Of a DNA stretch of 64,000 nt, positions 1-64,000 are shown in pieces. Below the pieces are notes generated by a model. It saw nothing but the letters and a program-made list of their open reading frames with translations. It had not been told where the DNA came from and did not search any database. Source of the stretch: Advenella alkanexedens (GTDB lineage Bacteria; Pseudomonadota; Gammaproteobacteria; Burkholderiales; Burkholderiaceae_B). The position numbers and the translations under genes are program-made. The stretch spans positions 1-64,000 of the forward strand of contig NZ_JAHSPR010000011.1 in assembly GCF_019132845.1 (NCBI RefSeq), given 5' to 3'. The number at the start of each line of letters is the position of its first letter. Position 1 is the first letter of the stretch.

Positions 1-179
1 CACACTTATCGGCTGTTATATTGTTAAAGAGCATTACAACATGACCCAACGGTCATGAGGCTGACATAAACCTGCTTTACAGTAGGTCTTGTCGCATTCA
101 GCTCAACCCGATTCAAACCCGAAGGTTCCCACATCAGACTGACTTGACTGCGTTGCTGTGTCAGCAGCAGAGAAACGAG
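1..179 (-). other. rRNA operon leader (transcribed leftwards, 16S gene lies outside the window)
   Basis: Read on the minus strand, this stretch ends in a boxA-like antitermination element followed by the conserved betaproteobacterial run toward the start of an rRNA transcript. It has no tRNA genes, so it fits the leader upstream of 16S better than the 16S-23S spacer, which normally carries tRNA-Ile and tRNA-Ala. It is preceded by strong promoters. The 16S gene itself is inferred, not seen. Confidence 0.75.
22..32 (-). promoter_or_regulatory. boxA antitermination element of the rRNA leader
   Basis: On the minus strand these bases read GCTCTTTAACA, the classical boxA core bound by NusB-NusE in rRNA leaders. 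It lies about 150 bases downstream of the proximal promoter. Confidence 0.75.
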
Positions 180-208
180 ATTATGAAGTATGTGGTTTTG
201 TTTGTCAA
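180..208 (-). promoter_or_regulatory. rRNA operon promoter, proximal
   Basis: On the minus strand: a perfect -35 TTGACA (203-208), a 17-base spacer and -10 CATAAT (180-185). The bases just upstream (209-240) are rich in A and T, as in an UP element. This is the arrangement of a very strong stable-RNA promoter. Confidence 0.75.
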
Positions 209-408
209 GAACTTTTTTAAAGAATTTTTAAAACCGTTCTTTTTAAACCACCTGGCAAATCGTTAACACCAACCTGCCAGACCACCAACTTCACGTTGCC
301 TGCTTAAGCCGTAGCGTTCTAAACCAACACACTTAACCAGACTTCGTTTCCTTTTCACCGCCGGGCGTTTTGGGGTAAACCCTAATGCCGTTGCTGCGAA
401 AGAATGTA

Positions 409-438
409 ACTATAGCGGACTTCTTCGCACCTTGGCAA
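409..438 (-). promoter_or_regulatory. rRNA operon promoter, distal
   Basis: On the minus strand: -35 TTGCCA (433-438), an 18-base spacer and -10 TATAGT (409-414), about 225 bases upstream of the proximal promoter. Tandem promoters are usual for rRNA operons. Between the two nothing gene-like was seen. Confidence 0.55.
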
Positions 439-439
439 G

Positions 440-884
440 CTTTTTCTACAAATATCTGTAGGTATTTTACACAAAAAAACATAAGCCATTGATTTAATTG
501 AAAACATAAAGCAAGCCCACCCCTCAGAATATTTGTGCTTTTATTGCAACAACGCAACAGGAAGAGGTTTTACCATTTCCGCGCCTGATAAGCACTCATC
601 TATTTATATAAACGCCAAACTCAACCCCGCAAGCCAGATTGAAGTCATTTATATTTGTACGTTTATATATACAACAACCATAGCTCGTTCTTTTTTTACA
701 ACATAACGCCCTTCCAAGTTAATTCAATGCTTCAAACAATGATTTTCTTGCCCATACCCCAACATCATTGTCCTGGAGTCACCCTGAAACGCTTTTTTTC
801 CTTATTACCGCGTTTACCACTTGATGAACACGGCTTAGACTGCATATAGTGTGGCAGTCTGTCTTTTCTTTTACTCTATTATTT
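440..884. other. intergenic region without a recognisable gene
   Basis: A low-GC stretch between the rRNA promoters and the EI24 gene. Short reading frames occur on both strands (for example 655-849), but none has a ribosome site or recognisable protein character. A small inverted repeat (CTACA/TGTAG, 447-462) lies just upstream of the distal rRNA promoter. Confidence 0.5.
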
Positions 885-1661
885 ATGCCAGCAACTTCCT
901 ATTCCGGCTTAAGTCAGGCATTCAGCCGGGGCTTTGTTTCACAACTACGCCCCAAAATGCTTTTTGCCATTATCCTGCCTTTTTTTGTCGCGCTCGTTTC
1001 CGCTATTTTTTTATTGTCCTTTGCCTGGTCCCCGCTAGACAACTGGTTTTATGAAAGTGCCTCTTCCTGGAACTGGTTTCAAACCGCATCCAGCAATTTG
1101 TCTGGCTGGGGTTTTCAGACCATGAGCGACTGGCTCGCCGGCCTGTTTTCTTTTATTGCCTTATGCGCCATTAGCGGCATTATCGGCCTTGCCTTTGCAT
1201 CGATTGTCATTATGCCTATGGTACTTAAACAACTTAGCCAGTTTAACTACCCTGATCTGGAGCGCAAAGGCGTCAATGCAACCACCACCAGCATTACCAA
1301 TGCCATTAAAGTATCTTCTATTTTTATTATTGGCTGGCTGCTGACCCTGCCCTTGTGGTTTATCCCCTTCATGCCTGTAGTGCTGTCATTATTCTGGGGT
1401 GCCTACGCCTTTTCACACATGAGCCGGCTTGATGCCATTGTTGAACATGCAACCCCCCAGGAACGCACCTTCATCCTGAAAAAACACAACAAAGGCTTCT
1501 GGCTGATTGGACTGATTTGCGCCGCCATTGCGCTTATCCCTCCGTTTTCCCTGATAATGCCTGTTTACTCCATTCTGGTTTGCACCCATTACGGCCTTAA
1601 CGCCCTGCAGGAAACCCGCAAGCAGCAATTAATCGATAGCATCCAGACGACCATCCGTTAA
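885..1661 (+). CDS. EI24 domain (CysZ-like) integral membrane protein
   Basis: A 258-residue membrane protein with four long hydrophobic stretches, at about residues 25-47, 80-105, 150-180 and 210-235, separated by polar loops. This layout and the residues around the paired central helices match the EI24/CysZ superfamily. CysZ proper is a sulfate permease, but betaproteobacterial EI24 proteins outside cysteine operons have no settled function, so no substrate is assigned. The reading frame opens with GTG at 849; the ATG at 885 is chosen because the family-like sequence begins there. Neither start has a good ribosome site. It stands alone and converges on ubiX across a shared terminator. Confidence 0.75.
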   Translation: MPATSYSGLSQAFSRGFVSQLRPKMLFAIILPFFVALVSAIFLLSFAWSPLDNWFYESASSWNWFQTASSNLSGWGFQTMSDWLAGLFSFIALCAISGIIGLAFASIVIMPMVLKQLSQFNYPDLERKGVNATTTSITNAIKVSSIFIIGWLLTLPLWFIPFMPVVLSLFWGAYAFSHMSRLDAIVEHATPQERTFILKKHNKGFWLIGLICAAIALIPPFSLIMPVYSILVCTHYGLNALQETRKQQLIDSIQTTIR

Positions 1662-1740
1662 AACGGCCCCCATTAATAACACGATGCCCAAGGATCCATT
1701 GACAGGCATTCCGATCCAAAACCAATTCCATCAATAAAAA

Positions 1741-1786
1741 CAGCCCATAAAATTGAATCCTGTATTCAATTTTATGGGCTGTTTTT
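1741..1786. terminator. bidirectional rho-independent terminator
   Basis: A perfect 18-bp inverted repeat (1741-1758 and 1764-1781) with a 5-base loop, flanked by A residues on the left and T residues on the right. It serves both the EI24 gene (+) and the ubiX string (-). Confidence 0.9.
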
Positions 1787-1830
1787 ATTGAACAAGTTTT
1801 TTTGCCAGCAAAACATTGCGTCACGGCCGC

Positions 1831-2397
1831 TCAGGTACCTTCCCATTCAGGACCACCCACATCAATATCAAACAGCGCCAGCAAACGCGCCACCGTATGA
1901 TCCACCATTTCTTCAATGGTTTTGGGATGATGATAAAACGCAGGCAAGGGTGGAAATACAATACCGCCCATTTCCGTTACCTGAGTCATATTACGCAAAT
2001 GCGCCAGATTGAAAGGGGTTTCACGAACGGCCAGCACCAGGCGTCTTCGTTCTTTAAGATGAACATCTGCCGCACGGGTAATCAGATTATCTGAGAAACC
2101 GTGCGCAACCGCTGCCAGTGTTCGCATTGAACAGGGCAAGATCAACATGCCTGCCGTTGCAAAAGCACCGCTCGCCAACACCGACCCGACATCCCTGAAG
2201 TTATAAACATGATCTGCCAGATCAAAAACGGCTTGTCGGTCCAAGTCCAGCTCATATTTAATATTCAGCACCCCAGGTGGTGAAATAACCAGATGTGTTT
2301 CAACATCGGGCACCTCGCGGACGCGCTCCAGCAGACGGGTTGCGTAAATCGACCCGGTTGCTCCGGTGATGCCAACAACAAGTCGACGTTTAGCCAT
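1831..2397 (-). CDS. ubiX: flavin prenyltransferase UbiX
   Basis: UbiX attaches a dimethylallyl group to FMN, making the prenylated flavin cofactor used by UbiD-type decarboxylases, including the ubiquinone pathway enzyme. At 188 residues it has the family length. Visible motifs are the N-terminal GITGATGS flavin-binding loop (9-16), the PCSM segment (88-91) and the RETP segment (125-128). It is the last gene of a string with grxD, prmC, prfA and hemA, and its start overlaps the end of grxD by 8 bases, which implies translational coupling. No ubiD gene is in the window. Confidence 0.95.
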   Translation of the reverse strand: MAKRRLVVGITGATGSIYATRLLERVREVPDVETHLVISPPGVLNIKYELDLDRQAVFDLADHVYNFRDVGSVLASGAFATAGMLILPCSMRTLAAVAHGFSDNLITRAADVHLKERRRLVLAVRETPFNLAHLRNMTQVTEMGGIVFPPLPAFYHHPKTIEEMVDHTVARLLALFDIDVGGPEWEGT

Positions 2398-2719
2398 CCA
2401 GGGCGCCTGATTCTTGCAGAACCGTTTTCAGCTCACCACTGGCATTCATTTCAGACATGATGTCAGATCCACCAATAAACTCACCCTTCACATACAACTG
2501 AGGAATGGTAGGCCAGCTGGAGTACTCTTTAATACCCTCACGAACCTCACCATCTTCCAGCACATTAACGGTTACCAGCTTTTTGACACCCAACTCACGC
2601 AAAATCTGAATCGCCTTGCCAGAGAATCCGCACTGGGGAAATTGCGCTGTTCCTTTCATGAAAAGAACCACGGGGTGCTCGGTTACGGTTTCGCGAATAA
2701 AATCCTGTACTTCACTCAT
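2390..2719 (-). CDS. grxD: monothiol glutaredoxin GrxD
   Basis: A 109-residue monothiol glutaredoxin of the Grx4 type, which binds a [2Fe-2S] cluster with glutathione and acts in iron-sulfur cluster transfer. The active-site CGFS is at residues 30-33. The WPTIPQ segment with its cis-proline and the GGSD glutathione-binding turn follow in the usual places. It sits between prmC and ubiX in the same orientation, 64 bases after prmC. The family assignment is secure from the CGFS motif and length. Confidence 0.95.
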   Translation of the reverse strand: MSEVQDFIRETVTEHPVVLFMKGTAQFPQCGFSGKAIQILRELGVKKLVTVNVLEDGEVREGIKEYSSWPTIPQLYVKGEFIGGSDIMSEMNASGELKTVLQESGALDG

Positions 2720-2783
2720 TATATTTTCACCTAATCAACGTTTAAACAACTGCTCCAACAGAACAGATTAATACCCGAGTATT

Positions 2784-3617
2784 TTACTCTGAAATCGCCC
2801 ATTGACCACCAGAAATTCGCTCTATCCCCGATAAGTCTTTACGACTCTCAACATTCACGAACCCGGCTTCGATTAACAGGGAGCGGACATTTTCCGCCTG
2901 ATCCCAACCATGTTCAAGCCAAACCCAACCACCATCACGCAAAAAATCTCCGGCACCGGCAATAATTTTCCGGATGGCGGACAAGCCGTCACTAAAATCG
3001 GTCAGGGCCTGAGGGGGCTCAAACCGAAGGTCTCCCTGTTCCAGATGACTGTCCGCATGATGAATATAAGGGGGATTGGAAACAATAAGATCAAACTTGC
3101 CAGCAGGCAGTTGCTCATACCAGTCACTTTCAACAAAACCTACCCGCACAGCAAGATTTTGAGCATTTTCCCGCGCCACGGCCAGCGCCTCGGCACTCTT
3201 GTCAGAAGCCATAACAACTGCCTGCGGACAATAATGAGCAACAGAAACCGCAATGGCGCCACTGCCCGTACCCATATCAAGCATCATTGCACCGGGCTGG
3301 TTTTGCAGTAAATCAATGGCAATTTCAACCAACAACTCAGTATCTGGGCGCGGTATCAGCACCGAAGGGTTAGTCTTGAAAACAAGCCCCATAAACTCAC
3401 GTTGCCCAAGTATATAAGCCATGGGTTCGCCAGCAAGACGACGCCTGAACATATCCTGAATGGACTCCAAGTGCTCCATGTCAATGGCATCACTATCATG
3501 CGCGATCATCCAGGCACGTGAGACATTCAAGACATGTCCCACAATCATTCTGGCTTCAAGCAATGGCAAACCCGATTGGGCAATCACCGAGTGAACCGTA
3601 TTCATTAATGCCCGCAT
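2784..3617 (-). CDS. prmC: peptide chain release factor N5-glutamine methyltransferase PrmC
   Basis: PrmC methylates the glutamine of the GGQ motif in release factors RF1 and RF2, using S-adenosylmethionine. This 277-residue protein shows the family's IPRPDTE segment (88-94), the SAM-binding DMGTGSG (114-120) and the substrate-binding NPPY (181-184). It lies 7 bases downstream of prfA, which encodes its substrate. This is the standard arrangement in proteobacteria and supports co-expression. Confidence 0.95.
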   Translation of the reverse strand: MRALMNTVHSVIAQSGLPLLEARMIVGHVLNVSRAWMIAHDSDAIDMEHLESIQDMFRRRLAGEPMAYILGQREFMGLVFKTNPSVLIPRPDTELLVEIAIDLLQNQPGAMMLDMGTGSGAIAVSVAHYCPQAVVMASDKSAEALAVARENAQNLAVRVGFVESDWYEQLPAGKFDLIVSNPPYIHHADSHLEQGDLRFEPPQALTDFSDGLSAIRKIIAGAGDFLRDGGWVWLEHGWDQAENVRSLLIEAGFVNVESRKDLSGIERISGGQWAISE

Positions 3618-3624
3618 TCAAACA

Positions 3625-4704
3625 TTAATGATCGCCCAGCTGGGCCAGCAGCTCTGCCTGACGTTCGGCGATCAGCGCTCCGGTCAGCTCATCCAGAGAG
3701 CCCTCCATGATTTGCTGCAGTTTATATAAGGTTAAATTAATACGATGATCGGTGACCCGGCCCTGAGGATAGTTATAGGTACGGATACGCTCTGAACGGT
3801 CTCCGGTTCCTACCAGACTCTTGCGCTCGGCCGCCTCTTTGGCCTGCTGTTCCTGACGCTGGATATCATTAATGCGGGCTGCCAGCACACTGAGGGCACG
3901 AGCCTTGTTCTTGTGCTGCGAACGATCATCCTGGCACTCTGCCACAATACCGGTTGGAATATGGGTCACCCGAACAGCGGAGTCGGTCTTGTTAATATGC
4001 TGACCACCCGCCCCACTGGCCCTGAAAGTATCAATACGCAAATCAGCCGGATTCAAGGCTACCTCAGCCAACTCATCGGCCTCGGGAAGAACCGCCACTG
4101 TACAGGCAGATGTATGCACCCTGCCTTGGGATTCGGTCTCGGGAACACGCTGCACACGATGTGCCCCCGACTCATATTTCAGACGCCCATAAACCCCATC
4201 GCCATCAATGCGGGCGATAATCTCACGATACCCACCCATTTCCGAGGGGTTCTCGGAGATAACCTCAATTTTCCAGCCTTTTTCTTCAGCATAGCGACTG
4301 TACATCCGGAACAGGTCGCCTGTAAAAATGGCACTTTCATCCCCACCGGTTCCTGCCCGGATTTCAAGAAACACACCGCGTCCGTCATCAGGATCTTTAG
4401 GCAACAATTCCAATTGCAAAGCTTCTTCAAGCTCTGCAATCCTGTCTTTAGCCACCTTCATTTCCTCTTCACCCATCTCTTTGAGTTCCGGATCTGACAT
4501 CATTTCCATGGCAGTCTGAAGATCGGCCTCGGTTGATTCATAGTTTTTGAACAACTCAACAACCGGATCAATTTCAGCACGCTCGCGAGACAGCTTACGG
4601 AACCGGTCCATATCATTAGCGATTTCCGGTTCAGCCAACAGGGCATCTACTTCTATTAAACGTTGGGACAGCTGTTCCAGACGGGAACGCATGGACTGTT
4701 TCAT
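3625..4704 (-). CDS. prfA: peptide chain release factor 1
   Basis: RF1 recognises UAA and UAG stop codons in the ribosomal A site and triggers release of the peptide. The 359-residue length is standard. The stop-codon-reading PxT tripeptide appears as PET at 188-190, and the catalytic GGQ is at 233-235. PET marks this as RF1, since RF2 carries SPF there. prmC follows immediately. The ATG start gives the normal N-terminus for the family; a modest GAG ribosome site lies upstream. Confidence 0.96.
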
Positions 4705-4775
4705 AAATAACTCAAAATGGGAAAGAAAGGAAAAACAGACGGAACAAGAGCGCTATGGCAATAAATGCAATAGCG

Positions 4776-6050
4776 CTAATGTTCGTTTTTTTGAACAGGA
4801 AACAATTTAGGCAAACAGCTCAGAAGCTGTTCACGCTCGGCACCCTGAGAACGGTTTAAGGCAACCATGGGCGCATGAAGAAACTTTTGGGTAAGGCTGC
4901 GGGCGAACTGTTCAAGAACCGCTTCGGGATCTTCACCTTTTGCCAGCATTTTACGGGCACGTTCCAGCTCTGAGACACTGATTTGATTGGCACCTTCGTT
5001 AAGGTCACGAATAACCGGTACGACAGCACGCGATTGCATCCAGTGCATGAAATTTTGCACACGGCCGTCGATAATGGCCTCTGCCTGCACCACCGCAGCC
5101 TGACGGGAATCATTGCCCTGCTGCACATAACGGCCAAGATCGTCAACCGTATACAGATAGATATCATTAAGCAGGCCCACTTCGGATTCGATATCCCGGG
5201 GCACGGCAAGGTCAACCATAACCATGGGGGTATGACGACGGGCTTTTGAGGCTTTTTGCACCATTCCCAGGCCCAGGATAGGCAGGGAACTGGCTGTACA
5301 GGAAATCACGATATCGAATTCAGCCAGGCGATTGGGCAAATCGGCCAGCTTCATGGTGCTGCCATCAAATTTGCAAGCCAGGCTTTCCGCCCGCTCAAGG
5401 GTACGGTTGGCCACCACCATTGATTTTGGTTTTTGTGCCGCAAAGTGAGCTGAACAAAGCTCGATCATTTCACCAGCACCAATAAACAATACCTTGGTGG
5501 CGGAAATGTCACCAAAGACGCGTTGCGCCAGCCGAACTGCCGCAGCGGCCATGGAAACGGACTCTGAACCGATAGCGGTTTGGGTGCGCACCTCTTTGGC
5601 AACCGAAAAGGTTTTCTGGAACAGCTGGTTTAGCAAGGTACCCATGGCACCGGCATCGCTGGCCGCACGCACGGCGGTTTTCATTTGCCCCAGGATTTGG
5701 GTTTCACCCAACACCATGGAATCCAGCCCACTGGCCACGCGAAACGCATGACGCACCGCCTGATCTTTATTGTATTGATACAGGTGGGGCTTCAGCAGAC
5801 CTGTTTCAAGCGTGTTGAAATCTGCCAGCCAGCGCGGCACATGCTCGGCAATTTCCGGCGAGGCGGCACAGTAGATTTCCGTACGATTACAGGTGGACAG
5901 AATAGTGGCTTCTTTCAATGAACCACCAAAAGCCGAACGCAGGCCGTCAAGTGCCGGACGAATGAGCTCGCCAGACATGGACACGCGTTCACGCACCGAT
6001 ACCGGGGCGGAATGATGATTCAGGCCAAAAGTCAGGACATCAAGTGACAT
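4776..6050 (-). CDS. hemA: glutamyl-tRNA reductase HemA
   Basis: HemA reduces glutamyl-tRNA to glutamate-1-semialdehyde with NADPH, the first committed step of C5-pathway tetrapyrrole synthesis. The 424-residue protein carries the catalytic cysteine in STCNRTE (Cys54), the [10 protein letters not shown] segment, a Rossmann NADPH domain (GAGEM) in the middle and a C-terminal dimerisation domain. The frame extends upstream to a TTG at 6065, but the ATG at 6050 gives the family-standard beginning [14 protein letters not shown]. It leads the string hemA-prfA-prmC-grxD-ubiX. Confidence 0.95.
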
Positions 6051-6084
6051 ATGTATATAAGTCAATTAAGAAAGAATTGTGTCT

Positions 6085-6113
6085 ATTATAATGCCGAGCC
6101 AGCCATTTTGTTA
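6085..6113 (-). promoter_or_regulatory. probable hemA promoter
   Basis: On the minus strand a perfect -10 TATAAT (6085-6090) sits 35 bases upstream of the hemA ATG. The -35 region at 17-base spacing reads TAACAA (6108-6113) and is weak, which suggests an activator may be needed. Confidence 0.45.
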
Positions 6114-6146
6114 TATCCGCATGATTTTTGACAACTTTTTACGCAC

Positions 6147-6174
6147 TATCAAGGTAGTCCTTGATAAAAATCAT
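6147..6174. promoter_or_regulatory. 20-bp palindrome overlapping an FNR/ANR-like site upstream of hemA
   Basis: A perfect inverted repeat of 8-base arms (6147-6154 and 6159-6166, spacer TAGT). Its right arm overlaps TTGAT-AAAA-ATCAT (6161-6174), which matches the FNR/ANR consensus at 9 of 10 defined bases. The site is about 70-95 bases upstream of the proposed hemA transcription start. This is a sequence observation only; the binding protein is not known. Confidence 0.35.
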
Positions 6175-6326
6175 TATATGAAATGCATTTTTGTCTGATT
6201 CAGGCATAAAATCAGGATCACATTGAATAATTCACCATGAAAATATCAACACAAAACCAAAATGATGCACATTCACCACAAAAAAGACCCACAAATTGCT
6301 TTTCAGTTGTTTTTTTGACAAAGGGC

Positions 6327-6356
6327 TTTACAACAATCGAAAACATGGTGTAATAT
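6327..6356 (+). promoter_or_regulatory. promoter of tRNA-Phe
   Basis: -35 TTTACA (6327-6332), an 18-base spacer and -10 TAATAT (6351-6356), ending 13 bases before the mature tRNA. Confidence 0.6.
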
Positions 6357-6369
6357 TTAAATCTTTCAC

Positions 6370-6445
6370 GGCCAGGTAGCTCAGTCGGTAGAGCAGAGGA
6401 TTGAAAATCCTTGTGTCGGCAGTTCGATTCTGCCCCAGGCCACCA
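6370..6445 (+). tRNA. tRNA-Phe (GAA), with an acceptor-stem A-A mismatch
   Basis: A 76-base cloverleaf with an encoded CCA end: 7-base acceptor arm, D arm GCTC/GAGC, anticodon loop TTGAAAA with anticodon GAA, variable loop GTGTC and T arm GGCAG/CTGCC with TTCGATT. All stems pair except acceptor position 5:68, where A faces A (5' arm GGCCAGG, 3' arm CCAGGCC). The anticodon stem also has one G-U pair at 27:43. Confidence 0.95.
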
Positions 6446-6454
6446 GAAATTCCT

Positions 6455-6486
6455 AAAAACGCCAACTTGTACGAGTTGGCGTTTTT
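6455..6486 (+). terminator. rho-independent terminator after tRNA-Phe
   Basis: A 13-bp inverted repeat (6455-6467 and 6474-6486) with a 6-base loop. The right arm ends in five T residues. Confidence 0.85.
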
Positions 6487-6596
6487 GTTTTGTGCTCCGC
6501 GATTGACAACCAGCCCAGCAATATGCACCACAAACCTCAAAGCAAGATTCTGGAACAACGCGGATTAGTCTACATTTTCATAAACAACCTTACCGC

Positions 6597-7412
6597 ATGT
6601 TTGACACAGAACGCATAGAACAGCTGGCCCGTGAACTGAACCAGTCAAAAAACACGCGCACTCCGCTTGCACAATTCACCCAACGCTACCCCGATATAAG
6701 CCTTGAAGATGGCTATAAAATCAGTCGGGCCTGGATCGCCATACAGCAGGCGGAAGGCAGGTCTGTCATTGGCCATAAAATCGGTTTAACCTCACGTGCC
6801 ATGCAAATTGCCATGCAAATTTCAGAGCCCGACTATGGCACTTTACTGGACGATATGCTGTATACCTGCACGCCTGGACAGACACTGGATATCCCGCTTG
6901 ACCGTTTCATTGCACCACGTGTAGAAGTTGAACTGGCCTTTGTCCTGAAATCTCCCCTGCAAGGCTCCAACAGCACGCTTGAACAGGTGCTGGCGGCAAC
7001 TGAATATGTAACACCAGCGGTTGAAATCATTGATTTCAGAATTACGCAAGTAGACCCTGAGACCGGTTCAACCAGCAAAGTATTTGACACCATCAGCGAC
7101 AACGCCGCCAATGCCGGCATTATTATTGGCGCTGAAAAAATAGCCCCGGAAAAACTGGACCTACCCTGGTGCGGTGCCATTCTCAGCCAGAATGGTGTGG
7201 TGGAAGAAACCGGACTGGCTGCCGGTGTACAGGGTCATCCTGCCATTGGGGTCGCCTGGCTGGCAAACAAACTGGCACCATGGGGTGAAACCCTGCAACC
7301 CGGGCAAATTGTGCTGGCTGGCTCATTTACCCGCCCTGTTGCCGCCAAGGTGGGCGATGTTTTCAAGGCCGATTACGGCCCCATGGGTCAACTGAATTTT
7401 CGTTTTGTTTAA
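6597..7412 (+). CDS. hpaH: 2-oxo-hept-4-ene-1,7-dioate hydratase (HpaH family)
   Basis: Likely adds water to 2-oxohept-4-ene-1,7-dioate to give 4-hydroxy-2-oxoheptane-1,7-dioate in homoprotocatechuate (4-hydroxyphenylacetate) meta-cleavage. The 271-residue protein fits the HpaH/MhpD fold. Three glutamates at 110, 112 and 143 keep the E-x-E...E spacing of the metal site in MhpD (106, 108, 139). IGHKIGLTS (58-66) is typical of the family. hpaI follows after 9 bases, which favours HpaH over MhpD. No good ribosome site is visible. The upper pathway genes (hpaBCDEFG) are not in the window. Confidence 0.85.
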
Positions 7413-7421
7413 GGATCCCCC

Positions 7422-8228
7422 ATGCAAATCCCTATTAATACCTTCAAGCAGGCACTGCGTCAGGGCACGCCTCAAATCGGGCTTTGGCTTGGCCTGGCCG
7501 ACCCCTATGCCGCCGAGGCCCTGGCGGGCACCGGATTTGACTGGCTGCTGATTGATGGCGAACACGCGCCAAACGATCTGCGCCAAACCCTGGCCCAGCT
7601 GCAGGCAGTTGCCCCCTACCCGGTTCATCCCGTTGTGCGTCCCGTTTCTGGCGAAACGGCTTTAATCAAGCAGTTGCTGGATATCGGTGCACAAACACTG
7701 TTAGTGCCAATGGTGGAAACCGCCGAACAGGCAAAACAAATTGTGCAGGCCACCCGCTATCCGCCCGCCGGTATCCGTGGCGTGGGCAGCTCACTGGCCC
7801 GTTCATCACGTTGGGACCAGATTGAAAACTATCTTCAACTGGCGGATGAGCAGATCTGCGTTTTAGTTCAGGTAGAAACCAAAACAGGGCTGGAAAATCT
7901 TCAAGCCATTACAGATGTTGAAGGTGTTGACGGCGTGTTTTTTGGCCCTGCCGATCTTTCCGCCTCTTTGGGCCACCTGGGTAACCCATTACACCCCGAT
8001 GTTCAGAAAGCGATTGTTAATAGCATCAAAACGGTTTGCCAATCTGGCAAAGCCCCCGGTATTTTAATGTCAGACCAAACCCTGGCCCGCCAGTATCTTG
8101 AACTGGGCGCCCGCTTTGTTGCCGTGGGTGTAGATACAAGTTTATTGGTTTGCGCGGCGACTAAACTGGCCAACGCGTTCAAGCCAGGCTCTGCCAGCAT
8201 GACAGGTAAAAGCGGCAACGTCTATTGA
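7422..8228 (+). CDS. hpaI: 4-hydroxy-2-oxoheptanedioate aldolase HpaI
   Basis: A class II pyruvate aldolase that splits 4-hydroxy-2-oxoheptanedioate into pyruvate and succinic semialdehyde. The 268 residues carry His48, Arg73, Glu152 and Asp178. These correspond one-to-one, at a constant offset of three, to the catalytic and metal residues His45, Arg70, Glu149 and Asp175 known for E. coli HpaI. It is the second gene of a two-gene unit with hpaH and is followed by a hairpin at 8268-8292. Such aldolases are promiscuous, so the physiological substrate rests on the hpaH neighbour. Confidence 0.9.
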
Positions 8229-8267
8229 TTTTAATTTGCCACCAATAAGCCTGCAGTCCAACAAACA

Positions 8268-8292
8268 ACAAGCCCCACACTCAGGGGCTTGT
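8268..8292 (+). terminator. hairpin downstream of hpaI
   Basis: A 9-bp inverted repeat (8268-8276 and 8284-8292) with a 7-base loop, but no T run follows. It may be a weak terminator or an RNA-end stabiliser. Confidence 0.4.
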
Positions 8293-8363
8293 CAACGTTA
8301 CCGGGATAGCAAAACCGGACTTGCGTTTCGGTTTTATTCCTGCAAAGCCAAATTAGCACCCGA

Positions 8364-9269
8364 TCAATAAATGGCCGGCACGATCATTTCTGCTGGCGTC
8401 GGGTTGCGAATATAGTCAGGGTGATGCTCCCGCGCGGGCAGTTCAATAGGCTCACGCGTTACTTCACCATACGGTATCTGCGACAGCAAATGCGAGATGC
8501 AATTCAGGCGAGCCCGTTTCTTGTCTACCCCCTCAACCACCCACCATGGCGCCTCGGGAATGTGCGTGCGCTCCATCATTTCTTCCTTGGCCTTGGTATA
8601 AGCCTCCCAGCGACGACGTGACTCCAGATCCATGGGAGACAGCTTCCATTGCTTCAGGGGGTCATGCATGCGCATCAGGAAGCGGCGGTATTGTTCATCA
8701 TCACTAATCGAGAACCAGTACTTGATCAAGACAATGCCGCTACGCACCAGCATTTTTTCAAATTCGGTCACGTCACGGAAAAACTGCTCAAGCTCTTCAT
8801 CGGTACAGAAACCCATAACCCGCTCCACCCCTGCGCGGTTATACCAGCTACGGTCAAACAGGACGATTTCACCACCGGCAGGAAGATGGGAAACATAACG
8901 CTGGAAATACCATTGAGTCTGTTCACGGTCACTGGGTGCAGGCAAGGCCGCTACCCGACAAACACGGGGGTTAAGACGCTGTGTAATGCGTTTGATGGCG
9001 CCCCCTTTACCTGCGGCGTCACGCCCTTCAAAAATAACCACCACCTTAAGCTTTTGGGCAACCACCCAATCCTGCAACTTAATTAACTCACCCTGCAAAC
9101 GCAACAGTTCACGAAAATAAAGCCTCCGGTCCATGCCATCGCCTGTTGGCATTTCACCCAACACATCATCCAGGCGATTATCATCCATTTCCATTTCCAG
9201 CTCTTCATCAAAACTGTCTATCATGTCTGCATAAAGACGCTGGGTGTGTTCAGATAAATTTTCCGTCAT
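8364..9269 (-). CDS. ppk2: polyphosphate kinase 2 (PPK2 family)
   Basis: A PPK2-type kinase that transfers phosphate between polyphosphate and nucleotides. The 301-residue protein has the Walker A loop GRDAAGKGG (82-90) and the Walker B/lid segment DRSWYNR (139-145). The C-terminal WKLSPMDLESRRRW region is characteristic. Single-domain length and an acidic N-terminal extension fit class I PPK2. The ATG at 9269 is chosen over upstream starts because GGAG lies about 9 bases before it. It stands alone; nucleotide preference cannot be read from the sequence. Confidence 0.9.
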   Translation of the reverse strand: MTENLSEHTQRLYADMIDSFDEELEMEMDDNRLDDVLGEMPTGDGMDRRLYFRELLRLQGELIKLQDWVVAQKLKVVVIFEGRDAAGKGGAIKRITQRLNPRVCRVAALPAPSDREQTQWYFQRYVSHLPAGGEIVLFDRSWYNRAGVERVMGFCTDEELEQFFRDVTEFEKMLVRSGIVLIKYWFSISDDEQYRRFLMRMHDPLKQWKLSPMDLESRRRWEAYTKAKEEMMERTHIPEAPWWVVEGVDKKRARLNCISHLLSQIPYGEVTREPIELPAREHHPDYIRNPTPAEMIVPAIY

Positions 9270-9629
9270 AAGAAAACAACTCCTTAAATAATGAATGAAA
9301 TTTATAGCTTTTATATGACGCGTATATGACTGGTAAATCATCCGCGCGGGCAAGCCGGCACCGCTCACCACTGATCATCAGATCAATGTGTGATTTACTC
9401 ATTCTACCGCTTACAGGATTTAATAAAAGAGGTGCTGATACCAACTGCACGGGCACCAGACATGCGCATAAAAAGGGAGTTTGCCCTGCTCACTCTTATA
9501 TAAGAGCACTGAAGATGAGAATAGTTTCAAAACTGCGGGATTCTCAACAAGGACAGGCATCCAATAGCTGAAAAAATACAAAACACAATAACAAAAACAA
9601 TTCTCATTTACAATCTTGTAAATTTAGGA
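9270..9629. other. intergenic region without a recognisable gene
   Basis: Holds the upstream regions of the divergent ppk2 (-) and siderophore-binding protein (+) genes. Only short frames without ribosome sites are present. Confidence 0.5.
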
Positions 9630-9648
9630 GAGAATGATTCCCATTATT
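9630..9648 (+). promoter_or_regulatory. Fur box
   Basis: GAGAATGATTCCCATTATT matches the 19-base Fur consensus GATAATGATTATCATTATC at 15 positions. It lies 105 bases before the start of a siderophore-binding protein, so iron repression is likely. Confidence 0.7.
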
Positions 9649-9753
9649 TTTTAAAGAGCTGAAAGAAGCTTCATCCCGTCTGATAATGGTGATTTTTTGC
9701 CACTAATGTTTACCTCTTACTCTTATTTACCCAACACAAAAAAGGATACTTCA

Positions 9754-10710
9754 ATGAAGCCCAAGTTACAAAAAACGAAATGGCTCACCTTGCTGCAAGC
9801 AACAATGGCAATCACTTTTGCCACGGCCACCGGACATGCCATGGCACAGGATACACAAGTAAAGGTTCAACATGCCAAAGGCGAAGCCACCATCAAGGCC
9901 CAGCCTGCCAAAACCGCCGTTTTTGACTTACCAACCCTGGACAACATGCAAACGTTGGGCATTCAGGCAAGTGCAGTGGCCAACTCGCGTTTCCCTGAAT
10001 TTCTTGCCGCTTACAACGAAGAAAGCATACCCAGGGTTGGCACCCTGTTTGAACCCGATCACCAGGCACTTGCCAACGTTGCACCGGACTTGATTTTTGT
10101 AGGTGGCCGCTCCAGTGACAAATTTGATGACGTGCTTAAAATTGCCCCAACCCTGGACATGAATATTGATACGCAAGCACCCCTGGAAAGTATCGAACGC
10201 AACGTGAACACCTTGGGCAAGATATTTGACAAGGAAACACAGGCAGCCGAAGCCCTGGATAAACTGAATGCATCCATAAACGCCTTGAAAGCCAAATCCG
10301 CCAAGGCCGGCAATGCCATGATGATTCTGTCCATCGGTGACAAAGCCAGCGCTTTTGGCCCCGGTTCCCGCTTTGGCATGATTTATGACGTATTTGGCTT
10401 TACACCCAATGCCGCGGTCAAAGACCTTTCCACCACAGACCGCCACCCCTTCAAACTGGAAGATATTGCCAAGGCCGATCCCGACTGGCTATTTGTAATT
10501 GATCGCCATGCCGCCACGGGCAGCAATGCAGACAAACCATCCAGCAAGGAAGTACTGGAAAAATCCGTCATTGGACAGACCCGTGCCGCCAAGAATAATC
10601 AGATTGTTTATGTGGACCCGTACAACTGGTACATTCTGGGTAGCGCAGGCTTGACTTCCATGCAACAGAATATTGACCAGATTTCTGCCGCTCTGGATGC
10701 GAAACAATAA
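9754..10710 (+). CDS. periplasmic siderophore-binding protein of an iron ABC importer
   Basis: A 318-residue solute-binding protein with a signal peptide ending near residue 31 (AMA|QD). Two alpha/beta lobes joined by a long helix are expected for this cluster, resembling the FatB/CeuE/YclQ catecholate-siderophore binders. Sequence features such as VFDLPTLDNMQTLGI, PRVGTLFEPDHQALANVAPDLIFVGG (in part) and PDWLFVIDR follow the family pattern. The ATG at 9754 has AAGGA seven bases upstream; an earlier in-frame ATG at 9697 is less likely. A Fur box precedes it. No permease or ATPase genes are adjacent, so its transporter partners lie elsewhere. The exact siderophore is unknown. Confidence 0.85.
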   Translation: MKPKLQKTKWLTLLQATMAITFATATGHAMAQDTQVKVQHAKGEATIKAQPAKTAVFDLPTLDNMQTLGIQASAVANSRFPEFLAAYNEESIPRVGTLFEPDHQALANVAPDLIFVGGRSSDKFDDVLKIAPTLDMNIDTQAPLESIERNVNTLGKIFDKETQAAEALDKLNASINALKAKSAKAGNAMMILSIGDKASAFGPGSRFGMIYDVFGFTPNAAVKDLSTTDRHPFKLEDIAKADPDWLFVIDRHAATGSNADKPSSKEVLEKSVIGQTRAAKNNQIVYVDPYNWYILGSAGLTSMQQNIDQISAALDAKQ

Positions 10711-10732
10711 AACCAGGTTTTAAAATTGGACG

Positions 10733-10774
10733 TTGCCCCCAAAACCCTGTGACCTATAGGCGTTGTGGGGGCAA
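10733..10774 (+). terminator. hairpin after the siderophore-binding protein gene
   Basis: An 8-bp GC-rich inverted repeat (10733-10740 and 10767-10774) lies 23 bases past the stop codon, followed by a smaller hairpin near 10784-10797. Neither has a strong T run. Confidence 0.4.
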
Positions 10775-10823
10775 TGTCCCGGGTGCTGCCATGCAGCATA
10801 AAAAACAGTAAAGCAAATAATCC

Positions 10824-11735
10824 TCAGGCAAACCCCTTCACAGCTTCACGGATATCCTCCTCGCTCACATCCCGCATATGCGTAGCTAGAGACCTGTTAT
10901 GTCCAAACGGGTCTTTAATGACGCCATAGCGATCACCCCAAAAAGTGTCATCCAGAGCCATAACCGGTGTTGCACCGGCAGCGATGGATTGCTCATAAAT
11001 CGCATCGGCATTGTCCACATATAAATGCACCGTAACCGGTGAGCCCTTAAGTGTTGCAGGTCCCACCGCCCCCCATTGTTCATACTCATCCATTAGCATC
11101 ACGACAGAATCGCCGATGCGGATCTCTGCATGCATCAATTTATCTTCCGAGTCAGCCAGACGGGATATTTCTTTTGCATTAAACGCTTTTTTATAAAATT
11201 CGATCGCCTTACTGGCACCGGCACACACCAAATGCGGTGTGACCGTATTCATGCCAGAAGGCACTGACCTGATTTTATGATCGTCATCGGGATCAAGATC
11301 AAACAAAGCCTTGTAAGACGCCATATCGAATGGGGCAGAAAAGTGCTCATGTTCAATCAGCCATTGTCCATCCACTTTTTTATAGCCGGTTGTCATTCTC
11401 ATCCAGGCTACATTCTGTTTTCCACTTTCATCCTTTTCTCCACAACGAATCAAACAATAAACCAGCGCCAGTTCTCCGCTCACGGAAATATGCACCTCTT
11501 CAGGCTCAAACACCATATCATTGGTACACATTTCCAGGCAGGCCTGCCAATGTTTGCCATAAGCCTCTTTACCCTTGAACCGCAATTGCAAAACGGCATC
11601 GTAAGCAATGATATCGGGCGTATAGTTTGACATGATCTGATTGACATCCTTTGTCTGGATTGCATCCTGCCAGCGTTGCATTGCCTGTCTGATTTCTGCC
11701 TTTTCTATCGTGTTACCATTTTCAGCACTCATCAT
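10824..11735 (-). CDS. SnoaL-like / VOC (PhnB-like glyoxalase) fusion protein
   Basis: A 303-residue two-domain protein. Residues about 8-145 look like a SnoaL/DUF4440 (NTF2-fold) domain, with the pattern MQRWQDAIQTKDVNQIMSNY followed by a WLIEHEHFS ending. Residues about 160-290 look like a PhnB-type VOC domain with VTPHLVCAGASKAIEFYKKAF, a MLMDEY strand and a DPFGHNRSLATH ending. Neither domain alone tells the substrate. Two adjacent ATGs (11735, 11732) follow GGAG. It is transcribed alone; despite the PhnB resemblance it is not near the phn operon. Function unknown. Confidence 0.7.
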   Translation of the reverse strand: MMSAENGNTIEKAEIRQAMQRWQDAIQTKDVNQIMSNYTPDIIAYDAVLQLRFKGKEAYGKHWQACLEMCTNDMVFEPEEVHISVSGELALVYCLIRCGEKDESGKQNVAWMRMTTGYKKVDGQWLIEHEHFSAPFDMASYKALFDLDPDDDHKIRSVPSGMNTVTPHLVCAGASKAIEFYKKAFNAKEISRLADSEDKLMHAEIRIGDSVVMLMDEYEQWGAVGPATLKGSPVTVHLYVDNADAIYEQSIAAGATPVMALDDTFWGDRYGVIKDPFGHNRSLATHMRDVSEEDIREAVKGFA

Positions 11736-11843
11736 CCCGCTCCTTTTACCAAAAAAAATGGCAAGGCTACTGAAACTGAAAACCCAAGACGGACGTTAGT
11801 CCCACTTGAATGAAAGGTCATTTCAATAGCCCCGCCAAAAGAA

Positions 11844-12227
11844 CTACTGTTTAATCACATGCCAGACATTCAAGGCCTCATCCCCCATCATGTCGCCCTG
11901 TTTCATATCTTTTTTATACAGGTACAAAGGTTGCCCCCTGTAAGCCCATTGCTTGCTGCCATCATCCCGCATAATAATGCTGTAATCCCCTTCAGCACTA
12001 CCATCCTCGGCCACCGGCAGCGGAGGCCAATTTTCGGCACATTGGTCATTACATACACTTTTACCAGGCATATCCCTGTCTTTATCATACGTATATAAAG
12101 TCATACCCTCGGCATTGACCAACACACCATCCATTGCTTTTACCGGAGGGCCTGCCGCACGGGCACTTTCACTGGCGAATCCACAACCCAAACTGGCCAA
12201 TGCCAGCATAAGTAATAGCTTTCTCAT
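11844..12227 (-). CDS. secreted COG4315-type protein with YxxxxD repeats
   Basis: A 127-residue exported protein of the family often labelled predicted lipoprotein with a conserved Yx(FWY)xxD motif. Here this appears as LYTYDKDRD and LYLYKKD, with the family's CNDQCAENWPP segment between them. The N-terminus is a signal peptide. It could be cut at ARA|AG (after residue 24), or lipidated at the cysteine in SLGC, although that lipobox is poor. The ATG at 12227 has AGGGAGG upstream. No function is established for the family. Confidence 0.75.
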   Translation of the reverse strand: MRKLLLMLALASLGCGFASESARAAGPPVKAMDGVLVNAEGMTLYTYDKDRDMPGKSVCNDQCAENWPPLPVAEDGSAEGDYSIIMRDDGSKQWAYRGQPLYLYKKDMKQGDMMGDEALNVWHVIKQ

Positions 12228-12432
12228 TTTTACCTCCCTAATTGTTAAGAACACACAGGAGAAACTGGCCTGTATTGCTACCGGCCAGTTCTTACAGGAT
12301 ACACCTAAACTATTGAAAACAAATAACTATTTTAATAAAATACATTACTTTTTATTTCTGGTTTGTCACCCTGCAGGCAGGCAGTGAGTTCACTCCCACG
12401 TGGAAGTGAGAGACGAAAGAACATGGAAGCGG

Positions 12433-12455
12433 AAAAAAAAGCTCCCACGCGGGAG
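12433..12455 (-). terminator. second terminator downstream of badI
   Basis: Minus-strand hairpin CTCCC/GGGAG (arms 12442-12446 and 12451-12455) followed by eight T residues (12433-12440). Confidence 0.65.
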
Positions 12456-12481
12456 TGAGAGACGAAAGAACGTGGAAGCGG

Positions 12482-12513
12482 AAAAAAAAGCTCCCACGCG
12501 TGAGCATGGGAGC
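12482..12513 (-). terminator. first terminator downstream of badI
   Basis: Minus-strand hairpin with 7-bp arms (12490-12496 and 12507-12513) followed by eight T residues (12482-12489). It lies about 50 bases past the badI stop codon. Confidence 0.75.
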
Positions 12514-12561
12514 CAAAACGAAACCGATGACCGCACCAACCTGCAGCCAGTTGGTTAAGCT

Positions 12562-13344
12562 TTATTTCACATATTTGCGGAATTCAGGCTTGCGTTTCTC
12601 ACGGAAAGCGTTACCACCCTCTTTGGATTCATCCGTGTCGTAATACATTTTCAGGGCGTGCATGGACAGTGAGGACATGGCACGGATCATTTCGCTGTCC
12701 ACATTGAATGAGCGTTTTGCCAAAGCAATGGCTGTAGGACTTTTCTCATTGATTTCATCACACCATTTCTGCACTTCTTCGTCCAGTTGATCGTGTGGTA
12801 CCACGGCATTGACCAGCCCCATTGCCAATGCTTCCTGGGCAGTATAACGGCGGCACAAATACCATATTTCACGGGCTCTTTTCTCTCCGACCACACGTGC
12901 CAGGTAAGCCGTGCCAAAACCGGGATCAACCGAACCCACTTTAGGACCCACCTGACCCAACTGGGCCTTGTCAGAAGCAATCGCCAGGTCACATACCGTC
13001 ACCAAGACGTTACCGCCACCGACTGCAAAACCGTTAACACGGGCAATCACAGGTTTATTGATATCGCGGATAACGCTTTGCAACTCTTCTACCGGCAGAC
13101 CGATCACACCACGACCACCGTAATCACCATCTTTGCCAGATTGGTCACCACCGGTACAAAATGCCTTGTCGCCGGCACCTGTCAATACAACCACACCTAC
13201 GCTTTTATCCACTTCAGCACGCTTAAAGGCATCAATCAATTCTTCGCAGGTTTGCGCATCAAACGCGTTATAAACTTCAGGCCGGTTAATGGTGATACGT
13301 GCTGTGCCATTATTGACTTCGTACAAAACTTTTTCATATAACAT
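12562..13344 (-). CDS. badI: 2-ketocyclohexanecarboxyl-CoA hydrolase BadI
   Basis: BadI opens the ring of 2-ketocyclohexane-1-carboxyl-CoA hydrolytically to give pimelyl-CoA, the last step of the alicyclic branch. The 260-residue length equals that recalled for Rhodopseudomonas palustris BadI. Shared crotonase-fold features are FCTGGDQS (62-69), the GGGN oxyanion segment (109-112), QVGPKVGSVDPGFGTA (131-146), REIWYLCRRY and a C-terminal EKRKPEFRKYVK. The SVDPG aspartate resembles that of the related MenB. It lies 51 bases after badH in the same direction. Duplicated terminators follow. Confidence 0.9.
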   Translation of the reverse strand: MLYEKVLYEVNNGTARITINRPEVYNAFDAQTCEELIDAFKRAEVDKSVGVVVLTGAGDKAFCTGGDQSGKDGDYGGRGVIGLPVEELQSVIRDINKPVIARVNGFAVGGGNVLVTVCDLAIASDKAQLGQVGPKVGSVDPGFGTAYLARVVGEKRAREIWYLCRRYTAQEALAMGLVNAVVPHDQLDEEVQKWCDEINEKSPTAIALAKRSFNVDSEMIRAMSSLSMHALKMYYDTDESKEGGNAFREKRKPEFRKYVK

Positions 13345-13395
13345 GATGAATCTCTCTTCCAGAATAATTTGTTTTAACTTAAATCAAATAAGATT

Positions 13396-14163
13396 TTAAC
13401 CAACCATGGTCAGCCCACCAGACACACTAATCACCTGTCCGGTAATAAAAGAGGCCTCGTCGCTGGCCAGGAAAGCCACGGCACCCGCCAAGTCTTCGGG
13501 TTGACCAAGACGGCCAAAAGGAATGGCACGGGTCAAGCCATTGCGCAACTTTTCACCATACTCGCCTTCACCGCAGAAATCACGGAACAAAGGCGTATCG
13601 GTTGGGCCGGGGCACACCACGTTAACGTTGATCTGTTTTCTGGCCAGTTCACGGGCAATGGTTTTGGAGAAAGCGATTAAACCGCCTTTACACATGGCAT
13701 AAACGGATTCGCCACTGGAACCGACGCGGGCTGCATCAGAGGCAATATTTACCACACGACCCTTGCCACGCTCTGACATGCCTTTGAGTACCGCATGGTG
13801 CATGTACAATACACCAAAGAAGTTGATGTCGACAATTTTTTCCCATAGCTCCTTATTGGTATCCAGGAAATTGCCGGCCCGGTCCCAGCCTGCGTTGTTA
13901 ACCAACACATCAATGGGCCCCAGCGTGCTTTCAATGTTGTTCACGCACTCAATGACTGATTCCTGATTGGTCAGGTCTACCAGGAAGGTTTGCGCGAAAC
14001 CACCCGCTGCCTTGATTTTTTCTACGGTTTTATCGCCGGCTTCCTGATTGATATCAACCACAGCCACCTTGGCACCCGCCTGACCAAACCGCTCGCAAAT
14101 AGCGCTGCCAATACCGCCGCCGCCACCGGTCACCAATACAACTTTATCTTTTAATCCAAACAT
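13396..14163 (-). CDS. badH: 2-hydroxycyclohexanecarboxyl-CoA dehydrogenase BadH
   Basis: A short-chain dehydrogenase that oxidises 2-hydroxycyclohexane-1-carboxyl-CoA to the 2-keto compound with NAD+. In 255 residues it shows the nucleotide-binding TGGGGGIGS (12-20), NNAG (89-92), catalytic Ser142 in NIASDAARVGSSGE, and Tyr155 and Lys159 in the YxxxK motif. The SDAARVGSSGE stretch and the ending ITGQVISVSGGLTM closely resemble R. palustris BadH as recalled, which together with badI next door supports the specific call over a generic SDR. It is divergent from badR, with 61 bases between the starts. Confidence 0.87.
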   Translation of the reverse strand: MFGLKDKVVLVTGGGGGIGSAICERFGQAGAKVAVVDINQEAGDKTVEKIKAAGGFAQTFLVDLTNQESVIECVNNIESTLGPIDVLVNNAGWDRAGNFLDTNKELWEKIVDINFFGVLYMHHAVLKGMSERGKGRVVNIASDAARVGSSGESVYAMCKGGLIAFSKTIARELARKQINVNVVCPGPTDTPLFRDFCGEGEYGEKLRNGLTRAIPFGRLGQPEDLAGAVAFLASDEASFITGQVISVSGGLTMVG

Positions 14164-14224
14164 TGTGTTTCTCCACTAAAATAAGTCTATACGCGTAATG
14201 AACCCATTCTTCACTTAAATAACC

Positions 14225-14695
14225 ATGACTACTTCCGATCAAGACAAAGAAGCAGCAATCTATGAAATCAATAACCGGCTTTTTTTCCGATTTTTCCAGG
14301 CTGCCAACACCCTTCACACCAAAGGCACCCAGGCACTGGAAGAATTTGGCATAACCACCCAGCAATGGTCGGTACTGGGCGCCCTATCCAGACCCAAGGC
14401 GGAAAACGGCATGAGCGTGAACGAACTGTCGCGCTACCTGCTGATTACCCGCCAAAACCTGACCGGCCTGCTTGGCCGTCTTGAGCGTGATGGCTATATC
14501 GTCCGCACACCCAGTACCGAAGACCGCCGATCCATCAGGGTTTCCTTAAGCCCCAAAGGAAAAGAGCTCTGGAAAAACCTGGCTGAGCCTATTCATCAGT
14601 TTTATGACCTTGCACTGAAGAACATTTCCTTTGATGACCGCCTGGCCCTTATCCATTACATCAACACCTTGCAGCAAAACATGTCTAAAATTTAA
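14225..14695 (+). CDS. badR: MarR-family regulator, probable BadR
   Basis: A 156-residue winged-helix regulator of the MarR type. The wHTH spans about residues 45-115, with recognition-helix sequence LLITRQNLTGLLGRLERDG and the wing STEDRRSIRVSLSPKG. Its position between badH and aliB inside the alicyclic cluster matches BadR, which represses such genes and is released by a CoA-thioester intermediate in R. palustris. By inference it controls the divergent aliB-aliA promoters, where palindromes are present. It ends 3 bases before the convergent aliB stop. The ribosome site is weak. Confidence 0.8.
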   Translation: MTTSDQDKEAAIYEINNRLFFRFFQAANTLHTKGTQALEEFGITTQQWSVLGALSRPKAENGMSVNELSRYLLITRQNLTGLLGRLERDGYIVRTPSTEDRRSIRVSLSPKGKELWKNLAEPIHQFYDLALKNISFDDRLALIHYINTLQQNMSKI

Positions 14696-14698
14696 GCT

Positions 14699-15847
14699 TT
14701 AACTTAATTTAAGGCCTGTTTTTGTACGGGCAATAATCATTTTCATGATTTGCGCGGTACCATCACCAATTTGCAGGCCAAGCACATCCCTTAAGCGCTG
14801 CTCATAAGGGTAGTCTTTGGCATAACCACCGTGTCCATGGAACAGCAGACACTGGTAAATAATGTCATAAGACAGTTTTGGTCCCCACCATTTACACATG
14901 GCCGCCTGTGAGGTATGGGGCAAATCCTTGTCTTTCAGCCAGAGCGTTTCAAGGCAAACCAAGCGGGCCGCCTGATAATAGGTTTCATATTCAGCCAATG
15001 GAAAACTGACCCCCTGGTTTTCCACGATGGGTTTGCCAAAAGTTTCACGCTCTTTGGCATATTCCCAGGTTTCATCCAAAGAGGCACGCGCCACGGCAAG
15101 ACACTGCAGCCCGATTAAAGCCCGGCTATAGTCAAAACCCTGCATGACCTGGGTAAAACCTTTGTCTTCTTCACCCAGCATATGGCTGGCCGGCACCTTG
15201 ACCCCATCAAAGAATATTGAACCCCGCCCCACGCAACGTGTACCCAGATCATCAAAGGCGGTACGGGTAATACCGGGCAAATCCATGGGTACCAAAAATG
15301 CGCTAATGCCTTTGGCACCTTTGACACCACTGTTGGTACGGGCAAAAACCACGGCAACATCAGCCTGGTCAGCCAGTGAAATGGAGGTTTTTTCACCGGT
15401 CAGAACATAATGATCGCCCTCTTTGACCGCTTTCAATTGCAATGCTGCAGCGTCTGAACCGGCTGAGGGCTCAGTCAGTGCAATCGCAATCAGTTTTTCT
15501 CCGGCAATGATTTTTGGCAACCATTCCTGTTTAAGCGATTCGCTGGCAAAACGATTGACGATTTGACCACATAAGGACACCAGCAAGCTGACATATGCCA
15601 TGTTGAAATCCGAAGCGGAAAGCTGCTCAAGCAACAGACCGCTGGTGACGCAGTCCATTCCCATGCCACCATAAGCTTCGGGCATTTCCACGCCCAGTAA
15701 GCCCAACTCACCCATCTGGCGCACGATGTCCCGCTCAAGGCGTCCTGTTTTATCGCGATGCTGATAACCGGGTGCCAGCACCTCGCGTGCAAACCTGCCT
15801 GCACTTTCCACCAATACCCGCTGATCTTCTGTAATTGAAAATTCCAT
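14699..15847 (-). CDS. aliB: cyclohexanecarboxyl-CoA dehydrogenase AliB
   Basis: An acyl-CoA dehydrogenase that should oxidise cyclohexanecarboxyl-CoA to cyclohex-1-ene-1-carboxyl-CoA with FAD. At 382 residues it has the three-domain ACAD layout: the N-terminal helices, the ALTEPSAGSDAA flavin/substrate strand (about 147-158), FDYSRALIGLQ, and the C-terminal helices. Where most ACADs have the catalytic glutamate before GT (EGT), this protein has aspartate, Asp362 in GDGTAQ. Location among aliA, badK, badH and badI fixes the substrate class. BadJ-type dehydrogenase is a synonym in some strains. It is transcribed away from aliA. Confidence 0.85.
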   Translation of the reverse strand: MEFSITEDQRVLVESAGRFAREVLAPGYQHRDKTGRLERDIVRQMGELGLLGVEMPEAYGGMGMDCVTSGLLLEQLSASDFNMAYVSLLVSLCGQIVNRFASESLKQEWLPKIIAGEKLIAIALTEPSAGSDAAALQLKAVKEGDHYVLTGEKTSISLADQADVAVVFARTNSGVKGAKGISAFLVPMDLPGITRTAFDDLGTRCVGRGSIFFDGVKVPASHMLGEEDKGFTQVMQGFDYSRALIGLQCLAVARASLDETWEYAKERETFGKPIVENQGVSFPLAEYETYYQAARLVCLETLWLKDKDLPHTSQAAMCKWWGPKLSYDIIYQCLLFHGHGGYAKDYPYEQRLRDVLGLQIGDGTAQIMKMIIARTKTGLKLS

Positions 15848-15876
15848 ATTGCCTCTTCAACCTGATTAGAATATAT

Positions 15877-15890
15877 GTAAATATATTTAC
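15877..15890. promoter_or_regulatory. perfect palindrome, candidate BadR operator 1
   Basis: GTAAATATATTTAC is a perfect 14-bp palindrome 30 bases upstream of the aliB start. A near copy lies at 16026-16039. The size and symmetry suit a MarR-family dimer. Confidence 0.5.
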
Positions 15891-15915
15891 CCATCTGCCT
15901 ATAATTACATAATCC

Positions 15916-15929
15916 TTGATCGAGTTCAA
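15916..15929. promoter_or_regulatory. FNR/ANR-like site
   Basis: TTGAT-CGAG-TTCAA matches the FNR/ANR consensus TTGAT-N4-ATCAA at nine of ten defined bases. It is midway between aliB and aliA. In R. palustris an FNR-type protein (AadR) takes part in control of aromatic and alicyclic genes, so oxygen control is possible. Confidence 0.35.
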
Positions 15930-16025
15930 CAAAATTTCCTGATTAATGGACAACAAAATCAAAATAAAGGGAAAACACTAGTATTTTAATTGTGCTCAAT
16001 GAGGAAGAATAACAAAAAATATTAT

Positions 16026-16039
16026 GGAAATATGTTTAC
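16026..16039. promoter_or_regulatory. imperfect palindrome, candidate BadR operator 2
   Basis: GGAAATATGTTTAC differs from operator 1 at two of 14 positions. It lies about 100 bases upstream of the aliA start. Confidence 0.45.
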
Positions 16040-16139
16040 CTATATGCCTGCAGGGATATCCACGAATCCATGCATAAATAAGGTAATCCATCCATCAAGC
16101 ATCAAATTCTTTCATCCACTATTACACAAGAGACAGATC

Positions 16140-17774
16140 ATGAAATTTGACACATCCCTGATTGATGCACGCAAAGAAAAAATGACAACAAACGGCTTCT
16201 GGAAAAACAGGACTATCGAGGATTTCTTCAGCCAGGCAATGCAAACGCATCCGGATAAAACTGCCGTTGTTACCTATAAGGTCGATGGTGAAAACAGCTC
16301 CCCCGTACGCCTTTCCTATCGTCAACTCAATGAGCGTATTGACACCATTGCCAAATCCCTTATCCGCCTGGGCATTCAACGCTCCGATGTAGTCAGTTTC
16401 CAGATTCCCAACAGCTGGGAGTTTATTGCCTTATCCCTGGCATGCGCCCGGATTGGTGCGGTGGCGAACCCCTTGATGCCCATTTTCCGTGACCGGGAAT
16501 TAAGCTATATGCTGAAATTTCTCGAATCCAAGGTCTTCATTGTCCCGTCCGTATTCAAGAACTTCAACTATGAAGAAATGGCCAACGGACTACTACAAAA
16601 AATAGACACCCTGCAACATATTGTGGTCGTAGGCGGTAAAGGCGAAAACAGTTTTGACAAACTCCTGCTGACGGACACCTCTTCCGAACCCCTTGTCCCC
16701 GATCCGGTCAAACCAAACGATATTCTTCTGCTGATGTTCACATCGGGCACCACCGGTGAACCCAAAGCGGTCATGCATACGTCCAACACGCTGTTTGCCG
16801 CCCTTGACGGTTTCGTGGATACCCTTGAACTGAAAGACAGTGAAATTATCCTGGGTGCCTCTCCCATGGCACACCTTACCGGTTACGGTTATCTGGCCAT
16901 GCTGCCTATCATGCTTAATTCAACCACGGTTGTCATGGATAGCTGGGAACCCAATATCGCCCTGCAAATCATTAAAGACGAAGCAGTCACGTTCAGCATG
17001 GCTTCCAGCCCCTTTGTACAGGACATGTGCAATGCCACTGAAAAGGGAGCCCCCCGTTCTCCGCAATTTACCAAATTCTGCTGCGCAGGCGCGCCCATTC
17101 CGCCCATTGTGATAGAGCGTGCCCATAAAATCATGAACCTCACGGTATGTTCTGCCTGGGGCATGACCGAAAACGGCGCCATCACCATTACCCCCCCTTC
17201 AAAGGCACTGGAAAAATCCAGCATCAGCGATGGCAAGGCCATTGCCTGCACCGAACTGAAAATAGTTGACGGTAATGACAATGAATTGCCACAAGGCGAA
17301 ACAGGACGCCTGCTGGTCAGAGGTGCTTCCCAATGTGTGGGTTATTACAAAAAACCCGAACTCAATGCACTGACCGAAGACGACTGGTTTGATTCAGGTG
17401 ACCTTGCCTTCATGGACCCGGAGGGCTATATCCGCATCAATGGCCGCAGCAAAGATATCGTTATTCGCGGTGCAGAAAACATTCCCGTGGTTGAAATTGA
17501 AAACCTGCTTTACCAGCATCCTGCCATTGCCACCGTTGCCATTGTTGGCTTCCCTGATGAACGGCTGGGTGAACGGGCATGCGCCTTTGTAACGCTTAAC
17601 GAAGGTGCCAGCTTCTCTTTTGAGGAAATGATCCGATACCTGAAAGAGAAAAAAGTGGCCCAGCAATACTTCCCCGAAAAGCTGGAAATAAGGGGCGATT
17701 TACCCAGAACACCCAGCGGCAAACTGCAAAAATTCATGCTGCGCGAGGAAGCCAAAACTTTCCAGATTGATTAA
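16140..17774 (+). CDS. aliA: cyclohexanecarboxylate-CoA ligase AliA
   Basis: An AMP-forming acyl-CoA ligase predicted to activate cyclohexanecarboxylate with ATP and CoA, the entry step of the cluster. The 544 residues carry the P-loop TSGTTGEPK (201-209), the adenylation motif WGMTE, SGDLAF, GRSKDIVIRG and the catalytic lysine Lys528 in PRTPSGK. This last motif fits the PX4GK pattern of ligases controlled by lysine acetylation in R. palustris. The frame begins upstream at 15990, but the ATG at 16140 fits the family N-terminus and has a purine-rich AAGAGA site. badK follows after 26 bases. Confidence 0.87.
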   Translation: MKFDTSLIDARKEKMTTNGFWKNRTIEDFFSQAMQTHPDKTAVVTYKVDGENSSPVRLSYRQLNERIDTIAKSLIRLGIQRSDVVSFQIPNSWEFIALSLACARIGAVANPLMPIFRDRELSYMLKFLESKVFIVPSVFKNFNYEEMANGLLQKIDTLQHIVVVGGKGENSFDKLLLTDTSSEPLVPDPVKPNDILLLMFTSGTTGEPKAVMHTSNTLFAALDGFVDTLELKDSEIILGASPMAHLTGYGYLAMLPIMLNSTTVVMDSWEPNIALQIIKDEAVTFSMASSPFVQDMCNATEKGAPRSPQFTKFCCAGAPIPPIVIERAHKIMNLTVCSAWGMTENGAITITPPSKALEKSSISDGKAIACTELKIVDGNDNELPQGETGRLLVRGASQCVGYYKKPELNALTEDDWFDSGDLAFMDPEGYIRINGRSKDIVIRGAENIPVVEIENLLYQHPAIATVAIVGFPDERLGERACAFVTLNEGASFSFEEMIRYLKEKKVAQQYFPEKLEIRGDLPRTPSGKLQKFMLREEAKTFQID

Positions 17775-17800
17775 TCCAGCCAATAGGTGGAACCACAAAC

Positions 17801-18574
17801 ATGAATACAGCAGTACTTAAAGAAATCGTGGGCCAGGTCGGCATACTGACCATCAATCGCCCGGATGCCATGAATGCCCTTAATGATGATGTCATGAACG
17901 GCCTGACCCTGGGTCTGGATGAGTTCGAGCAAAATGATGCCATTCATTGTGTGATTATTACCGGTTCGGAAAAAGTGTTTGCCGCCGGAGCCGATATTGC
18001 CGCAATGCGCAACTACGAATACATTGATGTGTATCGTGACAACTTCATTACCCGCAACTGGGAGCGCCTGAAAACTTTCCGCAAGCCTACCATTGCCGCT
18101 GTTTCAGGCTATGCGTTGGGGGGTGGCTGCGAAGTGGCCATGATGTGCGATATGGTGTTTGCAGCAGACAATGCCAAGTTCTCACAACCCGAAGTCAGGA
18201 TCGCCACCTTGCCGGGGGCCGGTGCCACCCAGCGTCTGCCCCGCTCTGTCGGTAAAGCGGTAGCCATGGATCTATGCTTTACCGGTCGCATGCTTACCGC
18301 CGCCGAGGCCCTGCAGTTTGGCCTGGTATCGCGCGTGTATCCCAAAGCGGAACTCATGCACGAAACACTTGAACAGGCACAAGCCATCGCAGCGTATTCC
18401 CTGCCTGTTCTCATGATGATGAAAGAATCCCTGAACCGGGCTTTTGAAACACCCTTGAACGAAGGGCTCGCCTTTGAGCGAAAAATGCTTTATGCTACTT
18501 TTGCACTGGAAGATCGCAAAGAAGGCATGAATGCCTTTATTGAAAAACGACCGGCCAATTTCAATAATCGTTAA
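17801..18574 (+). CDS. badK: cyclohex-1-ene-1-carboxyl-CoA hydratase BadK
   Basis: A 257-residue crotonase-fold hydratase expected to convert cyclohex-1-ene-1-carboxyl-CoA to 2-hydroxycyclohexane-1-carboxyl-CoA. The two catalytic glutamates of enoyl-CoA hydratases are present as Glu111 (GGGCEVAM) and Glu131 (SQPEVRIATLPGAG), exactly 20 residues apart as in the family. AAGADIAAM (61-69) forms part of the CoA pocket. The sequence alone would allow a general enoyl-CoA hydratase; the neighbours make BadK the better reading. It ends the aliA-badK unit at a strong terminator. Confidence 0.83.
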   Translation: MNTAVLKEIVGQVGILTINRPDAMNALNDDVMNGLTLGLDEFEQNDAIHCVIITGSEKVFAAGADIAAMRNYEYIDVYRDNFITRNWERLKTFRKPTIAAVSGYALGGGCEVAMMCDMVFAADNAKFSQPEVRIATLPGAGATQRLPRSVGKAVAMDLCFTGRMLTAAEALQFGLVSRVYPKAELMHETLEQAQAIAAYSLPVLMMMKESLNRAFETPLNEGLAFERKMLYATFALEDRKEGMNAFIEKRPANFNNR

Positions 18575-18575
18575 C

Positions 18576-18604
18576 AAAAAAAACGGACCAGGTCCGTTTT
18601 TTTT
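18576..18604 (+). terminator. terminator after badK
   Basis: A perfect 14-bp inverted repeat (18576-18589 and 18591-18604) around a single A. The right arm ends in eight T residues and the left begins with eight A residues. Confidence 0.92.
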
Positions 18605-18626
18605 ACCTCTCAGGCATTTGATATAC

Positions 18627-19319
18627 ATGGACACGATTGAGCAAATCCCCCAAAACGCTGCATTAGCAGCCATTACCAGTCGCAAAAGCATCCGAGGCTT
18701 TTTGCCAGATGCCATACCGGCCCCGCTGTTACACACCTTGCTGAAAACCGCAGCACGCGCGCCCAGTGGCAGCAATATCCAACCCTGGAAGGTACATGTC
18801 GTATCAGGCCAGGCCCGCGATGCCTTATCTGCCGCCCTGCTTGATGCTTTCCAGACTGGCACCCCCAACCAGTGCGAATACCAATACTACCCTAAAGAAT
18901 GGCGGGAACCTTATCTGGCCCGTCGTCGCGAAAACGGCTGGTCGCTTTACAATATTCTGGGTATCCAAAAAGGCGACAAGGCCGCCATGCAACGTCAGCA
19001 TGCCCGCAATTTTGAATTTTTCGGGGCCCCTGTTGTCTTATTCGTGACCCTTGACAACGACATGGAACAGGGCAGCTGGCTGGATGCCGGCATGTTCATA
19101 CAAAATATCATGATTGCCGCCCGTGCCCTGGGCCTGCACACTTGCCCGCAGGTTGCACTGGTCAATTACCCTGCCATTGTCAAACAGCATCTGTCCATCC
19201 CGACTGGGCAAACCCTGGTCTGCGGCATTTCCCTTGGCTATGAAGATACCTCCAACCCTGCCAACACCCTGGTGACCACCCGGGTGCCGCTGGAAGAATT
19301 CGTGACTTTTCACGAATAG
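18627..19319 (+). CDS. nitroreductase family protein
   Basis: A 230-residue FMN-dependent nitroreductase-fold protein. RKSIRGF (20-26) and the APSGSNIQPWKVHVVSG region form the usual FMN and phosphate contacts, and GLHTCPQVALVNY with LVCGISLGYED lies near the C-terminus. Members reduce nitroaromatics, quinones or enoates with NAD(P)H; the substrate cannot be told here. The upstream frame starts at 18531, inside badK, but the ATG at 18627 gives the normal N-terminus. A terminator separates it from badK, so a link to alicyclic metabolism is not shown. Confidence 0.85.
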   Translation: MDTIEQIPQNAALAAITSRKSIRGFLPDAIPAPLLHTLLKTAARAPSGSNIQPWKVHVVSGQARDALSAALLDAFQTGTPNQCEYQYYPKEWREPYLARRRENGWSLYNILGIQKGDKAAMQRQHARNFEFFGAPVVLFVTLDNDMEQGSWLDAGMFIQNIMIAARALGLHTCPQVALVNYPAIVKQHLSIPTGQTLVCGISLGYEDTSNPANTLVTTRVPLEEFVTFHE

Positions 19320-19693
19320 TCTTCAGGCAGGGAAAACAAAGTTTTCCAGGTTCATCGCTTGTTAGCAGAAGTCGTTTGAAGACTTCAAGGTACACTTTCA
19401 TACTGTTTTTACAGCCCCCCTTTTAATAACATGCGAACCACCTGGAGACCCTTTGCCTGGGTCAGTGCTACCCTGCGTGCCGGCAGAACCAGCCCCTGCA
19501 CAGAACTTTATACCTTGGCATGTTATTTTTGCTACTGGCCTGCCTGGCACTGGGTCTGATCCTCGTAAACGCAGACTGGATCACTCAACGCAGTGATACT
19601 CGCTGAAAGAAGACCTGAATGCCTGCCATACCGGCAGGCACGCTCATGTTTTCCCAGGAATACGCCAAACAAATACCCAAAGCACAAAAAAAC
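19320..19693. other. intergenic region with a possible micro-ORF and a hairpin
   Basis: A 374-base stretch between the nitroreductase and a secreted unknown protein. An 8-bp inverted repeat (19620-19627 and 19633-19640) may stop transcription from either side but has no T run. A possible 28-codon hydrophobic frame is listed separately. Confidence 0.5.
19520..19606 (+). CDS. possible 28-residue hydrophobic peptide
   Basis: An ATG frame coding for MLFLLLACLALGLILVNADW and a short polar tail, so one membrane helix. There is no clear ribosome site. A different frame (ATG at 19431, 42 codons) runs into this region, so the two could be pieces of one decayed gene. No family is recognised. Confidence 0.25.
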   Translation: MLFLLLACLALGLILVNADWITQRSDTR

Positions 19694-20068
19694 TTATTGT
19701 GGAATGCCAACAGCCTCATTGACCACATTTTCTTGAGTAACGGAAACAGATTGATTAAACATACTGGATGACCTGATCATCTCTGATGTCCCTATCACCA
19801 GAGGTAGATTGGTCATGGTTTGATTCTGCAGCAGATAGAACAGGCTTCTGTTAAGATCATTGCAAGGAGTCACACAGCTCACCCGTGCATTTCTTTCCTC
19901 CAGCTTATCTTGCTCAAAGCCCCGGAATTTCAAATCATGAGTATTGTTGTTGCTGAATCCTACTTCCAGGGGCGGTGAATATTCGAAACTGGCAGCAACC
20001 GCAGAAACAGAAAAAAAACCAGCTCCAAGAACAGCAAAGGCAGAAATCAGTATCAAGGATTTTTTCAT
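19694..20068 (-). CDS. secreted protein of unknown function
   Basis: A 124-residue protein with a clear signal peptide (charged start MKKS, a hydrophobic stretch and a likely cut after AVAA near residue 26). The mature part is rich in Asn, Ser and Gln and has one cysteine pair, Cys65 and Cys69 (SCVTPC), which could form a disulfide in the periplasm. GGAGG lies just before the ATG, so translation is likely. No family is recognised and the neighbours give no hint. Confidence 0.7.
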   Translation of the reverse strand: MKKSLILISAFAVLGAGFFSVSAVAASFEYSPPLEVGFSNNNTHDLKFRGFEQDKLEERNARVSCVTPCNDLNRSLFYLLQNQTMTNLPLVIGTSEMIRSSSMFNQSVSVTQENVVNEAVGIPQ

Positions 20069-20195
20069 GCTACACCTCCGAAAGGTTAAAACAGAAAAGC
20101 CAATTCATCCACCTCAATGGCCGTTTCGTATAGGATACACTTAAACAATTGAAAAATATACTCTATTTTTGTTACTACCACACAGTGAGAACACG

Positions 20196-20417
20196 ATGGA
20201 CATGATCCCGATTTATACCATGAAATCAGAACCGGAAGCCGCCGTTATTTCTTCGCTCATGACGGCCTATGACATTCATTTTATTATTTCAGGACGAGGC
20301 TTCAGTTCCATGTATCCTGGTGCGGTATCCAATAGCCTGAATGAGCAGACGCTGATGGTTCGTGCAGACCAGGTTGAACTGGCCAAAACCCTGCTAGAAC
20401 CTTTCTTGAACAGCTGA
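20196..20417 (+). CDS. DUF2007-type small protein
   Basis: A 73-residue protein resembling the DUF2007 putative signal-transducing family: an N-terminal beta strand (MIPIYTM), then SEPEAAVISSLMTAYDIHF, a segment ending in glycine, and LMVRADQVELAKTLLEPF at the end. These proteins have a ferredoxin-like fold and no proven role. The frame runs from 20169; the ATG at 20196 is chosen as the family-like start. It is divergent from the secreted protein gene at 19694-20068. Confidence 0.65.
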   Translation: MDMIPIYTMKSEPEAAVISSLMTAYDIHFIISGRGFSSMYPGAVSNSLNEQTLMVRADQVELAKTLLEPFLNS

Positions 20418-20463
20418 AAAAACGCCTTTACACCAGGCATGTTGTTCAAGCAAAAACGAACGG

Positions 20464-20598
20464 TCAATCCAGATCATTTTTGTCAATCTCTTTGGGAATA
20501 CCAATCGCTCGTTTGATAAGCCTCCAGGCAATCAACCCAATCCCCAAAAACAATACGCCCAGTACCGTCGCAAGTAAAAAATAACTAAAATCACTCAT
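20464..20598 (-). CDS. 44-residue single-pass membrane protein
   Basis: A short frame begins 14 bases after the asparaginase stop, with AGGA six bases before its ATG. The product starts MSDFSYFLLATVLGVLFLGI, continues hydrophobic to about residue 25, then has a basic stretch (WRLIKRAIG) and an acidic tail. That gives one helix with the basic side inward. Its place directly behind asparaginase suggests co-transcription. No known family is recognised; a role in transport or enzyme anchoring would be a guess. Confidence 0.6.
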   Translation of the reverse strand: MSDFSYFLLATVLGVLFLGIGLIAWRLIKRAIGIPKEIDKNDLD

Positions 20599-20612
20599 AT
20601 TTTTTCCTGGTA

Positions 20613-21608
20613 TTAGTGGCTTGCACTCCATTGCACGAGCAAGTCTTTAATCTGTTCCCTGTCACAATTATTCCATAGTGCCACAGCCAGTAACAATCGC
20701 GTCTTGCGCGGACACAACCACCGCCCCATTAAAACACCATTTTTCTGCAGGTCTATTTCAGCACCTTTATAACCATACACGGCCTGTGTGGTACTGCCCG
20801 CACCGGTTCTGGAACAGACAACAACCGGTATCCGTTCTGCGGCCACCACCAGCACATCCCGCAGGGACTCAGAAACATGGCCGGATCCGAAGCCTGCAAC
20901 CACGACTGCCTGGCAAGCCCCGTGCGCTATTGCCAGAGAAAGTATATCCGGATCATCATCAAGCGTATGCTCAAGCAATAACACTTTAGCACTGGTACTG
21001 GCCGGGATCGCCAGTTGTGGTTTACGCACGGTTGCCCTGAAATACTGTACCTGCTTTTCAAGCACCACCCCTGCCAGACCAAATACCGGAGATTCAAAGG
21101 CATTAACACGGCTTGAATGAACTTTACGGACATGTCTCGCTTCATGAATTTCGTCATTCATGACTACCAGAACACCCCTGTTGACAGATTCCTGGCTACA
21201 CGCAACCGTCACCGAGGCCAGCAAATTGGCTGCGCCATCGGCTCCGGGCTCTTCGGGCGAACGCATGGCCCCCATCAATACCAAGGGCTGGGGATGACGC
21301 CAGAAAAGATCCAGAAAAAAGGCGGACTCTTCCAGCGTATCGGTGCCCTGGGTAATAATGACACCATCGGCACCCTTTTCCACTTCTTTTTCGGCCCATG
21401 CCAGGCAATTGAAAAGATGCTCAAAACGAATGGAACCACTGGGCAATTTTTGCAGGGTTTGCAGGCTAAAATCTGCCATATCGGCAATACCCGGCACGCC
21501 TTGAGCCAGCTCCCGGGCGCCCAGGGTGGCGGTTACGCCCCCGGACTGGCTGGCAGTCATGCTAATGGTGCCCCCCAAAGCGCCAATGGCGATCCGTTTC
21601 TTGCTCAT
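20613..21608 (-). CDS. L-asparaginase
   Basis: Hydrolyses L-asparagine to aspartate and ammonia. The 331-residue protein carries both active-site signatures: LGGTIS with the nucleophile Thr14, and TQGTDT with Thr89-Asp90. No signal peptide is visible, so it is probably cytoplasmic even though its sequence is closer to the single-domain asparaginase/glutaminase family. It follows the tartrate/malate-type dehydrogenase by 23 bases and is followed by a 44-residue membrane protein gene. Confidence 0.9.
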   Translation of the reverse strand: MSKKRIAIGALGGTISMTASQSGGVTATLGARELAQGVPGIADMADFSLQTLQKLPSGSIRFEHLFNCLAWAEKEVEKGADGVIITQGTDTLEESAFFLDLFWRHPQPLVLMGAMRSPEEPGADGAANLLASVTVACSQESVNRGVLVVMNDEIHEARHVRKVHSSRVNAFESPVFGLAGVVLEKQVQYFRATVRKPQLAIPASTSAKVLLLEHTLDDDPDILSLAIAHGACQAVVVAGFGSGHVSESLRDVLVVAAERIPVVVCSRTGAGSTTQAVYGYKGAEIDLQKNGVLMGRWLCPRKTRLLLAVALWNNCDREQIKDLLVQWSASH

Positions 21609-21631
21609 TATTTTTCCTTGTTTGCCAATGC

Positions 21632-22711
21632 TTAAATAAGACCGGCAATCGCCATGCCCACTTCTGTGGTATTGGCCGTGCCACCCAGATCCCGAGATTT
21701 TGGCCCCTGCACCAGCACGGTTTCAATCGCAGCCATGATGGCATCATGAGCCTGTGCGCAGGCCGGATCCTGTTCTCTGAAAAAGTCCAGCATCATGGCA
21801 CCCGACCAGATCATGGCAATCGGATTGGCGATGTTTTGTCCGTAGATATCAGGCGCAGACCCGTGCACCGGCTCGAACAGGGACGGGAAGGTGCGGTCGG
21901 GGTTCAGGTTGGCTGAAGGCGCCAACCCAATCGTGCCGGTACAGGCCGGCCCCAGGTCGGACAGGATATCGCCAAACAGATTGGAAGCCACAACCACATC
22001 AAAGCGGTCGGGTTGCAGCACAAAGCGGGCAGACAGGATATCAATGTGCTGTTTATCCCATTGTACCTGTGGGTAGTCTTGCGCCATTAAGGCCACCCGT
22101 TCATCCCAGTAAGGCATGCTAATTGAAATGCCATTGGATTTGGTGGCGGCCGTGAGTTTTTTACGTTCGCGCCTGGCCGCCAGCTCAAAGGCGTATTTCA
22201 GAATGCGGTCTACGCCCTTGCGGGTAAAAACCGACTCCTGCAACACCAGCTCACGGTCGGTGCCTTCAAACATTTTGCCACCTACCGACGAATATTCACC
22301 TTCGGTATTTTCACGCACGACCAGGAAATCAATATCGCCAGGTTGGCGATTGGCCAATGGGCATGGCACGCCAGGTAACAATTTTACCGGGCGCAGGTTT
22401 ACATACTGGTCAAAATCACGACGGAACTTTAGCAAGGAACCCCACAGGGAAATATGGTCAGGCACGGTATCGGGCCAGCCTACGGCTCCAAAATAAATGG
22501 CATCAAACTGCTGCAGGGTTTCAAACCAGTCATCGGGCATCATTTTGCCGTGCTGAACGTAATAATCGCAGCTGGCCCACTCAAACTCCTCTATGTGCAA
22601 ATCCAGCCCAAACTTTTCCTGTGCCGCTTTCAATACACGCAAGCCCTCGGGCATGACTTCTTTACCAATACCATCACCGGGAATGGCTGCAATCCTGATT
22701 TGTTTTGTCAT
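21632..22711 (-). CDS. tartrate / D-malate dehydrogenase (decarboxylating, NAD)
   Basis: A 359-residue beta-decarboxylating dehydrogenase of the isopropylmalate/isocitrate family. It starts with IAAIPGDGIGKEVMPEG (in part) and has the metal/cofactor region ASNLFGDILSDLGP. The RTFPSLFEPVHGSAPDIYG segment and VVRENTEGEYSSVGG are typical of the tartrate dehydrogenase/DmlA subgroup rather than LeuB. Likely substrates are D-malate, tartrate or close analogues. It leads a unit with asparaginase downstream. Confidence 0.85.
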   Translation of the reverse strand: MTKQIRIAAIPGDGIGKEVMPEGLRVLKAAQEKFGLDLHIEEFEWASCDYYVQHGKMMPDDWFETLQQFDAIYFGAVGWPDTVPDHISLWGSLLKFRRDFDQYVNLRPVKLLPGVPCPLANRQPGDIDFLVVRENTEGEYSSVGGKMFEGTDRELVLQESVFTRKGVDRILKYAFELAARRERKKLTAATKSNGISISMPYWDERVALMAQDYPQVQWDKQHIDILSARFVLQPDRFDVVVASNLFGDILSDLGPACTGTIGLAPSANLNPDRTFPSLFEPVHGSAPDIYGQNIANPIAMIWSGAMMLDFFREQDPACAQAHDAIMAAIETVLVQGPKSRDLGGTANTTEVGMAIAGLI

Positions 22712-22849
22712 TTGTCATCCAACAAAAAAGTAAATATTCTTATTTATTTAAACTGTAATTCATGAATATCATATCTTAACCATATATGCCCATCTTGCGA
22801 ACGGTGAGCCTGACTCAACCTTAAAAAACAACAGGAAAACAGACAAGAA

Positions 22850-22889
22850 AAAATCCCCCTGTTCCCGGCATGTGTTATCCGGCAACAGG
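22850..22889 (-). terminator. terminator after the ABC importer operon
   Basis: On the minus strand an interrupted inverted repeat (CCTGTT/AACAGG arms at 22858-22863 and 22884-22889, inner CCGG/CCGG) is followed after four bases by a T run. It lies about 40 bases past the permease gene. Confidence 0.7.
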
Positions 22890-22929
22890 AGGATCGTATC
22901 AACAGACAAACATCTGTCTGCTTGAGCAC

Positions 22930-23724
22930 TTACAGCTTTTCGGTTTCGCCCGAGGTGGGTTTCCAGGTCAGGAAATGTTTCTCGGTAAGGCTGACCATTA
23001 AATCAAGGACCAAGGCGAAGACGGTTAACACAATAATACCGGCCACCACCGTATTGATATCAAAAGTGCCTTCGGCCTGCAAAATAAGGTAACCGACCCC
23101 ACTTGCCGAACCCAGGTACTCGCCAACCACTGCGCCCACAAAAGCCAGACCTACCGATGCATGCAGGCTGGAAAACACCCAACTGGTTGCCGATGGCAAA
23201 TAGACATGGCGCAACAATTGTTTGCGGTTGGCTCCCAGCATTCTTGCGTTATCCAGCAAAGTGGGGCTGACCTCCTTGATGCCCTGGTACACGTTGAAAA
23301 ACACGATGAAAAATACCAGCGTGACGGCCAGCGCCACTTTTGACCAGATACCCAGGCCAAACCACATGGCAAAAATAGGCGCCAGAATAACCCGGGGCAT
23401 GGAGTTGAGCGCGGTCAGGTAAGGATCAAGCACCAGACTGGCGGTTTTTGACAGGCCCAGCCACAAGCCAAACAACATGCCGAATACCGTGCCAATCACA
23501 AAAGCCAACAGGGTTTCACTTAAGGTCACCCCTAAATGACGGTAAATATCGCCATCGACAATAAACCAGTCCCAGATAGTCTGGGCCACCCCAAGCGGCC
23601 GGCCAAAAAAGAAAGCCACGTTGTCGTTAAGCGAGGCAAAATACCAAACACCCAGTATTGACACCAAAATAATAAACTGCCACAACCGGAAGTTGCGTGT
23701 ATTAGGTTTAATTGAATTCCACAT
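22930..23724 (-). CDS. ABC importer permease (NitT/TauT type)
   Basis: A 264-residue BPD-type inner-membrane permease with about six hydrophobic segments and the cytoplasmic coupling loop around residues 155-195 (SPTLLDNARMLGANRKQLLRHV), where the EAA-type motif is expected. It resembles SsuC/TauC-like permeases. It is the last gene of a three-gene unit, one base after the ATPase gene. The substrate cannot be told from the sequence; nitrate, sulfonates, pyrimidine precursors and aromatic acids are all handled by this family. Confidence 0.85.
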   Translation of the reverse strand: MWNSIKPNTRNFRLWQFIILVSILGVWYFASLNDNVAFFFGRPLGVAQTIWDWFIVDGDIYRHLGVTLSETLLAFVIGTVFGMLFGLWLGLSKTASLVLDPYLTALNSMPRVILAPIFAMWFGLGIWSKVALAVTLVFFIVFFNVYQGIKEVSPTLLDNARMLGANRKQLLRHVYLPSATSWVFSSLHASVGLAFVGAVVGEYLGSASGVGYLILQAEGTFDINTVVAGIIVLTVFALVLDLMVSLTEKHFLTWKPTSGETEKL

Positions 23725-23725
23725 A

Positions 23726-24535
23726 TCAGGCCCGTTTCTGTTGATTGTATCCTTTCAGGACTTCTTCGCGCAGGACATCCCAGATAGCCTTGTGCAGCTC
23801 GGCAAAACGGGGATGGGAACGAACCTCGGCCACATCACGGGGCCGTGGCAAATCAATCTTGAACTCACCAATAATATGCGTTCCCGGACCGGCTGAAAGA
23901 ATCACCACACGATCACTCATGGCGATCGCCTCATCCAGGTCATGGGTAATGAACAACACCGCCTTGCGCTGGCTCATCCATATTTCCAGGACCTCGTTTT
24001 CCATCAATTGACGGGTCTGGATGTCAAGGGCCGAAAAAGGCTCATCCATAAGAATGATATCCGGATCCCGGATCATGGTTTGCGCCAGCATGGCCCGCTT
24101 ACGCATTCCCCCCGACATTTGATGGGGGTATTTGTTGACGGCATGCGACAAACCAACCCGTTGCAGCCAATCCATGGCCCGGGCACGGGCCTGCTCTTTG
24201 GGAACATTGGCAAACTCAAGCCCGGCCATCACGTTTTCAAGCGCACTGCGCCAGGGCATGAGTGCCTCACCCTGGAACATATAACCGGCCCGGTGATTAA
24301 TACCCCGCAAAGGTTGGCCAAAGACCTTGACGGAACCGGCAGACGGCTCAAGCAACCCGGCCCCTACGTTAAGCAGGGTTGACTTGCCACAACCGGTTGG
24401 CCCCACGACAGAGACAAACTCACCAGGTGCAATATGCAGGCTGGCGTCACGCAGTGCGGTATATTTCTCGTTTTTGTTATCACGTGACACGAAGGTACAT
24501 GTGATCTTATCCAAAGATAATGCAGGTTCTGACAT
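23726..24535 (-). CDS. ABC importer ATPase (NitT/TauT type)
   Basis: A 269-residue ABC ATPase with Walker A GPTGCGKST (about 45-53), the Q-loop in GYMFQGEALMPW, signature MSGGMRKR, Walker B IILMDEPFSALD and the H-loop FITHDLDEA. These match SsuB/TauB-type ATPases. It follows the binding-protein gene by 6 bases and precedes the permease by one, so the three genes form one importer operon. Confidence 0.92.
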   Translation of the reverse strand: MSEPALSLDKITCTFVSRDNKNEKYTALRDASLHIAPGEFVSVVGPTGCGKSTLLNVGAGLLEPSAGSVKVFGQPLRGINHRAGYMFQGEALMPWRSALENVMAGLEFANVPKEQARARAMDWLQRVGLSHAVNKYPHQMSGGMRKRAMLAQTMIRDPDIILMDEPFSALDIQTRQLMENEVLEIWMSQRKAVLFITHDLDEAIAMSDRVVILSAGPGTHIIGEFKIDLPRPRDVAEVRSHPRFAELHKAIWDVLREEVLKGYNQQKRA

Positions 24536-24541
24536 ATTGAC

Positions 24542-25576
24542 TTAAACTGTTTGCGCTTTTTCAGCAAAATCGTTGGTCCAGCACTTGGACAAATCAATCG
24601 CCTCGGCGTTGAAATTTTTAATATAGCTGGCCAATGCTTTCAAAGCCGTTTCGGGTCCTTTCTCGTTCATCAGGCCATTGGGTGACAAGCCCTCGAAGCT
24701 TTTGGTCAAGGCCAGCTTGTAGACCTCGGGATTACCCAACAGGTAACTTTCGGGAACCACCTTCATGACTTCGTCAACACCCACCTGCTGGATCCACTTG
24801 TCGGCTTTGACAATGGCATTGGCCAAGGCCTGTGTCGTATTGGGATTCTCATCAATAAAGCGTTGTGACGCATACAGACAGCCTGAGGGCATGGGGCCAC
24901 CAAAAATCTCTTCGGTAACTTTCAGGCTGCGGGTATCGGCAATGATCTGGATATCTCCCGCATAGTCAAGAATACTTAACACCGGATCCACGTTACTGAT
25001 GGCATCGATTTGCCCCGAGCGCAAAGCGGTTACCGCACCGGCACCGGCACCGACGCCAATAATGGACACATCGGAATCTTTCAGACCATGTTGCTTCAGG
25101 AAAAAGCTCACCAGCATATTGGTGGAAGACCCTGGTGCCGTGACACCGATTTTTTTGCCTTTCAGGTCTGCCGGTGATTGGTAATCGGGCATGTTCTTTT
25201 TGGACACAGCCAGACCAATCATGGGCGCACGTCCCTGCAGCACAAAAGAACGATAAAACTGCTTCTTGGTCTGCAGGTTAATGGTGTGCTCGAATGCACC
25301 AGAACAAACATCGGCGCTGCCACCCACAACCGCCTGCAAGGCTTTTGAGCCACCGGCAAAGTCGGCAATTTTCACATTCAGTCCTTCTTCCTTGAAGTAG
25401 CCATTAATATCAGCAATCGACAAAGGCAGATAGTAAACCAGCGCCTGGCCACCCACCGCGATTGATACATCTGTTTTTTCCAGTTTCTTGTCTTGGGCAC
25501 GCACGAAAGACGGTGCCAAAGCAGCCAAACCGGAAACACCCGCAATTTTCATTAAATCACGACGGGAAATAGCCAT
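24542..25576 (-). CDS. ABC importer substrate-binding protein, Tat-exported (NMT1/THI5-like)
   Basis: A 344-residue solute-binding protein of the NitT/TauT/NMT1 class. The N-terminus MAISRRDLMKIAG has the twin-arginine pattern followed by a hydrophobic stretch ending SFVRAQ, so Tat export is likely. The binding fold shows YYLPLSIADINGYFKEEGL and GSADVCSGAFEH. The ATG at 25576 has GGAG seven bases upstream; a TTG at 25582 is rejected. It heads the operon. Ligand unknown; absence of nearby catabolic genes leaves it open. Confidence 0.85.
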   Translation of the reverse strand: MAISRRDLMKIAGVSGLAALAPSFVRAQDKKLEKTDVSIAVGGQALVYYLPLSIADINGYFKEEGLNVKIADFAGGSKALQAVVGGSADVCSGAFEHTINLQTKKQFYRSFVLQGRAPMIGLAVSKKNMPDYQSPADLKGKKIGVTAPGSSTNMLVSFFLKQHGLKDSDVSIIGVGAGAGAVTALRSGQIDAISNVDPVLSILDYAGDIQIIADTRSLKVTEEIFGGPMPSGCLYASQRFIDENPNTTQALANAIVKADKWIQQVGVDEVMKVVPESYLLGNPEVYKLALTKSFEGLSPNGLMNEKGPETALKALASYIKNFNAEAIDLSKCWTNDFAEKAQTV

Positions 25577-25773
25577 TTTCAATCTCCTACATGGATGTTC
25601 TTATAAAACCATAGAAAAAATTTACCCATTCCGAGTAAACAATAACGTTTCATTGTAACAGAGCGTTTTCTATTCAAGTCACGACAAACCCGCCGGCCGT
25701 GGCTGAATCGGGTTATTACCTAGTTTTTTCACAGGCAAATGCCCGATTCTCCCAACCGTCAGCGGTCCTGTTT

Positions 25774-27048
25774 TCAGGCTGACTGACTTTGCTTTTCTGC
25801 GACTTCAGACAAATTCCGGGCAATCAAGGCAAAATCATGCCCGCTGGGCGATTGATGCAGGCGCAACCCAAATTCGGGAACCACGGCAAAGATATGATCA
25901 AAAATATCAGCCTGGATACTTTCATATTCAACCCACGCCACGGTATTGGTAAAGCAGTAAATTTCAATAGGCACACCATCTTCAGTGGGGGCCAACTGCC
26001 GGACCATGATGGTCATGTCTTTGCGGATATTGGCATGATTGCGCAAATACGTTTCCAAATAGGCCCTGAAAGTACCTATATTAGTTAACCGCCGGCCATT
26101 CAGGGCCGTGCTTAAGTCCCAGTTATGCTCCTGGTTGTGTTTTTCAACCTCCCGGCTTTTATCCAGAATATAGCTGGCCAACAAACGGCTTCTGGCCAGC
26201 TTTTTCATTTCTGTCTCACTGATAAAATTAATGCTGGTCACATCAATATTAACGGAACGCTTGATACGGCGCCCTCCCGATTCCGACATTGCCCGCCAGT
26301 TCTTGAACGAATCTGAAATAAGCGCATAAGTGGGTACCGTGGTGATCGTGTTGTCCCAGTTCTGGACCTTGACCGTTGTCAAGCCAACATCAATCACCGC
26401 GCCATCGGCATTATATTTGGGCATTTCCAGCCAGTCACCCAGCTTGAGCATATGGTTGGCCGACAACTGTATACCTGCCACCAAACCCAGAATGGGGTCT
26501 TTGAATACCAGCATCAAGACCGCCGTCATGGCACCCAAACCACTAAGCAAAATAACCGGTGAACGGCCAATAAGCAGGGAAACAATGAAAATACCCACCG
26601 CAATGGAGGCGACCAGCTTGATGGTCTGGAAAATCCCGTTTAAAGGAAGCTGTGTGGCCACCTGCCTTTTATAACACCAGTCCAGCAGGATATTCAGCGT
26701 TGAAAACAAGGCGAGCAGTGCATAAATATATGTCCATATTTGCACGGCAATTAATATGCTATTCAGAAGCCTTCCCTGTAATAGCCATAAATTGGCCTGT
26801 ATACCGACCAGGATCCCCTGAATAAAAAAGACTACGTGGCTGAGCAGACGAGAATGGCTTAATAGCTGTAAAAACAGATAGGGAGATTTTTGCATACGGG
26901 ACCGCAAAAATCGTACCACCCCATAATGCAGGATGAAATGAATGATAACGGTTGTAATGAAAATCAAACCCAACGCAATCCAGGTGGCTTCGTTTTCCGT
27001 CACATCATATTCCCAGGCTTTAAGCCAATAGGACAAGGGTTCCAGCAT
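25774..27048 (-). CDS. MscS-family mechanosensitive channel (YbdG-like)
   Basis: A 424-residue inner-membrane channel protein. Hydrophobic segments lie near residues 24-45, 65-90, 95-120, 140-165 and 165-185. They are followed by the MscS pore helix/beta domain [21 protein letters not shown] (in part), a [20 protein letters not shown] strand and a long cytoplasmic part to the C-terminus. Length and the longer C-terminal domain fit the YbdG subfamily, which helps adaptation to mild osmotic downshift. It stands between the ABC importer and the phn operon in the same direction. Confidence 0.87.
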
Positions 27049-27079
27049 GTGTTGTTCCTGTTTGTTTACTTCGGAGATT

Positions 27080-27106
27080 AAAAAATAACGCCCCGATTAA
27101 CGGGGC
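27080..27106 (-). terminator. terminator of the phn operon
   Basis: On the minus strand a 6-bp GC-rich hairpin (27101-27106 and 27090-27095) with a 5-base loop, followed within a few bases by a T-rich run (27080-27087). It is 40 bases past the phnP stop codon. Confidence 0.75.
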
Positions 27107-27146
27107 ATGAACCTGAATATTATTAAACCATCTATAAGAAACAATA

Positions 27147-27905
27147 TCAAACCGTCAGGACTTGTCCGTCCCTGGCCACCTTGACATTAGCCGGCAGGGA
27201 GTCGGGATTGTTAATGAGCCAGTTATCCATTTCATGGCCAATATGGGTCAGCAGCAAGACACCAATCGCCAAGCCCTCACACATCTTCAGCGCCGTGTTT
27301 AGATCATTGTGATTGCGTGGAGGCGTATCGCGAGGCGGATGGGAACAATCCACAATGCAATAGTCCAGGGGTCGCTGTTTTAAAAAAGCGTAAGTATCCG
27401 CCCCCAGTCCAACCGTATCGGTCAAGTAGGCAATACGCCTTTCCCCTTCCTCAAAAAAATAACCAAAACAGGGTTTGGAGTGCACCAATGGCAAGGCGGT
27501 CACCTGGAATTGCGCCCCCAACTGGCGAGTTTCAAATGCAGCAAAAGGCTGCGAAAAATCAAGGATACCGGGGTGCTTGTATAAATCGGCAAAGCCGGCT
27601 TCATCAAACGGGCCATGAACCGGGATACGCAACCCCACGCCCCAGCGCAAATGCAACAAACCCTGGGCGTGGTCGGCATGATAATGCGTTTGCAAAATAC
27701 CGCTTAGCGTACCCGGCGCAAAACGCTGGCATAAATCCATATGGCCGCTGTCAACCAGCCATTGCCCTGCACCGCTTTGCACAAGCACGCTACTGGGTTT
27801 GCGCACAAACCGCGCGTCCTGGCCCGCCCGCTGGCAAGCCGGACACTGGCAATTATAGACAGGAACCTGGGCAGTATCCCCAGTACCCAGAAAGGTCAGT
27901 TTCAT
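27147..27905 (-). CDS. phnP: phosphoribosyl 1,2-cyclic phosphate phosphodiesterase PhnP
   Basis: PhnP hydrolyses 5-phosphoribosyl 1,2-cyclic phosphate to ribose 1,5-bisphosphate, after the C-P lyase reaction. This 252-residue metallo-beta-lactamase-fold protein has the metal motif HYHADH (74-79). Three cysteines at 19, 21 and 24 (CQCPAC) are in place for the structural zinc known in E. coli PhnP. It follows phnN by 61 bases and is the last gene of the operon; a weak GC hairpin lies in that gap. CTGGAG precedes the ATG. Confidence 0.93.
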   Translation of the reverse strand: MKLTFLGTGDTAQVPVYNCQCPACQRAGQDARFVRKPSSVLVQSGAGQWLVDSGHMDLCQRFAPGTLSGILQTHYHADHAQGLLHLRWGVGLRIPVHGPFDEAGFADLYKHPGILDFSQPFAAFETRQLGAQFQVTALPLVHSKPCFGYFFEEGERRIAYLTDTVGLGADTYAFLKQRPLDYCIVDCSHPPRDTPPRNHNDLNTALKMCEGLAIGVLLLTHIGHEMDNWLINNPDSLPANVKVARDGQVLTV

Positions 27906-27966
27906 TCATTACTCCAGAACAAACCCGGCCGGCAAACCGGGAAAAAACCTCAAGATATCGGATATT

Positions 27967-28572
27967 TCAGGATAAGAACGTAGGCTTTTCAGATTGAGTT
28001 ACTGCATTGCACCACGTTTCCAGTTGAGCACGCAACTGCTCAACCGCCAACGATAAATCTCCCGAGTTGTCCACGCGAAAGAAACTGATTTGCCGCAAGG
28101 CCAGCTTGTTTTGCAATACCTGTTCCAGGCATTGGTTACGCGCCAAACGCAGGGTGATTTCCTGCAAAGACTCCCGTCCCCGGTTAATCAACCGTTGCCT
28201 GAGCAGCTCAGGCCTGACCGCAACCAGCACGATAATCACACCGGGGTACAACTGGCTTACCCGGGTACAGTAAGAGCGTGAACCGTTAACCAATACCGTT
28301 TTCCCTTCTGCCAGATAACGATCCAAGTCTTTGGGAATACCATAGGCCAGTCCATTGGCTCGCCAGCTCATGGTAAAACCGCCCTGGGCCTCAATCTGCT
28401 CAAAAGCCTGCATCGAGACGGAATCAGCAACTTCACCCGGCGAATTTTCTGGCCGGGTAATCACCCGTTTCATGATAACGCAATCATCTGGCAAATCATG
28501 GGCCAGGGCCTGCAACAGACTATCCTTGCCACTTCCTGAGGGTCCCACCAAATAAACCAGTTTTCCCGCCAT
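27967..28572 (-). CDS. phnN: ribose 1,5-bisphosphate phosphokinase PhnN
   Basis: PhnN phosphorylates ribose 1,5-bisphosphate to PRPP, returning the sugar to metabolism. The 201-residue protein is a P-loop kinase of the guanylate-kinase fold, with GPSGSGKDS at 10-18 and the KRVITRPENSPGEVADSVS segment. Its start codon overlaps the phnM stop codon by one base (TAATG), which implies coupled translation. Confidence 0.93.
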   Translation of the reverse strand: MAGKLVYLVGPSGSGKDSLLQALAHDLPDDCVIMKRVITRPENSPGEVADSVSMQAFEQIEAQGGFTMSWRANGLAYGIPKDLDRYLAEGKTVLVNGSRSYCTRVSQLYPGVIIVLVAVRPELLRQRLINRGRESLQEITLRLARNQCLEQVLQNKLALRQISFFRVDNSGDLSLAVEQLRAQLETWCNAVTQSEKPTFLS

Positions 28573-29717
28573 TAGAACACCCTTTCCCCTTCGCGCCAGA
28601 CCTGACGCACCACAAACTGAGAACCGGCCTGTGCGACATGAACCAGATCCGCCCGCAAACCCAGCCTGATTTCACCGCGATCACTCAAATTGGCGGCGCG
28701 TGCCGGCAGCAGGCTAATGGTGGCGACGGCCTTGGGCAAATCGTAACCATTTTCCAATTCGCTCAGCTTTTTAACCGCCTGCAACAGGCTGGCCGGATAA
28801 TAATCGCTGGACAGAATATCCAGTACGCCATGGCCGGCAAGATCTGCGGCGGCAATATTGCCGGAATGGGAACCGCCCCGTACAATATTGGGCGCCCCCA
28901 TCAGTACTTTCATGCCCAACTGATGGCTAAGCGTGGCCGCTTCATGCGTGGTGGGAAATTCTGCAATTTGCATGCCAAAACCGGCCGACTCTGTCACATG
29001 CTCATGAGTGGCATCATCATGGCTGGCCATGGAAAGGTTTTTTTCCTGGCAAATACCGGCAATCTTGCGACGATACTCAACACTGTATTTTTCGGCATTG
29101 ATGCGCTGGCGAACAATAAAATTTTCCATCTCGGCATCGCTCAGGTGATATTTGCCCTGATAATACTCACGGTATTTCTCGTATTTGACAAACTGGCGCT
29201 GCCCGGGCGTGTGGTCCATTAAAGAAACCAGTTTGACCAGCTCATGGTCAACCAGTTTTTCAAACATTTCAAGGGTTTTTTCATGGCTCACCTCACAACG
29301 CAAATGCAGTCTATGATCAGCACGCGTATGGCCGCCCTGATTAGCCTTGCCAATGGCCTCTACCATGCGTGGCAATTGCATCATACGGTTGCCCTTGGGG
29401 TTCACATCTCCAATTGATAGCGCATCAAACACCGTGGTAATGCCTGAGCCGATAATTTGCGCATCATGGGCCAGTACGGCAGAATCTGAAGGCCAGTCTA
29501 CACCCGGGCGGGGGTTCATGTATTTTTCCAGATTATCGGTATGCAACTCGATAAATCCTGGCATCAAATAGTCACCGTTCAAGTCCTGGGCGGCCGAAAG
29601 CTGACTCTTTCCTTCGCTGATCTCGCTAATAAGGCCATCGCGAACCACTACCGTACCGGTAAAGACGTCATTGGCCGTGACAATTTTTGCATTCGTGTAA
29701 ATCTGTTCATGCGGCAT
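28572..29717 (-). CDS. phnM: alpha-D-ribose 1-methylphosphonate 5-triphosphate diphosphatase PhnM
   Basis: PhnM removes pyrophosphate from ribose 1-alkylphosphonate 5-triphosphate, making the C-P lyase substrate. The 381 residues form an amidohydrolase-fold enzyme with the metal-binding PGFIELHTDN segment near residue 60 and the later SHDDATHEHV and SDYYPASLL regions. The start at 29717 has AGGAG seven bases before it and overlaps the end of phnL by 11 bases. An upstream ATG (29735) is less likely. Confidence 0.93.
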   Translation of the reverse strand: MPHEQIYTNAKIVTANDVFTGTVVVRDGLISEISEGKSQLSAAQDLNGDYLMPGFIELHTDNLEKYMNPRPGVDWPSDSAVLAHDAQIIGSGITTVFDALSIGDVNPKGNRMMQLPRMVEAIGKANQGGHTRADHRLHLRCEVSHEKTLEMFEKLVDHELVKLVSLMDHTPGQRQFVKYEKYREYYQGKYHLSDAEMENFIVRQRINAEKYSVEYRRKIAGICQEKNLSMASHDDATHEHVTESAGFGMQIAEFPTTHEAATLSHQLGMKVLMGAPNIVRGGSHSGNIAAADLAGHGVLDILSSDYYPASLLQAVKKLSELENGYDLPKAVATISLLPARAANLSDRGEIRLGLRADLVHVAQAGSQFVVRQVWREGERVF

Positions 29718-30411
29718 GACTGGACTCCTGGGCATTCATATCGATATAACGGTCGGCCACCCCATCACGGGCAGCCTTGTCATGGAAAATGCCAATAAGC
29801 GCCGAACCCGCCTGTTTGGCTTCTGTGATCAAATCCAGCACCACCTGACGATTAACGTCATCGAGCGAAGCCGTGGGTTCATCCAGCAGCAGAACCGGCC
29901 AGTCAACCATGAAGCCACGGGCAATATTGACCCGCTGCTGCTCACCACCGGAAAACGTGCCGGGCGCCAATGACCACAAACGCTCGGGAATATTCAGACG
30001 CTGCAGCAAGGCCTTGGCCCGGCTGCTTGCCTTTTCAGTACTCCAGCCCCGCTCCAGCGCTGGTTCCATCACGATATCCAGACACGTTACACGTGGAATC
30101 ACCCGCAGGAACTGGCTCACGTAACCCATGGTTTCGCGACGTACCGCAATAATTTCACGCGGCTCGGCCCCCACCATGTCAAACATGCCACCCCGATGCA
30201 GAATACGGATACTGCCATTGGCAGGCAGGTAGTTACCGTATAGCGTACGCATCAGGGTTGATTTACCTGCCCCCGAGTGACCGTGCAAGACCACACATTC
30301 GCCTGCCTGTACGTTGAAACTGATATTTTTCAGCACATTCAGGACAACGCCCTGCTGCTGATGCAACGTAAAGGTTTTATTTAAATTTTCAACTTCCAAA
30401 ATTGTTTGCAT
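29707..30411 (-). CDS. phnL: C-P lyase accessory ATPase PhnL
   Basis: A 234-residue ABC-type ATPase required for C-P bond cleavage; with PhnI, PhnG and PhnH it takes part in attaching the phosphonate to ATP. Walker A GHSGAGKST is at 44-52, the signature is FSGGEQQR and Walker B is LLLDEPTASLD. The frame extends to 30510 inside phnK, but the ATG at 30411, ten bases past the phnK stop, gives the family N-terminus. Confidence 0.92.
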   Translation of the reverse strand: MQTILEVENLNKTFTLHQQQGVVLNVLKNISFNVQAGECVVLHGHSGAGKSTLMRTLYGNYLPANGSIRILHRGGMFDMVGAEPREIIAVRRETMGYVSQFLRVIPRVTCLDIVMEPALERGWSTEKASSRAKALLQRLNIPERLWSLAPGTFSGGEQQRVNIARGFMVDWPVLLLDEPTASLDDVNRQVVLDLITEAKQAGSALIGIFHDKAARDGVADRYIDMNAQESSHAA

Positions 30412-30421
30412 TGCAATCACC

Positions 30422-31237
30422 TTAAGGCTGTAAAACGGATGACACCAGCAACTGGGTATAGGGATGCTGCGGATCATCAAGAATCTGGTCAGTGAGGCCG
30501 CTTTCCACAACCCGTGAACGGCGCATCACCATTAAGCGGTCTGCCAGCAAACGGGCCACAGCCAGGTCATGGGTCACAATAACCACAGCCAGATCCAGCT
30601 CACGCACCAGGCGGCGCAACATATCCAGTAAACGGGCCTGTACCGAGACATCCAGCCCCCCTGTGGGTTCATCCATGAAAACCAGGCGTGGACTGGAAAC
30701 CAGGTTGCGGGCTATTTGCAGACGCTGTTGCATCCCACCCGAAAAAGTGCGCGGCAAATCATCAATGCGGTTGGGATCAATTTCCACCTGATTCAGCCAG
30801 CTCAGGCCCTGTTCCCTTAAGGTACCGTAGTGACGGACACCCTGTGCCATCAGGCGCTCACCAATATTGGCACCGGCTGATACGCCCATACGCAGTCCGT
30901 CACGCGGGTTCTGCTCGACAAACCCCCACTCGGTACGCAACAGGGTACGGCGCTCGGCTTCGCTACTGCTGTACAGGTCAATCAACTCACCCTGTTGATT
31001 GCAGTAGGTGATATTGCCTTCCTGTGGCTGGCTACGCCCCGACAATACGCTTAACAACGTGGATTTACCGGAACCGGACTCACCCACAATGCCCAGCACC
31101 TCACCGGGATACAGGTCAAAGGAGACATTCTGACAACCTTTATCAGGGCCAAACAGTTTGCCCACTTCCCTGACTGCAAGCAAAGGCTGCCTGCCCGCAC
31201 TTTGTGTTGTTTCAATAATTGAAGGTAATGCTGCCAT
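30422..31237 (-). CDS. phnK: C-P lyase ABC-type subunit PhnK
   Basis: PhnK is an ABC-type ATPase that binds the PhnGHIJ core complex. The 271 residues carry Walker A GESGSGKST (52-60), signature FSGGMQQR and Walker B LVFMDEPTGGLD. Its ATG overlaps the phnJ stop codon by one base (TAATG), and AGGAG lies just upstream, so the longer frame from 31291 is rejected. PhnK resembles oligopeptide-transporter ATPases; context decides the call. Confidence 0.93.
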   Translation of the reverse strand: MAALPSIIETTQSAGRQPLLAVREVGKLFGPDKGCQNVSFDLYPGEVLGIVGESGSGKSTLLSVLSGRSQPQEGNITYCNQQGELIDLYSSSEAERRTLLRTEWGFVEQNPRDGLRMGVSAGANIGERLMAQGVRHYGTLREQGLSWLNQVEIDPNRIDDLPRTFSGGMQQRLQIARNLVSSPRLVFMDEPTGGLDVSVQARLLDMLRRLVRELDLAVVIVTHDLAVARLLADRLMVMRRSRVVESGLTDQILDDPQHPYTQLLVSSVLQP

Positions 31238-32115
31238 TACTGTTTCTCCTGCCGGGCAACCTGCTGGCTGCAATAATCGGTATCCGAACACACGAACTGT
31301 CTGGTGCCCTGGTCATCGACAATGATTTCATCCAGGTAAGAATGGTCGCTGCCACAGATGGCACAACTTTGCTCCCACTTTTGCACTTCAAACGGGTGAT
31401 CGTCAAAGTCAAGACTGCTGACCCGGGTATACGGGGGAACCGCATACAGGCGCTTTTCACGACCGGCACCAAACAGCATCAGGGCCGGGCTCATGTCCAG
31501 CTTCGGGTTGTCAAACTTCGGAATAGGTGACGGGTCCATCACATAACGGTCATCCACCAACACCGGATAGGCATACGCCGTTGCAATATGGCCATATTTG
31601 GCAATGTCCTCATACAGCTTCACGTGCATCACACCATAATCATTCAGGGCATGCATGGTCTTGGTTTCCGTTTCTGAAGGCTCGATAAAACGCAAGGGCT
31701 CGGGAATGGGTACCTGAAACACCATGATCTGGCCTTTCTTCAGTTCAGCCTCGGGAATCCGGTGACGGGTCTGGATGATTGTGGCTTCCCCGGTTCTTTC
31801 GGTGGTTTGCACACCTGCGGTGGTGGAAAAAAAGCGCCGGATGGACACCGCGTTGGTCGTATCATCAGCCCCCTGGTCAATGACCTTAAGTACATCGTCC
31901 TCACCCAGTACGGCAGCGGTTACCTGTATGCCACCGGTACCCCAGCCATATGGCAAAGGCATTTCACGACCGCCAAAAGGCACCTGATAGCCGGGGATGG
32001 CCACGGCCTTGAGCAGGCCACGACGAATCATGCGTTTGGTTTGTTCGTCAAGATAGGCAAAGTTATACCCTTCTGCCCGGGCCGGACGGTTCTGATTTTC
32101 CAGGCTGGTTATCAT
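31237..32115 (-). CDS. phnJ: alpha-D-ribose 1-methylphosphonate 5-phosphate C-P-lyase PhnJ
   Basis: PhnJ is the radical-SAM enzyme that breaks the carbon-phosphorus bond. In this 292-residue protein the [4Fe-4S] cysteines are visible as Cys251, Cys254 and Cys276, in the CX2CX21C spacing peculiar to PhnJ. The further cysteine needed for the thiyl radical is Cys282. All key residues are therefore intact. It overlaps phnI by 4 bases and phnK by one. Confidence 0.96.
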   Translation of the reverse strand: MITSLENQNRPARAEGYNFAYLDEQTKRMIRRGLLKAVAIPGYQVPFGGREMPLPYGWGTGGIQVTAAVLGEDDVLKVIDQGADDTTNAVSIRRFFSTTAGVQTTERTGEATIIQTRHRIPEAELKKGQIMVFQVPIPEPLRFIEPSETETKTMHALNDYGVMHVKLYEDIAKYGHIATAYAYPVLVDDRYVMDPSPIPKFDNPKLDMSPALMLFGAGREKRLYAVPPYTRVSSLDFDDHPFEVQKWEQSCAICGSDHSYLDEIIVDDQGTRQFVCSDTDYCSQQVARQEKQ

Positions 32116-33212
32116 GCCTGCTTCTCCTGTATAGAATATTCTTCACTGATTTGCTCATCCTGTGCATGCATTTTGCGGATCAGTTCCAGCTCTGACTGGA
32201 AGTCGACATAATGCGGAAGCTTCAAGTGTGAAACAAATCCGGCAGCTTCCACGTTATCGCAATGCATTAACACAAACTCTTCCTGCTGGGCCGGTGAGAT
32301 GATTTCCTCACCCAGTTCCCCGGCACACAGGGCGCGATCCACCAACGCCATACTCATGGCCTTGCGTTCGTTGTAACCAAAGGCCAGACCATAACCACGG
32401 GTGAACTGGGCCGGTTCGGTTTTGGAGCCAATGAACTGGGTTACCATTTCACACTCGGTCACTTCAATATCACCCAGCGGCACGGCAAAATCCAGTTCTT
32501 CCGGCTCGATCCAGACCTCGGTAAAACCAATCCGGATTTCACCGGCAAAGGGGTGGTTACGGCCATAGCCTCGTTGGGTTGAATAAGCCAGTGCCATCAT
32601 GAAGCCTTCATCACCACGGGCCAATGCCTGCAAGCGCTGCATCCGGCTGGTTGGAAAGTCCAGCGGCTCACGGGTAATATCCGGCACCGGTGTCCGGGTG
32701 TTCTTTTCAACCCGCATCAGGCCTTCTTTTTCCAGCAGTTCAAGCACACGGGGACAAGGCTCGGCTGGCGACGCTTCCAGTGACTGCCCGGGTAAGTCCT
32801 GACCTTCTGCCAGCAAGGTGAAATCCAGCAAGCGGTGGGTATAGTCAAACGTGGGGCCCAGCAACTGTCCACCCGGCAAGTCCTTGTAAGTGGCAGAGAT
32901 ACGGCGCTCCATTTGCATCTCACCGGTTTGCAATGGCACTGACTCGGTAAAGCGGGGCAAGGTCGTACGATAGGCACGCAGCAGGAAAATCGCTTCCAGC
33001 AAGTCACCCGCCGATTGTTTAATGGCCAGTGCCGCCAGCTCTTCATCATACAAAGAGCCCTCGGTCATGACCCGCGCCACCGCCAGACTCATTTGTTCAC
33101 GAATCTGCACCACTTCAAGCTCGGGAATGTCGGTAGAACCACGACGTTTTTTTGCCAGCAGGTAATGGGCGTGATCAATGGCTTTTTCGCCACCTTTTAC
33201 AGCAACATACAT
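32112..33212 (-). CDS. phnI: C-P lyase core subunit PhnI
   Basis: PhnI, together with PhnG, PhnH and PhnL, exchanges the adenine of ATP for the phosphonate, forming ribose 1-phosphonate 5-triphosphate. The 366-residue length equals the family norm. Conserved-looking stretches include MYVAVKGGEKAIDHAH at the start and GEIRIGFTEVWIEPEELDF later on. It begins 2 bases after phnH. No alternative family is likely. Confidence 0.94.
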   Translation of the reverse strand: MYVAVKGGEKAIDHAHYLLAKKRRGSTDIPELEVVQIREQMSLAVARVMTEGSLYDEELAALAIKQSAGDLLEAIFLLRAYRTTLPRFTESVPLQTGEMQMERRISATYKDLPGGQLLGPTFDYTHRLLDFTLLAEGQDLPGQSLEASPAEPCPRVLELLEKEGLMRVEKNTRTPVPDITREPLDFPTSRMQRLQALARGDEGFMMALAYSTQRGYGRNHPFAGEIRIGFTEVWIEPEELDFAVPLGDIEVTECEMVTQFIGSKTEPAQFTRGYGLAFGYNERKAMSMALVDRALCAGELGEEIISPAQQEEFVLMHCDNVEAAGFVSHLKLPHYVDFQSELELIRKMHAQDEQISEEYSIQEKQA

Positions 33213-33214
33213 GG

Positions 33215-33808
33215 TTAATTCTCCACCTGAAAGTTGACTTGCGTACTGCGTGACAAGGCCATGATCTGCTCACCGGCAATAAAAAACATATCAATACCGC
33301 GGGGAAACGCACTCACCGCCTGACGGGTCTGCCAGAAAGCCTTATCCACCGGCAAACAAACCTGTCTTTGTGTTTCGATGCCAGGTCCCTGCCAGACAGT
33401 TGGCACACCACCCTCAAAAGAATCCAATTGAATAAGGGCTGTGCAGGACTGATCAGGGTCGCGATCGGTTCCCGCATTCAAACTGGCAATCACCCCGGTT
33501 TCAGAAGCCAGCATCAGGGCAAAGTCGGCATTCCGGGCTTGCTCGACCACCGGGCAGGCACAATGAAAGGCCAGATTGGCCCTAATGACCGGTGTATCCA
33601 GTGCCGGGCTCAGCCAGACCTTCGTATCACTGTCAAGCAGGGTCAAGGCCAGGGCATAACTGGCAGGCGCCAGTGTATCCAGCGCATCAACCAGACGGAG
33701 CTCATGGGAAAGACCGGGTTCGGCCATGGCCTTCAGGGCCAGCCGGAAACTTTGCCGGGAACCGCTAACCGGATTGTCAAAAGCCGGTTTCAAATCGTTT
33801 GAGTTCAT
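33215..33808 (-). CDS. phnH: C-P lyase core subunit PhnH
   Basis: PhnH is a structural subunit of the PhnGHIJ complex, required for the nucleosidase step. The protein has 197 residues, as usual. It begins MNSNDLKPAFDNPVSGSR, where the AFDNPVxxSQxxFR-like beginning is family-typical, and ends in the FFIAGEQIMALSRSTQV segment. It lies 4 bases after phnG and 2 before phnI. Confidence 0.93.
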   Translation of the reverse strand: MNSNDLKPAFDNPVSGSRQSFRLALKAMAEPGLSHELRLVDALDTLAPASYALALTLLDSDTKVWLSPALDTPVIRANLAFHCACPVVEQARNADFALMLASETGVIASLNAGTDRDPDQSCTALIQLDSFEGGVPTVWQGPGIETQRQVCLPVDKAFWQTRQAVSAFPRGIDMFFIAGEQIMALSRSTQVNFQVEN

Positions 33809-33812
33809 TGTT

Positions 33813-34256
33813 TTAATCTCCGCGAACCATCGTAAAGAAACTGACCTTGGAAGCGGCTACCTCCGCTTCTCTTTGCGAACGTTTCTGCTGTTGCTGCAGC
33901 TGTAGCGGCTGTATTAAGGTTGCCATCCAGTGCGCCTGATCATTGCCTTGCAAATGGGCATCGGCCAGGGCCGCCAGCTCGGCATGCTGTTTATTGCGCC
34001 CGGCAATGTAGCTGTATCCGGTACTGCCCTCATCCAAACGAACCACGCAGCGGGTCACCGTCATTTCACCGACATTGAAAGCCTGTCCGGTGCCACCGGT
34101 GCGTCCCCTTACCATCACCATGCCGGTTTCAGGCGCACGGATTTTGCGATAGGCACTACGGGTCAATTCTGTTTCAAAAGACATCAATGCATCTCCGGCC
34201 CTGGCCAGTACCTGCATCCATTGCTGGCGCAACGTTTTATTTGCTTGAGCTGTCAT
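33813..34256 (-). CDS. phnG: C-P lyase core subunit PhnG
   Basis: PhnG is a small subunit of the C-P lyase core complex. At 147 residues it has the family length, with WMQVLARAG, RAPETGMVMVRGRTGGTG and the GRNKQHAELAALADAHLQ segment. The ATG at 34256 is preferred to upstream in-frame starts because GGAG lies 9 bases before it. It then overlaps the end of phnF by 20 bases. Confidence 0.93.
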   Translation of the reverse strand: MTAQANKTLRQQWMQVLARAGDALMSFETELTRSAYRKIRAPETGMVMVRGRTGGTGQAFNVGEMTVTRCVVRLDEGSTGYSYIAGRNKQHAELAALADAHLQGNDQAHWMATLIQPLQLQQQQKRSQREAEVAASKVSFFTMVRGD

Positions 34257-34995
34257 GCTCGTTGACTCCATTAATAAAAACCTGATATTGAAAATGATCG
34301 GCACGACTGACGCTGAAGGACAACTCCATGGGTCTGTCATGTTGATCCTGGGATAAGGTCAGAATAGTCAGTACCGGCTGTTGCTGGGACATCAGCAGGC
34401 GGCTGGCTTCATCTACCGTGGGCATGCGGGCACCGATCAGGCTGAATTTACGGGAGAGTTCACACCCCCGCTCTTTCAGATAAGACCGCATGGAGCCCTT
34501 GGCATAATCCTTTAATAAAAAATCATAGCGCGTTGAAAAGTGATGGCTGATCAGGCTGACCGGCTGTTCTTCAATAAACCGGAGGGTTTTGTACTCAAGC
34601 ACATCTTCCCCATCGCGCAGTTCAAGATGCTTGATTTCATCTGCACTGGGGCTGCGCTGGTAGACCTTAAGCAAACGGGCTTTGGCGCTGTAACCCATGG
34701 CACTGAGCGCATCGCTATGCGCACTGTTGGCCTGGACCGGATAAGGGATGGGACGGTTCAGCACTTGGGTTCCCTTTCCCTTGATACGTAAAACACAGCC
34801 TTCCTGCACCAGCACATCCAGCGCCCGGCGTACCGTATGCCGATTCACGGCAAAACGTCTGGCCAGGACCAGCTCACCCGGCAGGTAATCACCTGCCTGA
34901 TAAATGGACAGTTCCGCCCTGAGCGTGGCTGCCAATGCCAGGTAAACCGGACCCTCTTGTCTATACAAGTTCATGCTTGAAAACGGGCAGTTCAT
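34237..34995 (-). CDS. phnF: GntR-family phosphonate regulator PhnF
   Basis: A 252-residue HutC-subfamily GntR regulator. The winged helix (about residues 15-80) has LPGELVLARRFAVNRHTVRRALDVL (in part) and KGKGTQV at the wing. The UTRA ligand domain follows to the C-terminus. Its place inside the operon, between phnE and phnG, is as in E. coli, where its role is not essential. A second ATG at 34974 is possible, but the 34995 start has a GGGGCAGGT site just ahead. Confidence 0.9.
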   Translation of the reverse strand: MNCPFSSMNLYRQEGPVYLALAATLRAELSIYQAGDYLPGELVLARRFAVNRHTVRRALDVLVQEGCVLRIKGKGTQVLNRPIPYPVQANSAHSDALSAMGYSAKARLLKVYQRSPSADEIKHLELRDGEDVLEYKTLRFIEEQPVSLISHHFSTRYDFLLKDYAKGSMRSYLKERGCELSRKFSLIGARMPTVDEASRLLMSQQQPVLTILTLSQDQHDRPMELSFSVSRADHFQYQVFINGVNEHDSSSK

Positions 34996-35018
34996 ACCTG
35001 CCCCTTATCCCTTAAAGC

Positions 35019-35813
35019 TTAAATAAAGAAACGGCGTAATCGCTGGGAAATCATGTCGATCACGCTAACCGCGACAATAATGATCAGCAGGATGGCTGCA
35101 CTTTGGCCAAACTGAAAACCACGAATTGCCTCCCACAGCAATACACCAATACCGCCGGCACCCACCATGCCAACCACCGTAGCCGAACGTACGTTTGACT
35201 CAAAGCGGTACAGCACATAGGAAATCCATAAGGGCATCACCTGCGGAATCACACCAAAGATCACTTCTTGCAAGGCGCTGGCACCGGTAGCCCGCACCCC
35301 TTCAACCGGACCGGGATCAATCGATTCCACCGCCTCGGCGAACAGCTTGGCCAATACCCCTGTAGTGCCCAGAAAGAGCGCCAGGGTGCCCGCAAAAGGC
35401 CCAAGCCCTACCGCCACCACAAACAGCATGGCAAACACCATTTCATTGATCGAACGCAAGGCATCCATCAGACGACGTACCGGCTGGTTAATCCACCAGG
35501 GCACTATATTGGCTGAAGACAGAATGCCCAGTGGAATGCCGGCAATCACCGCCAGCACCGTTCCCCATACGGCAATCTGAATCGTGATGATCATTTCATG
35601 CAGATATAAACGCCAGTCGGTAAAGTCGGGGGGGAAAAAATCCGCGGCAAACTCTGCCATGTTTCCGGCATCTTTCCACAGCTGGGCCGGATTCATTTCA
35701 GCGCCTTGCCAGGACCATGCCAGGATCACCAGGAACAGCCCCCATCCCAGCAGGCTTAACAGGGATTTACGCGGTGGCTTTTGTAAATTTACTTGTGAAG
35801 TAAGTGTTGTCAT
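35019..35813 (-). CDS. phnE: phosphonate ABC importer permease PhnE
   Basis: A 264-residue inner-membrane permease with six likely helices. It carries the coupling-loop sequence [20 protein letters not shown] (residues about 160-180) that is highly typical of PhnE. With PhnC and PhnD it imports phosphonates. The ATG at 35813 is taken as start; an earlier ATG at 35837 adds eight basic residues and cannot be excluded. Confidence 0.93.
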
Positions 35814-35877
35814 ATCTTTTCTGTATTTGTAGTGCATGGCACCAGGCCACGCACCTTTTCAAATCCTGCAACGGCAA

Positions 35878-36873
35878 TCAGGACTGTTTTGCTTCCAATG
35901 CTTTCAGGCTGGCGGCCAGTTTCTCCAGATCCTCATCCAGTTTTTTCAGCTGGGCCTGTTTATCGGCTTCTGACAGTTTCCCGTCAGCAGCCACCTGGTT
36001 ACGCTGTTTGAACAGTTCCAGCTGACGGATCGGCAGCAACTGGTCATTGCTGGAAGGTTTGAACTTGGCCCAACTCAGCCCATTCAGCACCGCCAGCTCT
36101 TCCGGCTTGTCGCCATAGGTATCAAAAAACTCAGTCACTTTGGTTTTGACCTCTTCAGGCAGGTTCTTACGCCATACAATCGGGTCAGAAGCAATTAATG
36201 GAGAGCGCCAGATTTCCTTGATTTGTGCCGCCTTTTCAGGGTTTGAAACTTTCAGGCGATCCAGGCTTTCGGTGTTGTTGGTCGCGACATCAACCTGCTT
36301 ATTGGCTACCGATAAGGCATTGATTTCGTGATTGGCATTAACCGTGCGTTTGAAAATCTTGTTGGGATCAAGATTGTTCTGGGCAAAAACGTAGTAGCCA
36401 GGCACCAGAAAACCGGAAGTGGAGTTTGGGTCACCATTGCCAAAGTTCAGGTTTTTGGCATTCTTGATCATGTCTTCCACATTATTGATCGGGCTGTCTT
36501 TATGCGCGATCAACAGGCTCCAGTAACCCGGTTTGCCGTCTTTATCAACCGTTTGGTAAATCACTTCACCATTGGCGCGGTCTACCGCTTCCATGGCCGA
36601 TTTATTGCCATACCATGCAATATCAACCTTATCAAAACGCATACCCTGGATAATGCCGGCATAATCAGGGGCAAAGAAAGCCTTGATTTCATAACCGGTT
36701 TTTTTGGACATATCGGCCAGGAACGGATCCCACAGCTGTCTTAAGTTTTGTGAAGACTCGGTTGAAATAATACCGAAGTTGATTTCTTGTTTGTCTTGGG
36801 CATAGGCGACACCTGCCGTCAAAGCGGTTGCCAAAAGGGAAACTCCCACACGTTGGTAAATGGATTTAAGCAT
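35878..36873 (-). CDS. phnD: phosphonate-binding periplasmic protein PhnD
   Basis: A 331-residue solute-binding protein with a signal peptide cut near residue 25 (AYA|QDK). The mature part has the PhnD pattern EINFGIISTESSQNLRQLWDP (in part), the FNFGNGDPNSTSG-like ligand loop and ASDPIVWRKNLP. A charged, probably helical C-terminal tail, about the last 50 residues and rich in Lys, Glu and Leu, resembles that of E. coli PhnD. It precedes phnE by 64 bases. Confidence 0.93.
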   Translation of the reverse strand: MLKSIYQRVGVSLLATALTAGVAYAQDKQEINFGIISTESSQNLRQLWDPFLADMSKKTGYEIKAFFAPDYAGIIQGMRFDKVDIAWYGNKSAMEAVDRANGEVIYQTVDKDGKPGYWSLLIAHKDSPINNVEDMIKNAKNLNFGNGDPNSTSGFLVPGYYVFAQNNLDPNKIFKRTVNANHEINALSVANKQVDVATNNTESLDRLKVSNPEKAAQIKEIWRSPLIASDPIVWRKNLPEEVKTKVTEFFDTYGDKPEELAVLNGLSWAKFKPSSNDQLLPIRQLELFKQRNQVAADGKLSEADKQAQLKKLDEDLEKLAASLKALEAKQS

Positions 36874-36989
36874 TGTTTATCTCTGGTTTCAGGTTTGCAA
36901 TAACAAATGATTGGGTTTACAAAGGGATATAGCCATTGCAGGCTTTCGTTTTCAAATTAATTTAAATTTGAATTTTTAATGGTTTCAGG

Positions 36990-37838
36990 TCAAGCCACCT
37001 TGCGTTCCACTTGCCTGAACATGGGCTCATGCCGTTCTTCTTTGTCTGCCTGATGATCGGAAAACAATAAGCTCGTACCCAGTTCAGCGCCATACAGATC
37101 ATTCAGGAAATGATTGGTCAAACCACTGATTGGGCCATCAAAGTGCTTTTTGCCATTTTTCAGGGCAACCGCATGCTTGCAGTACTTGACGGCATAATCC
37201 ACCTGATGCAGCGTGACAATGACGGTTTTGCCGTCTTTTTTATTAATATCGGCCAGGGCATCCATCACGTTGCGGGCCGACTCCGGATCAAGCGAAGCAA
37301 TAGGTTCATCAGCCAGAATAATTTCGGCCTGCTGACAAAGCGTACGGGCAATCGCCACCCGTTGCTGTTGCCCACCCGACAGGGTTGAGGCACGGCGATA
37401 AGCATGTTCAAGCAGGCCCACGCGTTCAAGCGCATGCAAGGCACGCTCTTTTTCTTCAGCATTGAACAATCCCAACGTACCACGCAACCGAGACATGCGC
37501 CCCAGACAACCCAGCAAGACATTTTGCAGCACGCTTAAGCGACCAACCAGATTGAATTGCTGAAAAATATAGCCAATATCAGAACGGATACGGCGCACAT
37601 CACGACTTAAATGACCATTCCCCTGAATCTGTTGACCCAGTGCATGAATGGTTCCACCATTGGTGCGGTCGGCACTGGCCAAACCTGACAAATGGCGTAA
37701 TAATGTTGATTTGCCTGAACCCGATGCGCCAATCAGTGCCACCATGGCACCTTTGGGAACATTCAGTTCCATATTGAATAAAACCTGTTTGGAACCAAAT
37801 GTTTTACTCAGGTTTTGTACTTGAATCGCTGAAGCCAT
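36990..37838 (-). CDS. phnC: phosphonate ABC importer ATPase PhnC
   Basis: A 282-residue ABC ATPase with Walker [10 protein letters not shown] (37-45), signature LSGGQQQR, Walker [13 protein letters not shown] and the H-loop VTLHQVDYA, the last being typical of PhnC. It is the first gene of the phnCDEFGHIJKLMNP operon. AGGAAA precedes its ATG. A Pho-box-like repeat and -10 lie upstream. The 116-base gap to phnD holds only a small AT-rich inverted repeat (36951-36972). Confidence 0.94.
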
Positions 37839-37880
37839 TTTCCTGCCTTTTTACAAAGGATTAATTCGAAAGATGGCTGC

Positions 37881-37925
37881 ATAATAAAGCGGTGATATGA
37901 CAGGAGCGTTAATGATCTATGACAA
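37881..37925 (-). promoter_or_regulatory. Pho-box-like repeats and -10 of the phn operon
   Basis: On the minus strand TTGTCAT (37919-37925) and CTGTCAT (37897-37903) are 22 bases apart, two turns of the 11-base PhoB repeat, with a degenerate CATTAAC unit between them. Ten bases further, TATTAT (37881-37886) fits a -10, the distance expected of PhoB-activated promoters. phnC starts 43 bases on. Confidence 0.65.
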
Positions 37926-37999
37926 AATTGCAATATTGCGCTTTATCCGCCCTCCAAAAACCAGACAAGTTCCCTTCTGTCAAAAGTGCTTTTATCTAT

Positions 38000-38038
38000 A
38001 TAATAAAAAAGGAATTACCGGTTTTCGGCAATTCCTTT
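38000..38038 (-). terminator. terminator after gor
   Basis: On the minus strand a 13-bp arm pair (38026-38038 and 38008-38020) with one internal mismatch, followed by a T-rich run. Confidence 0.85.
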
Positions 38039-38091
38039 CTGGCAAAAAAACTAGACAAGTTAAATGCAGCAATAATTTGATAACCGCGTGA

Positions 38092-39447
38092 TTACCCTCG
38101 CATGGTCACGAACTCTTCGGCAGCGGTGGGGTGAATGCCTATGGTACTGTCAAACACGGCCTTGGTCACTCCTGCCTTCACCGCAACGGCAAAACCCTGG
38201 ATGATTTCACCGGCATCATCGCCCACCATATGCATGCCCACGACTTTATCGGTCGCCACGTCTACGATCAGCTTCATGAAAACACGCGCGCTACTGCCAC
38301 TAAGCGTATGCTTGAGCGGGCGGAATTCGGAACGGAACACTCGGATCTGGCCGAATTTTTCGCGTGCATCTTCTTCCGAATAACCGACGGTTCCGATATT
38401 GGGGTGGGTAAACACCGCCGTGGGAATATATTCATAGCTCATTGTTTTCTGTTTTTTGCCAAACAGATCATCCACCAGCACCATGGCTTCGGCAAGGGCT
38501 ACCGGTGTGAGCTGAATCCGGTCTGTCACATCACCCAGGGCAAAAATGGAAGAGATTGAAGTTTGATAACGTTCATTCACCTTGATCGCCCCGTTTTTGG
38601 CAATTTCCCCGCCCAATGCTTCGAACCCCAAGCCCTTAATATTGGGCGCACGTCCCGTTGCATAAAGAATCTGGTCTGTCAGCAACACGGAACCATCTTC
38701 AAGGGTTGCTTTCAGGCCTTCACCGGTTTTTTCAATTGACGCAATATTGGCATTGACCCTGAGATCCACACCGGCCTTGCGCATTTCACCGGCTACAAAA
38801 TCACGGATTTCACGATCGAAACCACGCAAGACCTGTTCAGAACGATAAAGCTGGGTAACGTGCGCACCCAGGCCATTGAAAATAGAGGCGAATTCACAGG
38901 CAATATAACCGCCCCCCACGACCAGGAGGCGTTGTGGAAACTCGGGCAAGTCAAAGATCTCATTAGATGTGATCACATATTCCTTGCCTGGCACATCCGG
39001 CACGGCAGGCCTGCCCCCGGTCGCAATCAGGATGTATTTTGCCGTATAAGACTGGCCATTATCGAGCGTGACGGTATGCGGGTCTTGCAGGGTTGCCCAG
39101 CCACGGATCAGTTCCACCCCGGCACCCTTGAACAGATTTTCATAAACCCCGTTAAGACGACTAATCTCTGTTGCCCTTTGCCGCTTCAGGGTTTCCCAGT
39201 TAAGCACCGGTTTTTCGCCTTCCCAGCCATATCCATGCGACTCTTCAAATGCCTCGGCGTAATGCGCTGCATAGCTGTACAGTTTCTTGGGAATGCATCC
39301 CAGGTTCACGCAGGTACCCCCCAGAGGAGCCCCTTCGGCTGCGGCAACCCGCGCCCCTGTCTGAGCCGCCATACGCGCAGCCCGAACGCCACCACTTCCG
39401 GCACCAATTACAAACAAATCGAAATCAAATTTATTCTGTTCACTCAT
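38092..39447 (-). CDS. gor: glutathione-disulfide reductase
   Basis: Reduces glutathione disulfide with NADPH and FAD in the cytoplasm. The 451 residues carry the FAD-binding GAGSGG, the redox-active GGTCVNLGC (Cys46, Cys51), the NADPH Rossmann loop VVGGGYIACEFA with the downstream arginines (YRSEQVLRGFD) that favour NADPH, and the C-terminal HPTAAEE with catalytic His439 and Glu444. It is transcribed alone and ends at its own terminator. Confidence 0.94.
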   Translation of the reverse strand: MSEQNKFDFDLFVIGAGSGGVRAARMAAQTGARVAAAEGAPLGGTCVNLGCIPKKLYSYAAHYAEAFEESHGYGWEGEKPVLNWETLKRQRATEISRLNGVYENLFKGAGVELIRGWATLQDPHTVTLDNGQSYTAKYILIATGGRPAVPDVPGKEYVITSNEIFDLPEFPQRLLVVGGGYIACEFASIFNGLGAHVTQLYRSEQVLRGFDREIRDFVAGEMRKAGVDLRVNANIASIEKTGEGLKATLEDGSVLLTDQILYATGRAPNIKGLGFEALGGEIAKNGAIKVNERYQTSISSIFALGDVTDRIQLTPVALAEAMVLVDDLFGKKQKTMSYEYIPTAVFTHPNIGTVGYSEEDAREKFGQIRVFRSEFRPLKHTLSGSSARVFMKLIVDVATDKVVGMHMVGDDAGEIIQGFAVAVKAGVTKAVFDSTIGIHPTAAEEFVTMRG

Positions 39448-39615
39448 TGCTGTTTCCTACGTTAATCATCCGGTTCATTATACGTACTTTATATTAACCT
39501 CATGATTAACGGCAAATACCGGCTCGTCCACCCGACAAAACCTGCCACGGCTTACTTCGCGTTACGGTGCGGCTTGCCGGATTCATTTATTACATTAAAG
39601 AAATTCCATAATGAG

Positions 39616-39663
39616 TTGTTTTAAAACAATATATTTTAAATAAATACCTGATTGGCGCGCCAA
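39616..39663. repeat. two perfect palindromes upstream of the NlpC/P60 gene
   Basis: TTGTTTTAAAACAA (39616-39629) and TTGGCGCGCCAA (39652-39663) are perfect palindromes of 14 and 12 bp. They lie 65-112 bases before the start of the lipoprotein gene. They may be operators; no matching regulator is known. Confidence 0.45.
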
Positions 39664-39727
39664 AGTCTTTATCAACACCTTATTGCCTGCGATACTGTCA
39701 AAACACTTTCTTGCAAAAGGAGAGTTT

Positions 39728-40219
39728 ATGCCCTTCCGTTTTTTGTTTTCCGCACTCATTGGCACCCTGCTCCTGGCCGGTTGTTCCAGCAGCCCCAAGC
39801 TGGCGGGATCTTCCCAATACGCCAGTGTTGATCCGGCCAAACGGCAACCCCTGATGAAAAACGCCCTGTCTTATATTGGCACACCCTATCGCTATGGTGG
39901 CAATCATCCCGAAGAAGGTTTTGATTGCAGCGGTTTTGTCAACTATGTATTCAATAAAACCGCCAAGGTTCAGCTGCCCCGCAAAACCTCAATGATTGCC
40001 GGTGTTTCCAGACCGGTCCCCAAATCAGCCCTGAAAAGTGGCGATCTGGTTTTTTTCAACACATCGGGTCCCTACACCCACATGGGAATTTACATTGGCA
40101 ACAACCAGTTCGTCCACGCCCCATCAAGCCGCAATAATGGCAAGGTCAGAATTGACTCTTTAAACAGTCGCTACTTTGCGCAACGCTTTGCCGATGCGCG
40201 CACACTGTTTGTCCAATAG
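39728..40219 (+). CDS. NlpC/P60 family lipoprotein, probable murein endopeptidase
   Basis: A 163-residue outer-membrane-type lipoprotein. The signal peptide ends in the lipobox LLAGC (Cys19). An NlpC/P60 domain follows, with catalytic Cys67 in FDCSGFV, His118 in THMGIY and His130, as in Spr/NlpC murein hydrolases, which cut peptide cross-links between meso-diaminopimelate and D-residues. The ATG at 39728 has GGAG about 8 bases upstream. It stands alone and is followed by a terminator. The +2 Ser predicts outer-membrane sorting. Confidence 0.92.
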   Translation: MPFRFLFSALIGTLLLAGCSSSPKLAGSSQYASVDPAKRQPLMKNALSYIGTPYRYGGNHPEEGFDCSGFVNYVFNKTAKVQLPRKTSMIAGVSRPVPKSALKSGDLVFFNTSGPYTHMGIYIGNNQFVHAPSSRNNGKVRIDSLNSRYFAQRFADARTLFVQ

Positions 40220-40220
40220 A

Positions 40221-40278
40221 AAAAGCCCGCTGACATGAAGTATCCAACGATGGGTTCACTTCAATAAGGCGGGCTTTT
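40221..40278 (+). terminator. terminator after the NlpC/P60 gene
   Basis: A 10-bp inverted repeat (40221-40230 and 40269-40278) with an inner ATGAAGT/ACTTCA stem. The right arm ends in four T residues. Confidence 0.8.
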
Positions 40279-40333
40279 GCCACAAAGGTTAGCGCATGGC
40301 GACACTTGATGGTATCGCCATAAAACCGGAAGA

Positions 40334-40870
40334 CTATTGCTTGAATTCAGGTTCGTGCAACCAGGCTGCGTGTTTGGGTGCCTTTTTGGTTTTTGACCAC
40401 TCTTCCAGCATGTCCCATTTCACCTCATCCAGTTTACGGTCCATTTCAGGCGTGGCGGTTTTGGCGGCCAGCTCCAGGCGGTGACCGTTAGGATCACGGA
40501 AATAAATGGATTTGAAAATCACGTGATCGGTCACACCAATCACCTCGATACCCTTGGCCTGCAGGCGTGCCTTGGTTTCCTCGAGCTCCTGGACGCTCTC
40601 AACCTGGAAAGCAATATGCTGGACCCAATCGGGGGTATTGGGATCACGACCCATTGGAGGAGAATTGGGCACCTCAAAAAATGCCAGGATATTTCCGTTA
40701 CCGGCATCCATGAAAATATGCATGTAAGGATCCGGGGCCTTGGTTGAAGGCACTTTGTCTTCTGCAATCGCCAAGACGAAATCCATACCCAGGTTTTCTT
40801 TATACCAAAGTACGGTTTCTTTTGCGTCTTTGCAGCGATAAGCAACGTGATGAATTTGCTGGATAGCCAT
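40334..40870 (-). CDS. VOC-family metalloprotein (glyoxalase/dioxygenase fold)
   Basis: A 178-residue VOC protein. Metal ligands are placed as expected: His8 in IHHVAYRC, His85 in VQHIAF and Glu133 in HRLELA. The DPNGHRLEL ending is typical. An extra C-terminal tail of about 40 residues follows, rich in Lys, Trp and Glu. Members include lyases, dioxygenases and resistance proteins; the substrate is unknown. It is divergent from a MarR regulator, and a long inverted repeat lies between them, so the regulator probably controls it. Confidence 0.8.
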   Translation of the reverse strand: MAIQQIHHVAYRCKDAKETVLWYKENLGMDFVLAIAEDKVPSTKAPDPYMHIFMDAGNGNILAFFEVPNSPPMGRDPNTPDWVQHIAFQVESVQELEETKARLQAKGIEVIGVTDHVIFKSIYFRDPNGHRLELAAKTATPEMDRKLDEVKWDMLEEWSKTKKAPKHAAWLHEPEFKQ

Positions 40871-40963
40871 GATGATTTGCCTCTGAAAATGTTATCGATA
40901 TATTCGTAAACAGCCAAATTAGTAACTATGGTTACCATTAAACTATTGTTTCCACACCATGTC

Positions 40964-41006
40964 AACAATAATTTAATAAATATCAATTATTTATTAAATT
41001 ATTGTT
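40964..41006. promoter_or_regulatory. perfect 18-bp inverted repeat between the VOC and MarR genes
   Basis: Arms at 40964-40981 and 40989-41006 are exact reverse complements, with a 7-base spacer; all AT-rich. It is a likely operator of the divergent MarR protein. There is also a smaller ATGGTTACCAT palindrome-like site at 40928-40938. Confidence 0.7.
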
Positions 41007-41070
41007 ATTTATTAGGTATCATAGAATTAATATTTTTTGTTACCATACTCAATTATCCCATTTTTCCGAC

Positions 41071-41517
41071 ATGAATTTGAACCTGGACGATTTTCTTCCC
41101 TACCAGATCAGTGTCCTGGCTGAACGCGTCAGCCAGGCCATTGCACCTGTTTATCAGACACGTCATGGTTTAATGCGCGATGACTGGCGTGTGCTGGTTG
41201 CCCTCAATCAAGGCAAACACATGCGGGCCACCGACATCGCCCTTCACGCCAACCTGGATAAAATGCAGGTTAGCCGTGCCATTGCACGACTGGAGGAAAA
41301 AAAACTGCTGGACAGAACCGTTGATGAACATGACAAGCGCAACCTGATCATTTCGGTCACCCCAAAAGGGCGCGCCATTTACCAGGAAATTGCGCCCGGC
41401 ATGCTGGCACGCAACCAATTTTTGCTGGATTGCCTGCAACCGGATGAACAGGAACAGCTGAAAAATATCCTGCAATCCATCCAGCAACGGGCCGAACAGC
41501 TGATCAGGCAAGGCTAG
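41071..41517 (+). CDS. MarR-family transcriptional regulator
   Basis: A 148-residue winged-helix regulator. The DNA-binding part spans about residues 35-105, with ATDIALHANLDKMQVSRAIARLEEKKLL (in part) as the helix-turn-helix and EHDKRNLIISVTPKG as the wing. The frame extends to 41002, inside the inverted repeat, but the ATG at 41071 gives a normal MarR N-terminus. It probably regulates itself and the divergent VOC gene. The ligand is unknown. Confidence 0.87.
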   Translation: MNLNLDDFLPYQISVLAERVSQAIAPVYQTRHGLMRDDWRVLVALNQGKHMRATDIALHANLDKMQVSRAIARLEEKKLLDRTVDEHDKRNLIISVTPKGRAIYQEIAPGMLARNQFLLDCLQPDEQEQLKNILQSIQQRAEQLIRQG

Positions 41518-41590
41518 TCAAACAAACCGTCCCGGAATTTAAGTTATTATTGCTGGCATTCTTCATTAATATAAATAATACGGACTGGAC

Positions 41591-42400
41591 TTGATTAACA
41601 ATACACTTACCATTGCCGGAATGGACCCATCCGGCGGTGCCGGCATACTCGCCGATACCAAAGCCATGAGTGCGCTGGGTACCTATGCCTGTGCGGTTGT
41701 CGCTGCCCTGACCGCACAAAACACGCAAGGCGTGACCGGTGTACAGGCAATCAGCCCCGAATTTGTCGCGCTGCAGCTGGATACCCTTTTTCAGGATGTC
41801 CGCATTGACGCAGTCAAGATAGGCATGCTGGGACATGAAAAAGTCACCCTGACAGTGGCTGAGAAACTGGCCAAATTCAAACCTGAATACATTGTGCTTG
41901 ATCCGGTCATGGTGGCAAAAAGCGGTGATGTACTGCTGGAAAAAAATGCCATTCATGCATTAAAAGAAGCCTTGATTCCGCTTTCCACCATGATAACGCC
42001 CAACCTGCCTGAGGCCGGTGTCCTGCTCAATGCCCGTGCGGCCGAAACGCTAAAGGAAATGTACCGCAGCGCCGAAAAACTGCGCAAACTGATGTCTGAC
42101 CGCGACAACAAATGGGTCTTGCTTAAAGGCGGACACCTTCCCGGTAACGACACCATCGACCTGCTGTATAACGGTGACAAAATGCTGGAACTGCCCGGTC
42201 AGCGCATTGCCACCAAAAACACACACGGCACCGGCTGCACGCTATCAGCGGCCATTTGCGCCCTGTTACCGCAACGCAAAAACGTCCCTGATGCCACGCA
42301 ACAGGCCAAAGAATATCTGCTGGCCGCCATTGCCAAAGCCAATCTTCTTACGGTTGGCAGCGGCCATGGCCCCGTGCAACATTTTCATGCATGGTGGTAA
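41591..42400 (+). CDS. thiD: hydroxymethylpyrimidine / phosphomethylpyrimidine kinase ThiD
   Basis: ThiD phosphorylates HMP and HMP-phosphate in thiamine synthesis. The 269-residue ribokinase-fold protein starts LTIAGMDPSGGAGILADTKA (in part) and ends with the catalytic TKNTHGTGCTLSAA anion-hole region. The start appears to be TTG at 41591 after GGACTGGAC. The first internal ATG would cut into the conserved first strand. It carries a longer segment around residues 150-175 than E. coli ThiD. No TPP riboswitch was seen in the short upstream gap. Confidence 0.9.
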   Translation: MINNTLTIAGMDPSGGAGILADTKAMSALGTYACAVVAALTAQNTQGVTGVQAISPEFVALQLDTLFQDVRIDAVKIGMLGHEKVTLTVAEKLAKFKPEYIVLDPVMVAKSGDVLLEKNAIHALKEALIPLSTMITPNLPEAGVLLNARAAETLKEMYRSAEKLRKLMSDRDNKWVLLKGGHLPGNDTIDLLYNGDKMLELPGQRIATKNTHGTGCTLSAAICALLPQRKNVPDATQQAKEYLLAAIAKANLLTVGSGHGPVQHFHAWW

Positions 42401-42473
42401 GGAATACGACAAAACCCTAATGATCTTAGTACAATAGGTCCAACTTTCATTTAAATGATTACAAGTAGCCAAT

Positions 42474-43151
42474 ATGAATGCCCCAACATCTTTAATTGAA
42501 CAAAGCCGCTTTAATATGGTGGAACAGCAAATCCGCCCGGCCAATGTTTTTGACAGCGCGGTACTTGACGCCATGCTTTCATTGCCACGCGAAAACTTCG
42601 TTCCCGAACGCTACAAGAATCTGGCCTTTTCCGACATTGAAATTCCTTTGGAAGTCAATGGAATTGATACCCACGAAACCATGCTGGCCCCCAAACTTGA
42701 AGCCCGTCTGGCACAAGAGCTTCAATTAAAGCCCAGTGACGCCACACTGGAAATTGGCACAGGTTCAGGCTTTCAGGCTGCCCTGCTCAGCCGTTTGTGC
42801 ACCCAGGTTCTCAGTATCGAAATCGACACGCATATTGCCGCTTTCGCCAAAGAAAACCTGCAGCGTGAAAAAATCAGCAATGTCAATGTTGAAATCGGTG
42901 ATGGTCGCACGGGCTGGGGCTCTGCCGAGTTCAATGCCATTCTGGTTACCGGCTCTTTGCCCAACATCCCCGACTCCCTGAAATATCAGCTTGCTATCGG
43001 TGGCCGTCTGGTTGCCGTGGTCGGTCAGGCTCCTGCCATGACCGCATTACGGATTACCCGTACCACCGCTGCCTCCTTCGAAACCGAATCCCTGTTTGAA
43101 ACCTATATCAAACCACTAAGCGGCACAACGGTTTCACATTTCAAATTCTAG
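42474..43151 (+). CDS. Pcm-like methyltransferase, divergent
   Basis: A 225-residue SAM-dependent methyltransferase of the protein-L-isoaspartate O-methyltransferase family, with SAM motif I LEIGTGSGFQAAL (92-104) and the order of strands of PIMTs. The usual active-site stretch before motif I, with its Ser in a TISQP-type sequence, is replaced by IDTHETMLAPKLEA (64-77). It may therefore not repair isoaspartate. Such proteins are common in betaproteobacteria. Its stop overlaps the convergent hldE-C stop by 4 bases. Confidence 0.8.
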   Translation: MNAPTSLIEQSRFNMVEQQIRPANVFDSAVLDAMLSLPRENFVPERYKNLAFSDIEIPLEVNGIDTHETMLAPKLEARLAQELQLKPSDATLEIGTGSGFQAALLSRLCTQVLSIEIDTHIAAFAKENLQREKISNVNVEIGDGRTGWGSAEFNAILVTGSLPNIPDSLKYQLAIGGRLVAVVGQAPAMTALRITRTTAASFETESLFETYIKPLSGTTVSHFKF

Positions 43152-43657
43152 CCATCCGCTTCAGGTGCCTGCCCTGCTTCCCTGATTTTTTTGACCAGGG
43201 AAGTGGTGGAGCGCTCAAATTCAAAGGGAATCGCAATTGCTTTGCCACCCCAGCTTTTCACCATTGCCGTTTCGGGCAATTTTTCCATATCATAATCACC
43301 TCCCTTGACAATAATGTCAGGCTTGAGCTGTGTAATCAGCTCCAGTGGCGTATCCTCAGAAAAATGGGTAACCGCGGTTACACAGGCCAATGCCGCCAGC
43401 AGGGCCTCACGATCCTCTTGCCTGTTTAAGGGACGATCAGGAGCCTTGCCCAGGCGTCGCACCGACTCATCAGTGTTGACCGCCACAATCAGCGTTGCGC
43501 CCAGTTGTGCCGCCTGGTCCAGGTAACTGACATGACCGCGATGTAAAATATCGAACACGCCATTGGTAAACACCAAGGGTCGCTTGAACTCACCCTTTTC
43601 CACGGCCCGCACGCACTGCTCACGGCCAAGTATTTTCTTCTCAAAACGAATCGCCAT
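43148..43657 (-). CDS. rfaE2: D-glycero-beta-D-manno-heptose 1-phosphate adenylyltransferase
   Basis: Transfers AMP to heptose 1-phosphate in ADP-heptose synthesis for the LPS core. The 169-residue protein is only the adenylyltransferase half of the HldE bifunctional enzyme. It has the nucleotidyltransferase motif HRGH (39-42) after TNGVFDIL, and the later KGGDYDMEKLPE segment. In this lineage kinase and transferase are separate proteins; the kinase gene is not in the window. It follows ubiB by 15 bases and may share its transcript. Confidence 0.92.
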   Translation of the reverse strand: MAIRFEKKILGREQCVRAVEKGEFKRPLVFTNGVFDILHRGHVSYLDQAAQLGATLIVAVNTDESVRRLGKAPDRPLNRQEDREALLAALACVTAVTHFSEDTPLELITQLKPDIIVKGGDYDMEKLPETAMVKSWGGKAIAIPFEFERSTTSLVKKIREAGQAPEADG

Positions 43658-43672
43658 TCTTGCCTCGTATCC

Positions 43673-45247
43673 TTATTTATTGAACAGGCCGGCATTGACC
43701 GCCAGCCACAAGAAAAGAAATGCATTCAAGGCCAGCACCATGCCGACAACCATAAGCACCTGTTTGGTTTTTTTCTGTGTATGATTCAGTTTTTCCAGTT
43801 CTTTCCTGATTTGTGGATGACTGTGATCCCGGGCCAGGCTGGCATGCACCAGACGGGGCAATTCCGGAATAATTTGTGACCAGTGAGGGGCTTCATGCTT
43901 GATGCGCTCAATAAGCCCTTTAGGACCAATGCGGTTCCACATCCATTTTTCAAGGAAAGGCTTGGCCGTTTTCCATAAGTCCAGTTCGGGATCCAGCTCA
44001 CGGCCCATACCCTCGACATTTAACAGGGTTTTTTGCAGCAGGACCAGCTGGGGCTGGATTTCAACATTAAAACGGCGTGAAGTCTGAAACAGCCGCATTA
44101 ATACCTGACCCAATGAAATTTCGGCAAGGGGTCGGTCAAAATGCGGCTCACAGACGGCCCGGACCGCTGCCTCAAGCTCTTCCTCACGCGTATTGGGGGG
44201 AACCCAGCCCGATTCAATATGCAACTGTGCCACGCGGCGGTAATCGCGTTGAAAAAAGGCCAGAAAATTCTGTGCCAGATAATTTTTATCAAACTCTGAC
44301 AAAGACCCCACAATACCAAAATCAAGCGCAATGTATTTACCCAGGGAGGCAGGATGGTCAGACACCAGGATATTGCCCGGATGCATGTCCGCATGGAAAA
44401 AACCATCCTCAAACACCTGGGTGAAGAAAATTTCCACCCCCATGCGGGCCAGTTTTTTAATATCCACACCGGCATTTCGCAAGCGGTCAATCTGACTGAC
44501 CGGAATCCCATCCATCCACTCCATGGTAAAAACCGTTTTGGACGTCAGGTTCCAGATCACTTCGGGCACCAGAATCAGCTGGCTTCGCTCGGGATCGGTA
44601 GAAAAATTACGTCTCAACTGACTGCAATTGGCCGCTTCCACCTGCAAATCCAGCTCATCATGCAGGTATTTGTCAAATTCAGCAACCACTTCCTTGGGTT
44701 TCAGACGTTTCCCGTCTGCCAGCAGTTTTTGTATGAGGCCGGCAAATACCCGCATAATGGCCAGGTCTTTTTCAATGACCTCCAGCATACCAGGTCTTAG
44801 CACCTTGACCGCCACCTGCCGTCCATCATGTAATACGGCCCGGTGAACCTGGGCAACCGAAGCCGAAGCAACCGGTACAGGATCAAACCGGGCAAACAGT
44901 TGATCGGGGGACTTGCCAAAAGCCTTGGTAATACTTTCGATCGCCAGTTCCGATGAAAACGGTGGTACCCGATCCTGCAAGGCGGACAACTCATCAGCGA
45001 TGTCATGGGGAACGAGGTCGCGCCGGGTCGACATAACCTGTCCGAATTTAACGAATATTGGCCCCAATGATTCCAGCGCCAGACGCAAACGTTCACCACG
45101 TGGTTTTTTGTATGTACGTCCAAAGCGAACGATTTTCAATAACCGGGTCGCAATGGGGTGATTGATACCACTTAAAACCAGTTCATCCAGACCATAACGA
45201 AATGAAATTAAAATAATCCTGAGCAGACGAAAAAAAGTCATAATCAT
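43673..45247 (-). CDS. ubiB: ubiquinone biosynthesis protein UbiB
   Basis: UbiB is an atypical kinase/ATPase of the ABC1/ADCK family needed for ubiquinone synthesis, attached to the inner membrane. The 524 residues show the KxGQ signature as [11 protein letters not shown] (about 70-80), [17 protein letters not shown] and the metal-binding ALDFGIVG. Two hydrophobic helices lie at the extreme C-terminus (about 490-520). Its ATG overlaps the ubiJ stop codon by 4 bases (ATGA), so the two are translationally coupled. Confidence 0.94.
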
Positions 45248-45873
45248 GAAATGCCCCGGTCACTTCGTTTGTTTTGCAGTGCCCGGATCCTTTTTTGCAA
45301 ATCATCCAATTGCTGATTTTTTTCTCGCAGCTGTTCCTGCAGACCTTCAAAAGCGGGGTGGGACAATAGAATCCGCGCTTCTTCAGACAGGTATTCGCTC
45401 ATATTTTCCGTGCCCCGACGCGCCAGTTCCCGGGCATTTTCCCGGACAAAACCAAAACCCTTCAGCAGCCGTTTGGCCAGAATGGGGCCAACCATGCGCG
45501 TTAAGTCATGCTCGATATCCCAGCGTAAGTCACGGGCAAGATCAGACACCAGTTGCGCCAGACCGGCATCTCCCTCGAGGTGCAGCAAGGAAGACAAAAG
45601 CTGCGGATTATCACGGTTACGGATTGCATCGGGCAACTGGCTGAGTTTATCTTCAGACAAGGAAAGACTGACATTGGGAACAACCGCAGCATCAGCCACG
45701 CTTAATGAGCCGTCATAATGCAGGGTATACAGAAATGAGAACCGGGCGATATTGATCCGCACGGTTTTGCCAGCATGAGCGGCAACCTTATCCTTGGCCC
45801 ATGGCTCTCGGTTAAGTAAAGCATTGAGCAGGTTAACGGAAACCTGATTAGGATGAAGAAACAAGGGGAACAT
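45244..45873 (-). CDS. ubiJ: ubiquinone biosynthesis accessory factor UbiJ (SCP2 domain)
   Basis: UbiJ binds ubiquinone intermediates and helps organise the soluble Ubi complex. The 209-residue protein has an SCP2-like domain over about residues 10-110 and a coiled-coil C-terminus ([20 protein letters not shown], in part) as in UbiJ/UbiK partners. The start at 45873 (MFPLFLHP) is preferred to the longer frame from 45909; the ribosome site is weak either way. Its overlap with ubiB supports the assignment. Confidence 0.85.
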
Positions 45874-45999
45874 TTGATGTGTCCGGCAGAAAAACAGTTT
45901 GGCAAACAAACCTCAAGTTTACCTTTTTTTGTCAGGGCCCTGCCATAAACCTGACCCGAACCGGCAATACAGACTGGCAAGACAATGACAGACACCGGC

Positions 46000-46044
46000 A
46001 AAAACAATAACGGCGCCGTTTTCACAGGCGCCGCCATTGTTTTT
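46000..46044. terminator. terminator between the Tim44-like gene and ubiJ
   Basis: An inverted repeat with 9-bp outer arms (46000-46008 and 46036-46044) and 7-bp inner arms (46011-46017 and 46027-46033), bounded by A and T runs and so able to work in both directions. It separates the Tim44-like gene from ubiJ-ubiB on the minus strand. Confidence 0.85.
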
Positions 46045-46087
46045 TGAAAACCTGCCGATGAATTAAAAGCAGGTTTTAGCCTCTGGA

Positions 46088-47071
46088 TCAGGAGGCATAC
46101 TCAACGGGAATTTGCTGAATACCGGCCAGGAGCCAGCCACCCTGTTCGGGTTTGTACAAATTCCAAACTTCCTCAAAGCGGAAGGCCGCAGTATTGACTT
46201 CCTCACGCAGCATGCCTGAGAAACGGACACTGGCCAAATAACCATCACTGACCTGTTCAATACCCAGCAACTCGGCATTGAGCAACACGACTTCAGTCAC
46301 ACTTTGACCTGCACGGGCCGTAATTTGAGGACTGAGTTCAGCAATCAGGTCATCGGTGAGATACTCTTTAAGAGCGGCAATATCACCCTTATCCCAGATA
46401 CCCTGGATAGCCTTGAATTGTTCCTTGGCATTCTGCAAGAAAGCAGGCGTATCAAAGTCAGCCGGCACAAACCAGGATTTATCCACATTGGGGTTTTCAC
46501 CTGCAACCACCTCGGGAACAGCCGCCGCAGCCGGTGCTGTTGCTGGGGTCGCATTGGCAGGCATAGCCGGTTTTTGGCCAAACATGGGCTGCTGGTCGTT
46601 TTGACGATACATATTATTGCCACCCGCACCTTGCATGGCCGGTTTTGCAGCACCGCCACGCAGGCGACGCACAATAAACATAATGGCAAAAATCACGATA
46701 CCGATCAGGATCGCACTGGACAGGAACTCAAGAAACGCACCGCCCAGTCCCATGCTGGATAACAAAGCAGCAATACCCAAACCAGCGGCTATACCTGCGA
46801 TTGGGCCCAGAAAACGGGAAAACCCGCTTTTTTGTGCCGCTGCACCGGTTGCGGCTGCTGTGCTGCCGGCTGCAGCAGAGCGCTGAGTGGTATTGGCGGC
46901 TGCCGGAGGAGTCGTTGCCGCACGCTTTTGAGTAACATTACTGGACTGACGACCAAAACTGGCACCACCACCCATGCGACGCGCTTCCGCATCGAAAGAA
47001 ACCGTGAGCATGGCTGAGGTTGAGACCACCACCAATGCCGCGGCTAAAAATTTAGACCATTTTTTAGTCAT
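46088..47071 (-). CDS. Tim44-like domain membrane protein
   Basis: A 327-residue protein with an N-terminal signal or anchor (residues about 8-28), a Gly/Ala/Thr-rich linker, one or two central hydrophobic helices (about 95-145), a second low-complexity linker and a C-terminal Tim44-like domain (about 190-327). That domain shares its fold with mitochondrial Tim44 and the ribosomal protein mL45. GGAG precedes the ATG at 47071. Its place between ubiE and ubiJ is conserved in Burkholderiales as recalled, hinting at a link to quinone or membrane assembly; no function is proven. Confidence 0.82.
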   Translation of the reverse strand: MTKKWSKFLAAALVVVSTSAMLTVSFDAEARRMGGGASFGRQSSNVTQKRAATTPPAAANTTQRSAAAGSTAAATGAAAQKSGFSRFLGPIAGIAAGLGIAALLSSMGLGGAFLEFLSSAILIGIVIFAIMFIVRRLRGGAAKPAMQGAGGNNMYRQNDQQPMFGQKPAMPANATPATAPAAAAVPEVVAGENPNVDKSWFVPADFDTPAFLQNAKEQFKAIQGIWDKGDIAALKEYLTDDLIAELSPQITARAGQSVTEVVLLNAELLGIEQVSDGYLASVRFSGMLREEVNTAAFRFEEVWNLYKPEQGGWLLAGIQQIPVEYAS

Positions 47072-47231
47072 TAAAACGAGCTCCTTGTATAAATCAAGCC
47101 TGCCTTTACAGGCGCATCGGCTAATCTTACAAAAAGCTGAACGTTTTAACAAGTAAAAAAACCCAAAAAGACGCGTCTATTGTTTCAAAACACTACATAC
47201 CCAGGCTGTCCGGTGTCAGGGCAACCGGGTT

Positions 47232-47999
47232 TCAACCCAGCTTGATGCCCTCGTGCACAGCGGCAATGCCGGCAGTCAGATTAAAATACTGCACCCGCTC
47301 AAAACCAACCTCACGCATCATGCCGGCCAGCGTTTCCTGGTCGGGATGCATGCGAATGGATTCAGCCAGATAACGGTAACTGTCTTCATCACTGGCGATT
47401 TTTTTACCCAGCCAGGGCAATATATTGAAAGAATACCAGTCATAAGCGGGCTCCAGCGGCTTGTAAACCCGGGAAAATTCAAGAACCAGCAATTTTCCAC
47501 CCGGCTTGAGCACCCTGAACATTTCGGCCAGCGCCTGATCTTTATGCGTCATATTACGCAGACCAAAGGCCACGGTGACGCAGTCAAAATAGTTATCAGG
47601 AAACGGTAAATACTCGGCATCACACACTGCCGTTGGCAAAACCACGCCTTTATCGATAAGACGGTCCCGGCCCACGCTTAACATGGAACTGTTGATATCG
47701 GTATGCCAGACTTCCCCGGTATCACCCACTTTTTTACCAAATGCCAGGGCAAGGTCTCCGGTGCCACCAGCAATATCCAGCACTTTCATGCCACGACGGA
47801 CATTGGCCCGGCCAATGGTGAATACTTTCCAGACCCGGTGCAAGCCCACCGACATAAGATCATTCATGACATCATAACGGGAAGCTACCGAATGAAAGAC
47901 TTCCGCCACCTTACTGGCCTTTTCAGATTCACTGACGGTTTTAAAGCCAAAATGGGTGGTTGAATTTTCGCTGCTTTCTTGGTTCGTATCAGGTTTCAT
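47232..47999 (-). CDS. ubiE: ubiquinone/menaquinone C-methyltransferase UbiE
   Basis: UbiE C-methylates the benzoquinone ring in ubiquinone synthesis with SAM. The 255 residues include the family signatures [21 protein letters not shown] (in part), [20 protein letters not shown] motif [13 protein letters not shown] and [13 protein letters not shown]. The N-terminal 15-20 residues are polar and extra. It is upstream of the Tim44-like gene, in the same direction as ubiJ-ubiB. Confidence 0.95.
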
Positions 48000-48023
48000 A
48001 CAATAATCTTATTAAACGGAGAG

Positions 48024-48057
48024 TTGTCACAAACATGACATAATTAGGCAATACCAT
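48024..48057 (+). promoter_or_regulatory. Pho box and -10 upstream of phoB
   Basis: TTGTCACAAACATGACAT (48024-48041) agrees with the 18-base Pho box consensus at 14 positions. TACCAT (48052-48057), ten bases on, is a possible -10. This suggests self-activation of phoB-phoR. Confidence 0.6.
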
Positions 48058-48084
48058 AAGTGTCATACATTAATACGGCATTTT

Positions 48085-48120
48085 AACATTGGTACCCCTT
48101 TAAACATTGGTACCCCTTTA
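48085..48120. repeat. perfect 18-bp tandem duplication in the phoB 5' region
   Basis: AACATTGGTACCCCTTTA occurs twice with no gap (48085-48102 and 48103-48120), ending 14 bases before the phoB ATG. Confidence 0.9.
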
Positions 48121-48134
48121 AATCTTACTTCATT

Positions 48135-48830
48135 ATGGCAAGCACGATCCTAGTAGTAGAAGATGAACCCGCAATTCAGGAACTGATTTCCGTCAATTTA
48201 TCATTTGCGGGTCATAAAGTTTTACGCGCCCTTGACGCTGAACAGGCAAAAATCCTGATTAACGCCGAGCTCCCGGATCTGATCCTGCTGGACTGGATGC
48301 TCCCCGGTGCATCAGGACTTAGCATGGCCAGAAGCCTGCGGGCCGATGAACGGACCAAAGACATTCCCATTATCATGCTCACCGCCAAAAGCGCCGAGAA
48401 AGATAAAGTGGAAGGCCTTGAAAGCGGTGCCGATGACTATATTACCAAACCCTTCTCACCCAAAGAACTGATCGCGCGCATCAAGGCGGTTTTACGTCGC
48501 CGGGCCCCACAACTGACCGATGACGAAATTGAAATTGCCGGACTGAAACTGGATCCGGTTTCTCACCGCACCACCGGAAATGGCAGCAACCTGCCCTTAG
48601 GCCCCACTGAATTCCGTCTTTTGCATTTTTTCATGACACACCCGGAACGGGTCTTTACCCGCAGCCAATTGCTTGATCAGGTATGGGGCGACCATGTATT
48701 TCTTGAGGAAAGAACGGTAGATGTCCATATCCGTCGCCTGCGCAAGGCCCTTGAACCATCCGGGCACCATGGCCTGATTGAAACTGTGCGTGGCAGCGGC
48801 TACCGGTTTACCACCCGTCTTCCACAATAA
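48135..48830 (+). CDS. phoB: phosphate regulon response regulator PhoB
   Basis: A 231-residue OmpR/PhoB-class regulator: receiver domain (1-120) with the phosphate-accepting Asp53 in LLDWMLPG and the conserved Lys of MLTAKS, then a winged-helix DNA-binding domain with RVFTRSQLLDQVWGDHVF (in part) and the ending IETVRGSGYRF. WMLPG and the closeness of phoR make PhoB rather than another OmpR-class protein. It is the likely activator of the phn operon at 27147-37838. No pst or phoU genes are in the window. Confidence 0.93.
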   Translation: MASTILVVEDEPAIQELISVNLSFAGHKVLRALDAEQAKILINAELPDLILLDWMLPGASGLSMARSLRADERTKDIPIIMLTAKSAEKDKVEGLESGADDYITKPFSPKELIARIKAVLRRRAPQLTDDEIEIAGLKLDPVSHRTTGNGSNLPLGPTEFRLLHFFMTHPERVFTRSQLLDQVWGDHVFLEERTVDVHIRRLRKALEPSGHHGLIETVRGSGYRFTTRLPQ

Positions 48831-48863
48831 ATGACCGCATAATGCGATAAAATCCTTTTGGCA

Positions 48864-48918
48864 GCCCAAAGGGCCTGTTCCTTACCCTTCATTTACGTTA
48901 TTTTGGGCGCACAGGCCC
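48864..48918 (+). other. crossing complementary segments in the phoB-phoR gap
   Basis: GCCCAAA (48864-48870) is complementary to TTTGGGC (48902-48908), and GGGCCTGT (48871-48878) to ACAGGCCC (48911-48918). The order A-B-A'-B' allows a pseudoknot or two competing helices. It ends 13 bases before the phoR ATG. Confidence 0.5.
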
Positions 48919-48931
48919 GTGGTTGATTATC

Positions 48932-50275
48932 ATGAGATGGATAAAACCCTTGCTATGGCTTTGTTTCGCAATATTATTCTGCATCGGCATTCAATACCTG
49001 ACGCAGGGTTATTGGGGTATTATTTCTCTCGGACTCATCTTTGCCGCTTTCTATTATCTTGAAGACAGGCATTTTCAGCTTACCGCCAACTGGGCACATG
49101 ATGCTGAAAATCCGCCCCCGCCCGATCTGGGGAAATATGACGATATTGTCACGCCCATATACAAGCTGCTGCGTTTTCGCGGCAATGAACTGACCTCGCT
49201 CAGACACCTGTCCCACAGCGTCCTGTCGGCTGCCCAGGCCTTGCCCGCTGCTGCCATCACCCTTGACCGCCACTTTCATATCGAATGGTGTAACGGTCTG
49301 GCAGAAAAAATGCTGGGACTGAGTTATGCACAGGACAAGGGCTATAATATTTTCAATCTGGTCCGTTTACCCGAGTTTTTTGAGTACGCACAGAACGGTG
49401 ACTGGAGCAAGTCGTTCGTAACCCATATGGAGTCTGACGGTCAGTTCCGCTGCCTTAAGTTTGACCTGAACCAATATTCGGAAGAAGGCATCTTAATGCT
49501 GTGCCAGGATATCACCCAGCTCGAAAAACTGCGCACCACGCAACAAGACTTCGTGGCCAATGTCTCGCATGAAATCCGCACCCCACTGACCGTTCTGATC
49601 GGCTTTCTGGAAACCTTGCAAGACCTGCCCCCGGAAGCGGTTTCGCCCGAACAGCGCAAACACTATGAAACGCTCATGCATGAACAGGCCCAACGCATGC
49701 TGGCCATTGTGGCCGATTTGCTCACCCTGTCGACCCTGGAATCCACTCAGGCAAGCGGCGGACAAAAGCTGGAGCTTGCCCAACTCATTGAGTCGGCAGG
49801 TCAACTGGCCCATTCATTGTCAAAAGGCAGGCACAAATTCATTTTTGAAATAGACGAAAAACTGGCCATTCTGGGGCAGCAAACGGAAATCTCTTCGGCC
49901 ATCAGCAATCTGATGACCAATGCCGTCCGTTATACACCCTCTGATGGCACCATTACTGTCAGCTGGCGCAAAGACGACAAAGGCAATGCCGTTTTCAGTG
50001 TCCACGATACCGGACTGGGCATCGCCAAACATGATATTCCCCGCCTCACAGAACGCTTCTACCGAGTCGACAAAAGCCGCTCCCGGGCATCCGGCGGCAC
50101 CGGTCTGGGGCTGGCCATTACAAAACACGTCGTTATACGGCATAATGCAAAATTGGTCATAAACAGCGAAATCAACAAGGGAAGTACATTCAGCATCGTC
50201 TTCCCTCCCGATAGCATTATTAATGAGCCCAACACCCGTTCCCCAGAAAAGCTGGCAGTTCACCCCCGAGGGTGA
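48932..50275 (+). CDS. phoR: phosphate regulon sensor histidine kinase PhoR
   Basis: A 447-residue sensor kinase. Two N-terminal membrane helices (about 5-22 and 26-43) with almost no periplasmic loop, a charged linker and a PAS domain (about 98-190) are followed by HisKA with the phosphate-accepting His213 (ANVSHEIRTPLT) and an ATPase domain with the N box TNAVRYT and G boxes DTGLGI and GGTGLGL. This matches PhoR. The frame begins with TTG at 48923; ATG at 48932 is chosen. Its end overlaps the next gene by 53 bases. Confidence 0.93.
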   Translation: MRWIKPLLWLCFAILFCIGIQYLTQGYWGIISLGLIFAAFYYLEDRHFQLTANWAHDAENPPPPDLGKYDDIVTPIYKLLRFRGNELTSLRHLSHSVLSAAQALPAAAITLDRHFHIEWCNGLAEKMLGLSYAQDKGYNIFNLVRLPEFFEYAQNGDWSKSFVTHMESDGQFRCLKFDLNQYSEEGILMLCQDITQLEKLRTTQQDFVANVSHEIRTPLTVLIGFLETLQDLPPEAVSPEQRKHYETLMHEQAQRMLAIVADLLTLSTLESTQASGGQKLELAQLIESAGQLAHSLSKGRHKFIFEIDEKLAILGQQTEISSAISNLMTNAVRYTPSDGTITVSWRKDDKGNAVFSVHDTGLGIAKHDIPRLTERFYRVDKSRSRASGGTGLGLAITKHVVIRHNAKLVINSEINKGSTFSIVFPPDSIINEPNTRSPEKLAVHPRG

Positions 50276-50963
50276 TGCCTGCATTATCATCCGCTTCAGA
50301 CAGGAAGACCTTGACCTCCAGGTAAGCCAGCTTTGCCTGCAAGCGGCCCAAAGCATTGCCAACGCAAACCTGCCCGGCATTAGCGACATTGTTCCCGCCT
50401 TCAACTGCGTGGGGATCCATTACCGGGCCGCCTGCTGGGGCAAGACGCCGTTTCACAACCTTTGCCAGGCACTGGACTCACTGCTGGCCCAACCATCCTC
50501 CCCATCCGGTACCGCACCAGACCGCACCATTGAAATTCCCGTTTGCTATGATCCTGAATATGGCATGGATCTTGAGTCGCTGGCCAGCACACTCAAATGC
50601 GACATTGAACAGCTCATTGCCCTGCATACGTCACAGACGGTTCGGGTTTTCATGCTTGGTTTTGCACCCGGCATGCCCTATATGGGTCTGTTGGACACAA
50701 AAATGAATGTACCCCGCCTGACCACGCCACGCCCGGTGATCGCAGCCGGCTCAGTGGCCATTGCCAACCGGCAAACTGTCATTTATCCCCGGGCGTCTCC
50801 AGGCGGCTGGCACATTATTGGCAGAACCCCCATTACACTTTTCAATCCGGAGCGCACTCCCCACACACTCCTGTCTCCCGGTGACACGGTCCGTTTCAAG
50901 GCCATCAGCAAAAAAACATTTACTGAATTAAAGAGCAAGCGACATGAGCATCCAGGTTATTAG
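50223..50963 (+). CDS. pxpB: 5-oxoprolinase subunit PxpB
   Basis: PxpB, with PxpA and PxpC, makes the ATP-dependent 5-oxoprolinase that opens pyroglutamate to glutamate. The 246 residues fit the cyclophilin-like family (KipI), with FMLGFAPGMPYMGLLD and RASPGGWHIIGRTP as typical segments. The first ATG lies inside phoR, giving a 53-base overlap; no later start in frame gives a complete N-terminal strand. pxpC begins 20 bases before its stop. Confidence 0.92.
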   Translation: MSPTPVPQKSWQFTPEGDACIIIRFRQEDLDLQVSQLCLQAAQSIANANLPGISDIVPAFNCVGIHYRAACWGKTPFHNLCQALDSLLAQPSSPSGTAPDRTIEIPVCYDPEYGMDLESLASTLKCDIEQLIALHTSQTVRVFMLGFAPGMPYMGLLDTKMNVPRLTTPRPVIAAGSVAIANRQTVIYPRASPGGWHIIGRTPITLFNPERTPHTLLSPGDTVRFKAISKKTFTELKSKRHEHPGY

Positions 50964-51948
50964 TCCGGGGCTGCTATCCACCTTTCAGGATGAAGGCAGA
51001 CACCGGTTTCAATCCCTTGGGGTGCCGGTTGGCGGTGCCATGAACCCAAGCAGCCTGCGGCTGGCCAATTTATTGGTGGGCAACCCGCCTTCAGCAGCGG
51101 TGCTGGAAATCACCCTGACCGCCCCCAATTTATTATTTGAAGAAGATGCCTGCATCGCTTTAAGCGGTGCCCCCGTGCATGCCTTTGCCAACGACACACC
51201 CATACCGGTCAACCGCCCTTTTCTGATCCATGCCGGACAAACCCTGCATATCAGACAAAACGCATCTGTACCCATGGCCCGCCTTTATCTGGCTACGCAT
51301 GGCGGATTCAGGCTACCCGCCATGATGGACAGTTGCAGCACCGATCTTAAAAACCGGCTGGGTGGCTATCAGGGTCGGGCCCTGCAAAAGCACGATCATA
51401 TTCCAATCAGTAAACCGCTAGCCCCCCGACACCGGCAAACCCTGCAGGATTTTTTCAGCCAGCTTGAAATTTACCTTCCCGCCAATCTGGGTCTACAGAA
51501 AAAAAACAGCATCAGGGTCATCAAGGGCCATCACTGGAATCACTTTACCCGACAAACCCATGAACGGTTTCTTGACACGCCATTCAGGATCACCCCCCAA
51601 TCCGAGCGCATGGGCTACCGTCTGCAAGGGGCGACACTGCTCTTGTGCCAACCCTTGCAAATCCTGTCTGAACCCACGACATTCGGTACCATTCAGGTTC
51701 CCCCTGATGGCAATCCCATTATTCTGATGGCTGACCGGCAAACCACCGGCGGTTATCCCAAAATAGCCAATGTTATTTCTGCCGATCTGCCGGTACTGGC
51801 ACAATTGCTGCCCAACGAGCACCTTTCATTTTCTCTGGTGACGCTGGAGCAAGCACAGGCACTCATGCTTGACCGGGAAGAAAAATTCATGGTGTTGCAA
51901 AACCGTCTGGCAATGATTGCACAGCGACTGTCAGAATGTTACCTTTAA
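50944..51948 (+). CDS. pxpC: 5-oxoprolinase subunit PxpC
   Basis: A 334-residue protein of the biotin-dependent-carboxyltransferase-like (KipA/PxpC) family, starting MSIQVISPGLLSTFQDEGR. It has LGVPVGGAMNPSSLRLANLLVGN (in part), ATHGGFRLP and the late SERMGYRLQG and PPDGNPIILMADRQTTGGYP (in part) segments that mark PxpC. It overlaps pxpB by 20 bases, and pxpA follows. The three subunits work together in the cytoplasm on 5-oxoproline formed by spontaneous cyclisation of glutamine. Confidence 0.93.
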   Translation: MSIQVISPGLLSTFQDEGRHRFQSLGVPVGGAMNPSSLRLANLLVGNPPSAAVLEITLTAPNLLFEEDACIALSGAPVHAFANDTPIPVNRPFLIHAGQTLHIRQNASVPMARLYLATHGGFRLPAMMDSCSTDLKNRLGGYQGRALQKHDHIPISKPLAPRHRQTLQDFFSQLEIYLPANLGLQKKNSIRVIKGHHWNHFTRQTHERFLDTPFRITPQSERMGYRLQGATLLLCQPLQILSEPTTFGTIQVPPDGNPIILMADRQTTGGYPKIANVISADLPVLAQLLPNEHLSFSLVTLEQAQALMLDREEKFMVLQNRLAMIAQRLSECYL

Positions 51949-52035
51949 CACGCCATCTGCACCTGAAGTAAATTTGCTGATGACGCAGGAGCATTGCACT
52001 CCATTAACCAAGCCACCAAAGAAGGAGCCATCACG

Positions 52036-52779
52036 GTGAAAAAACTGGATTTCAATTGCGATATGGGTGAAAGTTATGGTGGCTGGACCATGGGCAACGA
52101 TGAAGCCGTCATGCCCCACATCACTTCCGTCAATATTGCCTGCGGGTTTCATGGCGGCGATGCCCATATCATGCGCAGAACGGTAGCCAATGCCATTAAG
52201 CACCATGTGCATATTGGTGCGCACCCCGGACTGAACGACCTGCCCGGTTTCGGACGCCGGCCTTTTCCCGTTTCGCCCGACCAGGCCTATGACATGGTGG
52301 TGGTACAGCTTGGTGCGCTGGCGGCAGTCGCGAAAACCCAGGGTGCCCGCCTGCATCATGTCAAGACCCATGGCGCCCTGTACAACATGGCCGCCCATAA
52401 CGACGCCCTTTCACAGGCGATTGCACAAGCCGTGCTGGATGTGGATGATACGTTGGTATTGTATGCCCTGGCCAACAGCCGGCAGGCGCACATTGCCCAG
52501 GCAATGGGCCTGCAGGTTGCTCACGAGGTATTTGCCGACCGCAGCTACCAGGATGACGGCACTCTTACCCCGCGCGGTGCACCCGGCGCCCTGATTAGCG
52601 ACCCGCAGCAAGCCATCCAGCAGTTAATCTGCATGCTGGAAAAGGGCCATGTAATTGCGCTTTCCGGCAAACCGGTACCCATACAGGCAGATACCCTGTG
52701 CATTCACGGCGACCAGCCAGGTGCGGCCGCTTTTGCCCAACAAATTAACGAGGCATTAAAAAGGCAAGGGTTGCTTTAA
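52036..52779 (+). CDS. pxpA: 5-oxoprolinase subunit PxpA
   Basis: A 247-residue LamB/YcsF-family subunit of 5-oxoprolinase. The family beginning is present as KKLDFNCDMGESYG, followed by VNIACGFHGGDA, GAHPGLNDLPGFGRR and the catalytic-region KTHGALYN. The start is taken as GTG at 52036, because AAGGAG lies eight bases ahead and homologues begin at this point; the frame reaches back to a TTG at 51994. It closes the pxpBCA unit. Confidence 0.92.
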   Translation: MKKLDFNCDMGESYGGWTMGNDEAVMPHITSVNIACGFHGGDAHIMRRTVANAIKHHVHIGAHPGLNDLPGFGRRPFPVSPDQAYDMVVVQLGALAAVAKTQGARLHHVKTHGALYNMAAHNDALSQAIAQAVLDVDDTLVLYALANSRQAHIAQAMGLQVAHEVFADRSYQDDGTLTPRGAPGALISDPQQAIQQLICMLEKGHVIALSGKPVPIQADTLCIHGDQPGAAAFAQQINEALKRQGLL

Positions 52780-52790
52780 AACCCTTGCCT
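52755..52790 (-). terminator. terminator of the DUF3683 oxidoreductase gene
   Basis: An 11-bp inverted repeat (52762-52772 and 52780-52790). On the minus strand it is followed by a T run. It overlaps the end of pxpA and may serve both genes. Confidence 0.75.
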
Positions 52791-52820
52791 GAGAACAAGC
52801 CGGCAGACTGACTGGCGCTT

Positions 52821-55800
52821 TTACACCAGCACGCGCTCGATGCCGCCCGTATTGGCGTTTTTCACGTAATCGGCCATCCAGTTTTCACCCAGCATATGAC
52901 GGGCCATTTCCACCACGATGTAATCGGCGTCAATGGCAATATCACCTTGATAACGTGTCAGACCCTGCAGGCAGGAAGGACATGAGGTTAACAGCTTGAC
53001 CTCTCCGGCAAAACCATCCGCACGTATGGCGGCGGAATTCTTGCGCAGTTCTTCTTCCTTGCGATAACGGATCTGGGTGGAAATATCAGGACGGCTGACG
53101 GCCAATGTGCCAGACTCTCCACAACAGCGATCGGCCTTGATGGTGGTGTCGCCCACCAGGGATTTCACGGTTTTCATGGGATCCTGCTGCTTCAGGGGCG
53201 TATGACAGGGATCATGATACATGTACCGCTTGCCGGTGGCACCATCCAGTTTCAGACCTTTTTCAAGCAGGTACTCATGGATATCGATCAGGCGGCAACC
53301 GGGGAAGATCTTCTCAAACTCATAACCTTCAAGCTGGTCGTAACAGGTACCACAACTGACAACAACGGTTTTGATATCCAGATAGTTCAGGGTGGTGGCC
53401 ATCCGGTGGAACAGAACCCGGTTATCGGTAATGATCTGCTCGGCCTTGTCCAGCTGGCCGTTACCGCGTTGCGGATAACCGCAGCACAGATAACCCGGTG
53501 GCAGTACGGTTTGCACCCCGGCATGCCACAGCATGGCCTGGGTTGCCAGTCCGACCTGTGAAAACAGGCGTTCCGAGCCACAGCCCGGGAAATAAAACAC
53601 GGCTTCGGTATCGGCACTGGTTTTATGGGGGTCGCGAATAATGGGTACGAAATTCTTGTCTTCGATATCGAGCAGCTTACGGGCGCTTTGCTTGGGCAAT
53701 CCTCCCGGCATTTTCTTATTCACGAAGTGAATGATTTCTTCTCGCAAAGAAGCACGTCCAACCGTTGCCGGAGGATGGGCGGTTTGTTTTTTGGCTACCG
53801 AATTCAGAACCTCATTACCCAGGCGCTGAGCCTTGTAACCAATATCCATGACCTTGCGGGTCACATTAATGGTGGTCGGATCAGTCGCATTCAGAAAGAA
53901 CATGGCGGCCGTTTTACCGGGACGCACCGATTGTTTGCCCATGCGGTTAAGAACTGCCCGCATGTTCATGCTGACATCGCCAAAGTCGATATCCACCGGA
54001 CAAGGGTTATAACACTTGTGGCACAAAGTACAGTGCTCGGCCACATCTTCAAATTCTGACCAATGCTTTAAACTGATGCCACGACGGGTCTGTTCTTCAT
54101 ACAGGAAGGCCTCAACCAGCAATGAGGTGGCCAGAATCTTGTTGCGTGGCGAGTACAGCAGATTGGCCCGCGGCACATGGGTGGCACAGACCGGTTTGCA
54201 TTTACCACAACGCAGGCAATCCTTGATAGAGCTTGAGATGGCGCCAATATCACTTTGCTTCATGATCAGGGACTCATGACCCAACAGGTTGAAGCTGGGC
54301 GTCCAGGCATTACGCAGGTCAGAACCCGCAAACAACTTGCCCGCATTGAAACGGCCGTCAGGGTCGATGTCCTGTTTGTATTGGCGAAACGGAGCCAATT
54401 CGGCTTCAGTCAGGAACTCCAGCTTGGTCAGGCCAATGCCATGCTCACCGGAAATCACGCCGTTCAGGTCGCGGGCGATTTGCATGATGCGCACAACGGT
54501 TTCATTGGCCTCACGCAGCATTTCGTAGTTGTCGGAGTTAACCGGAATATTGGTATGCACGTTACCGTCACCGGCATGCATATGCAAGGCCACAAATACC
54601 CGCCCCTTCAGGACGCGATCATGAATGGCCTGCATCTCGGTCAGCACCGCAGCCCGGTCAGCACCTGAAAAAATCACTTCCATTTTGGCCAGGATTTCTT
54701 TTTTCCAGGAAATGCGAATCGTGCGATCCTGCAACAGCTCGAAGATCCGGCAATCAGGCTGATCCTGCAAACGCTTTTTCAGGACCTCCATAAGATCATC
54801 CATGCCCAGCTGGAACAGCTTGTCAAGGCTGCCCGCCAGTGAATCATTCATATTGTTCAGCAACCAGAACCAGCGCGAAGCCGTCAGGCCCAACACCTCA
54901 CGGGCCTCTTCAATACGGCTGCCAATCACTTCTTCACGGGTCAGTTCCTCATCAAGAAAATCTTCTGACTTATGTACCGGCAATTCGGTTTCAAGAAAAG
55001 CCTCAAGCGCCTCGACCAGTTTGAGTTTATTGCGGGTGGATAATTCTATATTGATACGTTCAATTTCTTCGGTGTACTCACCCATGCGATCAAGAGGAAT
55101 CACAACGTCTTCATTGATTTTAAACGCATTGGTATGACGTGCGATCGCGGCAGTCCGGGCACGGTCAGCCCAGAACTTCTTGCGTGCTTCGGCACTGACG
55201 GCCACGAACCCTTCGCCACTACGACCATTGGCCAGACGCACCACCTGGCTGGTGGCTGCTGCCACCGCGTTTTCATCATCACCCACAATGTCGCCAATCA
55301 GCACCATTTTGGGGAAGGCATCGCGCTTGCTTTTGGTGGCATAACCAACCGCCCGCAGATAACGCTCATCCAGGTGTTCAAGGCCGGCAAGAATGGCACC
55401 GGTTTTACGGCCTTCGGTATCCAGATAGTCCTTGATTTCAACAATGGACGGCACGGCATCGCGGGCCTGCCCGAAAAATTCCAGGCAAACCGTACGGGTA
55501 TGCTTGGGCATGCGATGTAACACCCAGCGTGCCGAAGTGATCAGGCCATCACAGCCCTCTTTCTGGACACCAGGCAAGCCGGCCAGGAATTTATCGGTCA
55601 CATCCTTGCCCAGCCCCACCTTGCGGAAAGCACTGCCTTCAATATCAATAATCTTTGTACGTAGTTCTTTTTTGCCCGGTTCGTAACGGCCGTCAAACCA
55701 TTTCACTTCAAAACGGACTTGTGCGGCATCATGAATCTTACCCATATTATGCTCAAGACGGGTGACCTCAAGCCAGTTGCCATCGGGGTCGACCATGCGC

Positions 55801-56759
55801 CACCAGGCCAGGTTGTCCAGCGCCGTTCCCCACAATACCGCTTTCTTGCCACCGGCATTCACGGCCACGTTTCCGCCAATACATGAGGCCTCGGCTGAAG
55901 TCGGATCTACCGCGAACACATAGCCGGCTGCTTCCGCTGCCTCGGCCACCCGCTTGGTCACGACACCGGCACCAGTCAGAATCGTGGCAACGGGCTCTTG
56001 CAAACCTGGCAAAACCGTAGACTCCACAGCCGACAACGCATCCAGTTTTTCGGTATTGATGACGGCAGAACGCCATGACAGGGGAATGGCGCCTCCGGTA
56101 TACCCTGTACCACCCCCACGAGGGATAATGGTTAGTTTAAGTTCGAAACAGGCACGCACCAGGGCCGCCATTTCGAGTTCGGAATCGGGTGTCAGGACCA
56201 CAAAGGGATACTCTACGCGCCAGTCGGTAGCATCGGTAACATGGGAAACCCGTGACAAGCCATCAAACTTGATATTGTCCTTATGGGTAATACGACCCAT
56301 TTCCTGCATGACTTCCGCACGCAGGGTTTCGGTATATTCAAACTCGGCCTCAAATTCGATAACCGCTTTGTGAGCCCGTCTGAGCAGTTCCTGAACCTTG
56401 CTGTCATTTTCTTTGTGTGAAGGCTCACGGCGACGGTTGATTTCGTTCAGCCGATGGTTCAGCGCCTCTATCAGCAGGCCACGCCGTTTGGGGTTGGATA
56501 ACAGATCATCCTGAAGATAAGGGTTGCGCCTGACGACCCAGATATCACCCAAGACCTCGTACAGCATGCGTGCAGAGCGACCCGTTTTTCGAACCCCCCT
56601 GAGATCGGACAACAAATCCCAGGCATCGCTGCCCAACAAGCGGGCAACCACTTCCTTATCTGAAAAAGACGTGTAGTTGTAAGGTATCTCACGCAAACGC
56701 CGGACAGGGCCGGTTTGCTCTGCTTCTGACAAAATCTGGGTATCAATAGGTGCGTTCAT
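52821..56759 (-). CDS. DUF3683-type FAD-linked oxidase / Fe-S / CCG fusion oxidoreductase
   Basis: A very large 1312-residue protein. In order: an N-terminal DUF3683-like region (1-160); an FAD-binding domain with [17 protein letters not shown] (211-227); an FAD-linked oxidase C-terminal domain with [15 protein letters not shown] (near 725); two [4Fe-4S] clusters in [11 protein letters not shown] (near 846) and [12 protein letters not shown] (near 906); and two cysteine-rich CCG segments, CCGYPQRG (near 1091) and CCGESG (near 1212). It joins in one chain what GlcD/GlcF or Ydi-type systems split, so oxidation of D-lactate, glycolate or D-2-hydroxyglutarate coupled to quinone is plausible. Substrate unproven. 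Confidence 0.87.
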
Positions 56760-56854
56760 ACTAATAAATGGCTGGATGAATTTGAAATTTATCTGACGAT
56801 ACCTATCATTTTACGCGGAGAACCCGAAATTTATTACGGTAAAGCGGCTTTATC

Positions 56855-57406
56855 CTAAAACAGACGCAATAAAACCGCAGTCATGACGACATATCGGGCA
56901 AATTTGCCAATCGCCATGTAAAAAACACAGGGTAACAGACGCAACTTCATCCAGCCGGCGACACTGCATAAAGGATCGCCTACAATCGGCAACCAGGAAA
57001 ACAACAAAGCCCAGGGCCCCATTTTTCTTAAATACACCGCCAATTTCCTGAAATGGGTTCCACCCAGTTTCTGTTGCCTGAGACGCCTTTGCTGCACACT
57101 TGCCGTTGTATTTTGCCCATCGGTGGCCTGATGCGTTTTTTTCCAGTGATCCACCCCTTTTTTAGCCCAATATCCCATATAGTAGGACACCACACCACCT
57201 ATCGTATTGCCCGCTGTAGCCACCAAAACGGCTGCCCAGAACATATCAGGCGACAACTTGAGATAAGCGAATACCGCTGGCTCGGAGCCCAATGGCAACA
57301 AAGTTGCCGATACCAGGGCAATCAAAAAAATGGCCGGCAAACCTACTGTTGGCAAAGCCAATGTCATTAACAGCCATTGCACGGCCCCCATCATTTCATT
57401 TTCCAT
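56855..57406 (-). CDS. VTT-domain (YqaA-like) membrane protein
   Basis: A 183-residue inner-membrane protein of the SNARE-associated/VTT (DedA-like) superfamily. Hydrophobic segments lie at about 8-50, 55-80, 128-150 and 155-180. It has the re-entrant-type signatures ATLLPLGSEPAVFAYL, TAGNTIGGVVSYYMGYWAK (in part) and FSWLPIVGDPLCSVAGW. The short length and GDPL motif fit the YqaA group. Related proteins scramble or flip lipids; the role here is unknown. A basic, glutamine-rich loop occupies about residues 88-120. Confidence 0.83.
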   Translation of the reverse strand: MENEMMGAVQWLLMTLALPTVGLPAIFLIALVSATLLPLGSEPAVFAYLKLSPDMFWAAVLVATAGNTIGGVVSYYMGYWAKKGVDHWKKTHQATDGQNTTASVQQRRLRQQKLGGTHFRKLAVYLRKMGPWALLFSWLPIVGDPLCSVAGWMKLRLLPCVFYMAIGKFARYVVMTAVLLRLF

Positions 57407-57520
57407 ACTACCTTGTAACCCGCATCAATTTTTTATGATCCTGCCCGGATGAAAATCCAGAAAATTCAGAATATGCTGTGTTAATCTGTAATATATTGTT
57501 TGAATCCTATCTCCCCCAAC

Positions 57521-59029
57521 ATGTCCACAGATTATCTAAAACGTATTTTGACATCAAAAGTTTATGATGTCGCCACCGAGACCCCACTGGAACCCGCAAA
57601 ACTGCTTTCTGCCCGAATCCAGAATACTATTTTGCTTAAACGTGAGGACACGCAATCCGTTTTCAGCTTCAAGATCCGGGGGGCCTATAACAAAATGGCC
57701 AATATATCCGCTGAAGCACGCGCTCATGGCGTGATTTGCGCATCGGCAGGCAACCATGCCCAGGGCGTTGCCCTCTCGGCCAAAAAACTGGGTTGCCGTG
57801 CCGTCATTGCCATGCCCACGTCAACACCCAAGGTCAAAATTGATGCGGTAAAACGTTTGGGTGGTGAGGTCGTCTTGCATGGCGACAGCTTTACCGATGC
57901 CTACGAGCATGCACTGATTCTCGAAAAAGAACAAAACCTCACCTTTGTCCATCCTTTTGATGACCCGTTTGTGATTGCCGGCCAAGGCACCATTGCCATG
58001 GAAATATTGCGCCAGCACCCCGGTTCCCTGGACGCCATTTTTGTCAGCATTGGCGGTGGCGGCCTGATTGCCGGCATTGCCGCCTATATCAAGCAATTGC
58101 GCCCCGAAATCAAAATCATCGGCGTTCAAACCGAAGATTCTGATGCCATGATTCGCAGTGTCCGGGCCGGTCGACGCGTTTCCCTGCCCGATGTCGGGCT
58201 GTTTTCCGATGGCACGGCTGTCAAACAGGTGGGCATTGAAACATTCCGGCTGGTCAAGGAATATGTGGATGACTTCATTGCCGTTGATACCGATGCCATT
58301 TGCGCGGCCCTGAAAGATGTGTTCCAGGACACCCGCAGCGTACTGGAACCGGCCGGCGCCCTGGCCCTGGCAGGTGCCAAACGTTATATTGCCGAACACA
58401 AATGGAAAAACAAAACCGTTGCGGTCATTACGTCCGGTGCCAACATGAACTTCGACCGCCTGCGTTTTGTGGCCGAACGTGCTGATGTCGGCGAGGCCAA
58501 GGAAGCCATTTTTGCCGTCACCATGCCCGAAGTCAAGGGCAGCTTCAAGCAATTGTGTACCGCGCTGGGCGCACGCAACGTGACCGAATTCAATTACCGG
58601 ATTTCAGACGCCAATAAGGCCCACGTATTTGTGGGTGTCCAGATCAATTCACAGGAAGAGGCAGAAAAAGTGGCCGACCGGTTGCGCCGCAAGAAATTCG
58701 ATGTCCTTGACCTGACCGCCGATGACCTGGCCAAATCACACCTGCGTTACATGGTGGGAGGGCATTCATCTCTGGCTGAAAACGAAGTGCTGTATCGCTT
58801 TGAATTCCCCGAACGGCCGGGGGCCTTGATGAAATTTCTTGACACCATGAATCCGGAATGGAATATCAGTCTGTTCCACTACCGCAATCAGGGTGCTGAT
58901 TACGGTCGTGTTCTGGTCGGCATCCAGGTGCCGCCCGCAGACAAAAAAGCCTTCAGGGACTTCCTGTCAACCATTGGATATCCGTTCGTCAAGGAAACCG
59001 ACAATCCCGCCTATAAACTGTTTTTATAA
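57521..59029 (+). CDS. ilvA: threonine ammonia-lyase (deaminase), biosynthetic
   Basis: IlvA converts threonine to 2-oxobutanoate and ammonia, the first step of isoleucine synthesis. The 502 residues hold a PLP-binding catalytic domain with Lys51 in FSFKIRGAY, SAGNHAQGVA and the phosphate-binding SIGGGGLIAG. Two C-terminal ACT-like regulatory domains follow (about 330-415 and 425-500); these mark the isoleucine-inhibited biosynthetic form. The frame starts with TTG at 57500; the ATG at 57521 is chosen. No leader peptide or attenuator was seen. Confidence 0.94.
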   Translation: MSTDYLKRILTSKVYDVATETPLEPAKLLSARIQNTILLKREDTQSVFSFKIRGAYNKMANISAEARAHGVICASAGNHAQGVALSAKKLGCRAVIAMPTSTPKVKIDAVKRLGGEVVLHGDSFTDAYEHALILEKEQNLTFVHPFDDPFVIAGQGTIAMEILRQHPGSLDAIFVSIGGGGLIAGIAAYIKQLRPEIKIIGVQTEDSDAMIRSVRAGRRVSLPDVGLFSDGTAVKQVGIETFRLVKEYVDDFIAVDTDAICAALKDVFQDTRSVLEPAGALALAGAKRYIAEHKWKNKTVAVITSGANMNFDRLRFVAERADVGEAKEAIFAVTMPEVKGSFKQLCTALGARNVTEFNYRISDANKAHVFVGVQINSQEEAEKVADRLRRKKFDVLDLTADDLAKSHLRYMVGGHSSLAENEVLYRFEFPERPGALMKFLDTMNPEWNISLFHYRNQGADYGRVLVGIQVPPADKKAFRDFLSTIGYPFVKETDNPAYKLFL

Positions 59030-59055
59030 GCCTTTTTATAATCCGTTACCGCAAC

Positions 59056-59091
59056 AAAAAACGGGGTCATTGAAGTTGCCCCGTTTTTTTT
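59056..59091 (+). terminator. terminator after ilvA
   Basis: An inverted repeat (59056-59066 and 59079-59089) whose right arm runs into eight T residues; the A run on the left lets it also stop apt transcripts from the other strand. Confidence 0.88.
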
Positions 59092-59101
59092 GTTCCACCA
59101 G

Positions 59102-59638
59102 TTAAAACTGACACACCGTAAAAACCGGCAAACCGCTATCCCGTATCAACCGGGAGCCACCCAGATCAGGCAAATCGATGATGGCAGCGGCCTCGACAAC
59201 GTTGGCGCCCAAGCGCTGCAGCAAACGACTGGCGGCAACCATTGTGCCGCCTGTGGCAATCAGATCATCAACCAGCAAGACACGTTGCCCTGGCAATACG
59301 GCATCAGTGTGCATTTCGACACTGGCATTGCCGTATTCCAGCTTGTACTCTTCGGCCACGGTGTTAAAGGGCAATTTGCCACTTTTACGTACCGGTACAA
59401 AACCAAGATTCAGTTCATAGGCCAGCACGCTGCCAATAATGAACCCGCGTGCATCCACGCCCGCCACCAGATCCATACGCTGGCGCATGTAACGGTAAAC
59501 AAAAATATCAATCAAGGCACGAAAACTTCGCGGATCCTGCAGCACAGGTGTAATATCCCGAAATGTAACGCCTTCCTTGGGCCAATCAGGCACACTTCGT
59601 ATCGCATTACGAACAAGCTCATTGGGATCGGTCATCAT
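59102..59638 (-). CDS. apt: adenine phosphoribosyltransferase
   Basis: Salvages adenine to AMP with PRPP. The 178-residue protein has the PRPP-binding motif [13 protein letters not shown] (about 120-132) and, near the start, [18 protein letters not shown], typical of Apt. The segment [13 protein letters not shown] lies before it. It stands 62 bases after purT in the same direction, so the two purine genes may be expressed together. Two ATGs lie side by side at the start. Confidence 0.94.
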
Positions 59639-59700
59639 GGTCTCTCAAGGTAAATGGATGAAATAACAAAAAAGAACAAAGACAGTGGGCGTGCCAGACC

Positions 59701-60924
59701 TTAGCTTGCCGCTGAAATGGTAACTGTCGAGGAGACGCGCTTGGCTTTTTCTCGCGCCTGCCGCACATCTGCCGCTGTTGCCAGGGCCACACCCATGCGC
59801 CGCTTCACAAAAGATTCAGGCTTGCCAAACAGACGGATATCGGTTCCCTCTTCGGCCAATGCTTGCGCCACATTGGCAATTGTCACGGCCTTGGCCTGAA
59901 CGCCACCATAAATTACACTGCTTGCTCCCGGTTGACGCAATGTCGTATTGACCGGCAAACCCAACAAGGCACGGGCATGCAATTCAAACTCACTTTGCTC
60001 CTGGCTGATCATGGTTACCATGCCGGTATCATGCGGGCGTGGACTGACCTCGGAAAACCAGACCTGATCTCCCGCCACAAACAATTCCACGCCGAATACA
60101 CCCATGCCCCCCAGACTGCCTGTCACGGTTTTCGCAATCTCCCGGGCCTTTTCAAGTGCTTTCGGACTCATGACATGCGGTTGCCAGCTTTCAATATAAT
60201 CACCATCAAGCTGCTGGTGACCAATTGGCTCACAGAAAGCGGTCTGGATCTGTCCGCTGTGAGGATCACGATAGCGCACGGTTAACAGGGTTATCTCATA
60301 ATCGAAATTGATGAATCCTTCCACAATCACCCTGCCCTTGCCCGTACGTCCTCCTTCCTGGGCATACGTCCATGATTTTTCCAGATCAGCGGCAGACTTG
60401 AGCACCGACTGCCCCTTGCCTGACGAGGACATGACCGGCTTGATCACACAAGGGTAACCAATGTCACTATCGATAGCTTGCCTGAGCGCATCGAGGGAGT
60501 CGACAAACTGATAGGGTGACACCGGCAAACCCAGGGTTTCAGCCGCCAGCCTGCGGATCCCTTCACGGTTCATGGTGAGTTGGGCTGCCCGCGCAGTGGG
60601 AATGACCCTTGCCACACCCTCATCTTCCAGTTCAACCAGCAGATCGGTGGCAATAGCTTCAATTTCGGGAACGATGACATCCGGCTGTTCAGCCAGTATG
60701 ACACGCCTTAACGCTTCCTTGTCGGTCATGGAGACCACATGCGAGCGATGGGCCACCTGATGGGCAGGTGCATTTTCATAGCGATCAACGGCGACCACCT
60801 CTACACCAAGCCGTTGCAAGGCAATTGTCACCTCTTTGCCCAACTCTCCGGAGCCCAACAACATGACCTTGAGGGCCACTCCTGACAAGGGGGTCCCAAA
60901 CAGAGGAACTGACGAGTCTTCCAT
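59701..60924 (-). CDS. purT: formate-dependent phosphoribosylglycinamide formyltransferase PurT
   Basis: PurT makes formyl-GAR from GAR, formate and ATP, a folate-independent route for the third step of purine synthesis. The 407-residue ATP-grasp protein has an N-terminal GSGELGKEV loop, [16 protein letters not shown] in the ATP-grasp lobe, and the metal-binding [12 protein letters not shown] late in the chain, as in E. coli PurT. The start is ATG 60924; the upstream TTG at 60933 is not used. Confidence 0.94.
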
Positions 60925-61064
60925 AATCCACAACTCTTAAAAAATTAATATATTAGCGACTGATTTTCACCACATTATAGGGCCATGCCTGAATGGAATA
61001 CGGTTTTTTCCATGAAATTCGCAAATCCATGTTTTAGTATTCCCGATATGATTAAAATCACGTG

Positions 61065-62054
61065 ATGATGAAGAATATTGAATACACTCCCGAAAAGGCC
61101 CTAAGCTCAGGACGCCGCACCATTCAGGCCGAAGCACAGGCGCTGATGGACCTTCACGACCGTCTTGACAACAGCTTCAGCAATGCCATCGCCCTACTCC
61201 TGGCTTGCCAGGGGCGTGTGGTTGTCATGGGCCTGGGTAAGTCCGGGCATATCGGCCGCAAGATTTCCGCCACGCTGGCCTCTACCGGGACACCCAGTTT
61301 TTTCGTTCATTCCGGAGAAGCCGTTCACGGTGACCTGGGCATGGTCACTGGCAGGGATATTGTGATTGCCATTTCCTATTCCGGCAACTCCAACGAACTG
61401 TCTACCGTATTGCCTGTTGTACGCAGACTGGGCACCAAGGTAATTGCCATTTGCGGCCACCCCCAATCCGACCTGGCCAAATTATGTGATGTGTTTCTGG
61501 ATGCCAGCATCCAGAAAGAAGCCTGCCCCCTGAACCTGGCTCCCACCACCAGCACAACAGTTGCCTTGGCCCTGGGAGACGCACTGGCCGTCACCTGCCT
61601 TGAAGCCCGTAATTTTGGCGAATCCGATTTTGCCCGCTCCCACCCGGGAGGTGCCCTGGGCCGCCGCCTGCTAACATATGTCAGGGATGTCATGCGACAG
61701 GGTGATGACCTGCCACTGGTATCTCCGGACATCCCCTTGCCGCAGGCCCTGAAAGAAATGTCTCTCAAACGCATGGGCATGACCGCGGTTGTCAATGACA
61801 ACAATGAGCCCGTTGGTATTTTTACCGATGGTGACCTGCGCCGCCTGATTGTCCGCCATGGCGACATCCGTCATTTCACCATGCATGAGGTCATGACCTC
61901 CAACCCGAAAAGCATTGCGCCCGACGAACTTGCCGTCGAAGCCGCATCACTGATGGAAAAAAACAAACTCAGCCATATGCTGGTCGTTGACAAACAGGGT
62001 ACCCTGGTGGGTGCCATGCACATGCACGACCTGATGGTTGCAAAGGTTATTTAA
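61065..62054 (+). CDS. kdsD: D-arabinose 5-phosphate isomerase KdsD
   Basis: Interconverts ribulose 5-phosphate and arabinose 5-phosphate, the first step to Kdo. The 329-residue protein has an N-terminal SIS domain (GLGKSGHIGRKI, STGTPSFFVHSGEAVHGDLG in part, SYSGNSNEL) and two CBS domains (about 205-330). The start is ambiguous: GTG 61062, ATG 61065 and ATG 61068 are consecutive codons. It heads the LPS gene string, with kdsC 6 bases after it. Confidence 0.94.
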   Translation: MMKNIEYTPEKALSSGRRTIQAEAQALMDLHDRLDNSFSNAIALLLACQGRVVVMGLGKSGHIGRKISATLASTGTPSFFVHSGEAVHGDLGMVTGRDIVIAISYSGNSNELSTVLPVVRRLGTKVIAICGHPQSDLAKLCDVFLDASIQKEACPLNLAPTTSTTVALALGDALAVTCLEARNFGESDFARSHPGGALGRRLLTYVRDVMRQGDDLPLVSPDIPLPQALKEMSLKRMGMTAVVNDNNEPVGIFTDGDLRRLIVRHGDIRHFTMHEVMTSNPKSIAPDELAVEAASLMEKNKLSHMLVVDKQGTLVGAMHMHDLMVAKVI

Positions 62055-62060
62055 AGGCTT

Positions 62061-62660
62061 ATGAAACCCACTTTATCCATTCCCCATCCCGCCGAATCCC
62101 TGGTACTTTCCAAAGTACCTGCGCATATTCGTGAAATAGCAACCACCATCAAACTGGTCGCCTTTGATGTTGACGGCGTGCTAACCGATGGCAGCCTGTG
62201 GTACGGCGAAAACGGTGAACAGCTGAAACGTTTTCATTCCCTTGATGGCCACGGCCTTAAAATGTTGCAGCAAAGCGGGATTATTGTTGCTCTGGTTACC
62301 GGGCGCGAAGGCCTCATTGTCCCACGTCGCGCGGCAGAACTGGGCATCGGCGAGCTGTATCAGAATGTACGGGATAAAAGTCAGCTGATCGAGGAACTGG
62401 CCAGCCGTCATGGCCTGGGGCTGGAACAAATTGCCTTTATGGGTGATGACATCATCGACTTGCCCGCCATGCACAAGTGCGGCCTGTCAGTCAGTGTCCC
62501 GAACGCCCCGTCATACATTACCCAGGCAGCCAAATGGGTAACCTCATTGCCAGGCGGCTCTGGCGCGGCAAGAGAGTGTTGCGATATGATCCTGGCATCC
62601 CAGGGTGCTTTAAGCCAGTACCTGCACTCAACCCGCCTGACCGGACCCGTCATCCAATAA
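62061..62660 (+). CDS. kdsC: 3-deoxy-D-manno-octulosonate 8-phosphate phosphatase KdsC
   Basis: Removes phosphate from Kdo 8-phosphate. The 199-residue HAD-family protein, of the cap-less C0 type, has the nucleophile motif DVDGVLTDG (about 35-43), the VTGRE threonine motif and GDDIIDLPAM with the metal-binding aspartates. The N-terminal 20 or so residues are extra compared with E. coli. It lies between kdsD and lptC with gaps of 6 and 3 bases, consistent with a single operon. Confidence 0.95.
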   Translation: MKPTLSIPHPAESLVLSKVPAHIREIATTIKLVAFDVDGVLTDGSLWYGENGEQLKRFHSLDGHGLKMLQQSGIIVALVTGREGLIVPRRAAELGIGELYQNVRDKSQLIEELASRHGLGLEQIAFMGDDIIDLPAMHKCGLSVSVPNAPSYITQAAKWVTSLPGGSGAARECCDMILASQGALSQYLHSTRLTGPVIQ

Positions 62661-62663
62661 GAC

Positions 62664-63293
62664 ATGAAAGAACGCCTGCCAGCCCTGATTGCCCTGTTCA
62701 TGCTGCTCTGCCTGGTGATTACCACCTGGTGGGCGGCCGATTATGCGCAGCGGTCAATTCCACTGGACCCGCCCGCCCGCATCTCGCATGAACCCGACGC
62801 CTGGTCGGGCCACTTCATCATGCTCAGTTCCGACCCAAACGGCGTTCCCCAAAACCGCCTCGAGGGAGACGCCATGCAGCATTTCCCCCATAATGATTCG
62901 TATGAAATTGTCAACGCCGTTTCTACCGGACAGCGCCCAGGCTCTGCAATCACCACCGGACGGGCAGACCATGCCACCATGTTCAATAACGATAAAACCA
63001 TCCTGATGCGGGGCAATGCCCATTTACACCGCTTTCCGTCTGACGATACTTCAGCCCTGGATATCACCAGCAGTGAACTGATTATCTACCCAGAGAAAGA
63101 TATTATCGAGACAGACAAGCCTGCTACGGTCATCCAGGGAAATTCCCGCATGAATGGCAAGGGAATGACCTACAATAACAAAACCCGCGAGCTGGAGGTT
63201 TATGCCAATACCGATGTTTCCATCTCAAGCAAAGACCTGCCCTCCAAATCGTCAAATACCGACCAAGCTCCTGAAGAGAATACCCGGCCATGA
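62664..63293 (+). CDS. lptC: LPS export system protein LptC
   Basis: LptC is a bitopic inner-membrane protein that hands LPS from LptB2FG to the periplasmic LptA bridge. The 209-residue protein has one N-terminal helix (about 5-25) and a periplasmic beta-jellyroll that starts around residue 45. DAMQHFPHNDSYEI and KGMTYNNKTRELEVY are the recognisable LptC segments. The last 25 residues are Ser/Pro-rich and probably disordered. Its stop overlaps the lptA start by 4 bases. Confidence 0.88.
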   Translation: MKERLPALIALFMLLCLVITTWWAADYAQRSIPLDPPARISHEPDAWSGHFIMLSSDPNGVPQNRLEGDAMQHFPHNDSYEIVNAVSTGQRPGSAITTGRADHATMFNNDKTILMRGNAHLHRFPSDDTSALDITSSELIIYPEKDIIETDKPATVIQGNSRMNGKGMTYNNKTRELEVYANTDVSISSKDLPSKSSNTDQAPEENTRP

Positions 63294-63895
63294 AACCGTT
63301 ATTGATAAAACTGATCTTCCCCTTGCTCATTTTGAATACGCCAGTACTGGCACAAACCACCACGCCTGCCGCCAGCGCACAGGCCGAACCGGAAACCCTG
63401 GTCCTGTCCGACACCCTGAGTTACGATGATAAAACCAAAACCAGCATTTTCAATGGCAATGTCATTCTTACCCGTGGCCCAATGAGGCTAACGGCCGACA
63501 CCCTGAAAATCCAGGAAGATGCCCAGGGCTTTCAGCATGGTTTCGCCACCGTCAACAGTGGTAAGGTACACATCTTTGAAGAGCGCCCGGAAACCTATGA
63601 AACCATTCGCTCGGAAGGTGATCGCGCCGAATATAACGGTAAAGACGACACCGTCAAAATGATCGGCCATGCCATTGTCAACCGTTATATTTGCGGTCAA
63701 TTAATCGACACCGTCAGGGGCGAGGTGGTGATCTATAACAACAGGAACAATACCTATGCCGCCCAGGGCGGCCCACAGGGCGTCGAACCAGGCAGGGTAC
63801 GTTCCGTTGTGAAACCCCAATCGGCAGCCAACGAGGCTACCGAGGCCTGCCGCAAACAATACAATAACAAACCCATGCCCAGCACATTTAACTGA
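63290..63895 (+). CDS. lptA: LPS transport periplasmic protein LptA
   Basis: LptA forms the periplasmic bridge carrying LPS to the outer membrane. The 201-residue protein has a signal peptide ending near residue 21 (VLA|QT), then the LptA/OstA domain: LSYDDKTKTSIFNGNVILTR (residues 44-63, in part), RLTADTLKIQED and VKMIGHAIVNR. The C-terminal 30 residues are outside the domain. It overlaps lptC by 4 bases and is followed by lptB after 14. Confidence 0.92.
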   Translation: MKPLLIKLIFPLLILNTPVLAQTTTPAASAQAEPETLVLSDTLSYDDKTKTSIFNGNVILTRGPMRLTADTLKIQEDAQGFQHGFATVNSGKVHIFEERPETYETIRSEGDRAEYNGKDDTVKMIGHAIVNRYICGQLIDTVRGEVVIYNNRNNTYAAQGGPQGVEPGRVRSVVKPQSAANEATEACRKQYNNKPMPSTFN

Positions 63896-63909
63896 ATCTT
63901 TTTTTCTGC

Positions 63910-64000
63910 ATGAACACATCCGCCAGCTCCAGCCTGAATACTCTTTCCTCCAGCGACAAAGGCCTGCTCCAGGCAATTGGCCTGCGTAAAACCTATGGTG
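63910..64000 (+). CDS. lptB: LPS export ABC ATPase LptB, 5' part only
   Basis: The frame opens with ATG at 63910 and runs off the window after 30 codons. The residues end LLQAIGLRKTYG, the usual first strand of LptB before the Walker A loop, which lies outside. A serine-rich N-terminal extension of about 18 residues precedes it. Position behind lptA supports the call. Confidence 0.8.
   Translation, partial: MNTSASSSLNTLSSSDKGLLQAIGLRKTYG

Follow-up and report, generated by a model that had tools for sequence, protein, structure and literature searches.

The stretch of DNA analysed here (the window, 64,000 nucleotides, contig C2:1-64000 of an Advenella genome, G000, of 2.99 Mb and 99.5% completeness) very probably carries the full set of bad-ali genes, arranged as in Aromatoleum, for the conversion of cyclohexanecarboxylate (CHC) to pimelyl-CoA, together with the regulator BadR and palindromes that are its predicted operators. 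The region 12562-18574 holds six open reading frames, all intact, namely badI, badH, badR, aliB, aliA and badK (Table 1). The enzyme genes are split between two units that diverge from each other, aliA-badK and aliB-badH-badI; badR lies within the latter, on the other strand. As the pathway of Aromatoleum sp. CIB has already been published (Sanz and Diaz, 2022; PMC9795900), the Advenella enzyme cluster adds one more example to a kind already known, and the additions made here on the operator, on a second operon and on badK are predictions.

Table 1. Features of the bad-ali cluster and of the predicted second operon (window positions unless a contig or locus is named)
Feature	Position	Strand	Basis or remark
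badI, 2-ketocyclohexanecarboxyl-CoA hydrolase (ring opening)	12562..13344	-	TIGR03210
badH, 2-hydroxycyclohexanecarboxyl-CoA dehydrogenase (SDR)	13396..14163	-	TIGR03206
badR, MarR-family regulator	14225..14695	+	Pfam MarR_2; within the aliB-badH-badI unit, opposite strand
aliB, cyclohexanecarboxyl-CoA dehydrogenase	14699..15847	-	TIGR03207
Predicted BadR operator GTAAATATATTTAC	15877..15890	no strand	29 bp from the aliB start codon
Predicted BadR operator GGAAATATGTTTAC	16026..16039	no strand	100 bp from the aliA start codon
aliA, cyclohexanecarboxylate-CoA ligase	16140..17774	+	TIGR03208
badK, cyclohex-1-ene-1-carboxyl-CoA hydratase (crotonase)	17801..18574	+	PF00378, PRK05862; 66% and 63% identity to badK of G209 and GS19
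Terminator-like hairpin with A/T tails, 3' of badK	18576..18604	+	From sequence; also present beside the badK remnant in G044 and G048
Substrate-binding protein (SBP) gene	G000:C15:299114-300364 = L202:7115-8365		
Two MaoC-type genes (MaoC-N, MaoC)	L202:6653-7099 and 6225-6656		After SBP: 15-bp spacing, then 4-bp overlap

Enzymes, pathway and substrate

The first-pass annotation had proposed that AliA, AliB, BadK, BadH and BadI are all encoded with a MarR regulator in mid-cluster, and all five enzyme types and the regulator were found. BadI (489.3 bits, cut-off 467.6) and AliB (637.7 bits, cut-off 575.35) exceed the curated cut-offs of their NCBIfam models, whereas BadH (420.4 bits, cut-off 431.2) and AliA (769.6 bits, cut-off 792.3) fall slightly below, yet are clearly the best matches of the whole genome, in which the runners-up are an SDR with 159.7 bits and a ligase with 221.8 bits. 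Near-miss scores recur in the nearest syntenic clusters (G209 BadH 430.1 and AliA 786.5; GS19 BadH 422.8). Taken together, the narrow misses, the distant runners-up and the same misses in syntenic clusters point to a divergent branch and not to wrong genes. In G165 and G166, which belong to another bad-ali lineage of the same family, BadH and AliA exceed both cut-offs. The window BadI is 99% identical to that of Advenella faeciporci KCTC 23732 and 96% to that of A. mandrilli, and its closest solved structures are MenB-type synthases. For AliA, the best start is the ATG at 16140, while the longest open reading frame opens at a TTG at 15990; the query used in the NCBIfam comparison (and P0006) starts one codon 5' of the ATG.

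BadK is a crotonase whose top NCBIfam match, the PRK05862 enoyl-CoA hydratase model, reaches 375.3 bits, below the cut-off of 396, and no BadK-named model is among the best 25 of its 73 NCBIfam matches. It shares 66% identity with the aliA-adjacent badK of G209 and 63% with the badK of GS19, the two nearest clusters. The active site of rat hydratase carries a Glu; the Asp of BadK was considered as an oddity and rejected, being common to nearly all badK rows (L158 and L159 were uninformative). The MarR genes of 74 other bad loci encode proteins with 37-99% identity to BadR, and a class-wide search of 369 genomes at E <= 1e-25, a cut-off that is probably too strict for distant BadRs, gave a match in its own genome only.

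By homology, AliA would convert CHC to cyclohexanecarboxyl-CoA, AliB would oxidise the latter to the 1-ene, BadK would hydrate the 1-ene, BadH would oxidise the resulting alcohol and BadI would open the ring to give pimelyl-CoA. BadR, again from its homologues, is a putative MarR repressor that would be released by a CoA-thioester intermediate. From pimelyl-CoA, the way to central metabolism probably leads through a pimFCD-like beta-oxidation cluster elsewhere in the genome (G000:C11, about 441-448 kb). The whole-genome search for pim genes found there a PcaF thiolase, a FadB-type protein, a pimC-like (504.7 bits) and a pimD-like (355.8 bits) dehydrogenase and, judged from sequence starts, CoA-transferase-like genes; C15 carries another pimC-like gene (454.0 bits). 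These genes are the likely route for pimelyl-CoA, although the scores of all three dehydrogenases are well below the cut-offs. Membership of this lower pathway in the predicted BadR regulon was rejected, as the genome-wide search placed no 14-mer near the pim-like cluster.

The first-pass annotation had seen no benzoyl-CoA reductase genes, and their absence holds genome-wide for BcrAD/BadFG: the profile PF01869 (BcrAD_BadFG) has no match in the whole genome and matches in 10 of 14 control genomes. In Aromatoleum sp. CIB, where the CHC pathway works with and without oxygen, a badHI deletion abolishes growth on CHC under both conditions and leaves growth on benzoate intact (PMC9795900). The five enzyme types, the lack of BcrAD/BadFG and this deletion support a pathway that is independent of benzoyl-CoA reduction. 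The surprise implied earlier, that a betaproteobacterium should run the pathway alone, is not new, having been demonstrated in strain CIB; the pathway is described as widespread (PMC9795900).

The cluster could serve mainly other alicyclic acids, such as alkylated cyclohexanecarboxylates, cyclohexyl-alkanoates or monoterpene-derived acids, with CHC as one of several substrates, which we regard as possible but doubtful. Copies of badKHI have been proposed to act in monoterpene degradation (PMC9795900), C. gilardii CR3 grows on 4-methyl-CHC with aliA and isoenzymes for the remaining steps predicted (PMC4547698), and a second acyl-CoA ligase adjoins the predicted second BadR operon. Against this, no sequence feature indicates a substituted substrate, and the full aliAB set and the gene order match the CIB cluster, which is proven on CHC (PMC9795900).

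Predicted BadR operator and second operon

The BadR operator of strain CIB is CAAN4TTG, the first two bases of which were found essential by base changes in the site, and such operators are described in most Gram-negatives (PMC9795900). No match to CAAN4TTG is present in the aliB-aliA gap of the window (15848-16139), where BadR would instead hold both divergent promoters through predicted 14-bp palindromes of the GTMAAYRTRTTKAC type. The site GTAAATATATTTAC at aliB is identical in all three Advenella genomes that have this gap, representing three species. Both palindrome places are retained in G044 (A. faeciporci) and G048 (A. mandrilli), in which the counterparts of GGAAATATGTTTAC are GCAAATATATTTAC and GCAAATATGTTTAC, with one or two bases differing. 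In the related cluster of G209 the site towards aliA reads GACAATATATTGTC and that towards aliB GTCAATATATTTAC, and GS19 has GTCAATCTATTGAC; these forms bridge the published CAAN4TTG and the Advenella palindrome. A sigma-70 scan gave matches no more often than shuffled sequences.

L037 and L038 duplicate L117 and L118 and were therefore omitted when operators and tree rows were counted. Of the 99 loci compared, 20 contain GTAAATATATTTAC with at most one mismatch, 27 copies in all, and none contains any of 20 shuffled palindromes. The form GTMAAYRTRTTKAC (at most one mismatch) lies beside a cluster gene in all 13 ali-bearing clusters read in the family and in none of eight badI loci without ali genes. 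Intergenic CAAN4TTG is missing from 16 of 75 BadR loci. A consensus, GWMAAYRYRTTKWC, matches exactly in 45 of the 75 (30 shuffles: mean 0.6, highest 11), a count that is partly circular since the consensus was derived from these same sites; 21 of the 75 show no match even at one mismatch. The natural sites suggest that A may be allowed at the first base of the operator if the other half carries the matching T. If this wider operator is real, bad-ali regulons could be found in genomes without CAAN4TTG.

The identical 14-mer also occurs in five alphaproteobacterial bad loci. In L066, L076, L093 and L101 the exact GTAAATATATTTAC stands near 7030-7125, and in L066 it precedes a gene resembling an acyl-CoA dehydrogenase. 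In the recognition helix of BadR the three Advenella have ITRQ, whereas 68 of 75 BadR loci have VSRQ. A change of this helix as the cause of the changed operator was rejected, because VSRQ loci (L058, L066, L076, L093, L101) carry the identical 14-mer and LTRQ loci (L043, L065) retain CAA-type sites.

A genome-wide search with GNAAATATNTTTAC found four places in G000, three in G044 and three in G048, and the reversed control pattern one, none and none. Besides the bad-ali gap, one place is common to the three genomes, 16 bp before the start of an SBP gene that is followed by two MaoC-type genes; the fourth place in G000, C11:120685, has no counterpart in the other two. The same BadR may thus control this second operon (G000:C15:298.2-300.4 kb; substrate-binding protein, MaoC-N, MaoC). 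The exact 14-mer precedes the SBP gene in all four genomes with an SBP orthologue (G000, G044, G048, G052). In G000, G044 and G048 exact copies stand at aliB and at SBP and nowhere else, and in the fragmentary G052 at SBP alone; the recovered contigs of G052 lack the bad-ali gap and carry the ligase, parts of SBP and a MaoC stretch. A 25-column footprint around the 14-mer, TTATAAGTAAATATATTTACATAAA, is invariant in the four genomes, although identity to G052 over the whole aligned region is no more than 61-65%.

Orthologues of this SBP are present in four of ten genomes of the genus; matches in the other six reach at most 51% identity. The family is a frequent one, with 4-10 members per genome in 15 genomes, and among the 30 loci of SBP matches read for sites, none of the 27 paralogous loci has a 14-mer site at up to one mismatch. 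As the genomes that have the second operon appear to form one clade, its presence together with bad-ali may go back to one event; the strong evidence lies in the conserved site. Upstream of SBP, in the same direction, lies an acyl-CoA ligase gene, and in G000, G044 and G048 a terminator-like hairpin stands between the two; on the AliA model this ligase ranks second in the genome (L202:6225-10183 region, 221.8 bits). No permease gene was recognised beside SBP from ORF starts. Three badH-badI loci (L081, L113, L130) lie beside a ligase that is 47-50% identical to this one and is not called AliA, hinting at a different entry substrate there.

The palindrome might instead belong to another regulator, with the SBP-MaoC operon unrelated to BadR, which we consider unlikely. 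The palindrome lacks the CAAN4TTG core that is essential by the mutational data on CIB BadR (PMC9795900). Furthermore, among 18 bad-linked SBPs elsewhere, none has the palindrome (at most one mismatch) within 400 bp and two (L061, L078) have CAAN4TTG within 150 bp upstream. However, no regulator other than BadR was recognised in the cluster, and the ORF starts beside the SBP operon revealed none, the G209 sites have bridging forms, the five alphaproteobacterial bad loci carry the identical 14-mer, and 12 of the 16 BadR loci without intergenic CAAN4TTG have the wider palindrome at up to one mismatch. As a general partner of bad-ali the SBP was rejected: an SBP 42-47% identical to P0007 is present in 18 of 101 long loci, but these are the 18 of which only two have CAAN4TTG and none the palindrome, and the family is common, so that the support is weak. 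If BadR does control the second operon, the SBP would be a candidate uptake protein for the pathway. The words transport, uptake and periplasmic are absent from PMC9795900, and the portions of the literature that were accessible name no uptake protein or MaoC gene under BadR.

Loss of badK and origin of the cluster

The DNA corresponding to window 17778-18454, after aliA, is missing from G044 (L117) and G048 (L118), which retain the last ~120 bp of badK and the following hairpin, with slightly more bases in G048. In these two named species a linear pathway has naturally lost the gene for one of its enzymes and retained the others. In both, the sole BadK match at E <= 1e-60 is a 56% paralogue; this crotonase paralogue (52-56%) is conserved in all ten genomes of the genus. 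In G052 badK is intact beside aliA and 88% identical, and badK presence is therefore probably ancestral. By badI and badH distances G000 groups with G044. Informative sites, given as G000+G044 : G000+G048 : G044+G048, are 30:9:9 in the 5' half of aliA, 19:14:16 in its 3' half and 9:10:7 in the next gene, so that G000+G044 is favoured in the first and not in the other two. The deletion junctions of G044 and G048 share sequence that is absent from the window. The mixed signal in the flanks suggests recombination, and a single badK loss combined with it would be the simplest account, short of proof.

The loss could mean that the pathway is decaying in the clade and the cluster is on its way out, and a recent loss of badK would leave no trace in dN/dS yet. 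Against G044 and G048, however, dN/dS is 0.008-0.044 for badI, badH, badR and aliB (0.008-0.083 with aliA included), and for badK against G052 it is 0.080, which makes decay quite improbable. Since the other genes are strongly constrained, badK must have been lost very recently or its step must be served by a different hydratase. For the latter, the candidates would be either the crotonase paralogue or the MaoC pair of the predicted regulon. The MaoC fold is unrelated to that of the crotonase BadK. A tentative and rather improbable proposal joins these observations: BadR would control a two-locus regulon (bad-ali and SBP with the MaoC pair) through the broader 14-bp operator, and MaoC would hydrate cyclohex-1-ene-1-carboxyl-CoA and make BadK dispensable, hence the badK deletion with the rest under selection in A. 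faeciporci and A. mandrilli. The deletion also bears on ring hydration in the many Burkholderiales clusters reported without badK (PMC9795900).

BadI at E <= 1e-100, a threshold that may miss divergent badI, was found in 27 of 268 family genomes, and above the model cut-off in 20. There were 28 family BadI places, and the long regions of 20 and the window were read, leaving out G002, G008, G023, G094, G233, G247 and G257. A BadI tree of 60 of 99 rows, hand-thinned and built by a quick method, unites Advenella with Rhodocyclaceae GS19, G209 and Paraburkholderia/Trinickia (SH-aLRT 97) and separates it from the remaining ali-bearing BadIs read in its own family (SH-aLRT 100). That other family clade includes the lone badI of G046, from the same genus as the window; no other bad or ali gene was recognised within about 10 kb of it (L119). 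The full gene order of the window recurs in G209, and in GS19 the relative arrangement of badK, aliB, badR, badH and badI matches that of the window, although the stretch examined yielded no aliA call. Two cluster lineages within one family suggest horizontal transfer of the bad-ali cluster, which could have occurred in either direction. A plasmid origin was rejected: 37 plasmid records hold BadI relatives (E <= 1e-80), the best of the 15 listed being 75.3% identical, so that no near source is apparent. MaoC-N relatives on plasmids reach at most 46% identity among the 15 listed.

Comparison with known systems

The accessible literature on Advenella and cyclohexane contains no tie of this genus to cyclohexanecarboxylate. 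The other bad-ali lineage of the same family (G040, G036, G033, G117, G165 and others) shares the pathway genes and the type of palindrome, but differs in a separate BadI clade and in the order badH-badI-aliB-aliA. Its badR is divergent, or further away in G116 and G117, the only clusters read in this lineage in which badK is adjacent. Downstream of badI in the window (11844-12230) is a gene for a small secreted-repeat (Lipoprotein_15) protein, at the place where Aromatoleum has aabA.

In R. palustris the genes form a single operon, badHI-aliBA-badK, that is joined to benzoate degradation (PMC9795900). The five enzymes and a MarR-type BadR are common to both organisms, whereas Advenella has two divergent units and a genome without BcrAD/BadFG. 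Published Burkholderiales clusters are described as differently arranged and mostly without badK (PMC9795900); Advenella, a member of the Burkholderiales, has the Rhodocyclales-type order with badK. In Aromatoleum sp. CIB, the published arrangement places badR, on the opposite strand, within aliB-badH-badI, from which aliA-badK diverges (Sanz and Diaz, 2022; PMC9795900). The Advenella cluster differs from it in having no aabA, or any aab gene, beside badI, in carrying GTAAATATATTTAC in the gap in place of CAAN4TTG, and in its predicted second operon of SBP and two MaoC genes. It agrees with that of strain CIB in the same six genes, their order and orientations, in the position of badR, and in a pathway that would need no benzoyl-CoA reduction.
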